This document shows, piece after piece, positions 1-36,475 of a DNA stretch of 36,475 nt. The first letter of the stretch is position 1. Each line of letters begins with the position of its first letter. A program made the translations under genes and the position numbers. The notes under the pieces were generated by a model that searched no databases, had not been told where the DNA came from, and saw only the letters and a program-made list of their open reading frames with translations. The DNA comes from Treponema sp. (lineage in GTDB: Bacteria > Spirochaetota > Spirochaetia > Treponematales > Breznakiellaceae): assembly GCA_031286205.1 (NCBI GenBank), contig JAITUR010000076.1, positions 1 to 36,475 on the forward strand, written 5' to 3'.

Positions 1-132
1 GGTAGTATTATTTTGGATTTTAAACAGTTGCCGGGTAATATCTAAAAGGCCGTCTTTCTTTTCCGAAGGCAGCCCCTTAAATGCCTTTTTTAAGTACTCG
101 ATATTTTTTGCTTCTTTTACCATAGATTGCAT
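1..132 (-). CDS. Unknown small protein, 3'-truncated by window edge
   Basis: An open frame of 44 codons runs from ATG at 132 off the left edge without a stop. The product begins MQSMVKEAKNIEYLKKAFKG and is charged and probably helical. I do not recognise the family. It is divergent from the XRE regulator at 215, with 82 bases between them, which is a common arrangement for a regulator and its target. A second ATG three codons in (123) could also be the start. Neither ATG has a Shine-Dalgarno sequence. A promoter-like pair (TTGACA, 18-base gap, TATTAT) ends six bases before the first ATG, so the message may be leaderless, which favours the first ATG. Confidence 0.55.
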   Translation of the reverse strand, partial: MQSMVKEAKNIEYLKKAFKGLPSEKKDGLLDITRQLFKIQNNTT

Positions 133-148
133 TGTAATATAATACAAT
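131..148. promoter_or_regulatory. Inverted repeat, candidate operator
   Basis: ATTGTA and TACAAT form an inverted repeat with a six-base centre. It overlaps the -10 hexamer and start codon of the minus-strand gene at 132. It lies beside the divergent XRE gene, so the XRE protein is the natural candidate to bind it. This is inference from position only. Confidence 0.4.
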
Positions 149-168
149 GTTTCCTAGTAATATGTCAA
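139..168 (-). promoter_or_regulatory. Promoter of the gene starting at 132
   Basis: On the minus strand TTGACA (163-168) is followed after 18 bases by TATTAT (139-144). Only six bases separate the -10 hexamer from ATG at 132, which puts the expected transcription start on or next to the start codon. Confidence 0.55.
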
Positions 169-177
169 CGATAAATC

Positions 178-206
178 TTGTTTCTATGCGGTTTTTGTGA
201 TAGTTT
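178..206 (+). promoter_or_regulatory. Weak promoter candidate for the XRE gene
   Basis: TTGTTT (178-183), a 17-base gap and TAGTTT (201-206) sit eight bases before ATG at 215. The match is poor, but the spacing resembles other operon heads here and no Shine-Dalgarno sequence is present. Confidence 0.25.
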
Positions 207-214
207 AATATGTA

Positions 215-565
215 ATGTCGATAAGTAAACGATTAAAGAATATAAGACAATCCCTTAATTTATCCCAAAAAAATTTTGCAAAAAGCCTCTTTATAAGCAC
301 CAGTTATTACACTTTATTGGAAACCGGCAACAGAAGAGCAAAAGACTCATTTTTGGATTTAGTTTGTAAAATATACAATGTTAATAAAAACTGGCTGTTA
401 TTTGGAAAAGGCGATGTTTTTACGGCAGAACCGCCGGATATGCAGTTGGAAGAACTTTTAGGGATTTTTAAGCACCTAAACGAGCATTTTAAGGGGTATA
501 TTTTGGAACAGGTCAGGTTTCTAGAAAAAATACAAAAAAACGAAGAAAAGACAATGGGGAAATAG
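215..565 (+). CDS. XRE-family helix-turn-helix regulator
   Basis: A 116-residue DNA-binding protein. Residues about 4-58 form an HTH_3/XRE domain: RLKNIRQSLNLSQKNFAKSL is helix 1 and 2 with the usual 'LSQ..FA' turn, then STSYYTLLETGNRRAKDSF matches the recognition helix and following turn, and NWLLFGKGD is a typical end of this domain. The C-terminal half (about 75-116) is helical and may mediate dimerisation. It is divergent from the small gene at 132 and probably regulates that gene and itself through the inverted repeat at 131-148. No Shine-Dalgarno sequence precedes ATG 215. The frame is AT-rich, as in the rest of the accessory zone. It could be the antitoxin of a two-gene module with the truncated neighbour, but this cannot be judged from the fragment. 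Confidence 0.85.
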   Translation: MSISKRLKNIRQSLNLSQKNFAKSLFISTSYYTLLETGNRRAKDSFLDLVCKIYNVNKNWLLFGKGDVFTAEPPDMQLEELLGIFKHLNEHFKGYILEQVRFLEKIQKNEEKTMGK

Positions 566-577
566 GGGCCGAATTTG

Positions 578-608
578 CTTGTTAAAACACCCTGGGATGT
601 TGTATATA
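578..608 (+). repeat. Promoter-like repeat, copy 1 (short)
   Basis: Thirty bases (578-607) are identical to the core of the copies at 1284-1313 and 2183-2212. It contains TTGTTA (579-584), an 18-base gap and TATATA (603-608). Similarity stops at the C of CTTGTTA upstream. It points into the 3' end of the minus-strand BrnA-like gene, so it has no plus-strand gene to serve. Confidence 0.75.
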
Positions 609-630
609 AATTATGTTGGATTAACTTGCC

Positions 631-876
631 TTATACACTTGCCGTTACTGCTATTTCCTTACGGACAAGGTCGCCAATAATTTCTTCCGGTGATTTATGG
701 GTTTCCATTGACTTTGTTAAAAGGTAATTAACAGTTAGATTATCCATTCCAAAAAAACGGTTTGTCTTACGCCGTGCAAAAATCCCAGGCTTTGACGGGT
801 CTGTCTTTGGGGGATTTTTCATAAAATAATCGCTCCAATATTGAGCTTCCTCTTCTGTCATATCTTTTTCTGTCAT
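631..876 (-). CDS. BrnA-like antitoxin of a type II toxin-antitoxin pair
   Basis: An 81-residue acidic-to-neutral protein immediately downstream of the small gene at 883-1146. Toxin first, antitoxin second is the order of brnT-brnA modules. The central part (SKPGIFARRKTNRFFGMDNL) and the C-terminal helix pair with SPEEIIGDLVRKEI look like a short ribbon-helix-helix or CopG-type DNA-binding region, as in BrnA. The start at ATG 876 is supported by AGGAG seven bases upstream, which lies inside the last codons of the toxin gene. A 15-base tandem duplication repeats the start region, so ATG 861 is an alternative start with its spacing lost. The family assignment rests on gene order, size and weak similarity. 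Confidence 0.6.
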   Translation of the reverse strand: MTEKDMTEEEAQYWSDYFMKNPPKTDPSKPGIFARRKTNRFFGMDNLTVNYLLTKSMETHKSPEEIIGDLVRKEIAVTASV

Positions 877-884
877 ATCTTTTT
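855..884. repeat. 15-base tandem duplication at the antitoxin start
   Basis: Two exact 15-base units (855-869 and 870-884). The duplication copies the start codon and next codons in frame, giving MTEKDMTEE at the N-terminus of the BrnA-like protein. Confidence 0.85.
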
Positions 885-1146
885 ACTCCTGTTTAGAAAG
901 TGATTTTAAAAACGCATCCGAGCAAGGAAAAGCGTGGAATACATTTACCCTATGCTCGTTAACCAGATTGTACAAAACTTCAATCATATTGCCTTTAGTA
1001 TTAAAGCCAAGCAACCGGTATTTGTTTTCAAAACCATGAATGAGTTCATCGAATTCAACCGTGTTGAATGCCCAACGAATATCGGCTTCAGTGATACCAT
1101 GCTTTAATGCTGATTGCTTAAAGACAATCTCAATATCCTCGTCCAT
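883..1146 (-). CDS. BrnT-like toxin of a type II toxin-antitoxin pair
   Basis: An 87-residue protein. The segment KHGITEADIRWAFN followed by an alternating beta pattern (ENKYRLLGFN, MIEVLYNLV, RVNVFHAFPC) fits the small RelE-like fold of BrnT ribonucleases: a 'KHG' helix region, then strands ending in a conserved H-A. It ends six bases before the BrnA-like gene, and its last codons carry that gene's ribosome binding site, so the two are co-translated. The gene starts at ATG 1146 and has no Shine-Dalgarno sequence. A TTGACA/TATGAT promoter ends 11 bases upstream. It could instead belong to a related uncharacterised toxin family such as DUF4258. Catalytic residues cannot be assigned with certainty. 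Confidence 0.6.
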   Translation of the reverse strand: MDEDIEIVFKQSALKHGITEADIRWAFNTVEFDELIHGFENKYRLLGFNTKGNMIEVLYNLVNEHRVNVFHAFPCSDAFLKSLSKQE

Positions 1147-1157
1147 ATATTTATTAT

Positions 1158-1187
1158 ATCATATTGCAGTTCATTAAAACCTGTCAA
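1158..1187 (-). promoter_or_regulatory. Promoter of the BrnT/BrnA-like operon
   Basis: TTGACA (1182-1187 on the minus strand), an 18-base gap and TATGAT (1158-1163). The -10 hexamer ends 11 bases before ATG 1146, which predicts an untranslated leader of about five bases. Confidence 0.55.
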
Positions 1188-1250
1188 TACTATGCTTTTG
1201 GTAATTTTAAGCGGTAAAAAAACAATATTTCCGTCTGCCAAAGCCTGCGA

Positions 1251-1320
1251 TTGTTTTTCCGCCTACTTTTTAAGGGAAAACTACTTGTTAAAACACCCTG
1301 GGATGTTGTATATTGTATGT
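1251..1320 (+). repeat. 70-base promoter-like repeat, copy 2
   Basis: By hand alignment 65 of 70 bases match the copy at 2150-2219. It contains TTTTCC and GGAAAA arms upstream, then TTGTTA (1285-1290), an 18-base gap and TATATT (1309-1314). The predicted start near 1321 lies just before the ribosome binding site of the small membrane protein at 1334, so this copy is probably its promoter. Confidence 0.8.
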
Positions 1321-1333
1321 CAGGAGATGTGCT

Positions 1334-1441
1334 ATGGGTATGGAAATATTATTATTAGGCGCGCTAATGGTAGGGCTTCCACCTCTAATAATGGTTCTTG
1401 TGTCAGATTGGCGTGAACACAAATATGAAAAACAAGCATAA
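1334..1441 (+). CDS. Small membrane protein, 35 residues
   Basis: A short open frame with strong start signals: AGGAG at 1322-1326, seven bases before ATG 1334, and a promoter-like repeat ending just upstream. The product starts MGMEILLLGALMVGLPPLIM and continues hydrophobic to about residue 23, forming one transmembrane segment with a Pro-Pro kink. It ends in a charged tail (DWREHKYEKQA), likely cytoplasmic. I do not recognise a family. Its size and layout suit either a regulatory small membrane protein or a membrane-acting toxin peptide. It shares its promoter repeat with the adenylate cyclase at 2246, which suggests joint expression. No partner gene is evident. Confidence 0.6.
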   Translation: MGMEILLLGALMVGLPPLIMVLVSDWREHKYEKQA

Positions 1442-1485
1442 TAACTTTTTACAATTTTATTAATAAATGTAAAAATTAATTTTTA

Positions 1486-1514
1486 TTGACAAAATATCAA
1501 AATTATGATATATT
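1486..1514 (+). promoter_or_regulatory. Promoter with operator for the Phd/ParE pair
   Basis: TTGACA (1486-1491), a 17-base gap and TATATT (1509-1514) are close to the sigma-70 consensus. Between the hexamers ATATCA (1494-1499) and TGATAT (1506-1511) form an inverted repeat with a six-base centre. That is a plausible site for autorepression by the Phd-like antitoxin. Confidence 0.65.
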
Positions 1515-1546
1515 TTAGTAGAATAAATTATTTAGGAGTTAAATAT

Positions 1547-1810
1547 ATGCCGGCAATTAGAAAAAGTGCAGATTTACGAAATAAGTACGGAGAAATTTCT
1601 TCTTTTTGCCATGAATACAGGGAACCAGTATTTATTACCAAAAACGGACGAGGAGATCTGGCTGTAATGAGCATAGAGGCATACGAACAATTGGTAAGCA
1701 GATATAAATTATATGATGCGATTCATTTAGGATTGGATCAAATAAAAAACGGCGAAACAATACCCGGACATGAAGTGATGAAAAAAATAAAAAAATATGC
1801 CGGCAAATAA
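1547..1810 (+). CDS. Phd/YefM-family antitoxin
   Basis: An 87-residue antitoxin that would bind DNA and neutralise the ParE-like toxin encoded next. The N-terminal half shows the Phd/YefM fold: an opening helix (SADLRNKYGEISSFCHEY), then EPVFITKNGRGDLAVMS with the family's 'P..IT+NG....V' pattern, and SIEAYEQL. The C-terminal part (about 58-87) is the usual toxin-binding tail. The start at 1547 is chosen over the in-frame ATG at 1505 because AGGAG (1534-1538) lies eight bases upstream and 1505 falls inside the promoter. The stop TAA directly abuts the ATG of the toxin gene. The codons are strongly AT-rich, unlike the cyclase gene downstream, which suggests recent acquisition. Confidence 0.85.
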   Translation: MPAIRKSADLRNKYGEISSFCHEYREPVFITKNGRGDLAVMSIEAYEQLVSRYKLYDAIHLGLDQIKNGETIPGHEVMKKIKKYAGK

Positions 1811-2146
1811 ATGTATGAAATAATATTTTCAAAAATAATGGATTCTGATATAGATCAAAATTATTTGTATATTAAAGAAACACTGGAAGCACCTAAAGTC
1901 GCAGAAAAATTATACAGCGAATTATATGAAAAATTAAATGAAATTTCAGAAAATCCCTTTAAAAGACCTTTGGTTCAGGATAAATATTTGGCTTCACTAG
2001 GAATAAGATCTATAAAAGTAAAAAAATATTTATTATTTTATAATATTTCAGAAGAAATAAATGCTGTAAATATAATAAGATTTATGCATGGATTAAGGGA
2101 TTGGATTAATATATTAAAAGAAATACCATTAGAAGAGATAATATAA
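1811..2146 (+). CDS. ParE/RelE-family toxin
   Basis: A 111-residue protein with the ParE pattern. An N-terminal segment IIFSKIMDSDIDQNYLYI matches the first strand and helix. A helical hairpin with A..L...L...L..I spacing follows (KVAEKLYSELYEKLNEI), then NPFKRPLV, and the core strands IRSIKVKKYLLFY, AVNIIRFMHG and RDW. The family acts on DNA gyrase (ParE) or on ribosome-bound mRNA (RelE), and sequence alone does not decide which. The gene begins at the base after the antitoxin stop, so translation is coupled. About 100 AT-rich bases and the third promoter-like repeat separate it from the cyclase gene. Confidence 0.85.
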   Translation: MYEIIFSKIMDSDIDQNYLYIKETLEAPKVAEKLYSELYEKLNEISENPFKRPLVQDKYLASLGIRSIKVKKYLLFYNISEEINAVNIIRFMHGLRDWINILKEIPLEEII

Positions 2147-2149
2147 TTA

Positions 2150-2219
2150 TTGTTTTTCCGCCTGTTTTTTAAGGGAAAAACACTTGTTAAAACACCCTGG
2201 GATGTTGTATATTGTATAT
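2150..2219 (+). repeat. 70-base promoter-like repeat, copy 3
   Basis: By hand alignment 65 of 70 bases match copy 2. TTGTTA (2184-2189), an 18-base gap and TATATT (2208-2213) form the promoter core. TTTTTCC and GGAAAAA arms upstream could pair or act as an AT-rich upstream element. The predicted start near 2220 is about 26 bases before the cyclase ATG at 2246. Confidence 0.8.
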
Positions 2220-2245
2220 ATGGATATGAATAAAGGTGGGCTTTA

Positions 2246-4105
2246 ATGGCGCAAAGTCAAATTAAAACTCGTGTTTTGTTTCCTATTGGCGCAAAACTTG
2301 TCATTATCATCTCCATTCTGCTCCTTGCGTCAATGGGGGCGGTTATCTCGCTTGTTTCTGTTCTTAGCTCTATCGATGTAAGACGCACAGCGGAATATAA
2401 TAACTTTACAATAAACCGCCGTGCAGGTTCGCACGCAGAAACTTCTTTTAATTCCATAAAAGCCTCTGTTCTTCTTTATCTGGATATTACAAGCTACCGT
2501 AAAGACGGGCGCGAAAATGAAATGGAAAATAATTTTTTTAACCATAACCAAAATATCGCAGCAATAGAAATTACGCAAACAGGCGCAGCTGCGGCAGGTG
2601 TTTTTATCCTTAACAAAAAATATTTACTTTCCAATAATATAAACGAAAACACAGCAATAGCATACTTTAACGATTTTAGAAGTTTTACAAATGCAGCAAG
2701 AGCAGACAAAATGATACTCTTTAACGCGTCTCCTTTTTTTAATTATCCCCTGCTTTGTGGCGTATTTTCCCGCGAAAACGAAACTGTAAAAGTTCTTTTT
2801 TCCCCTGCGGATCTTTCTGAATCTTTTGGCGTGGGAGCCAATACAAGTTTTATTGTTACCGACGATGGATACTTGCTGCTCCACCCGGACAACGATCTTG
2901 TACTTGGAGGCGCCGATTTTTCTAACCTGCCAATTGTAAAAACCATGCGGCAGGAAGGATCAGGAAGCGGTATGCAGATTTCTTTTACCGATGAAACAGG
3001 GGTTCAGTATTTTGGCGCTTATTATCAGCTTGCCGGAACAGATGCAGCGGCTTTTACTATCATTCCTCATAATGTCGTATTCGAAGCGGTAAGGAGCATT
3101 ACTTTTCAGAATATTTTTCTTACCGGCGTAGTGGTGTTTATCGCAATCATGTTTATCTGGTTCTTTTCTAAAACAATTGCCAGCCCTGTTCGCTCTCTGG
3201 CAGATGCCGCGCTGCAAATCGAAGGCGGCGATTTTGGAATTAAACTTAAACCTAAAGCCCGTGACGAAATTGGGCTTTTAACCGAAAGTTTCGGCAAAAT
3301 GACAACTGCTTTAAATATCTTTGGCCGCTTTACAAACAAGGATATTGCTGTTCGTGCCATGCGCGGCGAGATTAAACCCGGCGGTCTTCCAAAACATGCA
3401 ACGATTTTCTTTTCAGATATCCGCGGGTTTACAGAAAAATCCGAAAACTTTACCAATGTTTTTAGCGATAATGCCTCTGACCGTATTGTTGCATGGCTAA
3501 ACGAATATTTTACTCAAATGGTAGACTGTGTAGAAAAAACAGGCGGTATTGTAGATAAATTTATTGGGGATGCGGTTATGGCTCATTGGGGTACGGCTTA
3601 TACCGCAGGAAACCCGGCAGCGGATGCATTTAACGGCGTTAAATGCGCGCTTATGATGCGTATTGCCCTGTACAACCTTAACAAAAAGCGGGAAAAAAAT
3701 GATCCCGGCAGTCCGGAAATCGTTATTGGTGCCGGTCTTAATACCGGAATTGTAACAGCCGGGCAGCTTGGTTCGGAACAGCGCATGGAATATACGGTTA
3801 TAGGCGACCCGGTAAATCTTGCCAGCCGCACCGAAGCGCTTAACAAACCTTTGGGAACAGATATTCTTATAACGGAAGACACCTGGAATCTTGTGGGCGA
3901 TAAATTCATTACAGAGGAAATGCCCCCTGTTACGGTAAAGGGCAAGGAAAAACCGGTACGAATGTTTGCAGTCGTAAATCTTAAAGGAGCCAAGGGTCCC
4001 CAGACACTTGCGGAAGTAAGAGAGATGCTTGGCATTACTCCTCCGGACATCAGTAAGGTTAATACAGATGCAGAAGAAGAAAAGTTTAAAATTCAAAGCA
4101 ATTGA
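2246..4105 (+). CDS. Transmembrane class III adenylate cyclase with HAMP domain
   Basis: A 619-residue receptor-type enzyme expected to make cyclic AMP from ATP at the inner membrane. Layout: transmembrane helix about 17-41, periplasmic sensor region about 42-285 (Cache-like, with SFIVTDDGYLLLHP), transmembrane helix about 287-307, HAMP about 308-360, catalytic domain about 384-575. Metal-binding aspartates are D391 in FFSDIRGF and D442 in FIGDAVM. K438 and T517 (EYTVIGD) occupy the purine-specifying positions, the Lys/Thr pair of class IIIb adenylate cyclases. N524 and R528 (VNLASR) are the transition-state residues. All key residues are present. The Shine-Dalgarno is AAAGGTGG at 2232-2239. 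Its gene overlaps the FecR-domain gene by 38 bases, so the two are coupled. The ligand is unknown. Confidence 0.92.
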   Translation: MAQSQIKTRVLFPIGAKLVIIISILLLASMGAVISLVSVLSSIDVRRTAEYNNFTINRRAGSHAETSFNSIKASVLLYLDITSYRKDGRENEMENNFFNHNQNIAAIEITQTGAAAAGVFILNKKYLLSNNINENTAIAYFNDFRSFTNAARADKMILFNASPFFNYPLLCGVFSRENETVKVLFSPADLSESFGVGANTSFIVTDDGYLLLHPDNDLVLGGADFSNLPIVKTMRQEGSGSGMQISFTDETGVQYFGAYYQLAGTDAAAFTIIPHNVVFEAVRSITFQNIFLTGVVVFIAIMFIWFFSKTIASPVRSLADAALQIEGGDFGIKLKPKARDEIGLLTESFGKMTTALNIFGRFTNKDIAVRAMRGEIKPGGLPKHATIFFSDIRGFTEKSENFTNVFSDNASDRIVAWLNEYFTQMVDCVEKTGGIVDKFIGDAVMAHWGTAYTAGNPAADAFNGVKCALMMRIALYNLNKKREKNDPGSPEIVIGAGLNTGIVTAGQLGSEQRMEYTVIGDPVNLASRTEALNKPLGTDILITEDTWNLVGDKFITEEMPPVTVKGKEKPVRMFAVVNLKGAKGPQTLAEVREMLGITPPDISKVNTDAEEEKFKIQSN

Positions 4106-5900
4106 TTTAGCTATCATTCTTTTTTGTCTTGCCGGTTCTGTCACATCCGGAGCGGTTTTCTGGCAGGAATATAATCGTACACTGACAAAGCTGAACGAAG
4201 ATCCTATTGGTACTATTGTTTTTAAAAAACGAACAGCACAGCGCAAATTTATAGATCGTTCTGTATGGGATACGCTAAAGCAGACATCGCCGGTTTACAA
4301 CGGTGATACAATTCGTACTATCGAATTTTCTGAAGTTATTATTAATTTTAAAGATGAAGTAACCCATCTAGCCCTGTACGAAAAAACTCTTATTCAGGTT
4401 TTTTACAGCGAAGTTGATGGAGCAAAAATTGATTTTACGGGCGGACAGATGGAAATAGATTCCGGCTCCGGAAGCGTAACAATTACCAGCGGATCCTCTG
4501 CTATAACTATAGAAGGACAGGTAAATCTTGATAAACGCAGCGAAGGATTCAGTCTTTCGGTGCTGGAAGGCGAAGCCAGCTTTAACGGAGAAAAAATCGA
4601 AGCCGGCAATATTCTTACTCTTAATGCGGAAGGAGAACGCGACAACAGACCGGCAATAGCTCTAACTTCCTTTGGCTCTTCTGCACGAATAATTGGTACG
4701 CCGGGACAGGTTACTCCGGTAGTTTTTTCATGGAACACTGTAAACTTTAATCCCGATACTTTTGTAATTGTAGAAATAGCGCGGGACGGAAACTTTAACA
4801 ACATTGTAGAAACAAGAACTGTTACCGGCGTTTCATCTGTAAGTATTCCTGTAAGAGACGGTAATTACTGGTGGCGAGCATATCCGGCGCAGGCGGAAGT
4901 TTCGCTCCGCGGCAATTTGGTACCTGCAAATGACATCTATCCTTCCGGCACTCTGGAAGTAATTCCGCTATCTACGGCTTCTCTTATCTCTCCTGCTGTA
5001 TCGGCGGAATTTGCTCTTATAGATTCTGCCAATATTCCCCTTTCATGGACAGCGGCGCAAGGCGCGTCTTCGTATCTGCTGGAAATTTCGTCTTTTGCAA
5101 ATATGAATAACCCTGTTGTCTCCCGCCGGATCGAGGGGACAAGCGTAATTCAAACCGGAATGGAAGCCGGCAGATGGTACTGGCGCGTTACGCCAATTTT
5201 CTCTGAAAGGGTAATAGGCTCTCTTCCGCCTTCCGGTATTGGCAGTTTTTCTGTTACAAAGACAGCGGCATCTGTGCCGGAAACTGCACAAGAACTTGCG
5301 GATACAGTGCCAACAGATGATTCAAAAACCATTGGGCAGCTTCCGCCGGAAAGACAGCTAGATTCTTTAAGAACTACGGAAGTGCCTGTTATTTCACACG
5401 CAGCAGACTGGACAGGCGATAATATTAGCGGAGATCAAGCTTTAGCGGCGTTTATGACGGCAAATTGCCATATAGGAAGAGAGAGTATTCAGGGACAGGA
5501 AAGAGATGTATTAACTTTGAATTCGAATCTTCTAACCAGCAATGAATGGAGACAGTCTTGGTTTGTAACATACAATCCGTTAATAGCTCAAAATTTAAAA
5601 AATGCTTCCGGCGTCAGATTTAAAATATTGGGTGACGGCGGAGGCGCCTGGCTTTTTAGAATAAATACGAGTGATACACATCATGATGGCTGCCGCCACG
5701 AGATTTTAATAAATGACGCAAACAGGGTAGTAGAAATTGATGTACCTTTTTCTATCTTAAAACAGCCTGATTGGGGAAGCCAGGTGCCATTTGTCAAAAA
5801 CAACATAGAGGGCATAGAAATCGCGCGACATTCGGAATATTTTACCCCCAATGCCCCTCAATCTTCTACTATCAAGATTTTTGACTTTGAGATTTATTAA
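4068..5900 (+). CDS. FecR-domain membrane-anchored periplasmic protein
   Basis: About 610 residues. A cytoplasmic basic start (MQKKKSLKFK) and one transmembrane helix (about 11-31) place the rest in the periplasm. Residues about 45-190 match the FecR domain: a beta-rich region with 'VYNGDTIRT' and 'FSLSVLEGEASFNGEKI'. Two fibronectin-like repeats follow, each ending in a W-x-W-R strand (NYWWRAYP and RWYWRVTP). The C-terminal 170 residues are beta-rich and resemble a CIA30/carbohydrate-binding jelly roll. The start at ATG 4068 is preferred over the in-frame 4029 because AAGG lies nine bases upstream and the hydrophobic anchor follows. It overlaps the cyclase gene, so it probably works with the cyclase, perhaps in sensing envelope state. 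There is no sigma factor or TonB receptor nearby, so a classical FecIR circuit is unlikely. Confidence 0.8.
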   Translation: MQKKKSLKFKAIDLAIILFCLAGSVTSGAVFWQEYNRTLTKLNEDPIGTIVFKKRTAQRKFIDRSVWDTLKQTSPVYNGDTIRTIEFSEVIINFKDEVTHLALYEKTLIQVFYSEVDGAKIDFTGGQMEIDSGSGSVTITSGSSAITIEGQVNLDKRSEGFSLSVLEGEASFNGEKIEAGNILTLNAEGERDNRPAIALTSFGSSARIIGTPGQVTPVVFSWNTVNFNPDTFVIVEIARDGNFNNIVETRTVTGVSSVSIPVRDGNYWWRAYPAQAEVSLRGNLVPANDIYPSGTLEVIPLSTASLISPAVSAEFALIDSANIPLSWTAAQGASSYLLEISSFANMNNPVVSRRIEGTSVIQTGMEAGRWYWRVTPIFSERVIGSLPPSGIGSFSVTKTAASVPETAQELADTVPTDDSKTIGQLPPERQLDSLRTTEVPVISHAADWTGDNISGDQALAAFMTANCHIGRESIQGQERDVLTLNSNLLTSNEWRQSWFVTYNPLIAQNLKNASGVRFKILGDGGGAWLFRINTSDTHHDGCRHEILINDANRVVEIDVPFSILKQPDWGSQVPFVKNNIEGIEIARHSEYFTPNAPQSSTIKIFDFEIY

Positions 5901-5907
5901 AGGTTAG

Positions 5908-5940
5908 CTTGTGAAATACCTTGGAATGGTGTATATCATA
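5908..5940 (+). repeat. Promoter-like repeat, diverged copy 4
   Basis: About three quarters of the bases match copies 1-3 over 33-35 positions with one gap. It keeps CTTGT, ACC, TTGG, ATG and GTATAT. TTGTGA (5909-5914), a 17-base gap and TATATC (5932-5937) form the core. It points antisense into the VapC remnant. Confidence 0.5.
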
Positions 5941-5957
5941 TGCCTTTGTTGTGGTTA

Positions 5958-6128
5958 TTACAACCAGTTAACTGTTTTTAAATTTGCTATATACTTAAAA
6001 TGTTGTTCATTGTTGGTAACAAGAATTAATTTGTGATACAAGCAGTATGCAGTAATTCGATTAATAATGGTTTCATTGCCTTTCAAGTAGTAGGTAACAA
6101 TATTGGTGTCAAGTGCATATCGATTCAT
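5958..6128 (-). pseudogene. VapC (PIN-domain) toxin with in-frame internal deletion
   Basis: A 56-residue open frame that joins the two ends of a VapC toxin. The start, MNRYALDTNIVTYYLKGNE, is the classical PIN N-terminus with the first acidic residue D7. The end, CLYHKLILVTNNEQHFKYI, is the classical C-terminal strand with the T-x-N..HF motif, followed by a VNW ending. VapC proteins are usually about 130 residues, so roughly 75 central residues are missing between about residues 25 and 27. The lost part carries the other conserved acidic residues. The ATG overlaps the antitoxin stop in an ATGA, as in intact vapBC operons. The reading frame is preserved across the join. The toxin is very likely inactive as an RNase; whether the remnant still folds or binds the antitoxin is unknown. 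Confidence 0.75.
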
Positions 6129-6358
6129 ACTGTTTCCATTTCGGCTATCGTCCTGAATTTAATAGGCTGTGGGCTGCCGGGTAGTTCTTCGTCGCAATTT
6201 AGTATAGCTTCTCCTATTTCCTGCCATGTCATTTCAGATTTTGCTTCTATAGGCTTTTCATCTTCTATGGTGACTACAACTTTTTTTCTCTGGGGAATGG
6301 GAACCGGCTTATCAGGAATAAATCTCTCGTTTTCAAAAATACCTGTTATAACTAACAT
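6125..6358 (-). CDS. DUF104/VapB-type antitoxin
   Basis: A 77-residue antitoxin. The N-terminal part (ITGIFENERFIPDKPVPIP then KKVVVTIED) matches the AF2212-like/DUF104 beta-strand DNA-binding region: 'G.fenG.f.P..pv.lp...kv.v.i'. The C-terminal tail with MTWQEIGEAI is the likely toxin-binding part. GGAGG lies just upstream of ATG 6358, and a sigma-70-like promoter with an inverted repeat precedes it. Its stop overlaps the start of the VapC remnant. The gene looks intact although its toxin has lost its core. Confidence 0.75.
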   Translation of the reverse strand: MLVITGIFENERFIPDKPVPIPQRKKVVVTIEDEKPIEAKSEMTWQEIGEAILNCDEELPGSPQPIKFRTIAEMETV

Positions 6359-6393
6359 ACTGACCTCCGTGAACAGTTTTACCCGTTAATTAA

Positions 6394-6422
6394 AGTATAT
6401 CACAGGCATCTGTGGTTTTCAA
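6394..6422 (-). promoter_or_regulatory. Promoter with operator for the DUF104/VapC pair
   Basis: TTGAAA (6417-6422 on the minus strand), a 17-base gap and TATACT (6394-6399). CACAG and CTGTG with a four-base centre (6401-6414) form an inverted repeat between the hexamers, a likely autoregulatory site for the antitoxin. Confidence 0.6.
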
Positions 6423-6525
6423 CCCAAGCAATACTTTCTTGTAAAATCATTGACAACCTTCAATACCGCAAGTTTACACTAAACTTAGTCTGGTAAAATA
6501 CCAACTTCGCCTAACACATTGCTTT

Positions 6526-7707
6526 TTATTTCCAGCTTTCCACAGCCTGCATAAAAGCATCTGCCGAGGCTGCTATTGTTTTTTCGTCTACGCAGTACGC
6601 AAAACGAAGCCAGCCGGGTTTGCCAAAAGCAGATCCGGGGACTCCTAAAATTAAATGTTTTTTAAGATGATCCGCAAATTCAGTGTCGCTTTTTCCGGTT
6701 TCCGGTACTTTGCAAAAAAGATAAAATGCGCCCTCCGGAATTGCATATTGTATTCCGGCTTTGTCCAAAACTTTCATAAAGGCATCGCGGCGCTTGGCGT
6801 AAATATCAATATCTACAGCAGCTTCCGTAAGCTCTGCAACAATTCGCTGCATAAGAGCAGGCGCATTTACAAAACCAAGTACGCGTAAACAATAAACAAT
6901 GCCGTTTATAAGATTATCTTTGTCGGAAATTGCAGGGTTAACCGCAATGTAACCAATGCGCTCGCCGGGAAGCGACAGGTTTTTGGAATAAGAACTTACC
7001 ACAATGGAATTATCGTAACAGGAAAGAAACGGAGGAACATCTATACCATAAGCAATTTCGCGGTATGGTTCGTCGGAAATAAGATACACTACCCTGCCCT
7101 TGCTATTGTGTTCTTTTATAATTTTGGCAAGAGAAGTTAGAGCTTCTGCAGAATATACCTTGCCTGTCGGATTGTTCGGAGAATTAACAAGAACAGCGGC
7201 GGTTTTTTCGTTTAACGCATTTCCTATTGCTTTTATATCTAGATCGAAATTTTCCAGTGTATCGGCTTCTACAAGTTTTATCTGATGATTCGCGGCATAA
7301 GCGCGATACTCTACAAAGTACGGACGGGGAACAATAATTTCGTCGCCGGGGTTGCAGATTGCCTTAAAAACAGCATTAAGCCCCGCCGCAGCGCCCGCCG
7401 CCATTACTACATGGCTTGCATCCGTCTGAACACCTTGTTCCCTGTTTATTTTTTTTGCAAGCGCATCGCGGACAAAAGGATAACCGGCATTTGCCATATA
7501 TCCGTGCGATCCTTTTTCGTTTTTTGCCGCCAGTTTTACCAGAGTATCCTGGAATTCTTTTGGAGGATCAACATCCGGGTTGCCAAGCGAAAAATCGAAT
7601 ACCTTGTCCGATCCGTATTGTTTTTTTAGCTGCAAACCTTCTTCGAACATTTTGCGAATCATGGAGGAACCCGCCAATGCTTTTTGTACGCTTTCTGAAA
7701 TAGCCAT
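6526..7707 (-). CDS. PLP-dependent class I aminotransferase (aspartate aminotransferase type)
   Basis: A 393-residue fold-type I aminotransferase, the usual length. Visible landmarks are GNPDVDPP near 42-49, the PLP-contact region MAAGAAAGLNAVF, NSPNNPTG (175-182), SDEPY (211-215), the Schiff-base lysine K242 in SSYSKNLSLPGERIGY, and a C-terminal arginine region (GWLRFAYC). It begins eight bases after the thrA stop with GGAGT upstream of its ATG, so it forms an operon with thrA. That context fits amino-group transfer from or to oxaloacetate/aspartate ahead of aspartokinase. Substrate specificity within this family cannot be read from sequence alone. Confidence 0.9.
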   Translation of the reverse strand: MAISESVQKALAGSSMIRKMFEEGLQLKKQYGSDKVFDFSLGNPDVDPPKEFQDTLVKLAAKNEKGSHGYMANAGYPFVRDALAKKINREQGVQTDASHVVMAAGAAAGLNAVFKAICNPGDEIIVPRPYFVEYRAYAANHQIKLVEADTLENFDLDIKAIGNALNEKTAAVLVNSPNNPTGKVYSAEALTSLAKIIKEHNSKGRVVYLISDEPYREIAYGIDVPPFLSCYDNSIVVSSYSKNLSLPGERIGYIAVNPAISDKDNLINGIVYCLRVLGFVNAPALMQRIVAELTEAAVDIDIYAKRRDAFMKVLDKAGIQYAIPEGAFYLFCKVPETGKSDTEFADHLKKHLILGVPGSAFGKPGWLRFAYCVDEKTIAASADAFMQAVESWK

Positions 7708-7715
7708 AAATACTC

Positions 7716-10220
7716 CTACACCAGAGTTCTTGCTGTGCGGACAATGTCTGCGAAAATTCCGCCGGCTGTAACGGCTGCTCCCGCTCCCGGCCCTTTAATT
7801 ACCATTGGAAGTTTTTTATATCGTTCCGTAGTAATTACTACGATATTATCGCTGTCCACAAGCGAACGGAAGGGGCTGCCCGCTTCTTCCGCGCGCAAAG
7901 CCAATTTTGCTTTTCCATTTTCTACAACTGCGACATAACGAAGAGCTTTTCCGTCTTTGGCGGCGGCGGCTCGGCGTTTTTCGAAATCATTGTCGCATTT
8001 TTCCAGCTCCTTAAAAAACGCGTCTACACTTTTTGCATTTAAGCAGGAAGGCGGCAGAATAGGCTCGATTTTAACATCTTTAAATTCCAGCGGAAGCCCG
8101 ATTTCTCTTCCAAGAATAAGCGCTTTGCGGGCGGCATCCATTGCGTTTAAGTCGTCACGCGGATCCGGCTCTGTGTATCCTTTGTCTTTTGCTTCGCGCA
8201 CAAGTGCGGAAAAAGGTTTGCTTCCGTCGAAATTATTAAAAATAAAACTAAGCGTGCCGGACGGAACAGTTTCTATCCTTATTACATTGTCGCCGGAAAG
8301 ATAAAGATCGCGCAAGGTAGAAATAACCGGCAAACCCGCACCCACAGTAGTTTCGTATAAATACGGAATGCCTCTTTCTATAGAGTACGATATCAACTTG
8401 CGGTAATAATCCAGCTTACCGGAATTTGCTTTTTTATTCGGCGTAACAATAGAAATAGCATGATGCAAAATTTTGTCGTAAGATGCGGATACTTCTTCGC
8501 TTGCCGTGCAGTCGCAGAAACAGGAATTAGGCAGATTAAGCTGAATCATCTTATCTATAAATAAATTAAATTTCTTTTCTATCTCCTGCTTGCCGGATTT
8601 TGGAGTAAGATTAAATTGCACGGCATCCTGCCCCTTAGCGCCGTCGTTTAACATTTTCTTTGCCTGTTTTGGATCCAAGCCGTTAATATTAAATGTCATT
8701 CCAAAAAAGTTTGCAGCTCCTATAAGATTTATCTTAATCATGTTTTTTTTCAGCGTTTCCGAATTGTCCGCAATTTGATCCAGCAAAGTTCCGCCGATAT
8801 TTCCTGTTCCAACAAGGAAAAGGTTTACATATTTTTCCTGTGCATGGAAAAATGCGTCGTGTATGGCGTTAAGCGCTTTTGCTTCGTCGTTTTTGGAAAT
8901 AACCGCAGATATATTTGTTTCGGAAGACCCCTGCGCTATTGCGACTATGTTAATTCCGTTTCTTCCAAGCGAATGGAAAAATTTTCCGGAAATACCAGAA
9001 GTGCTTTTCATGGCTTGTCCAACTACCGCTACAATGGAAAGATCCAATTCTGCAACAGGGTTATCTATAGAACCATTGCGGATTTCGCGGGCAAATTCTT
9101 CGTCCAATGCTGCAAGGGCATTTTGCGCATCATTCGGAAGCACCGCAAAACAAATGGAATATTCCGAAGAACTTTGAGTTATTAACATTACATTTATATT
9201 TTTGCGCGCAAGAGAGGCAAACACACGAGCGGAAAAACCCGCAATTCCAACCATGCCGGAACCCTGAATCCTTACAAGAGCGACAGAGCTTATAGAGCTT
9301 ATTCCGCAAATGGGAAATTTGCCCGGAGCGGTTTTTGCCGCAATTTTTGTTCCGGGACAAGCCGTGTTAAACACATTGCGAATATAAATGGAAATTCCTT
9401 TTTCCAAAACAGGTCTTACCGACATAGGAGAAATTACTCTGGATCCAAAATGAGACATTTCCATTGCTTCTATATAAGAAATTTCGTCTATACGGAAAGC
9501 GTTTTTAACATGAACAGGATTTGCCGTAAGAATACCGTCTACATCTCTCCACATTTCCAGTTTTTTTGTACCAATGGCAGATGCAACAATAGCCGCTGTT
9601 AAATCGGAGCCATGCTGCCCAATAGTCGTTGTGTGTCCTTCCAGAGTAGACCCAATAGCCCCCGTAATAACCTGCATGGTTTTTAATTTCTTAAAATGAA
9701 GTTTTATTTTTTCTTCCGTTTCTTTTTTTAGAACCTGAATTCTTCCAAAGTTGGCATCGGTTTTAATTATTGTTCTTGCATCCAGGTAATCGGCTTTAAT
9801 GCCGTTGGCGGTAAAAATACAGGCTAAAAGATTTGCAGAAAGCCTTTCTCCAAACGACATTACAATATCCATACTGCGAACCGTAAGTTCTCCCAAAAGG
9901 GAAATTCCGTCCAGAATTTGCAAAAGCTCGGAAATTATTTTTTCTATTTCTACTACAGCTTTCTTTTTTTCCGCGCCTTTTAAGAAAATTTCCGTATAAT
10001 CGATATGCCGTTTTCTAATTTCCTGAATTTTTTTTACGGTTGCGCCGCCTTCCAGCGCAATTTTCGCGGTTTCTATTAGGGTATCTGTAACCCCGGAAAA
10101 TGCGGAGACAATTACCGCAGGAACATTGCCGGAATATCCCTTGCCTTTTAATACATCGATAATTTTTTCGATTCCTTGCGGGCTGCCAATGGCGGAGCCC
10201 CCCAATTTTAATATTAACAT
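7716..10220 (-). CDS. thrA: Bifunctional aspartokinase / homoserine dehydrogenase
   Basis: An 834-residue enzyme close to the 820 of E. coli ThrA. It catalyses the first and third steps of threonine synthesis from aspartate. The kinase domain covers about 1-290 (KLGGSAIGS at 5-13, GEL near 110, GQHGSDLTAA at 201-210, RDVDGI at 225-230). Two ACT-type regulatory segments lie at about 315-385 and 396-460, with SSSEYSI and GSSETNI, which suggests feedback control by threonine. The dehydrogenase domain follows with the NAD(P)-binding loop GTGNIGG at 471-477, then TPNKKAN and the KGYTEPDPRDDLN catalytic region. The start at ATG 10220 is chosen because AAAGGA lies seven bases upstream and the kinase motif begins at once. 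An in-frame 55-codon upstream extension is rejected. It is divergent from the cysteine desulfurase gene. Confidence 0.95.
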   Translation of the reverse strand: MLILKLGGSAIGSPQGIEKIIDVLKGKGYSGNVPAVIVSAFSGVTDTLIETAKIALEGGATVKKIQEIRKRHIDYTEIFLKGAEKKKAVVEIEKIISELLQILDGISLLGELTVRSMDIVMSFGERLSANLLACIFTANGIKADYLDARTIIKTDANFGRIQVLKKETEEKIKLHFKKLKTMQVITGAIGSTLEGHTTTIGQHGSDLTAAIVASAIGTKKLEMWRDVDGILTANPVHVKNAFRIDEISYIEAMEMSHFGSRVISPMSVRPVLEKGISIYIRNVFNTACPGTKIAAKTAPGKFPICGISSISSVALVRIQGSGMVGIAGFSARVFASLARKNINVMLITQSSSEYSICFAVLPNDAQNALAALDEEFAREIRNGSIDNPVAELDLSIVAVVGQAMKSTSGISGKFFHSLGRNGINIVAIAQGSSETNISAVISKNDEAKALNAIHDAFFHAQEKYVNLFLVGTGNIGGTLLDQIADNSETLKKNMIKINLIGAANFFGMTFNINGLDPKQAKKMLNDGAKGQDAVQFNLTPKSGKQEIEKKFNLFIDKMIQLNLPNSCFCDCTASEEVSASYDKILHHAISIVTPNKKANSGKLDYYRKLISYSIERGIPYLYETTVGAGLPVISTLRDLYLSGDNVIRIETVPSGTLSFIFNNFDGSKPFSALVREAKDKGYTEPDPRDDLNAMDAARKALILGREIGLPLEFKDVKIEPILPPSCLNAKSVDAFFKELEKCDNDFEKRRAAAAKDGKALRYVAVVENGKAKLALRAEEAGSPFRSLVDSDNIVVITTERYKKLPMVIKGPGAGAAVTAGGIFADIVRTARTLV

Positions 10221-10236
10221 ATATATTTCCTTTGGA

Positions 10237-10265
10237 TTGAATAATATCATTTTTAATAATATATT
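10237..10265 (+). promoter_or_regulatory. Promoter of the cysteine desulfurase / thiI operon
   Basis: TTGAAT (10237-10242), a 17-base gap and TATATT (10260-10265) lie 14 bases before ATG 10280. The same 59-base gap must hold the thrA promoter in the other direction, for which I see no clear hexamer pair. Confidence 0.5.
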
Positions 10266-10279
10266 GGTAGAGACAACAC

Positions 10280-11422
10280 ATGGAAAATAAAAGGTACTAT
10301 TTTGATTGGGCTGCCTCGTCTTTTGGCAATCCTTCGTCTTTACACAGCGAAGGCAGGGCGGCAAAACAAGCATTGGAAGATTCAAGGGAGCGCTGCGCCG
10401 CAGTGCTGGGTGTTCCCGCCAATACCCTGTTTTTTACCTCCGGCGGGACAGAATCCAACGCAATTTCCATTTTTTCCAATCTGGTTCGTGTCGGCAATAA
10501 CAGGACAATTTCGTCGGCAGCGGAACACGCATCGGTAAGGGAAGCTATGGAAACTTTGGAAAAAATGGGGAAACCTACGGGGGTTATTCCTGTTGATCCT
10601 GCCGGCAGGGTAACGCCGGAACTGCTTGCAAAAACCCTGGCTCAGTATAACAATATTCGTTTTGCTTCCATAATGGCGGTAAACAACGAAACCGGCACTG
10701 TTACTGATATACCCGCCCTGCGCGATATAATAAAAAAACACTGCACACAAAACAATTTACCTCCTATCCATTTCCACTGCGACATTGTACAGGCTGTCGG
10801 AAAAGTGCCGGTAGATATTTCCGGCTGGGATATAGATTCCGCATCTATTAGCGCGCACAAAATTGGCGGGCCTCGCGGCATTGGGCTTTTGTATCTAAAA
10901 CGAGGCGGCAAAACCGAAGTATTCTACAAGGGCGGAGGACAAGAGAACAATATCAGGGGCGGCACGGAAAATATCCAGGGAGCGCTTGCGCTTGCGGATT
11001 GTATGGAAAAATATGCCTCTCCGCAAATAGTGCTTGCCAATTACGAACAGGCGCTTGCCCGCTGGTTAAAGTTAATTAACGCTTTAACGGCAATAGACCG
11101 CTGCAGAATTATACCTTCCTGCCGTACGGAATTATCCGGCAGCGGCTGCCGCCAGTCCGATTTTTCCCCCTATATTTTACAAGCCGCATTTAAGGATATT
11201 CCCGGCGAAGTTATGGCGCGCGCATTGGACGATCTTGGTTTTGCGGTTTCTACCGGTTCTGCGTGCGCTTCGTATTCTCCCGAACGCCCCGTCCTTGCCG
11301 CAATGAATATAAACGAAAACCTTAGTATAGAAGGTATCCGTATTTCGCAGGGCTTTGCCGCAACGAACGAAGAAATAGATCTTCTGTTAAACGCCATAAC
11401 GGAGGTTCTAAAATTTTTGTAA
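10280..11422 (+). CDS. Cysteine desulfurase (NifS/IscS/NifZ family)
   Basis: A 380-residue PLP enzyme that removes sulfur from cysteine as an enzyme-bound persulfide. Landmarks are TSGGTESNA (53-61), the cofactor-stacking H83 in AAEHAS, NNETGT (135-140), the PLP lysine K194 in SAHKIGGPRGIG, and the catalytic cysteine C329 in STGSACAS. The stop is five bases before thiI, and the ThiI ribosome binding site lies inside its last codons. That pairing strongly suggests a dedicated sulfur donor for tRNA thiolation, like NifZ with ThiI in Bacillus. No IscU scaffold gene is nearby, which argues against a general iron-sulfur cluster role at this locus. Confidence 0.92.
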   Translation: MENKRYYFDWAASSFGNPSSLHSEGRAAKQALEDSRERCAAVLGVPANTLFFTSGGTESNAISIFSNLVRVGNNRTISSAAEHASVREAMETLEKMGKPTGVIPVDPAGRVTPELLAKTLAQYNNIRFASIMAVNNETGTVTDIPALRDIIKKHCTQNNLPPIHFHCDIVQAVGKVPVDISGWDIDSASISAHKIGGPRGIGLLYLKRGGKTEVFYKGGGQENNIRGGTENIQGALALADCMEKYASPQIVLANYEQALARWLKLINALTAIDRCRIIPSCRTELSGSGCRQSDFSPYILQAAFKDIPGEVMARALDDLGFAVSTGSACASYSPERPVLAAMNINENLSIEGIRISQGFAATNEEIDLLLNAITEVLKFL

Positions 11423-11427
11423 AAACT

Positions 11428-12606
11428 ATGGATATTACATGGCTGTTAAAACCCGGCGAGCTTGTATTAAAAGGCGATAATCGTAAATTATTCGAACATT
11501 ATCTTCAGCGAAATATTCAACGAATGTTAAAAGCGGACGGAAAAGTTATAAAGTTTAAAGCCACCACCGGAAGATACTACATAACCGCACCGGAAGAACA
11601 ATCCGAATTTGTAGAAAATGCACTTTCGCGTTTAATAGGAATTTCCGGCTGGGCAAGAACCATTGTCTGCGAAAAAACACCGGATGCCGTTTTTGCGGCT
11701 TGCCTGGAAGAAGGAAACAAAATTGCCGGCGGGGGCGCAAAAACTTTTAAGATAGAGGCACGCAGAACAGACAAAAGTTTTCCAATGTCCTCCTACGAAA
11801 TATGCTGTAAATGCGGAGAAATTATTTATAATAAATACGGGCTTGCCGTAAAAATAAATAACCCGGATAATACTATCCGCATAGAAATCCGCGAAAAAGC
11901 CCTGGTATATTCCGGCGGACAAAAAGGTTTGGGCGGGCTTCCTGTGGGAACGGCAGGCAAAGGGCTTTTACTGTTATCCGGCGGAATAGATTCTCCTGTT
12001 GCGGGTTTTTTAATGGCAGCCCGTGGAATGAGTATAAACGCTATACATTTTCATTCATATCCGTTTACATCTAACGAAGCAAAACAAAAAACAATCGACC
12101 TTGCAAAAACAATAAGTTCGTATTGCATGGGGTTAAATCTTTATATTTTAAATTTTACAAAAGTACAAATGAAGATTAAAGAAAAGTCTCCCGCGTCCTG
12201 GGCTACGGTACTGCTAAGAATGGCAATGATGGAAGCTGCGGAAAAAACAGCCCAAAAAATTAAATGCAAATGCCTTATTACGGGCGAAAGTCTTTCTCAG
12301 GTAGCTTCGCAGACAATAGAAAATCTTGGCTGTACCCAAAACCGCATTAAACTTCCGGTTGTCCGTCCGTTAATTGGAATGAACAAGGAAAATATTATTA
12401 AAGAAGCTATGCGAATAGGCACTTATGATATATCCATACAACCCTACGAAGATTGCTGTACACTGTTTACGCCCAAACACCCCGTATTGTACGGCAAAAT
12501 AGAAGAAGCAAACAGATTGTACGAAGAGTTGGAGCTGGAAACTTTAATAGACGAATCAATAGAAAATTTAGAGCTTAAATCTATGGACTACAAAACTATT
12601 CTTTAG
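11428..12606 (+). CDS. thiI: tRNA 4-thiouridine sulfurtransferase ThiI
   Basis: A 392-residue ThiI without the rhodanese extension, like the Gram-positive type. The N-terminal ferredoxin-like and THUMP regions cover about 1-165 and bind tRNA. The PP-loop SGGIDS at 184-189 adenylates uridine 8. The late motif DCCTLFTPKHP is also typical and supplies cysteines near the active site. The gene follows the cysteine desulfurase by five bases, with GGAGG at 11401-11405 further upstream. Its last 11 bases overlap the end of the convergent hemerythrin gene. Confidence 0.93.
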   Translation: MDITWLLKPGELVLKGDNRKLFEHYLQRNIQRMLKADGKVIKFKATTGRYYITAPEEQSEFVENALSRLIGISGWARTIVCEKTPDAVFAACLEEGNKIAGGGAKTFKIEARRTDKSFPMSSYEICCKCGEIIYNKYGLAVKINNPDNTIRIEIREKALVYSGGQKGLGGLPVGTAGKGLLLLSGGIDSPVAGFLMAARGMSINAIHFHSYPFTSNEAKQKTIDLAKTISSYCMGLNLYILNFTKVQMKIKEKSPASWATVLLRMAMMEAAEKTAQKIKCKCLITGESLSQVASQTIENLGCTQNRIKLPVVRPLIGMNKENIIKEAMRIGTYDISIQPYEDCCTLFTPKHPVLYGKIEEANRLYEELELETLIDESIENLELKSMDYKTIL

Positions 12607-12994
12607 ATTTTATAAAGGCTGCCATGCGGAAATCGTCGCCTTTAATATGATTTATAAACCAATCGCCGATAGTCTTAATAGCAATATTTACCAATTCGTT
12701 GGAAGCGCCTTCCTTTACAAGCTGTTCGGTTAATTTCTTTACAGAATTTTTAAACTCATCGTGATACTGTTTGTGAATATAATAATCGTCATATTCATAT
12801 TTTAACTGGAGATCTTCTTCCGTCTTAAAATGCAAAACTACATAACCTGTAAGAAATTCCATAACTTTAAAAATCTCGTCTTTATTTTCGTTTTTGGATG
12901 CGTTTATAAGGTCGTTTAACATTGAAATTAACTGTTTATGCTGATTATCAATTTTTTCGTGGCCTGTTTCCAGATTTGCCTCCCAGTGATACAT
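12596..12994 (-). CDS. Bacteriohemerythrin
   Basis: A 132-residue single-domain hemerythrin expected to bind O2 at a di-iron centre in the cytoplasm. All ligands are visible with the spacing of known bacteriohemerythrins: H19 (NQH), H55 and E59 (HFKTE), H74 and H78 (HKQYH), H116 and D121 (HIKGDD). AGGAGG lies just before ATG 12994. The gene follows the NHL-repeat gene by nine bases, so it ends the operon that starts at the GHMP kinase. It converges with thiI and overlaps it by 11 bases. A role in oxygen sensing or protection in an anaerobe is likely but inferred. Confidence 0.92.
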   Translation of the reverse strand: MYHWEANLETGHEKIDNQHKQLISMLNDLINASKNENKDEIFKVMEFLTGYVVLHFKTEEDLQLKYEYDDYYIHKQYHDEFKNSVKKLTEQLVKEGASNELVNIAIKTIGDWFINHIKGDDFRMAAFIKSKE

Positions 12995-13003
12995 AGATAC
13001 CTC

Positions 13004-15082
13004 CTATTCTATTGGCGGGAAATAACCTGTACTATCCCTGCCCGATCTTTCCATCAGATAAACTTCGGCTTCCAACGGCAGCCATGCACGCCCAAAGTCT
13101 GTGCGCAGTCTAGAAGTATATGTAAAGCTATAGAAGCCCACAGGGGTATCTGCGACGCTCTTTATAAGTTCTCCTATACCGCGCGGACGGTACAGATGCT
13201 GAGCCTTGCCGCCTGTCTCGAAGCAGAGGTATTCGATTCCGGCAGAAACAGGAAAGCCGCCTACAATAATGGCGTTAAACACAATACCATTATTTGCAAG
13301 ATACGCAGCCATTTCCGAAAGACTGTACTGCTCGAAAGCAAGTTCTCCAAGATCGCCCGATCCAATATACACAACAGATCTTTTTGGAGAAACCGGCAAT
13401 AGATCCGTAGCGGCAACGCGCAATGCTGTATCGAAACGCCAGGCGGCACTGTAATTATCCGCTGTTCCCCTTACTGCATTTTCCAAAGAAAGATCATGTC
13501 TTTCCCGGCGGGGTTGCGTGCCGGCTCCTGTTACAGAGATAACTCTTGCCGTCTTGTTGGAATTGTTCATTTCGTTTATGGCACGGTTTATGTCTCGCGC
13601 GGCTGCGGTAAGGTCGTCGCGGAGTGCGGCGGTTGCAGGCGATCTTTCTACAAGAAGAGAAATATCCGCGCCATTATAGCGATACCCTGCCGCGGCAAGC
13701 ACTTGCTGGTTTACAGGGGTTCCTCTTTCCGATAAAAGAAAATTATTGTTATCCAAACCTGTAATGGGACGGCGCAGCCTGTCTTCCACTGTTAATTGAA
13801 CAGTAATCTGGGGGAACTTATCGGCATTAATGCTTCTAAAAAGAACAAAGAAGCCGGAAGCTAAATCGTCAAAGCGGGTCATTACCGTAATTTCGCCGGT
13901 ATTAAAGTTTGCCGCAAGAATATTTCCATTGGCATCCATGTCCGCACCGGTTATTCGTGTACGCGCGCCGCCAATAACACCTAATTCGCGGACAATAGCG
14001 GAATCTACATCTATCTGAAGAACCCTAAAAGTGTCTGCAACAAGGAGAGTGCCGTCAGAAATAAAACGCATGGATTCAGGGGCAAGCAAACCGTCTGCGG
14101 CAAGCCTTCCAAGATAACCGCCGTTAGAATCGAATGTATAAATAACTTTTGCGGCAGTATCGGCGACAAAGACTTTTCCCTTGCCGGCGGCAATACCTGT
14201 GGGAGACAACATTCCGGGAAAGACAGCGCTTCTTAAACCAAAAGAAATTATAAATTGTCCGTCAGGATCAAACTTGGAAATTCTTCTGTTGCCGTAATCT
14301 ACAACATACAAGTATCCTTCTTCGTCTATTGCAAGATTCTGCGGACCTACCAGTTGTCCGTCTCTTATTCCTCTTTCTCCGATATATGCCAGCCAATTTC
14401 CATTGCTGTCCAAAATACTTACACGGCCGCCGCGGTATTCCGATATATAAAGCCTGCCGTCAAGACCTCGCACCATATCGTAGGGACGATCAAATCCGTT
14501 TAGAGGGCCTCTTTTACGATCTCTGATTATTCCGTTTACATCGATTTTTAAAATTTCGTTGCTGCCAAAAGCAACCACCCATGCCGTGCCATCGTTGTTT
14601 GGCAATACAGAAGTTGGCTGGCGGTAAAGAGTAATTTCTTCTATTTTTCCCGGGTATCTTCCGGATTCTATATACCTGACTCCGTCATTGGCAATTGGCA
14701 GTAAAAAACGCCTGTTAGAAACTGTCTCTATTTTTGTACCAAGAAGTATTCCGGAATCCGAGCTTCTGCCATGAATATCCATAGAAGAACGCCACTGACG
14801 AATAGCGGTATCTTCCAGACCGCTGCGATAATAAGCGTTTCCAAGCCACTCAAGAATTAAAGGCTGTCCCTGTCTAAACGATAAAGCTCTTTCGAATGCA
14901 TGGATTGCTTCGTTATACTGAAAACGGTTAAACGCATGAGCGCCAATTCTGAATTCTTCCGCGGCAGTAAGCGCGGCAGCGCCTTCGCCGCCCGTTACAG
15001 GACCCGGAAGATGCGGTACATCCTGCGCAATAACAAAGGTATTCAGAGCAAGAAATAGTATCGATACTAAAAAAAGTCTCAC
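13004..15082 (-). CDS. Exported TPR / NHL-repeat / VWA-like protein
   Basis: A 692-residue protein with a signal peptide (MRLFLVSILFLALNTFVIAQ). A short TPR-like helical part at about 40-105 is followed by a beta-propeller of NHL repeats at about 160-400, with recurring 'DG.LYV.D..N.RI' strands such as LYVVDYGNRRISKFD. Residues about 465-640 resemble a von Willebrand A domain (DISLLVERS, then KRSVVYIGSGDLGE), but the metal site DxSxS is degenerate. The start is GTG at 15082, overlapping the stop of the TPR gene as GTGA, with a GGGGG stretch upstream. It probably acts as a periplasmic or outer-membrane-facing binding scaffold. The ligand is unknown. Confidence 0.8.
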   Translation of the reverse strand: MRLFLVSILFLALNTFVIAQDVPHLPGPVTGGEGAAALTAAEEFRIGAHAFNRFQYNEAIHAFERALSFRQGQPLILEWLGNAYYRSGLEDTAIRQWRSSMDIHGRSSDSGILLGTKIETVSNRRFLLPIANDGVRYIESGRYPGKIEEITLYRQPTSVLPNNDGTAWVVAFGSNEILKIDVNGIIRDRKRGPLNGFDRPYDMVRGLDGRLYISEYRGGRVSILDSNGNWLAYIGERGIRDGQLVGPQNLAIDEEGYLYVVDYGNRRISKFDPDGQFIISFGLRSAVFPGMLSPTGIAAGKGKVFVADTAAKVIYTFDSNGGYLGRLAADGLLAPESMRFISDGTLLVADTFRVLQIDVDSAIVRELGVIGGARTRITGADMDANGNILAANFNTGEITVMTRFDDLASGFFVLFRSINADKFPQITVQLTVEDRLRRPITGLDNNNFLLSERGTPVNQQVLAAAGYRYNGADISLLVERSPATAALRDDLTAAARDINRAINEMNNSNKTARVISVTGAGTQPRRERHDLSLENAVRGTADNYSAAWRFDTALRVAATDLLPVSPKRSVVYIGSGDLGELAFEQYSLSEMAAYLANNGIVFNAIIVGGFPVSAGIEYLCFETGGKAQHLYRPRGIGELIKSVADTPVGFYSFTYTSRLRTDFGRAWLPLEAEVYLMERSGRDSTGYFPPIE

Positions 15083-15813
15083 AACTGTCCCCCTGTAGAC
15101 GATTCTCCTGTTACTATTTTAAAATGCTTTTGAATTTCCGGTTCGTTAGGCGCAATTTCCATGGCTCTTCGCAGCCATGTCCGCGCTTCTAAAGTTTCGC
15201 CGCTTTTATAATAAGCCCATCCAAGAGAATCCAGATAGGCGGGGTTTTCCGGCCTGGCATCTACCGCTTTTCTGCAAAGGCGCAGCGCGCGCATAACATC
15301 TATGCCGGTATCCGCTAAAATATAACCCATGCTGTTTAGGGCTGTAGCATTTTCAGAATCTATCTCTAAAGATTTTTCGTAAAATTCAACAGCGTTGGCG
15401 TACCGTTTCTGAACCCAAGCGGTATATGCCAAAGTATTAAACAATAAGGGCGATTCCATTCCAACATCCTGCAGGCGTTTAAGTTCGTACTCCGCCATTT
15501 TAAGCCGGTTTGTTAAAACATAAATATACGCAAGAGTCATACGGCACTGAAAAACACGAAGAAAATCCGAATTGGATGTAACAACCTGTTCCAGATAGGA
15601 AAGAGCGTCTTCGAATCGTTCCAATTTTGCATAACACAAACCAAGATAATAAGCCAGCTCGATTTTTTCTTCATTGGTAAAAGAGGAGGAGTCTATCGAC
15701 AGTAATTCTATCAGGGCATTATCCCAGTTTCTCATGCGAAAAAGCCTTACACCCTCTTTTATTTTACCGGCGGGGTCGAATTTTTCGTTAATACTTCTTT
15801 CATGAGCTGTCAC
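15079..15813 (-). CDS. TPR-repeat protein
   Basis: A 244-residue, mostly helical protein. Several tetratricopeptide repeats are visible with the A-Y-x-x-x-x and P-x-x-P spacing, for example YYLGLCYAKLERFEDALSYL, NTLAYTAWVQKRYANAVEFY and DSLGWAYYKSGETLEARTWL. No signal peptide or membrane segment is seen, so it is likely cytoplasmic. The start is GTG 15813 with GGGAGG about nine bases upstream, and the stop overlaps the GTG of the NHL gene. It lies 15 bases after surE. It probably serves as an assembly scaffold for its neighbour, but nothing in the sequence shows the partner. Confidence 0.8.
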   Translation of the reverse strand: MTAHERSINEKFDPAGKIKEGVRLFRMRNWDNALIELLSIDSSSFTNEEKIELAYYLGLCYAKLERFEDALSYLEQVVTSNSDFLRVFQCRMTLAYIYVLTNRLKMAEYELKRLQDVGMESPLLFNTLAYTAWVQKRYANAVEFYEKSLEIDSENATALNSMGYILADTGIDVMRALRLCRKAVDARPENPAYLDSLGWAYYKSGETLEARTWLRRAMEIAPNEPEIQKHFKIVTGESSTGGQL

Positions 15814-15828
15814 AGGCTATTCCCTCCC

Positions 15829-16593
15829 TTAGCCCTTAAAAATTACAGGCTGAGACGATACAACACTCAACGCTGCATTGCCTTTTTTTACCTCTGCCCA
15901 ATCACTGCCGTCCGCAGGTTCGTTATTGACTTTCCCAGATTTAGAAAAACAGAAAGTCCCGCCCTCCGGAGCTGTATAAGTTACAATCCTATCACTATAA
16001 TAACGCATAGACGGAAAACTGTGAACAACATTTTCAGGATATTTATCGATATTTGGAAAGTTGATATTAACAAACGAACCGGGTTTCCAATAGCTTATAA
16101 ACACCTCCAACTGCTTTGCAATGTACGAAACAACCTTTTCCCAGTGCCATTTATCGCCATTTTCGGATTTTACAAGGGACAGGGCTATCGAAGGAATTCC
16201 AAAAAAACTTCCCTGGCGGGCGGCGGCGGCTGTCCCGGAATAAATAATATCTGTGCCAAGATTAGCACCAATATTGATGCCGGATAGTATCAAATCCGGG
16301 GCGTTTTTCATGTCAAATTCTACACCGCCGGTAGAAATATCAATATCCTGAATTCCACCCAAAAGAGAAACAATTACACAGTCTACGGGGGTTCCCGAAC
16401 ACGACCAGGTGTCGGTATCAATATTAGTAAGTTTAATAGGATGATTTAAAAAATCTATGGCATGAGAAGTGCCGGATCGATCTTTATCCGGGGCTGCCAA
16501 AAAAACCCTGTGTCCCGCATTACGAAGAGAATCTGCCAAAAGCGTAATTCCCGGCGAAGTGTATCCATCATCGTTGGTTAAAAATATACGCAC
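15829..16593 (-). CDS. surE: 5'/3'-nucleotidase SurE
   Basis: A 254-residue metal-dependent phosphatase of nucleoside monophosphates, the usual length. The N-terminal metal motif FLTNDDGYTSPG (D8, D9), the metal-site serine region DRSGTSHAI, and SGINIGANLG with the downstream YSGTAAAARQG are all present. The start is GTG 16593, which shares its first base with the TAG stop of the upstream kinase gene. A longer in-frame upstream reading is rejected because the family begins at this residue. A SurE together with stress and envelope genes fits its general role in stationary-phase survival. Confidence 0.93.
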   Translation of the reverse strand: MRIFLTNDDGYTSPGITLLADSLRNAGHRVFLAAPDKDRSGTSHAIDFLNHPIKLTNIDTDTWSCSGTPVDCVIVSLLGGIQDIDISTGGVEFDMKNAPDLILSGINIGANLGTDIIYSGTAAAARQGSFFGIPSIALSLVKSENGDKWHWEKVVSYIAKQLEVFISYWKPGSFVNINFPNIDKYPENVVHSFPSMRYYSDRIVTYTAPEGGTFCFSKSGKVNNEPADGSDWAEVKKGNAALSVVSSQPVIFKG

Positions 16594-17783
16594 TAGGCTT
16601 TTACCTTTTTTCTTTCCGGGATTATTCTTGCCCCCGTTGCCGTCTTTACCTCGTAAATTACAGGCTGGAAGCCGAAGATTCTTTCGTATTCTTCCAGGCG
16701 TTTTTTGAATTCTTCTGCCAGCTCTTTTCGGATAATTGCATAAGTACAGCCGCCAAAACCAAGACCTGTCATTCTGGAGCCTGCCGCGCCTTCTATTTCC
16801 TGCGCGCGTTTTACAAGCCAATCAACTTCCGGGCAGGAAATTTCGTATAAGTCTCTAAGACTTTCGTGCGAATGAAAAATTGTCTTTGCAAAAGCGGGAA
16901 CATCGTTTCTTTCCAGCGCGCTGACGGCATCATTTACACGGCGGATTTCTTCTACAATGTGCATGGTTCTGCGGCGAATTTGTTCGGGGAAATTTCCAAG
17001 AGCTTCCAGAAGATCGTTGGGGGCAAAATCCTTAAAAGCGGTTCCGTCATGATTTTTTGTAAGATATTTTAATCCTTTTAAGGAATCTGCGCGCCGCGAA
17101 GCAAGCTCTTTTTCCGTACCCGCCCTAAAAGCGCGAGAATCTACCAGCAAAAATTTATACTTGGAAAAAGGAGAGCTTACCCGCTTTATTTCGCAAGAGA
17201 TTCCTTCGCTGGAACAATCCAAAACTAAAAATTGATCTTTTTTTGCCAAAAGACTAACTTGATAATCCACAAGAGGAACTTCTTTGCCAAAAAGAGAAAT
17301 ATGGGTCTGAAAAAGCCTTTTTGCAAGCTCGGTTTCGCTTATATTGATACGAAGAAGGTGTTTTAACGCTGTTGCGGCGGCAGTTTCTATTGCCACAGAC
17401 GATGCAAGACCGATATGCTGGGGAATATCCCCGGAAAAAGTAAAATTTAACCCTTTAACCGGGTATCCAAGATCGATAAATACAAAAATAGCCGTTTTTA
17501 TGTAGTTTGCCCAACGATCCTCGCGGCGATATTTTATATTGGCAACCGTACTACGCTTTCGTTCGCCCAAATCCGAAGCAAAAAAACGGAAAGAATTGTC
17601 TTTTCTTTGGCTTACAGCAAGACGAATGTATCGATCTATGGCGGCTGACAAGAAAAAAGTGGACTGAGGCTGCCCTTCTTCGCCTAAAAAGTGAATTCTC
17701 CCTGGAGCTTCAGCACATGATACAGGGCTTTTGGGGTCTGTTATTTCATATTCACTTCGATGAATTTGACCGATATTTGACAT
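16593..17783 (-). CDS. galK: Galactokinase-family GHMP kinase with altered sugar site
   Basis: A 396-residue GHMP kinase. It has the galactokinase-type opening APGRIHFLGE (26-35), the ATP loop GLASSVAIE (125-133), the catalytic-base candidate D173 in VPLVDYQ, and motif 3 MTGLGFGGCT near 345. The canonical 'GEHTDYN' sugar-contacting stretch is replaced by GEEGQPQ, and the usual 'GLSSSA' by GLASSV, so the sugar may not be galactose. No epimerase or uridylyltransferase gene is nearby. The start codon ATG 17783 lies six bases after a TATTAT -10 hexamer with no Shine-Dalgarno, so the transcript may be leaderless. It heads an operon with surE, TPR, NHL and hemerythrin genes. Confidence 0.7.
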   Translation of the reverse strand: MSNIGQIHRSEYEITDPKSPVSCAEAPGRIHFLGEEGQPQSTFFLSAAIDRYIRLAVSQRKDNSFRFFASDLGERKRSTVANIKYRREDRWANYIKTAIFVFIDLGYPVKGLNFTFSGDIPQHIGLASSVAIETAAATALKHLLRINISETELAKRLFQTHISLFGKEVPLVDYQVSLLAKKDQFLVLDCSSEGISCEIKRVSSPFSKYKFLLVDSRAFRAGTEKELASRRADSLKGLKYLTKNHDGTAFKDFAPNDLLEALGNFPEQIRRRTMHIVEEIRRVNDAVSALERNDVPAFAKTIFHSHESLRDLYEISCPEVDWLVKRAQEIEGAAGSRMTGLGFGGCTYAIIRKELAEEFKKRLEEYERIFGFQPVIYEVKTATGARIIPERKKVKA

Positions 17784-17789
17784 TGTTGT

Positions 17790-17818
17790 ATAATATAATG
17801 TTTTATAATTAATTTCAA
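17790..17818 (-). promoter_or_regulatory. Promoter of the GHMP kinase operon, leaderless type
   Basis: TTGAAA (17813-17818 on the minus strand), an exact 17-base gap and TATTAT (17790-17795), then six bases to ATG 17783. This would place transcription start on the A of the start codon. Confidence 0.6.
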
Positions 17819-17847
17819 TGGATTATTTTCTAATTTTATGGCGATTA

Positions 17848-19305
17848 TTACGCAGATAATAAAGATTCCAGCAGTATCAAGGAATAATCGATTTCTATCC
17901 TGATCCGGTTTAAAAACGATAAATCTTCGTAATTGGGGCTGGCTCCGCCCGCATAATCGGGAAAATGCGCCCACAGGTAATCACATTCGTTAATTAAAAT
18001 ATGCAGCCGTTCTTTTTGTATAGTTTTTTCGCCGGAAAGCATATCTTTTAGTTCTTGTAATCTTTCTATTTCGCCTTTAATAAAATTATTAATGTCTTCC
18101 TTTGCCGGCGGATATTTATTCGCCGGTTTTTGCGGCGAAGCGGTTTTGCTGTTTCCGCCGAATTCCTTGTCGAATAATTTTTTATAACCCCGCATTACAG
18201 GATTAGTGTAATTTACTCCGTCTCTGACAATGCCTGCGCCAAAAGCCGCAGTATCCAGTAAACCGCCAAAACGATTGTGGTTATTCAGTTTATGTTTATG
18301 CGCAGGAGTACCGCGGGCATGGGACTTATCTATCGTAAAAGAAAAATCCATTCCAGCATGGGTAATTTTTCCGGTTGTAATTCGCCCGGCAATTTCCATA
18401 GCGGTAAGTCCGACAGAACCCAATGGAGAAATTATATTTGGAAGAAGATTTGCGTTTTTTAATCTTTCGAAAACGCGAAGTTCTGTCCATGGTGTCATAA
18501 AAATATAACCCTGCCCTGCAAGTATATTTCCGGACTGCGGAAGCGCGGATAAATCCATTGCGGCGGGAACATTCCATCCTTTACAGCCGACAAAATCGCG
18601 CAGGTTCCAGTGTTGGCTTTCTAAAATTACAACAAGGTCTGGAACAATGTTTCTATCTTTTAACGCGCCTATGCAGGTATCGACACAGATAATTTTATAA
18701 TCCCGTTTTTCCGGAAGATTGTCTAATATTTTATCCAGCGAAGGTCCCGCACCCAATACAAGAACGGAAGAATCGCCCATAGATAATTCGCCGATAGATT
18801 TACGGTTTGGAATAATGGAAAGATTTTTTAGCAAATTACGGATATACAATCTTCCAAGTTTTGCAAGTATAAGCACATTGCTCCAGTCATTTGCAATTTC
18901 CTGATTCAGGGCATCCAGGAGCGATAAATACAAACCGGAAAAAAGCTGCCAGCCGCCTGTAAGTTTTACCATTTCTACACGGCGAAATGTTCTTGCGCCC
19001 CATTCTTTTCGTACAAATTCGTAAAGTTTGTCTATTTTACAGATATTTGTTATACGCAATTTTTTGTCTGCCGGAATATTTGTCTTAAAAGAAATTTCGT
19101 ATAGTTCGGGGTCTGCTTCTATACAAAGAATAGCAGAATTAGGGCAGGATTCAAGATTTGCTAAAAGTGTATCCAGTCCGTAGCCGTACAGGGGCGAGGG
19201 GCAAAGGTAAAGCGTTTTATCGCGGACAGCAACGGCATTCGCCGCTTTCCTGCATCTGGATTCGGGATCGTATGCGGAAAGAAGCGTTATACCGTTTTTA
19301 ATCAC
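17848..19305 (-). CDS. DUF115 / MptE-like motility accessory factor
   Basis: A 485-residue protein of the family that includes motility accessory factors for flagellin glycosylation and MptE-like enzymes. The core motif LVLGAGPSLD lies at about 183-191, followed by strands IICVDTCIGAL and VPDLVVILES and later AGMDFSF, as in the 6-hydroxymethylpterin pyrophosphokinase-like fold. The C-terminal part (about 400-485) is helical and carries a lysine- and proline-rich linker. The start is GTG 19305, which overlaps the TAG stop of the PPIase gene by one base, so translation is coupled. It is likely involved in modifying flagellar filament protein, given the flagellar content of the region, but the link is inferred. 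Confidence 0.8.
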   Translation of the reverse strand: MIKNGITLLSAYDPESRCRKAANAVAVRDKTLYLCPSPLYGYGLDTLLANLESCPNSAILCIEADPELYEISFKTNIPADKKLRITNICKIDKLYEFVRKEWGARTFRRVEMVKLTGGWQLFSGLYLSLLDALNQEIANDWSNVLILAKLGRLYIRNLLKNLSIIPNRKSIGELSMGDSSVLVLGAGPSLDKILDNLPEKRDYKIICVDTCIGALKDRNIVPDLVVILESQHWNLRDFVGCKGWNVPAAMDLSALPQSGNILAGQGYIFMTPWTELRVFERLKNANLLPNIISPLGSVGLTAMEIAGRITTGKITHAGMDFSFTIDKSHARGTPAHKHKLNNHNRFGGLLDTAAFGAGIVRDGVNYTNPVMRGYKKLFDKEFGGNSKTASPQKPANKYPPAKEDINNFIKGEIERLQELKDMLSGEKTIQKERLHILINECDYLWAHFPDYAGGASPNYEDLSFLNRIRIEIDYSLILLESLLSA

Positions 19306-20882
19306 TACGGTGTGTAAACCTGCCAGAAACGATCATCCATTCTTGGATTGCCTAAAAAATAACTCCGCATGGATTGTTCTGTTAACATACTCATCCAATA
19401 AGATAAATACATGGAAGCAACATCTTTTGCCGTGGTTTCTTCTACATTAATTTCTTCTGTGGGCAGCAGCACCAATACATTGTTTCCCTGAACAAGAGGT
19501 TCTGACGGAGTTTGTAATGGTGTGGAAAAAGCAATTTTCCAGAAATTTTCGTTTTTAGATAAACTTTTCATGTAATCTTGATCGAAACTTGGTATATTAA
19601 AATTACTAAAAGAAGAAAACAGATTTATGGGGGATCCGCCATAATATGTGGCAATATCCATAACGCCGTAAACCAATGGGAAGGGTCCAAAATCGTAGAC
19701 ATTCAGATTTTTTGCTCTGGCGGCATCTTCGAAACTTAAGCTATTCATATTTACCCTATTCATATTTACCCTATTCATATTTACCATAGAAGCAAATTCA
19801 TTTGCCTGCTCTATTGCCCAGTCTTCCATGCGTCCTCTGTCGAAATTTCTTAAATAAAAACGCACTCTTTCCATAACAGTTTCGTCCTGGAAATCCGCTT
19901 TTATTAAGTTGTCTTCCGCTCTGTAAATTACCCAGGATTCTCCAACTTTTATTACCGGGCTAATTTCTCCGTTGCGAAGATTTATAACCTTATTTCTATC
20001 TTCCAGAGAAGGTATATCTTTTTCCAGATCGAAGTTATAGCGGATTCCCATATCTCCGCCTCTGTCAGCAAAACCATCTTGGGAATGCGCTCTTGCGGCA
20101 TCTTCGAATGTAATTGTTCCGCTTTGGATAGTGTCCAGTATTTTTTTTGCTTCTCTTTCGCCGGCAATTACGATAATTCTGGATAAATGAATGGAATCGA
20201 AAAGATTTGCGTTAGCATCGGCATAGGCAAGAAATTCGGATTCAGGGTAATCGTCTACATTAATGCTTATTATTTTAAAATTTCTTTCCGGAGAAGACAA
20301 ACTGCCAATAAATTCCGCTTCCGCATTATTCATTAGTAAACCGTCAAAAAAATCGCTTGCGTAAAGGTTTTTGATTATTTCTTCCTGAGTTTGCCGCCAT
20401 ATGGCAAGGCGGGAAGATTCGGACATCCGGTTATATAAAGATGCGGAAAAACGACCGTTTTCCTGAAAATCCGGAAGCCGCGCAACCTGTCTATCGACTG
20501 TTTTTACAGGCACATGATAATTGGATCTTTTCATTATCTGTAAAATAGCGATATGCTCGACAGTTGCTTCATAGGCTTGCCGCCAAACTTGAGCCATAAT
20601 CCACTGGTTTTCTATGTCGTATCCCTGAGATTGGAAATTTTGAACAGCACTTCTCTGAAATCTATTAAAGATATTATCAGGAACCCAGCTTATAGGAGCT
20701 TTGTCGTAGTAGCCAAATGTATTATCCCAACCCCTATTTTTTGGGGATAACAAGTCCCCTGCCAAGAATACCACGGTTACAAGAACAAGAATTACAACCG
20801 AACCAATATAAAGACCCGGGTTTTGCTTAAATTTCCGGGCAATTTCAGATTCCCCCGAGGGGATTTTTTCTCTTTTCGCCAT
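19305..20882 (-). CDS. Membrane-anchored PpiC/SurA-type foldase
   Basis: A 525-residue protein with a cytoplasmic start, one transmembrane helix at about 24-43 and a long periplasmic part, the layout of PpiD. An N-terminal SurA-like chaperone region covers about 60-215. A parvulin-type rotamase region at about 230-325 shows HLSRIIV, FEDAARAHSQDGFADRGGDMG and GEISPVIKVGESWVIYR. Near 367-381 the motif VNMNR repeats, produced by three exact 15-base DNA units. The start ATG 20882 lies five bases after TACCCT with no Shine-Dalgarno. The gene is followed directly by the DUF115 gene. It probably helps fold exported proteins, including T2SS or outer membrane products. Confidence 0.85.
   Translation of the reverse strand: MAKREKIPSGESEIARKFKQNPGLYIGSVVILVLVTVVFLAGDLLSPKNRGWDNTFGYYDKAPISWVPDNIFNRFQRSAVQNFQSQGYDIENQWIMAQVWRQAYEATVEHIAILQIMKRSNYHVPVKTVDRQVARLPDFQENGRFSASLYNRMSESSRLAIWRQTQEEIIKNLYASDFFDGLLMNNAEAEFIGSLSSPERNFKIISINVDDYPESEFLAYADANANLFDSIHLSRIIVIAGEREAKKILDTIQSGTITFEDAARAHSQDGFADRGGDMGIRYNFDLEKDIPSLEDRNKVINLRNGEISPVIKVGESWVIYRAEDNLIKADFQDETVMERVRFYLRNFDRGRMEDWAIEQANEFASMVNMNRVNMNRVNMNSLSFEDAARAKNLNVYDFGPFPLVYGVMDIATYYGGSPINLFSSFSNFNIPSFDQDYMKSLSKNENFWKIAFSTPLQTPSEPLVQGNNVLVLLPTEEINVEETTAKDVASMYLSYWMSMLTEQSMRSYFLGNPRMDDRFWQVYTP
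19741..19785. repeat. Three exact 15-base tandem repeats inside the foldase gene
   Basis: The unit CTATTCATATTTACC occurs three times in a row at 19741-19755, 19756-19770 and 19771-19785. The repeats keep the reading frame and encode repeats of five residues (VNMNR). Copy number could vary by slippage without breaking the frame. Confidence 0.95.
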
Positions 20883-20887
20883 AGCTT

Positions 20888-20917
20888 AGGGTAGCATTTT
20901 TTGGGGAAAAGTGTCAA
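20888..20917 (-). promoter_or_regulatory. Promoter of the foldase/DUF115 operon, leaderless type
   Basis: TTGACA (20912-20917 on the minus strand), an 18-base gap and TACCCT (20888-20893), then five bases to ATG 20882. The -35 hexamer is consensus and the -10 fits TANNNT. Confidence 0.5.
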
Positions 20918-20940
20918 GCTCGTTAAGACGATAAAACATA

Positions 20941-21513
20941 TTACTCCTGTGTATTTTGCTGTTTTATCATTTCTAAAAGTTTAATTGCGGAAGGGTCGGC
21001 ATTGCCTAATCTGATAATTCTTTCCAAGAGAATAATCGCCTCTGCTGTCTTACCCTGCATATTATTGGCTACACCGGCTAGAAATAAAATATCTGGGCGG
21101 TTTGGCTCAAGAGCTAAAGCACGATTAAGAAAATTTTCGGCATTTGCAAATTCATTGTTATCCATTGCCAATTCTGCAAGCGCAAGAAGTTGATTTGCAT
21201 TTATTATTTTAAAATAAAGAACTTCCATTGAAAGATATTCAAAGACATCTTCAAAAGTTTCATAGCCCCTTTTTACCAGCTTTATACTATACCTACCTTT
21301 CTTCATATCTTCCAATACAAAACGTCCCTGTATATCAGAATCTGTAATTCTTATACCATTTAGGTAAACCGTTACGCTAGTCACCGGCAAACTGTCATAA
21401 TCATATATCATTGCATACATATAACCTTCGTCAGACAATTTCTTAACTGATGAATGACAAGAAATTAACAAGGATAATACTAAAAATACACCGAAAAATT
21501 GTTTAATTTTCAT
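20941..21513 (-). CDS. TPR lipoprotein, candidate T2SS pilotin
   Basis: A 190-residue lipoprotein. The signal peptide ends in the lipobox LLISC (Cys about residue 19). Residues about 30-90 resemble a carboxypeptidase regulatory-like/PEGA beta domain (VTVYLNGIRITDSDIQGRF and YSIKLVKRGYETF). Residues about 105-185 hold TPR units (ALAELAMDNNEFANAENFL and DILFLAGVANNMQGKTAEAI). It is the last gene of the secretion operon, five bases after the platform gene. TPR lipoproteins such as PilF are pilotins that bring secretins to the outer membrane, so this is a good candidate for GspD assembly. The role is inferred from position and domain type. No closer similarity to PilF can be seen. Confidence 0.75.
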   Translation of the reverse strand: MKIKQFFGVFLVLSLLISCHSSVKKLSDEGYMYAMIYDYDSLPVTSVTVYLNGIRITDSDIQGRFVLEDMKKGRYSIKLVKRGYETFEDVFEYLSMEVLYFKIINANQLLALAELAMDNNEFANAENFLNRALALEPNRPDILFLAGVANNMQGKTAEAIILLERIIRLGNADPSAIKLLEMIKQQNTQE

Positions 21514-21518
21514 CTTCC

Positions 21519-23246
21519 CTACCTTCTATTTATTTCATATATATTATCGTCAATATAGGCAATAAAACTGCCTGATGAACTTAAATTATATCGCATATTT
21601 CCTTCATTTGACTGAACTAGCCTTACTACATCTCCGGTTCTTGTGTTTTTAATGTATATAAAGTTGTTATCGTTATGATCTCTTATACTGCCTATAAATT
21701 CAAGCCATGCAACCCTTTCTATCCTGGAAGGAAGCTGTACAACTACAGGCTGTTCCCTGGCTGCAGGATTTCGGGGAGCAGTTGGGGCAGGCGGAAAATA
21801 ATTTCGACTTATACTGGCAACAGGAACAGGTACAGCAGATTCAGTAGAAGCAGGAGCAAAAGTAGCATTCTCTGTATCTAAAGGATGATATTCTGTTCTT
21901 ATGCGAACCACAATATCAAGCAGGTTTCGCGGGTATAAATTCCTTATTTGAGTTAAATGGACATCCCATGCACGATTTCTTGTTTTTATTTCATAGAGGG
22001 CATTAAAAAATCCGTTTCCAGAACCCCTTATTGAATATTCAACTTCTGTCCGGTACGGCTCATTCATAAATTGATAACTGTTGACAGTACATCCCCATTT
22101 TCTAAATAAAGCGTTAATTGCCTGCCCAAAAGAAGAAGGACTCAAAGGGTATTTCATGGTTTCTTCATCTGTTTCTTCCCCAATAAGATTTTCCAAAATA
22201 AATATTTGTTCGGAAATAGAAAGTATATCATTGTCAATAATTACTGCTTCTACAAGAACAGTTCCACTTAATGAAAATGTGTCTCTATTATTACTGGGGT
22301 GCACTTGATGAAGCCTGGCATTCCGAACAAGCCGGTGTTCTTCAAACTTTCGAAGCAACTCAAGTGAATTTGCAGCTATACCTTCTATCTGAAAAAAATT
22401 ACCATTAAATGTAGCCGAATTTATTCTGGTTTGAGCACCTGCACAATCAGAAATAATCGCAGATATGTCAAAAGGAGTTGTCGTTTTTGTAGAAATTATT
22501 TCATAATACTGAGTTTTTAGCTCTTCAAGTTTTTTAAGCTCTTGCTGTCTTGTAATTCTTTCTTGCTCAAGTCTTTCTTGTTCAATTCTTAATAAGGCGT
22601 TGCGTTCATTTTCCATTTTCTGGTGCTCATGCATTAAAATTGTACCTGTAACCATTAATATCAATAAAACAGCGGCGGCACCTATTCTTTTTAACTTAAC
22701 AACAGGACTTTTTTCGCTATATAATGAAATTTTATGAACATCTGTTTTGCTTAATTCTTCATTGATGTCAAAAAAAACAATATTTTCGTAATCAGAAATT
22801 GATTCGAAAAATATTTTATCTTTTTTATCGCAGTATATTGTTAAACCGGTTTCTTTGTTGTAAAAGTTTTTTACATCATCCAATAAACTGTCTTCATTTC
22901 TTATTTTTACAGTTGATGACTTTATTGCTCCATTTTCCAGGCATGTATAATCCAGCCATGATTTGTCTATAAAAAGTGCATTTACAGTTTGTTTGGAAAA
23001 TCTATGTTGTACAAAAAGTGGAGACAACGGAAGCATTGTACTTCCTGTTTCCTTGTTTAAAACAAAAACCAAATAGCTCCATTTTTTAGAACCATTCTTA
23101 ATAATTTTTACATTGCGTTCCTCTATATTTCCGGGAAATAAACTGTTAAGTTTTATTTTTATAGCAGATTTCAGTTCCCCGCCGCTTAAGTTTGGAATAT
23201 CCAGCGTAAATAACAAATAAGAAGTTCTATTGTAAATTTCAATCAT
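21519..23246 (-). CDS. Bitopic T2SS platform protein, GspL/GspM/GspC-like composite
   Basis: A 575-residue protein with one transmembrane helix. The cytoplasmic part (about 1-180) occupies the place of GspL's cytoplasmic domain but is short. The helix spans about 187-205 and is followed by a charged coiled coil (about 208-250). Two beta-alpha regions of ferredoxin-like type lie at about 258-335 and 365-452, like the periplasmic domains of GspL/GspM or PilN/PilO. A proline-rich linker covers about 455-507. The last 68 residues (FIGSIRDHN, FIYIKN, GDVVRLV, SFIAYIDDN) resemble the GspC/PilP homology region that docks on the secretin. No separate gspC, gspL or gspM is present in the operon. The ATG overlaps the end of the GspK-like gene by eight bases. 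Confidence 0.65.
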   Translation of the reverse strand: MIEIYNRTSYLLFTLDIPNLSGGELKSAIKIKLNSLFPGNIEERNVKIIKNGSKKWSYLVFVLNKETGSTMLPLSPLFVQHRFSKQTVNALFIDKSWLDYTCLENGAIKSSTVKIRNEDSLLDDVKNFYNKETGLTIYCDKKDKIFFESISDYENIVFFDINEELSKTDVHKISLYSEKSPVVKLKRIGAAAVLLILMVTGTILMHEHQKMENERNALLRIEQERLEQERITRQQELKKLEELKTQYYEIISTKTTTPFDISAIISDCAGAQTRINSATFNGNFFQIEGIAANSLELLRKFEEHRLVRNARLHQVHPSNNRDTFSLSGTVLVEAVIIDNDILSISEQIFILENLIGEETDEETMKYPLSPSSFGQAINALFRKWGCTVNSYQFMNEPYRTEVEYSIRGSGNGFFNALYEIKTRNRAWDVHLTQIRNLYPRNLLDIVVRIRTEYHPLDTENATFAPASTESAVPVPVASISRNYFPPAPTAPRNPAAREQPVVVQLPSRIERVAWLEFIGSIRDHNDNNFIYIKNTRTGDVVRLVQSNEGNMRYNLSSSGSFIAYIDDNIYEINRR

Positions 23247-24162
23247 CTATAAAACTCCTATTTATTAGCCTGTATGATTCAATTTCCTGTATTGCGCCAT
23301 TTTTTTCGGGAAATGCCGCTACAATAGCTTCTACCTTAAGAGATGACGGCATACTAAAACTTAATTTCCAAAAAGATGTTTTTGTACCCAAATAATTCAT
23401 TATAGGATGATTTACCGGTATCCTTAAAGTAGCCGCAATATCGCCGCGAAGTACAGGCCCTCCTTTCAATCTATTAACAAGATCATTCGCTCTGTCTCTT
23501 GCCCTTTCTATATTAAAACTTCTTCGTAAAATTAAGGGATAAATAATTTCGGGTTTAACCATGTTTACATTCATCTTGGGAAAATCATTAACCAGAGGGA
23601 AAAGCTCGTTAATTTCAGAAACAGCAAATAATTCGTTAATCCTGCGAAAAGCGAATGATTCCGTATCATTTTTATGGAGCCATCCATAGGAAACACATGA
23701 GTCCCATACTTCTTCTTCATCTTTAATAAATTCACGCCACGGTTCTTTGCTGGTTGAAAGGTCATTTGCTCTAAGCCATGTGGAAAAAGCTGTACCGGTT
23801 CTGTCTTTAAAAATAAAATCTGTTACATTTCTATCCGCCATATCTGCCTCTGAAAGAAAATCAAGATGATAGCCGCTTGAAACATCTGTAATTTCAAGAT
23901 TATACTGCTGATATTTAGAACATAGTTCGCCTATAAGTGCGTTATTTATATCATCATATTGAAACAAGGATAATGGCTGCATTTCCTCTATTATTGTATT
24001 TAGTAATTTATCTGCTTCTGCCCTGTTGTTAAAATAACGAGTATCCGACTGCAAATAAGAAATACCGGAAGCTGCAAACAAAACACCGCCGGATATTATT
24101 GCAACAATAAAAAAGAGAAGCAATACCGCATTAAATTCTACTGCACCGGAATCATTTCTCAT
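23239..24162 (-). CDS. GspK-like minor pseudopilin
   Basis: A 307-residue protein with a pseudopilin N-terminus: leader MRNDSG, then AVEFNAVLLLFFIVAIISGG as the hydrophobic helix. The residue at +5 is Asn rather than Glu, as expected for GspK, which sits at the pilus tip and lacks this glutamate. The large globular domain of about 270 residues is also typical of GspK. The ATG overlaps the preceding pseudopilin stop as ATGA, and its end overlaps the platform gene. It would cap the pseudopilus and prime its assembly with the other minor pseudopilins. Confidence 0.75.
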   Translation of the reverse strand: MRNDSGAVEFNAVLLLFFIVAIISGGVLFAASGISYLQSDTRYFNNRAEADKLLNTIIEEMQPLSLFQYDDINNALIGELCSKYQQYNLEITDVSSGYHLDFLSEADMADRNVTDFIFKDRTGTAFSTWLRANDLSTSKEPWREFIKDEEEVWDSCVSYGWLHKNDTESFAFRRINELFAVSEINELFPLVNDFPKMNVNMVKPEIIYPLILRRSFNIERARDRANDLVNRLKGGPVLRGDIAATLRIPVNHPIMNYLGTKTSFWKLSFSMPSSLKVEAIVAAFPEKNGAIQEIESYRLINRSFIDD

Positions 24163-24569
24163 TTTATTGTATCCAATACCGCAATAGAAGGAAATAAAGC
24201 TATAGTTCGCATTTCATGATTATTTACTTCATATATAACTTCAATACCACGCGGTGCTTTTTGATTTCTAGAAACTATATTAATAGACTTAATATATTTC
24301 CCATATTTAGATTGATACAGTTGAGCTTTAAGAGTATCAATATAGGTTATATTATGTGCCCAATAGGGAATATGGGTTTCATTGGTTTTATTGCGAATAA
24401 AATGATCTATATTTTTTAGGGTATTAGCCGTACCAATTGCCTTAAAAGATTGCGATGCGCCTTTTAAGGCAGAACCTGAAGCGACAACAAACACTCCGCT
24501 TATAATAAGAACAATTGCCACCGTAAGCAATGTTTCCATAAGGGTAAAAGCATTTTCAGTATTTTTCAT
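24159..24569 (-). CDS. Minor pseudopilin (GspI/GspJ type)
   Basis: A 136-residue pseudopilin. The leader MKNTENA is followed by FTLMETLLTVAIVLIISGVF, with Glu at +5 as usual. The residue before the cleavage site is Ala, not the common Gly, which prepilin peptidases tolerate less well. The rest is a small mixed domain with no clear match to GspH, GspI or GspJ. It overlaps the previous gene by 14 bases and the GspK-like gene by four. Confidence 0.75.
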   Translation of the reverse strand: MKNTENAFTLMETLLTVAIVLIISGVFVVASGSALKGASQSFKAIGTANTLKNIDHFIRNKTNETHIPYWAHNITYIDTLKAQLYQSKYGKYIKSINIVSRNQKAPRGIEVIYEVNNHEMRTIALFPSIAVLDTIK

Positions 24570-24783
24570 TTGAAAACTGCCTTAAAATTGTTTCGTTCTG
24601 ACGGTTAATTTCTGTTTTTATATTTTCCAAAAGGCGAGATCCATGATGGACGAATACCGTCATTGCGGTTAATGCGGATGCAAAACAAACGATAACCATA
24701 AACATTGTCAATAATTCACGAAGGAGAATAAAACCATCTGAAGAATTATTTTGTTTATTCACCCCATGAAGTAATATCCTCAT
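24556..24783 (-). CDS. Small minor pseudopilin
   Basis: A 75-residue pseudopilin from ATG 24783, or 68 residues from GTG 24762. The helix start is SSDG then FILLRELLTMFMVIVCFA, with cleavage expected after Gly. Arg occupies +5 and Glu is at +6, so the glutamate is shifted by one. ATG 24783 has GAGGG five bases upstream but gives a long 18-residue leader; GTG 24762 gives a more typical 11-residue leader with a weak ribosome site. The globular part is only about 40 residues, unusually small. It overlaps the gspG end. Confidence 0.65.
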   Translation of the reverse strand: MRILLHGVNKQNNSSDGFILLRELLTMFMVIVCFASALTAMTVFVHHGSRLLENIKTEINRQNETILRQFSNEKY

Positions 24784-25195
24784 TTTTACCCTCTCCTCCT
24801 TCTCTGCCATCAGCGCCAAAAGATCGAATACTAAAAGGTAAACCGTCAGGACCCGGTGTTTTATACTCATAAGGATTACCCCAGGGATCATTTGGAGTTT
24901 TTTTGTAAATGTAAGGCCCAGACCAGCCGGAACTGACAGGTTCTATTGTAGGTATTTTCCAAAGAGCTTCCAATCCCTGTTCTTCTGTCGGGTAACGCCC
25001 ACAATCAATATAGTAGGCTTCCAATGCAACAGATAATGAATCTATCTGGCTGCGTGCCGCCGCTTTTCTGGCTCTGTCTAAATACTGTATTCCAGTAAAC
25101 CCCGCTATCGAGGTAAGAATTAAGACAATTGCAATAACAATTAATGTTTCCATAATTGTCAAGCCGTCATCGGCAAGATACTGTTTTCTTTTCAT
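24755..25195 (-). CDS. gspG: Major pseudopilin GspG
   Basis: A 146-residue major pseudopilin. The leader MKRKQYLADDG is followed by LTIMETLIVIAIVLILTSIA with Glu at +5, then the typical helix. The C-terminal half carries the GspG signature: TEEQGLEAL, SGWSGPYI, DPWGNPYEYKTPGPDG and FSIRSFGADGREGGEG, where the acidic loop binds calcium in known GspG. These features separate it from type IV pilins. The start is ATG 25195, overlapping the gspF stop as ATGA. Longer in-frame upstream readings run into gspF and are rejected. Confidence 0.95.
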   Translation of the reverse strand: MKRKQYLADDGLTIMETLIVIAIVLILTSIAGFTGIQYLDRARKAAARSQIDSLSVALEAYYIDCGRYPTEEQGLEALWKIPTIEPVSSGWSGPYIYKKTPNDPWGNPYEYKTPGPDGLPFSIRSFGADGREGGEGKNEDITSWGE

Positions 25196-26394
25196 ACTAA
25201 CCTTCCATATAAAGAAAATAATGGTAATGCAAATTGCACTATCATAAGTAATACTAGTATACCTACAATTAATATTATACATGGTTCCAGCAGGTTCATA
25301 AGCCTTTCTGACATTCGTTCTACATCTGACTGGAAATATTCTCGTATTTGCGAAAAAACCGGCTCTACTGCGCCCGTACGCTCCCCCACTGCAATCCATG
25401 TTGATATATAGGGGGGAAATTCCTTAAAAAGACTGAAGGCATCTGAAAGCTGTTCCCCCTTTAGCAATATAGTATGCACCTCTGATATAGCTCTTGCATA
25501 CGCGCGGTTTCGTACCACAGAGGATGTCTCCTTTAATGCAGTATGCACATTTATACCCGCCCCTGTCAACATTTCCATAGCAAAAGAAAAGTCCATAGTC
25601 TGTATTGATTTTATATAACCGCTGAAAAAGGGTATTCTAATTAAAAGGTAATCAGTTAAATATGCGAATTTAGCGGAAAATTTTCGGAAAAAAACCGCTC
25701 CAACGGCAGAAGCAGCAATAAATAGAAAAACAGAAAATGTAACCCATACAGAACGATAAACACGAGCCATTTCCATTACAGTTTCCTGATCTGAACCCGC
25801 TACAAAAGCCTCAAAAATTTCAGCCATTCTTGGAAGTATAAATGTTATTATTCCTATACTACCGCCAAGAGCCACACACAAGATAATTACCGGATACCAT
25901 AAAACATTGCCTACTTTACCGCGAATTTTTTTTTCGTTTCGCAAGTACATGCTTAACCGTTGGAAAACAGCTGCAACTGAACCTGTCTGCTCGCCAAGTT
26001 TTACCAATGACTGATATAAAGGCGAAAAAGACGGCGCATGCATTTTAAGAGCTTCATGCAGGGGCAAACCATTTTGCAAAGCCCGTAAGATACTTTTGCT
26101 TAACCATTCTGTTTTAGAATTAGCGGTTACTGTGCAGCACATAGAAATGGCATCTTGAATAGTAAGACCGGATTTTAGCAAAGATGTCATAATTTCTGTA
26201 AATTCCAATACAATATTACGGTTATAGTTCTTTTTTGATCTAAGTATTGCAGCTTCGTTGATATGAGAATATTTAATAAGTATATGTTCTGTATTATTAA
26301 AAGAAGAAATAAGCTCCTGCTCGCTGGATGCTTCTTTAATAATGCTGGATTTTTTCCCGGAAGTTGTTACTATAGAACATCGATAATAAGGCAT
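25192..26394 (-). CDS. gspF: T2SS inner-membrane platform protein GspF
   Basis: A 400-residue GspF, the usual length. Two repeated cytoplasmic helical domains are seen: the first around 60-165 (EFTEIMTSLLKSGLTIQDAI and LVKLGEQTGSVAAVF), the second around 265-360 (DFSFAMEMLTGAGINVHTAL and IAVGERTGAVEPVF). Transmembrane helices lie at about 167-187, 217-236 and 371-391. It overlaps the gspE stop by one base (TAATG). It converts ATPase motion into pseudopilus growth. Confidence 0.95.
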   Translation of the reverse strand: MPYYRCSIVTTSGKKSSIIKEASSEQELISSFNNTEHILIKYSHINEAAILRSKKNYNRNIVLEFTEIMTSLLKSGLTIQDAISMCCTVTANSKTEWLSKSILRALQNGLPLHEALKMHAPSFSPLYQSLVKLGEQTGSVAAVFQRLSMYLRNEKKIRGKVGNVLWYPVIILCVALGGSIGIITFILPRMAEIFEAFVAGSDQETVMEMARVYRSVWVTFSVFLFIAASAVGAVFFRKFSAKFAYLTDYLLIRIPFFSGYIKSIQTMDFSFAMEMLTGAGINVHTALKETSSVVRNRAYARAISEVHTILLKGEQLSDAFSLFKEFPPYISTWIAVGERTGAVEPVFSQIREYFQSDVERMSERLMNLLEPCIILIVGILVLLMIVQFALPLFSLYGRLV

Positions 26395-27866
26395 TAGAAA
26401 ATTACCTCCCTCTCTACTTCCTGTATAGTTGTAATACCATCAGCTACCTTTTGCAAAGCATTTTTTGCAAGACTACCCATTCCATGTAAAAGCGCGTATT
26501 TTGATATTTCGTTAATTGGCTTTTGCATAGCTATCATTTCTTCAATTGCTTTATCGACCATAAATACTTCGCTTATTATTGTACGGCCTTTATAGCCAGT
26601 ATCTTCACAATCCAGGCAGCCGGAACTTTCGTACATGGAATTGCCTTCCACCTTATACTTTGTGAATAGCGATTTAATTTTCTTGTTTATTGTAACATTT
26701 TTTCTGCAAGACTGACAGACTTTCCTTACAAGTCTTTGTGCAACAGAACAGCGTAAAACGGCGGCAATTAAAAATGGTTCTAACCCCATATTTTCCAATC
26801 TGGTAATAACGGAAACACTGTCGTTTGTATGCAGGGTAGATAATATTAAATGGCCTGTTAAAGATGAACGCAAAGCAAGTTCTGCTGTTGCAGTATCACG
26901 AATTTCACCTACCATAATTACATTTGGGTCCTGTCTTAAAACCCTGCGAAGCATACTATCAAATGAAAGGTCTATTTCATCATTAATTTGAACCTGATTA
27001 ACGCCGGGTATTAATTGTTCAACCGGGTCTTCTATTGTTATTATTTTTAAATCCGGTATTGGAAGGTTTGCAATAAGAGCGTGCAAAGTAGTAGTTTTAC
27101 CGCTTCCTGTAGGACCAGTTAATAAAATAAGACCAAAAGGATTTTTAACCGCAGCTTTAATAGCATTAAGTTCTTTTGGATAAAATCCCAGTTCATCCAA
27201 AGACAATAGTTTTGCCGAAGTATTAAATATTCTTAAAACAATGGACTCGCCGTCTGCAACAGGAATAATGGAAACACGCAGATCAACAGTTATATTTTCC
27301 AGTGTTACAGACATTCTGCCATCCTGGGGAAGTCTTTGTTCCAATGGATTTAAATTGGCCATAATTTTTATACGGTTAGAAACAGTGTAAAATACCGATT
27401 TATCGATTTTTTTTATAGTCCGCATTACACCATCTATACGATAGCGTATTTGTACAGATTCTGCCTGAGCTTCTATATGAATATCTGATGCTTCCAGCCT
27501 GATTGCTTCTATACAAATTGCATTAATAATATTTACAACAGGAGCTCCGGAAGTAATGGAATCCAATGCTATAGAACGATCGTTCTCTTTTGCTCTTTTT
27601 GATGCTACCGGTTCTATATCTGTAGTTTCGCCTATAAAAGTTGCCAGCTCAGCCTTGGTTATGCCAAAAAAGACGGTTTTTTTAGGCATATGAAAACTTT
27701 CCAGATCGTGGCGGAGCTGGGTATCAGAACCATCTACAATAGCAATATGAACTTCTTCTTGTGTTTCGTTTAATTTTACTGCTCCGCGATAACTTATAAA
27801 ATCCCTGTTATATTGTTCGCCATGTTCGGAATTAAACTGGAAATTTTTTAAGCTTACCCTTTTCAT
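26394..27866 (-). CDS. gspE: T2SS assembly ATPase GspE
   Basis: A 490-residue hexameric secretion ATPase. Walker A is GPTGSGKTT (251-259), the Asp box lies near IITIEDPVEQL (275-285), Walker B is IMVGEIRD (317-324), and the His box is GHLILSTLHTNDS (338-350). The zinc-binding C-terminal module has the paired cysteines C384/C387 and C417/C420, typical of GspE and PilB. The N-terminal domain is short (about 100 residues), so the part that contacts GspL is reduced. The start ATG 27866 overlaps the gspD stop. No retraction ATPase (PilT) is nearby, in line with a secretion system rather than a twitching pilus. Confidence 0.95.
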   Translation of the reverse strand: MKRVSLKNFQFNSEHGEQYNRDFISYRGAVKLNETQEEVHIAIVDGSDTQLRHDLESFHMPKKTVFFGITKAELATFIGETTDIEPVASKRAKENDRSIALDSITSGAPVVNIINAICIEAIRLEASDIHIEAQAESVQIRYRIDGVMRTIKKIDKSVFYTVSNRIKIMANLNPLEQRLPQDGRMSVTLENITVDLRVSIIPVADGESIVLRIFNTSAKLLSLDELGFYPKELNAIKAAVKNPFGLILLTGPTGSGKTTTLHALIANLPIPDLKIITIEDPVEQLIPGVNQVQINDEIDLSFDSMLRRVLRQDPNVIMVGEIRDTATAELALRSSLTGHLILSTLHTNDSVSVITRLENMGLEPFLIAAVLRCSVAQRLVRKVCQSCRKNVTINKKIKSLFTKYKVEGNSMYESSGCLDCEDTGYKGRTIISEVFMVDKAIEEMIAMQKPINEISKYALLHGMGSLAKNALQKVADGITTIQEVEREVIF

Positions 27867-30046
27867 TAGACCCCGTTTCTAAGTACATATCTATTAAAGT
27901 ATTCTTCGTTTCTTTTTTCATAATTAATTGATTGTACCTGTCCATAATGTACGTGCGGAATTATATAAATTATCATCTCTGTGGTATTTTCCTGAATTAC
28001 CAAATCCTGAAAAAGCCTTCCAAGCAGAGGAATGTCTCCTAATATCGGTAACTTTCTTATACTTTCTACTTTGTCCACCTGCAACAATCCGCCTAAAATA
28101 ATAGGTGTACCTGATCTTGTGCGAATTTGTGCATTAACCACTCTTTCTGATGTAGGGGGTGGATTTGTAGTTGCACTAGCATTGGTGCCGCTTTCATCCT
28201 GTTTTGAAACTGCGGCATTTACATTCATAGTTATCATTCCATCGCCAGAAACCCAGCCATTAATATTCAGCAACAAACCGGAATTAATTTCGCGGGTAAC
28301 ACCGGTATAAAACGGTTTTCCGGTTTCCGGATCTATTGTTGTGTCACGATAACGAAATGTTGTTGTATTTTCAAATTTTATATCTTGTCCGGATATGCCG
28401 TTTAAAGTTGTATCTGCCAGTACTTTTGCTTTATCTTCTCCTATTTGTAAATTAAGATTTAAAGCAAATTGATACCCAAACTCTGTAATTATGTCAAAAT
28501 TAATATTCATTAAGTTGGAAAAAGATCCCGAAAACATCATTGGAGAACCATTAGCAGGGGCGGTATGTCCACTTGAAACATTTAATCCACTTGCCCAGGT
28601 AACATTGTCGCTTCTCTGGTACTGCATAACCAATATTTGATAGCGTATTTGCGGTTTTGGCTGATCTATCAATTGCAGATGTTCTTTAAATTGCTGTACT
28701 TTTTCTTCTGTTCCCCGGAAAAAAACTAAAGTTGGATCAGCCGAAACAACAATTTCTTCTTTTGTTACAGATGGCGGTAAAAACTGCAATAATTCTTCAC
28801 TTTTTATATAACGCAAATGAACCGGTATTCCGGCGTTTCTTCTGTCAACTATTTGTAAAAAACTTTTATATTGTTCATCCTGCACATCTGTTACATACGA
28901 AATAAAAGCATTGGAATTAGGTATAATCTGGGGGTTTAGCCTTGATAGTTCCTGCGGCAATAAAGTTATAAAATCTTTTACCGGCATATAATGAACTTCG
29001 AACCTTTTAAACATTCTGTCTTCTCCCGGCACATCAATAACAGCAAGAAATTCCGCTATGGGCATTATTTCTTCTGTGCTGCCTGTAAGATACACAGAAT
29101 TAGAAACTTTGTCTGTCTTCATAAAATTAGAAGCAGAATACTCATTAGGTAAAAGTGCTGCTGCGCTTTCTACAGAGATATACTGAAGTTGAATAACTAT
29201 TATATCTTTAAGTTTCTTAAGTATGTCTCTGCGTTGAACTTCGAAAATATAATAAATTGATTCGCTGACTACAAAATCGCAATTTGCTTGCTCCAATACC
29301 AGACGCAGCAATTGTTCGAATGTTTTATCCTGAAAATAAAGGTTATCTATAGATGTATCATTTCGTTGAAGCATTGCATATTCTTTATTTCCCGTTCTGA
29401 ACAACAAAGATATTATTGATGAAAAAGAAGCGCGCTGTATATTCATTGAAAATAAATCGCCTCTTGTAGTAATTGAGTTGCTTCCCAGCCGTCCTGCGGT
29501 TGCTTGACCTTGATCCGGCGTTCTTCTGATATAAAAAGCGTTATTTTCCGTTATTATTGTATACTCCGGATACCTTCTTATTATAATTTCCAGAATATCA
29601 ATTAAACTTGCTTTTTCGCTGTTTAAGCTTATAGTGGCACGCGGAAGCTGGTCATAAATTATTGTCCTGCCAACATTACGAGATAAAGCTCTTACAAGCA
29701 TTTCTATGTCAACATTTTCTGTATTTATATTTATTAATTCATCTTCCGCACTGATCTTTATTCTGGAAACAAAATAAGCGTTATTCCTTTTTTCTACAAA
29801 AAGATTACAGGCATCTGTAAAGCGTAATAAGGCTTCTTCAAATTCAGAATCGCTAAAATGAAAGGTTGCAGTACCCATGACAGTTTCATCAACAATTATA
29901 GATTGTCTGCCTGCGTCCGCCAGCACCATAAGTATGTCAGCTATGTTCTGGTTACGGAACTGCATAGCTCTTATTGCTTGTCCATATACATTAGAAAGAC
30001 CTAAAAAGAAAAAACACATAAATAAGACAATAAAAAATTTCTTCAT
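27866..30046 (-). CDS. gspD: T2SS outer-membrane secretin GspD
   Basis: A 726-residue secretin with a signal peptide (MKKFFIVLFMCFFFLGLSNV, ending in YGQ). An N0/STN domain covers about 25-100 (MQFRNQNIADILMVLADAG), followed by N1 to N3-type domains to about 475 (for example VIQLQYISVESAAALLP and FKRFEVHYMPVKDFITLLP). The secretin core covers about 480-710, with RKLPILGDIPLLGRLF and MIIYIIPHV near the end. The start at ATG 30046 is preferred over an in-frame 25-codon extension because the signal peptide begins there and the ATG overlaps the peptidase stop (TAATG). Confidence 0.95.
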   Translation of the reverse strand: MKKFFIVLFMCFFFLGLSNVYGQAIRAMQFRNQNIADILMVLADAGRQSIIVDETVMGTATFHFSDSEFEEALLRFTDACNLFVEKRNNAYFVSRIKISAEDELININTENVDIEMLVRALSRNVGRTIIYDQLPRATISLNSEKASLIDILEIIIRRYPEYTIITENNAFYIRRTPDQGQATAGRLGSNSITTRGDLFSMNIQRASFSSIISLLFRTGNKEYAMLQRNDTSIDNLYFQDKTFEQLLRLVLEQANCDFVVSESIYYIFEVQRRDILKKLKDIIVIQLQYISVESAAALLPNEYSASNFMKTDKVSNSVYLTGSTEEIMPIAEFLAVIDVPGEDRMFKRFEVHYMPVKDFITLLPQELSRLNPQIIPNSNAFISYVTDVQDEQYKSFLQIVDRRNAGIPVHLRYIKSEELLQFLPPSVTKEEIVVSADPTLVFFRGTEEKVQQFKEHLQLIDQPKPQIRYQILVMQYQRSDNVTWASGLNVSSGHTAPANGSPMMFSGSFSNLMNINFDIITEFGYQFALNLNLQIGEDKAKVLADTTLNGISGQDIKFENTTTFRYRDTTIDPETGKPFYTGVTREINSGLLLNINGWVSGDGMITMNVNAAVSKQDESGTNASATTNPPPTSERVVNAQIRTRSGTPIILGGLLQVDKVESIRKLPILGDIPLLGRLFQDLVIQENTTEMIIYIIPHVHYGQVQSINYEKRNEEYFNRYVLRNGV

Positions 30047-30462
30047 TATATAATCCCCAAAGAAAGGATTGCTCCCGCGCTTAAAAATGGACCAAATGGA
30101 ATTTTTGTGGTTTTTGGCCAACGGTAAACAATTATTCCTATTGCATAAATTATTATCCCCAATAAAGCCGTGAAAATAAATGCAGAAAAAATCCTTTCAA
30201 GCCCAAGTACATAGCCAAGAACAGCGGCATATTTGACATCCCCAAAACCAATACCATTGGTAAAATACCAGACGGCACCAAAGAAAATAAATGCCATAAA
30301 AGCAGTAAAAACACGCTCAGAAACCGGCAAAATGGCACGACTAGAGTCCGAAATAAACATTACCGGCACAAAAAAAGCCAATAAAATATCCGGAATCCGG
30401 TATGTTTTGAGGTCAATTAGCGCAATTCCAATACATAAGCAAATAACTGCAAAATTAAACAT
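30046..30462 (-). CDS. Prepilin peptidase, catalytic half only
   Basis: A 138-residue membrane protein of the A24 aspartic peptidase family that cleaves pseudopilin leaders. Catalytic D17 lies in ALIDLKTYRIPD and D75 in the GFGDVK motif. The N-terminal methyltransferase domain with its Cys-x-x-Cys pairs, present in full-length PilD/GspO (about 270 residues), is missing, so N-methylation may not occur. Several hydrophobic helices cover nearly the whole chain. It is the first gene of the secretion operon. ATG 30462 has no Shine-Dalgarno and lies nine bases after a TATAAT hexamer. It would process the four pseudopilins downstream. Confidence 0.9.
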   Translation of the reverse strand: MFNFAVICLCIGIALIDLKTYRIPDILLAFFVPVMFISDSSRAILPVSERVFTAFMAFIFFGAVWYFTNGIGFGDVKYAAVLGYVLGLERIFSAFIFTALLGIIIYAIGIIVYRWPKTTKIPFGPFLSAGAILSLGII

Positions 30463-30471
30463 CTTACTTAA

Positions 30472-30500
30472 ATTATAATTATTTAGGTTCAGATATGCAA
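30472..30500 (-). promoter_or_regulatory. Promoter of the T2SS operon
   Basis: TTGCAT (30495-30500 on the minus strand), a 17-base gap and TATAAT (30472-30477), then nine bases to ATG 30462. The -10 is consensus and the -35 is weak. The predicted leader is about three bases long. Confidence 0.5.
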
Positions 30501-30725
30501 ATTTTAAACCGGTTTTTAAAGAAGTTTTTATTGATATTTTTAAGTATTTTTGTATTATATAATTATATTATTCAAAATGCAGTTTTTTTTCCTTGTCATT
30601 TGCCCTGTTATTTTATAATATTTTCTTTAGTTATTATTAAAATTATTATTGATAATATTTTACTTTGATGATATATTTAATAATGACGAGTAATTAACAA
30701 ACCACATATATTTAAGGAGTGGAAA
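30501..30725. other. AT-rich divergent intergenic region
   Basis: A very AT-rich stretch with long T runs between the T2SS operon and the divergent lipoprotein. CTTGTCA at 30594 followed by CCCTG and TATAAT loosely resembles the promoter-like repeats but has only a 15-base gap. AAGGAGTGG just before 30726 is the lipoprotein ribosome binding site. I see no gene or stable RNA structure. Confidence 0.4.
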
Positions 30726-31403
30726 ATGAAAACATATTATAATCTTTATGCCATTGCTATGGTATTAGTCCTTACCTTTACCTCATGTCCCAGCAATTAT
30801 ACACCGGATGAGCAATCCGGTGAAATTCCCACGGCTGAACGGGTGGATGATATTTTTGTAATTAACACCAACGAATTTGGACAGGAATATTATATTTTCC
30901 GTACAAACGATGAAAAGTACTGGAAACCGGAAGGAATGACGATCTGGACAGTATTTGAGCAGGTAGACGAGCCTTTTACCAGCCGGACAGTTACAATGGC
31001 AAAACCCGTAGGTTATTCATCTGAGGGAGGGGGTTACGGCATAGTTTTCTGTCATGGCGAGTACGAGATAGACGGTAAAATAGAACCTGTAATGCTTGTT
31101 GTAATGATAAACAATAATGAACAATACATAGTCGGCAAAACTATAGGCGGTGTTTTTCATGACTACGGCTGGTGGAAGAAAACAACACATCTAAAACAAG
31201 GAGCAGGAACTAAAAATAAAGTTACAGTCAATAGAGAATCTGATGGGGAATTCCACATTATAATAAATGATAATTTTGTAGATAGTTTTCGTGATAATGA
31301 ATTTCCGCAGCTAAGCGGCGGTAAAAACGGCTATATTGTTGTAATAACTCCTTTTGACTCTTTTCCCTCACCCGGGATAGATGTTTACTTCGAGGAAGAG
31401 TAA
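30726..31403 (+). CDS. Lipoprotein with probable jelly-roll (ConA-like) domain
   Basis: A 225-residue lipoprotein with signal peptide and lipobox LTFTSC (Cys about residue 21), then a polar linker. The remaining 180 residues are beta-rich: GGYGIVFCHGE, MLVVMINNNEQYIVGK, a W-x-x-x-T-x-H-L stretch, then GAGTKNKVTVNRESDGEFHI and IINDNFVDSF. This order resembles ConA-like lectin or DUF1080-type sandwiches that bind or cleave glycans: a GYGI strand, a strand with polar residues, a 'G..N.l.v' strand, and an 'i.NG..v' strand. No catalytic residues can be named. The start is ATG 30726 with AAGGAG upstream. It is divergent from the secretion operon. It may be cargo or a surface partner of that system, which is inference from position. 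Confidence 0.65.
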   Translation: MKTYYNLYAIAMVLVLTFTSCPSNYTPDEQSGEIPTAERVDDIFVINTNEFGQEYYIFRTNDEKYWKPEGMTIWTVFEQVDEPFTSRTVTMAKPVGYSSEGGGYGIVFCHGEYEIDGKIEPVMLVVMINNNEQYIVGKTIGGVFHDYGWWKKTTHLKQGAGTKNKVTVNRESDGEFHIIINDNFVDSFRDNEFPQLSGGKNGYIVVITPFDSFPSPGIDVYFEEE

Positions 31404-31419
31404 AAAGATACAACCCCGC

Positions 31420-31435
31420 ATATCCGACAGGATAT
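31420..31435. terminator. Small hairpin between convergent genes
   Basis: ATATCC and GGATAT pair around a four-base loop, 16 bases after the lipoprotein stop and 26 bases before the ptsI stop. No T run follows, so this is only a weak terminator candidate. Confidence 0.25.
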
Positions 31436-31461
31436 TGGCTTTAGCAATCATAACCGCTCAC

Positions 31462-33186
31462 TTAGGCATCATGCATCCGGCTCTTACTATACCCTAACAA
31501 CACAGCTTTAACCTCGTCGGCTGTTATACATGCCAACACGCGTTCTGCCAATGATTCACAGTCTTTTACGATACAGCCTGCTATAACTCGCTTAACGGCA
31601 GGTATGGCGGAAGCGTTCATGCTTAGTTTGTGAAGCCCAAGACCAATCAATAGGGGGATTGCCATAAGATCGGAGCCAAACTCGCCGCAGACGGAAATTG
31701 GTTTTCCCTCGCTGTTAAAGGCAGTTATTACCTCTTTTATTAATTTAATATGAGCAGGATGGTAAGGATCGTAATAATCTTCTACTTCGCTGTTCATTCT
31801 GTCTGCCGCGCACAGGTACTGGCATAGATCATTAGTTCCAATACTGGCAAAATCAACTTCTTTGGCAGCTAAGTCCGCCATTATTGCAATAGAAGGAATT
31901 TCTATCATTATGCCGATTTTAATCTTCCCAAAAGGTTTGCCTTCTTTTTTTAATTCAGCGGCGGCAGAAGAAATAAACTCCTTGGCTTTGCGAATATCAT
32001 TAATAGAAGCTACCATTGGAAGCATCAGCCAAAGGTTTCCCTGAACAGCGGCGCGTAAGAGCGCTCTAATTTGAGTCGTAAAAATACCGGGATTACTAAA
32101 ACACAGTCTTAAAGCACGGTTTCCTAAAAAAGGGTTATCTTCGCGCGGCATTGTCATACAGGGGACATTTTTATCGCCGCCTATATCCATAGTACGAATA
32201 ATTACAGGCCTATCCCCAAAACATTCCAGAACTTTACTGTAATGTATAAATTGCTCGTCTTCGGACGGCAGGATATCCTTTTCCATATAAAGAAACTCGG
32301 TTCTAAAAACACCCACAGAATCCGCGTATTGCGCGGCAGCCAAATCTTCGTCTGTATTGGAAATATTTAACCCTATATCAATTTTTACGGCACATGCGGT
32401 ATAACATTCTTTATCCAAATAAGTTTCTATATCTTTTTTATCCTGTAAAAAAGCATCGGCCTTTTTTTTGTACTCCTCTACAGAAGAAGAATCCGGATCA
32501 AGAATAACGATCCCTTCGTTAGCATCGACTACAGCCAACTGCCCATGTTTGGCTTTTTCCAAAAAACCGGGAATTCCCAAAATAATGGGTATCCCATAAC
32601 CTTTTGCGATAATGGCGGCATGGGATGTAAGCCCGCCTGTTTCGGTAAGAATTGCAAGCACCTTGTCTTTTTCCATGTTTACAGCATCGGAAGGCAAAAG
32701 CTCTTTTGCGGCAATAATTACAGGTTCTTTTAAATTACCCAGCCCGGAATTTTTACTTCCATACCACAACCGCAATAAAAGAGTTCTTACATCTTCAAAG
32801 TCGCTGGCTCTTTCCGAAATTAGCGGATCCGGCGTTTTCTTTAAAACAGACAAAACTGTTTCGTAAACCTGGCAAATTGCCCAATCGCCCGACCAATGTT
32901 CGTTTTTTATTTTTGCGGGGATTTCCTCGTTAATAATTACATCTTCTACAATTTCTTTGTGGGCAATAAAAATTACGGCTTTTTTTGGATCTTTTTTGCC
33001 GGCAGATAATTGCAATTTTTCCAGTTCTTTTAGCGCTTCTTTTTTTACGGAAAGATACTGATTCAGGTGGGAATCGACTTCCCCTGCCGGGATAATGGTT
33101 TCTTTGGGTTGTTTAATATAATTACTGTGTATAAAAATACTGCCCACCGCAACACCGGGGGCAGCAGATTTTCCTTGCAATTTCAT
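31462..33186 (-). CDS. ptsI: PTS enzyme I (PEP-protein phosphotransferase)
   Basis: A 574-residue enzyme I, the usual length. It takes phosphate from PEP to HPr. The active histidine H189 lies in GGLTSHAAIIAKGYGIP. The PEP-binding barrel shows VFRTEFLYM, RTMDIGGDK and NPFLGNRALRL. The C-terminal active-site cysteine region is SVCGEFGSD. No HPr or sugar-specific EII gene is next to it, so it may serve a regulatory phosphorelay, as known in other treponemes. It follows flaA after 49 bases that contain a long hairpin. ATG 33186 lacks a clear Shine-Dalgarno. Confidence 0.95.
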   Translation of the reverse strand: MKLQGKSAAPGVAVGSIFIHSNYIKQPKETIIPAGEVDSHLNQYLSVKKEALKELEKLQLSAGKKDPKKAVIFIAHKEIVEDVIINEEIPAKIKNEHWSGDWAICQVYETVLSVLKKTPDPLISERASDFEDVRTLLLRLWYGSKNSGLGNLKEPVIIAAKELLPSDAVNMEKDKVLAILTETGGLTSHAAIIAKGYGIPIILGIPGFLEKAKHGQLAVVDANEGIVILDPDSSSVEEYKKKADAFLQDKKDIETYLDKECYTACAVKIDIGLNISNTDEDLAAAQYADSVGVFRTEFLYMEKDILPSEDEQFIHYSKVLECFGDRPVIIRTMDIGGDKNVPCMTMPREDNPFLGNRALRLCFSNPGIFTTQIRALLRAAVQGNLWLMLPMVASINDIRKAKEFISSAAAELKKEGKPFGKIKIGIMIEIPSIAIMADLAAKEVDFASIGTNDLCQYLCAADRMNSEVEDYYDPYHPAHIKLIKEVITAFNSEGKPISVCGEFGSDLMAIPLLIGLGLHKLSMNASAIPAVKRVIAGCIVKDCESLAERVLACITADEVKAVLLGYSKSRMHDA

Positions 33187-33195
33187 TCGATTACT

Positions 33196-33226
33196 TATGT
33201 AAACGCCATTAAATGGCGTTTACATA
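33196..33226. repeat. Perfect 15-base inverted repeat between flaA and ptsI
   Basis: Two 15-base arms (TATGTAAACGCCATT and its complement) flank a single central base. It lies ten bases after the ptsI start on the coordinate axis, that is just upstream of ptsI and downstream of flaA. Without a T run it is not a standard terminator. It may stabilise the flaA message end or control ptsI translation. Confidence 0.7.
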
Positions 33227-33227
33227 T

Positions 33228-33243
33228 GCTGGTTATTACCAGC
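33228..33243. repeat. Second hairpin over the flaA stop codon
   Basis: GCTGGT and ACCAGC pair around a TATT loop and include the flaA stop at 33236-33238. It stands next to the longer inverted repeat at 33196-33226. Confidence 0.55.
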
Positions 33244-33964
33244 CGTCAACCATGTCGTCCGGATCGCGATAGTGCTCTGAAAAGAGGTCTGTTAACGCGC
33301 GGAGATCGTCAAAGTAAATATAGTAGCTGCCATAGGCTTGCATTGGATCACAGTCGATACGGAAACCGGCAATCTTAATACCTGCATGATTGCTAAAGTG
33401 GTAATTTCTTTGTACTACACCGCTTAATCCATCGTCTGCCTGAGGCGGAATGGTTACTGTTACTTTTTTCCAACCCATAAAATTAAGCTTGCCCATGCTG
33501 AACTCGTAGTATCTTCCAAAGAAATCCTGGATTAAGAGGATAAGCTCGTGGTTAAAGTTACGACCGGCTACCCATACGGATACAGTCTTTGTAATACCTT
33601 CTACCGGAATAGGGCGTGCGGGATAGATAAAGATACTGTTATGACCCCTGCGAAGGAAGTCGACTCTTGTACCAAGTACATATTTGTCCTGAATGTCCAT
33701 GCCTTCTTCGTCTGGAATGGGTTCTTTACCTGCAGGACTGCCGGTAAATAATCTGCTTGTTGTATAACCTTCGTCGCCGGACATTGTAGAACGCCAGAAA
33801 CCGTCATGTTCGAATTTATCTACGGATACTTCTTTTAACATTTGCTGGGCAGATTCAATGCCAAGCCTTTCCGGATCCGGACCGCCTATTTCCCTTTCTT
33901 GCTGTTGTGCAAAAGCAGAACCTGCAACGAGAAGGATAAGTGTTATTATTAAAAACTTTTTCAT
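33236..33964 (-). CDS. flaA: Flagellar filament outer layer protein FlaA (second copy)
   Basis: A 242-residue FlaA-type sheath protein of the periplasmic flagellum. A signal peptide (MKKFLIITLILLVAGSAFA) precedes the Gln-rich mature start. Family landmarks are KYVLGTRVDFLRRGHNSIFI, PIPVEGITKTVSVWVAGRN, LILLIQDFFGRYYEF, LNFMGWKKVTVTIP and the C-terminal IYFDDLRALTDLF. It starts ten bases after the first FlaA gene, with AAGGAG before the ATG, so both are made from one message. The C-terminus has the acidic YRDPDDMVDGW tail. FlaA is specific to spirochaetes, and this supports the taxonomic reading. Confidence 0.92.
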   Translation of the reverse strand: MKKFLIITLILLVAGSAFAQQQEREIGGPDPERLGIESAQQMLKEVSVDKFEHDGFWRSTMSGDEGYTTSRLFTGSPAGKEPIPDEEGMDIQDKYVLGTRVDFLRRGHNSIFIYPARPIPVEGITKTVSVWVAGRNFNHELILLIQDFFGRYYEFSMGKLNFMGWKKVTVTIPPQADDGLSGVVQRNYHFSNHAGIKIAGFRIDCDPMQAYGSYYIYFDDLRALTDLFSEHYRDPDDMVDGW

Positions 33965-33974
33965 TTATTTCTCC

Positions 33975-34772
33975 TTAATTACCTGCTGCCCAGAGTCTTT
34001 CCACATTCCGGGGATCCGCCAAGTCATTTCCATCAAACAACTGTTCGAACACATCTGTTAAAATCTTTAGCTGTTTGAAATAAATATAAAAATTGTCCAC
34101 TCTTTCTACGGGTTGTGTCCAAATTCTGAACTTAACAAACGATAGGCTTGCTTCGGAAGGAAGTGTTCTTCTGGTCTGAGAAATGCTTGTAGGAATATTT
34201 AATCTAAGATTTCTCCAGCCGGGATAGGCAATATCGCCCAATCTAAGAGGATGTACAACTCCCCAATCGTCCCTTAAATAAACTTCTATATAGAACCTTA
34301 AATTTGCTCCCCATACCCAAACATCCATGTTTTGAATTTTTCCCGGAATTGGGATTTCATAGGGGTCATTGTCCGGGTCATAACCGCGGGCTGTCATTCT
34401 ATTTCTTTCAGTTGAGTTTGCTTCTACACCTGTTAATACCGGATACAGATCTATCCAGTTGTAACCCCTGCGATCGAATTTACCGTGCAATCCCAAGCTT
34501 CTGATAGACGGAGCGCCCGGGTCTCTTGAATAACCAAAAGCGGCAATTGGCCAAGCTTCTATATAGCTAATCTTGGGGAAAGTTTCATCTTCTGTTACAG
34601 TGATGAACCTGCTGGCTGTAGCTCTCCATTCGTACCGAGCATCGTCGTCTCCGTTAAAAGATTCAAGAATCCTTGATTCTAAGCTGGTGGTATGAGCTTG
34701 ACCAAAACCTGAAAAAACCGTTATACATGCCAATACAATTAGGCAGATAATTTTGAAACCAATTTGTTTCAT
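33975..34772 (-). CDS. flaA: Flagellar filament outer layer protein FlaA (first copy)
   Basis: A 265-residue FlaA paralog with a signal peptide (MKQIGFKIICLIVLACITVF, ending near GFGQA). It shares the family layout with its neighbour: GLHGKFDRRGYNWIDLYP, IPGKIQNMDVWVWGANL, FYIEVYLRDDWG, YPGWRNLRLNIP and the C-terminal IYFKQLKILTDVF. Compared with the second copy it has a longer N-terminal region and a different end (DPRNVERLWAAGN). AAGGAG lies six bases before ATG 34772, and a near-consensus promoter lies 30 bases upstream. The two proteins probably form different parts of the filament sheath, as paired FlaA proteins do in other treponemes. Confidence 0.9.
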   Translation of the reverse strand: MKQIGFKIICLIVLACITVFSGFGQAHTTSLESRILESFNGDDDARYEWRATASRFITVTEDETFPKISYIEAWPIAAFGYSRDPGAPSIRSLGLHGKFDRRGYNWIDLYPVLTGVEANSTERNRMTARGYDPDNDPYEIPIPGKIQNMDVWVWGANLRFYIEVYLRDDWGVVHPLRLGDIAYPGWRNLRLNIPTSISQTRRTLPSEASLSFVKFRIWTQPVERVDNFYIYFKQLKILTDVFEQLFDGNDLADPRNVERLWAAGN

Positions 34773-34802
34773 CCCTAACTCCTTTTATAATCCTTAATAT
34801 TA

Positions 34803-34832
34803 ATTATATATAAATTCTTCTATCTTTGTCAA
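34803..34832 (-). promoter_or_regulatory. Strong sigma-70-type promoter of the flaA pair
   Basis: TTGACA (34827-34832 on the minus strand), an 18-base gap and TATAAT (34803-34808) are both consensus hexamers. The predicted start near 34796 gives a leader of about 24 bases with a good ribosome binding site. This agrees with sigma-70 control known for flaA in treponemes, unlike the core flagellins. Confidence 0.75.
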
Positions 34833-34842
34833 CATTCTACAC

Positions 34843-35772
34843 CTATTTTTGCATTTTATGCAATAACCTGCGGTTGATTTTTTGGGGGTTTTTATAGATT
34901 ATTTTTGATTGAATCTGCCCCTCCGCAAGCCCCTCGGAGGCCATTCTGACAGCCGTAACGGTCTGTGCCAGGGGGGAATCGTCCAGGATTAGAACTGCCT
35001 CTTCCGGTATTAATTGGGGGTCTGCCCAGGTATAAAAAATTACCGGAATATCATGGCTATTTTCCATAAATGCCCCCCCTGTTCCGGCAAGAATCGCGCA
35101 AATAATGCCCGGTCCATGAGAAAATTGCCCAAAAGAGGTGTAAAACGATGTATTCGGCGGGTTTTCCAGGGTATTGATACCCCGTAAGAAGGCTTCCCTA
35201 CCCTGCCTTTGAACATCTGACTCTATAAAAACCACTATTCTTCCTTTTTCTTCTATTTCCTCTGTTTCTTCCGTTTTTTCTCTATTAATAACCAAAATAG
35301 CGGCAGCCAGGCCCGCTATGTAAAAATCAGTATTTATATCGGTTTTATAAATAAAAAAATCCGGCGCGGTTGGTCCCAAAATATTGTTGGCAGGGCTGTT
35401 TTCTCCATATCTGCCCTCCAGTATGATTATTGGAATATCCGGGTTTTGCTCGCGGTACATACGGGCGGAATAGGTAAATCTGAGGGGGAAAATTACACAG
35501 TACGGGCGGCGGGAAACATTGCTTATGGCATGGGGGACTACATCATCGCCGGCATCATCGGCTGTCATGACCATTTTTACAGGGCGGTACAGGGCAAGAG
35601 CCGCAGCCCTGGATTCCGAGCGGAGCCGCTCTTTGCCGTAAAGTGGGATAAACGCCATATCGCTTACAATTAATACCGGTTGGCGGCAAAGAAAAATAAT
35701 ATAGGGGGTAAGGATTGCTATAGCAGCCCCGATGAGAATAGCCATTTTTTTGCGTTTCGGCTTCGGCTTCAT
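34843..35772 (-). CDS. Membrane-anchored protein resembling a periplasmic binding protein
   Basis: A 309-residue protein with a basic N-terminus (MKPKPKRKKM) and one transmembrane helix (about 10-29), the rest probably periplasmic. Alternating strands and helices such as PVLIVSDMAFIPLYG, YCVIFPLRF, IPIIILEGRYG, GRIVVFIESDVQRQGREAFLRGI, DIPVIFYTWADPQLIPEEAVLILDD look like a two-lobed type I binding-protein fold (BMP or LacI-like). The signature is too weak to name a ligand. It follows the chemotaxis receptor gene by 16 bases, so the two may act together in sensing. A Lys/Asn-rich helical tail ends the protein. Confidence 0.6.
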   Translation of the reverse strand: MKPKPKRKKMAILIGAAIAILTPYIIFLCRQPVLIVSDMAFIPLYGKERLRSESRAAALALYRPVKMVMTADDAGDDVVPHAISNVSRRPYCVIFPLRFTYSARMYREQNPDIPIIILEGRYGENSPANNILGPTAPDFFIYKTDINTDFYIAGLAAAILVINREKTEETEEIEEKGRIVVFIESDVQRQGREAFLRGINTLENPPNTSFYTSFGQFSHGPGIICAILAGTGGAFMENSHDIPVIFYTWADPQLIPEEAVLILDDSPLAQTVTAVRMASEGLAEGQIQSKIIYKNPQKINRRLLHKMQK

Positions 35773-35788
35773 AATTCCAATTATAACT

Positions 35789-36475
35789 TTAAGAAGTCTC
35801 TTGCGCGACCAGTTTGGCGATTAGCTCGTGGTCATTGCTTTGAATCGCGCGGACAATGTCTGCCGACATGGCGGCAAGCATATTTATATCGTAACGAAGT
35901 TTGTCCGTTAAAGAAAGCATCTCTGAATAGTCGGTTTTTACTACACCGCTTTGCTCTTTAAGAGAATCCAGAGCGTTCGTTATGTTTATGCTTTTTGCGG
36001 ACAGTTCGGTAAAATTATCGATTAACTCGGTCATAGTGCCGGCAATGTCGTTAATTTCCTCGGACATGGTGTTAATAATAACACCTGCTTCGTTTGATCT
36101 TGTAGAAGTAAGATTTATTCCTTTAATAATGCCTGAAAGTGTTTGCGCAATATTCCTTGAATTTTCTCTTGTTGTTTCGGAAAGGCGGCGGATTTCATCG
36201 GCTACAACGGCAAACCCCTTACCCGCGCTCCCTGCGTGCGCCGCTTCTATGGCTGCATTCATGGAAAGCAGATTTGTGTTAGATGCAATTACACTGATAA
36301 TTTTTATTGCCGCGCTGATTCCGTCTATAGATTGGGAGAAAGCCTGAACCGCCTGAACGGTGTCTGTCATTGCGGACTGGCCCTTTTCGGCATTATCGAT
36401 TAAATCTGTTATGGACTCCCGTTTTTCCCGCGACAAGTTGGATGAGCTTTTTAGAGAGCTTACCATTTCTTCCGT
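35789..36475 (-). CDS. Methyl-accepting chemotaxis protein, C-terminal part (cut by window edge)
   Basis: An open frame of 229 codons enters from the right edge, so the N-terminal sensor is outside the window. The visible part is the cytoplasmic signalling coiled coil. The hairpin tip has [20 protein letters not shown] followed by [13 protein letters not shown], which contacts CheA and CheW. The downstream helical return arm continues to about 225 and ends in a short tail with no CheR-binding pentapeptide visible. In-frame ATG 36466 is inside the domain and not a real start. It is co-transcribed with the binding-protein-like gene that follows. Confidence 0.92.

Follow-up and report, generated by a model that had tools for sequence, protein, structure and literature searches.

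The window analysed here, a stretch of 36,475 nucleotides from a Treponema sp. of the family Breznakiellaceae (assembly GCA_031286205.1; 2.34 Mb in 126 contigs, 94.5% complete), carries a tight operon in the order short prepilin peptidase, gspD, gspE, gspF, gspG, two minor pseudopilins, a gspK-like gene, a fused gene and a TPR lipoprotein gene. All features given below lie on its minus strand. The GspO/PilD-like peptidase (30046..30462) matches Peptidase_A24 at E 2.5e-15. The GspD secretin (27866..30121, its true start probably near 30046) matches Secretin at 1e-28, passing the Pfam cut-off while missing that of TIGR02517, and type_II_gspD_N0 at 9.3e-8 in two stretches, which marks its N0-type domain(s). 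The GspE ATPase (26394..27866; PF00437, E 3.4e-121) is followed by GspF (25192..26394), named from its conserved neighbour position in relatives only, and by the major pseudopilin GspG (24755..25195, the start set at the prepilin leader by eye), which matches T2SSG at 8e-37 and TIGR01710 with 126.7 bits against a cut-off of 88.85. Names are inferred for the minor pseudopilins, that is GspI-like (24556..24810; position and conservation), GspJ-like (24159..24569; position and weak N-methylation motif matches) and GspK-like (23239..24162; position and conservation in relatives), the last matching no Pfam model and nothing meaningful in NCBIfam. The GspD-E-F-G core of a type II secretion system (T2SS) is hence found in a single operon, GspF being counted by conserved position, and in place of separate GspC, GspL and GspM, for which no convincing genes turned up, there is one chain to which their parts map.

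The TPR lipoprotein (20941..21513; TPR matches and weak carboxypeptidase-regulatory-like matches) is a frequent partner gene, and its alignment served for the survey described below. Its profile matches in 92 of 390 genomes of the order, often beside T2SS operons and sometimes in stretches with no gsp genes, and we regard it as a candidate secretin pilotin. Directly downstream of the operon lies a SurA/PpiD-like peptidyl-prolyl isomerase (19305-20882), a homologue of which was absent at E 0.01 from the seven relative stretches compared.

The fused gene (21519..23246) runs from ATG to stop over 575 codons, shares 8 bases with the gspK-like ORF 23239-24162 and ends 5 bases from the TPR-lipoprotein ORF 20941-21513. 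An ORF scan of the window found no plus-strand ORF of at least 80 aa overlapping it, and the opposite frame is stop-filled on translation. Identity to relatives is 60, 58, 57 and 35% along the whole length, a conservation that makes the ORF more than chance. In the named collection, the fused-protein relatives (seven loci) come from Treponema and spirochaete metagenome-assembled genomes and from the complete chromosome of Breznakiella homolactica RmG30, which we take to be a cultured organism; the carriers presumably dwell in termite or cockroach guts. Its occurrence is scattered: within the window's genus, 5 of 39 genomes have it, and the total is 8 of 98 relatives. Since the host assembly consists of 126 contigs, one might suspect faulty assembly or binning, or separate genes joined by a sequencing error, but the same fusion recurs in 18 stretches including the window, one of them from the complete B. 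homolactica chromosome, and this explanation is refuted for practical purposes.

Searches of Pfam, NCBIfam and PDB sequences with the window protein gave no useful match. The domain anatomy was read from an AlphaFold2 model of the full chain (alignment of 24 fused relatives; mean pLDDT 85.7, pTM 0.47), from hydropathy and from structure comparison. Residues 1-170 (22737..23246) form an alpha/beta domain, by structural matches the actin-like cytoplasmic domain of GspL/PilM type that is a trait of the GspL family. Exactly one segment, from about residue 182, passes the hydropathy cut; this sole predicted transmembrane helix (residues ~182-205; 22632..22703) is continuous in the model with the remainder of helix 181-252, of which residues ~206-252 (22491..22631; pLDDT 88-94 by tens) would form a periplasmic coiled coil. 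Ferredoxin-like units follow at 258-330 and 370-452. The first, of GspL/PilN type (residues 256-332; 22251..22481), completes the GspL-family trait of a single transmembrane helix followed by a periplasmic ferredoxin-like domain; the second, of GspM/PilO type (residues 365-455; 21882..22154), has the periplasmic fold of that family without its own N-terminal transmembrane helix. A proline-rich, mostly disordered linker (residues 456-510; 21717..21881; pLDDT below 50 at 455-473 and 488-506) leads to a beta domain of GspC-HR/PilP type (residues 511-575; 21522..21716), with six strands within 515-572. The preliminary description had already placed the single helix, both ferredoxin-like regions and the proline-rich linker, and its ranges 258-335, 365-452 and 508-575 prove correct to within a few residues. 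Its account of the chain as made of GspL, GspM and GspC parts holds, except that it missed the actin-like domain, with which the GspL part is complete.

In structure comparison, the actin-like and ferredoxin-like parts match GspL/PilM, the periplasmic part of GspL, and PilO/GspM; the structures matched along the whole chain include 2ych, 2rjz and 2lc4, and 8ab1, the solved PulL-PulM complex of ferredoxin-like domains, is among the matches listed. A long match of residues 253-454 to the tandem regulatory domains 9d2r and 8y1j hints that the two ferredoxin-like domains may pack together, the pTM of the model being too low to use for this point. PilM and PilO match as well as or better than the Gsp proteins, which, together with a GspD that falls under the GspD cut-off, speaks for a type IV pilus or another filament machine, in which case the fusion would correspond to PilM-N-O-P rather than GspL-M-C. 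The pilM-N-O-P order indeed mirrors L-M-C: the parts of the PilM-PilN-PilO-PilP alignment complex of type IVa pili come in the same order as in the fused chain, PilP being a lipoprotein. Folds are shared with that complex (the 2ych, 2rjz and 2lc4 matches), but its members are separate proteins, whereas here one chain lies beside a T2SS pseudopilin set. Moreover, GspG passes the curated T2SS cut-off, and PF00437 at E 1e-20 has one match in the host genome, GspE, as it has one in the B. homolactica chromosome (G266), so that no separate retraction ATPase is seen. We therefore hold a pilus machine to be improbable, and continue with a T2SS platform protein as the preferred reading.

What occupies the same slot in relatives? 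We collected 82 stretches around matches of the fused protein or the TPR lipoprotein, 83 with the window; for the lipoprotein, the neighbourhood of 62 of 99 places was examined, the other 37 being mostly weaker, and all 15 places found outside the order were included. Sixty-four of the 83 stretches could be classed, by hand, as three-gene (21), two-gene (11) or one-gene (32), with one member of some three- and two-gene rows assigned by position and transmembrane segment only and kept out of the segment counts below. The 19 unclassed stretches (L016, L051, L060, L063, L074, L075, L094, L098, L100, L103, L107, L110, L111, L113, L115, L126, L128, L130 and L132) meet a contig end, carry broken genes, lack a recognisable C gene (L100) or have no L-M-C genes beside the TPR gene. 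In three-gene operons (for example L105, L106 and L077), the slot holds a split L gene of ~320-415 aa (N-terminal domain, transmembrane segment, ferredoxin-like part), a split M gene of ~135-195 aa (N-terminal transmembrane segment, ferredoxin-like) and a split C gene of ~140-220 aa (N-terminal transmembrane segment, usually a proline-rich linker, beta domain). They are homologous to the fused chain part by part, but separate and each with its own transmembrane segment. The two-gene form consists of L and a fused M-C. As side observations, the C-type gene L104:2449-2892 (minus strand) has a lipoprotein-like signal in place of the transmembrane segment, as in PilP, and in some families (L095, L096, L097, L099, L101 and L102) the block of L, M, C and TPR-lipoprotein genes lies between gspF and gspG, not after gspK.

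Of the 32 one-gene stretches, 18 hold window-type fusions, 5 have a shortened L part and 9 form a second subtype. The shortened-L fusions (L052, L053, L054, L055 and L057; ~460-500 aa) have their transmembrane segment at 74-77 in four cases and at 112 in L055, whose mechanical ORF start lies further upstream. Because most of the actin-like domain is lost, what remains for contact with GspE may be no more than a small N-terminal piece. The second subtype (L109, L114, L116, L117, L123, L124, L125, L127 and L129) has its own L-M-C-like fusion of 400-510 aa with a shortened C domain, L123 being classed by its own 512-aa ORF and standing outside profile A13; no GspK-type gene was detected in these nine stretches. 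One member, L125 (genome G014), belongs to the window's own genus.

Profile comparisons connect the fused and the split forms. The fused profile (A8), which shares no rows with the split profiles, matched split L at 99.9% (columns 4-333, E 3.9e-33), split M at 97.3% (columns 368-452, E 2.7e-11) and split C (A14) at 98.1% (columns 469-578, E 6.6e-14), with E-values per single comparison and scores that lean upward because rows were partly picked by profile. Independent support comes from the position of the split genes between gspK (or gspF) and the TPR gene. At the level of profile similarity, the fused and split parts are homologous, with L, M and C in order. Eight of the nine second-subtype rows, taken as a profile, matched A8 at 98.1% (E 7.5e-14), the match spanning the two ferredoxin-like parts and running into the beginning of the C domain. 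Setting A9, the set of C-terminal domains, against A14 is partly circular, 4 of the 12 A14 loci being in A9, for which reason A8 was used in its place; likewise, E-values of iterated profiles at the relatives' loci are not used as proof, the split genes having already been taken in. Neither fused nor split profiles aligned (hhalign) with the single E. coli K-12 GspL or GspM, as expected for single sequences, and PDB profile searches with the split C and split L alignments returned chance matches only. From the split M alignment came 31 PDB matches, the best at E 0.0074; most were engineered or coiled-coil proteins, two were GspD, and we discarded them. Against Pfam, split M touched T2SSM in 2 of 8 cases (best E 0.0076, under cut-off), M-C fusions did so in 3 of 6 (best E 0.0037, under cut-off) and split L touched PilN in 5 of 11 (best E 0.0017); these are hints only, since unrelated models score nearly as well (DUF4131 at 0.0074 in the M-C list). 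Structure models, split relatives in the same slot and the comparisons of fused with split profiles all bear out the central proposal of the preliminary description, namely that a GspL/GspM platform and a GspC-HR part are joined in one chain.

The C-terminal domain deserves separate scrutiny, for the protein could be a GspL-GspM fusion whose beta domain has another job, on substrate, peptidoglycan or a lipoprotein, with the secretin reached otherwise, e.g. through the TPR lipoprotein. Folded alone (alignment of 37), the C-terminal 70 residues give seven strands at pLDDT 91.6. Their top structural match is GspC HR, with PilP close behind and among the four best rows; if 3jc8_Pa is PilP, as we assume, PilP accounts for three of these four. 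Of the HR-type beta segment suggested beforehand, the beta fold and the best match to GspC-HR stand, the match itself being weak. As for traits of GspC/PilP HR domains, the proline-rich linker ahead of HR is present, at residues 456-510, and an own transmembrane or lipid anchor is absent; so is the PDZ or coiled-coil C-terminal domain of GspC, the fused chain ending with the beta domain. The chain matches neither the T2SSC nor the PilP profile of Pfam, with a PilP control that rang in a single genome out of 14, and there under cut-off.

The split C genes carry the argument further. Their topology is that of GspC (transmembrane segment, usual proline-rich linker, HR-like domain), and although Pfam yielded no relevant model for them (0 of 8), their profile A14 matched a GspC profile (A12) at 91.2% (E 1e-6) over the pre-HR stretch and HR, against 0.2-4% in four control comparisons of A14 and A12 with the TPR-lipoprotein and M profiles. 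A12 was built from E. coli K-12 GspC and the best twelve GspC of the phylum (8 over cut-off, ~270-305 aa), T2SSC matching at E 0.01 in 19 of 296 phylum genomes (8 over cut-off), all 19 outside the window's class. Compared directly, A9 and A12 reach a weak 11.4%, so the link between the C domain and GspC passes via the split genes. We also observed that, in the long GspC of deep Spirochaetota (L140-L151; ~270-305 aa), the second half resembles a PDZ domain by eye, whereas the C proteins of the window's order stop after the HR-type domain.

Separate copies of the parts were also sought elsewhere. The T2SSC model found nothing in 14 genomes including the host, with 3 of 14 controls ringing, E. 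coli among them; PilN had no match in the host, and PilP none in six genomes, a weak negative in view of its control. T2SSM matched with at most 17.6 bits, always under cut-off, in 5 of 6 genomes; the one match in the host has 11.2 bits (E 0.47) and lies in a 132-aa ORF. Split-L and split-C profiles recovered from the host the fused gene and one 11-bit match (E 0.48) inside a 1011-aa ORF. In the complete B. homolactica chromosome, the T2SSC, PilN and PilP models found nothing, and T2SSM one 12.5-bit match. (The PilN search across 14 genomes had matches in ten, none over cut-off and mostly by chance in unrelated ORFs, and supports nothing.) By these Pfam models and the split-L and split-C profiles, the host yielded no convincing separate gene for L, M or C, which agrees with the earlier remark that the operon lacks separate gspC, gspL and gspM. 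With GspC HR as top structural match and PilP in the best four rows, split genes of GspC topology that match the GspC profile, and no other GspC candidate by T2SSC, PilP or split-C searches, we judge a different job for the beta domain unlikely and retain a GspC-type role as the preferred assignment.

Membrane segments were counted by one hydropathy rule in genes recognised by profile, L genes being outside the count. Exactly one hydrophobic segment was found in each of 18 M, 17 C and 9 M-C proteins and in all 23 window-type and shortened-L fusions; in two M rows, it lies internally, probably because the mechanical ORF start is too far upstream. Each join that leads to the window type was therefore accompanied by loss of an inner transmembrane segment, a loss needed for a working fusion because the joined parts must stay periplasmic. 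By the same rule, L109 and L125 of the second subtype have two segments. These counts also bear on whether the chain is cut after synthesis into L, M and C, with stoichiometry and topology returning to the canonical state. A long disordered linker would suit such cutting, but with a second hydrophobic segment in none of the 23 fused proteins, nothing would hold the freed M and C parts in the membrane, and we give this idea very little credence. None of the likelihoods assigned to these alternatives excludes the others or parts of the favoured explanation.

How did the fusion arise? A quick tree of GspE/F/G/D, covering 55 of 65 labelled loci (ten had too little sequence), placed window-type and shortened-L fusions (21 rows) on one side of a branch with SH-aLRT 100, and the second-subtype rows elsewhere (8 rows, counting L128, which carries that label in the trees from position only and is unlabelled in the final classing). 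The fewest changes between one-gene and split forms on this tree are two. In topology tests on 50 rows, with the long or gappy L097, L104, L112, L125 and L131 left out, a single clade for the one-gene rows could not be rejected (AU p 0.117); the tree itself favours two, and we accordingly claim one or two origins of the full fusion. A single clade of the two-gene rows (6 rows) was rejected (p 3e-5); M-C fusions therefore arose more than once, or were re-split. Classed loci outside the window's class (L104, L105 and L106) are all three-gene, as are canonical systems, for which reason the three-gene form is probably ancestral. Genome G385 has a fused gene broken into pieces (L060) and, some 50 kb apart, separate L, M and C genes (L121), gspD being split across two ORFs at both places.

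What might the fused protein do? The computation establishes its domain make-up, the gene order, how the chain relates to the split genes and the lack of convincing separate copies, and we consider it very likely that the gene encodes a single-chain protomer of the type II secretion assembly platform. By analogy, the GspL-type actin-like domain would sit on the N-terminal domain of GspE in the cytoplasm, a contact suggested by one match, to 4pht. One transmembrane helix would lead via the coiled coil into the periplasm, where the GspL-type and GspM-type ferredoxin-like domains would replace the GspL-GspM pair, and a flexible linker of ~55 residues would let the HR-type domain reach its predicted contact, the N0 domains of GspD. 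The M and C parts, separate membrane proteins in relatives, would both work without a transmembrane segment of their own. One copy per GspE subunit would supply about six HR domains to a larger secretin ring, so that the linker would absorb the symmetry mismatch. Binding partners, copy number and an uncut chain are what we infer.

Compared to canonical T2SS (PulC/L/M, XpsC/L/M), the folds match part by part and the operon neighbours are the same (D, E, F, G, minor pseudopilins, K, then L, M), but one protein with one transmembrane segment stands in place of three proteins with three. In addition, gspC comes first in the canonical operon (as seen in E. coli K-12), whereas the C part is last in the spirochete fusion, and canonical GspC has a PDZ or coiled-coil end, as described in PMC3169554, whereas nothing follows HR in the fusion. 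The same paper cites Pseudomonas putida Q88CU9, a PilO-PilP fusion, which likewise joins a ferredoxin-like platform part to an HR-type secretin-binding part; with two parts and from type IV pili, such fusions have their counterpart in the L plus M-C spirochete operons rather than in the triple fusion. No L-M-C fusion was recognised in full-text searches of open-licence papers. What appears to be new is a GspL-GspM-GspC(HR)-type fusion as a T2SS platform variant with graded natural intermediates, the two-part PilO-PilP fusions being what was known.

The number of GspC copies per GspL and GspM in T2SS is unsettled, and an L-M-C fusion would fix it covalently at 1:1:1. The respective papers put C:E:L:M:N at 2:1:1:1:1 from quantified gels of the Klebsiella complex (PMC6882859), model six CLM units in a 2025 Xanthomonas study (PMC11981180) and, in 2011, argue for equal numbers of M and C partly from PilO-PilP fusions, with one HR binding one N0 in published structures (PMC3169554). 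On balance, we lean towards the triple fusion being the working, uncut form, with C:L:M of 1:1:1 on a single transmembrane segment, two GspC per GspL-GspM and the transmembrane segments of GspC and GspM being unneeded, and with a stepwise origin in which M and C were joined more than once independently. Since the fusion would determine a disputed ratio and gives structural biologists a one-chain platform to work on, one that is present in the named strain B. homolactica, whose chromosome is closed, it should concern specialists of T2SS and type IV pili alike. It also matters for annotation: spirochaete T2SS are noted in a wide survey whose T2SS model makes gspC mandatory (PMC6668835), and gene-by-gene detection may for that reason miss or misjudge systems with a fused L-M-C. 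Finally, an abundance of exported hemicellulases is predicted for Breznakiellaceae genomes (PMC11481507), which makes the export route in this family worth testing.
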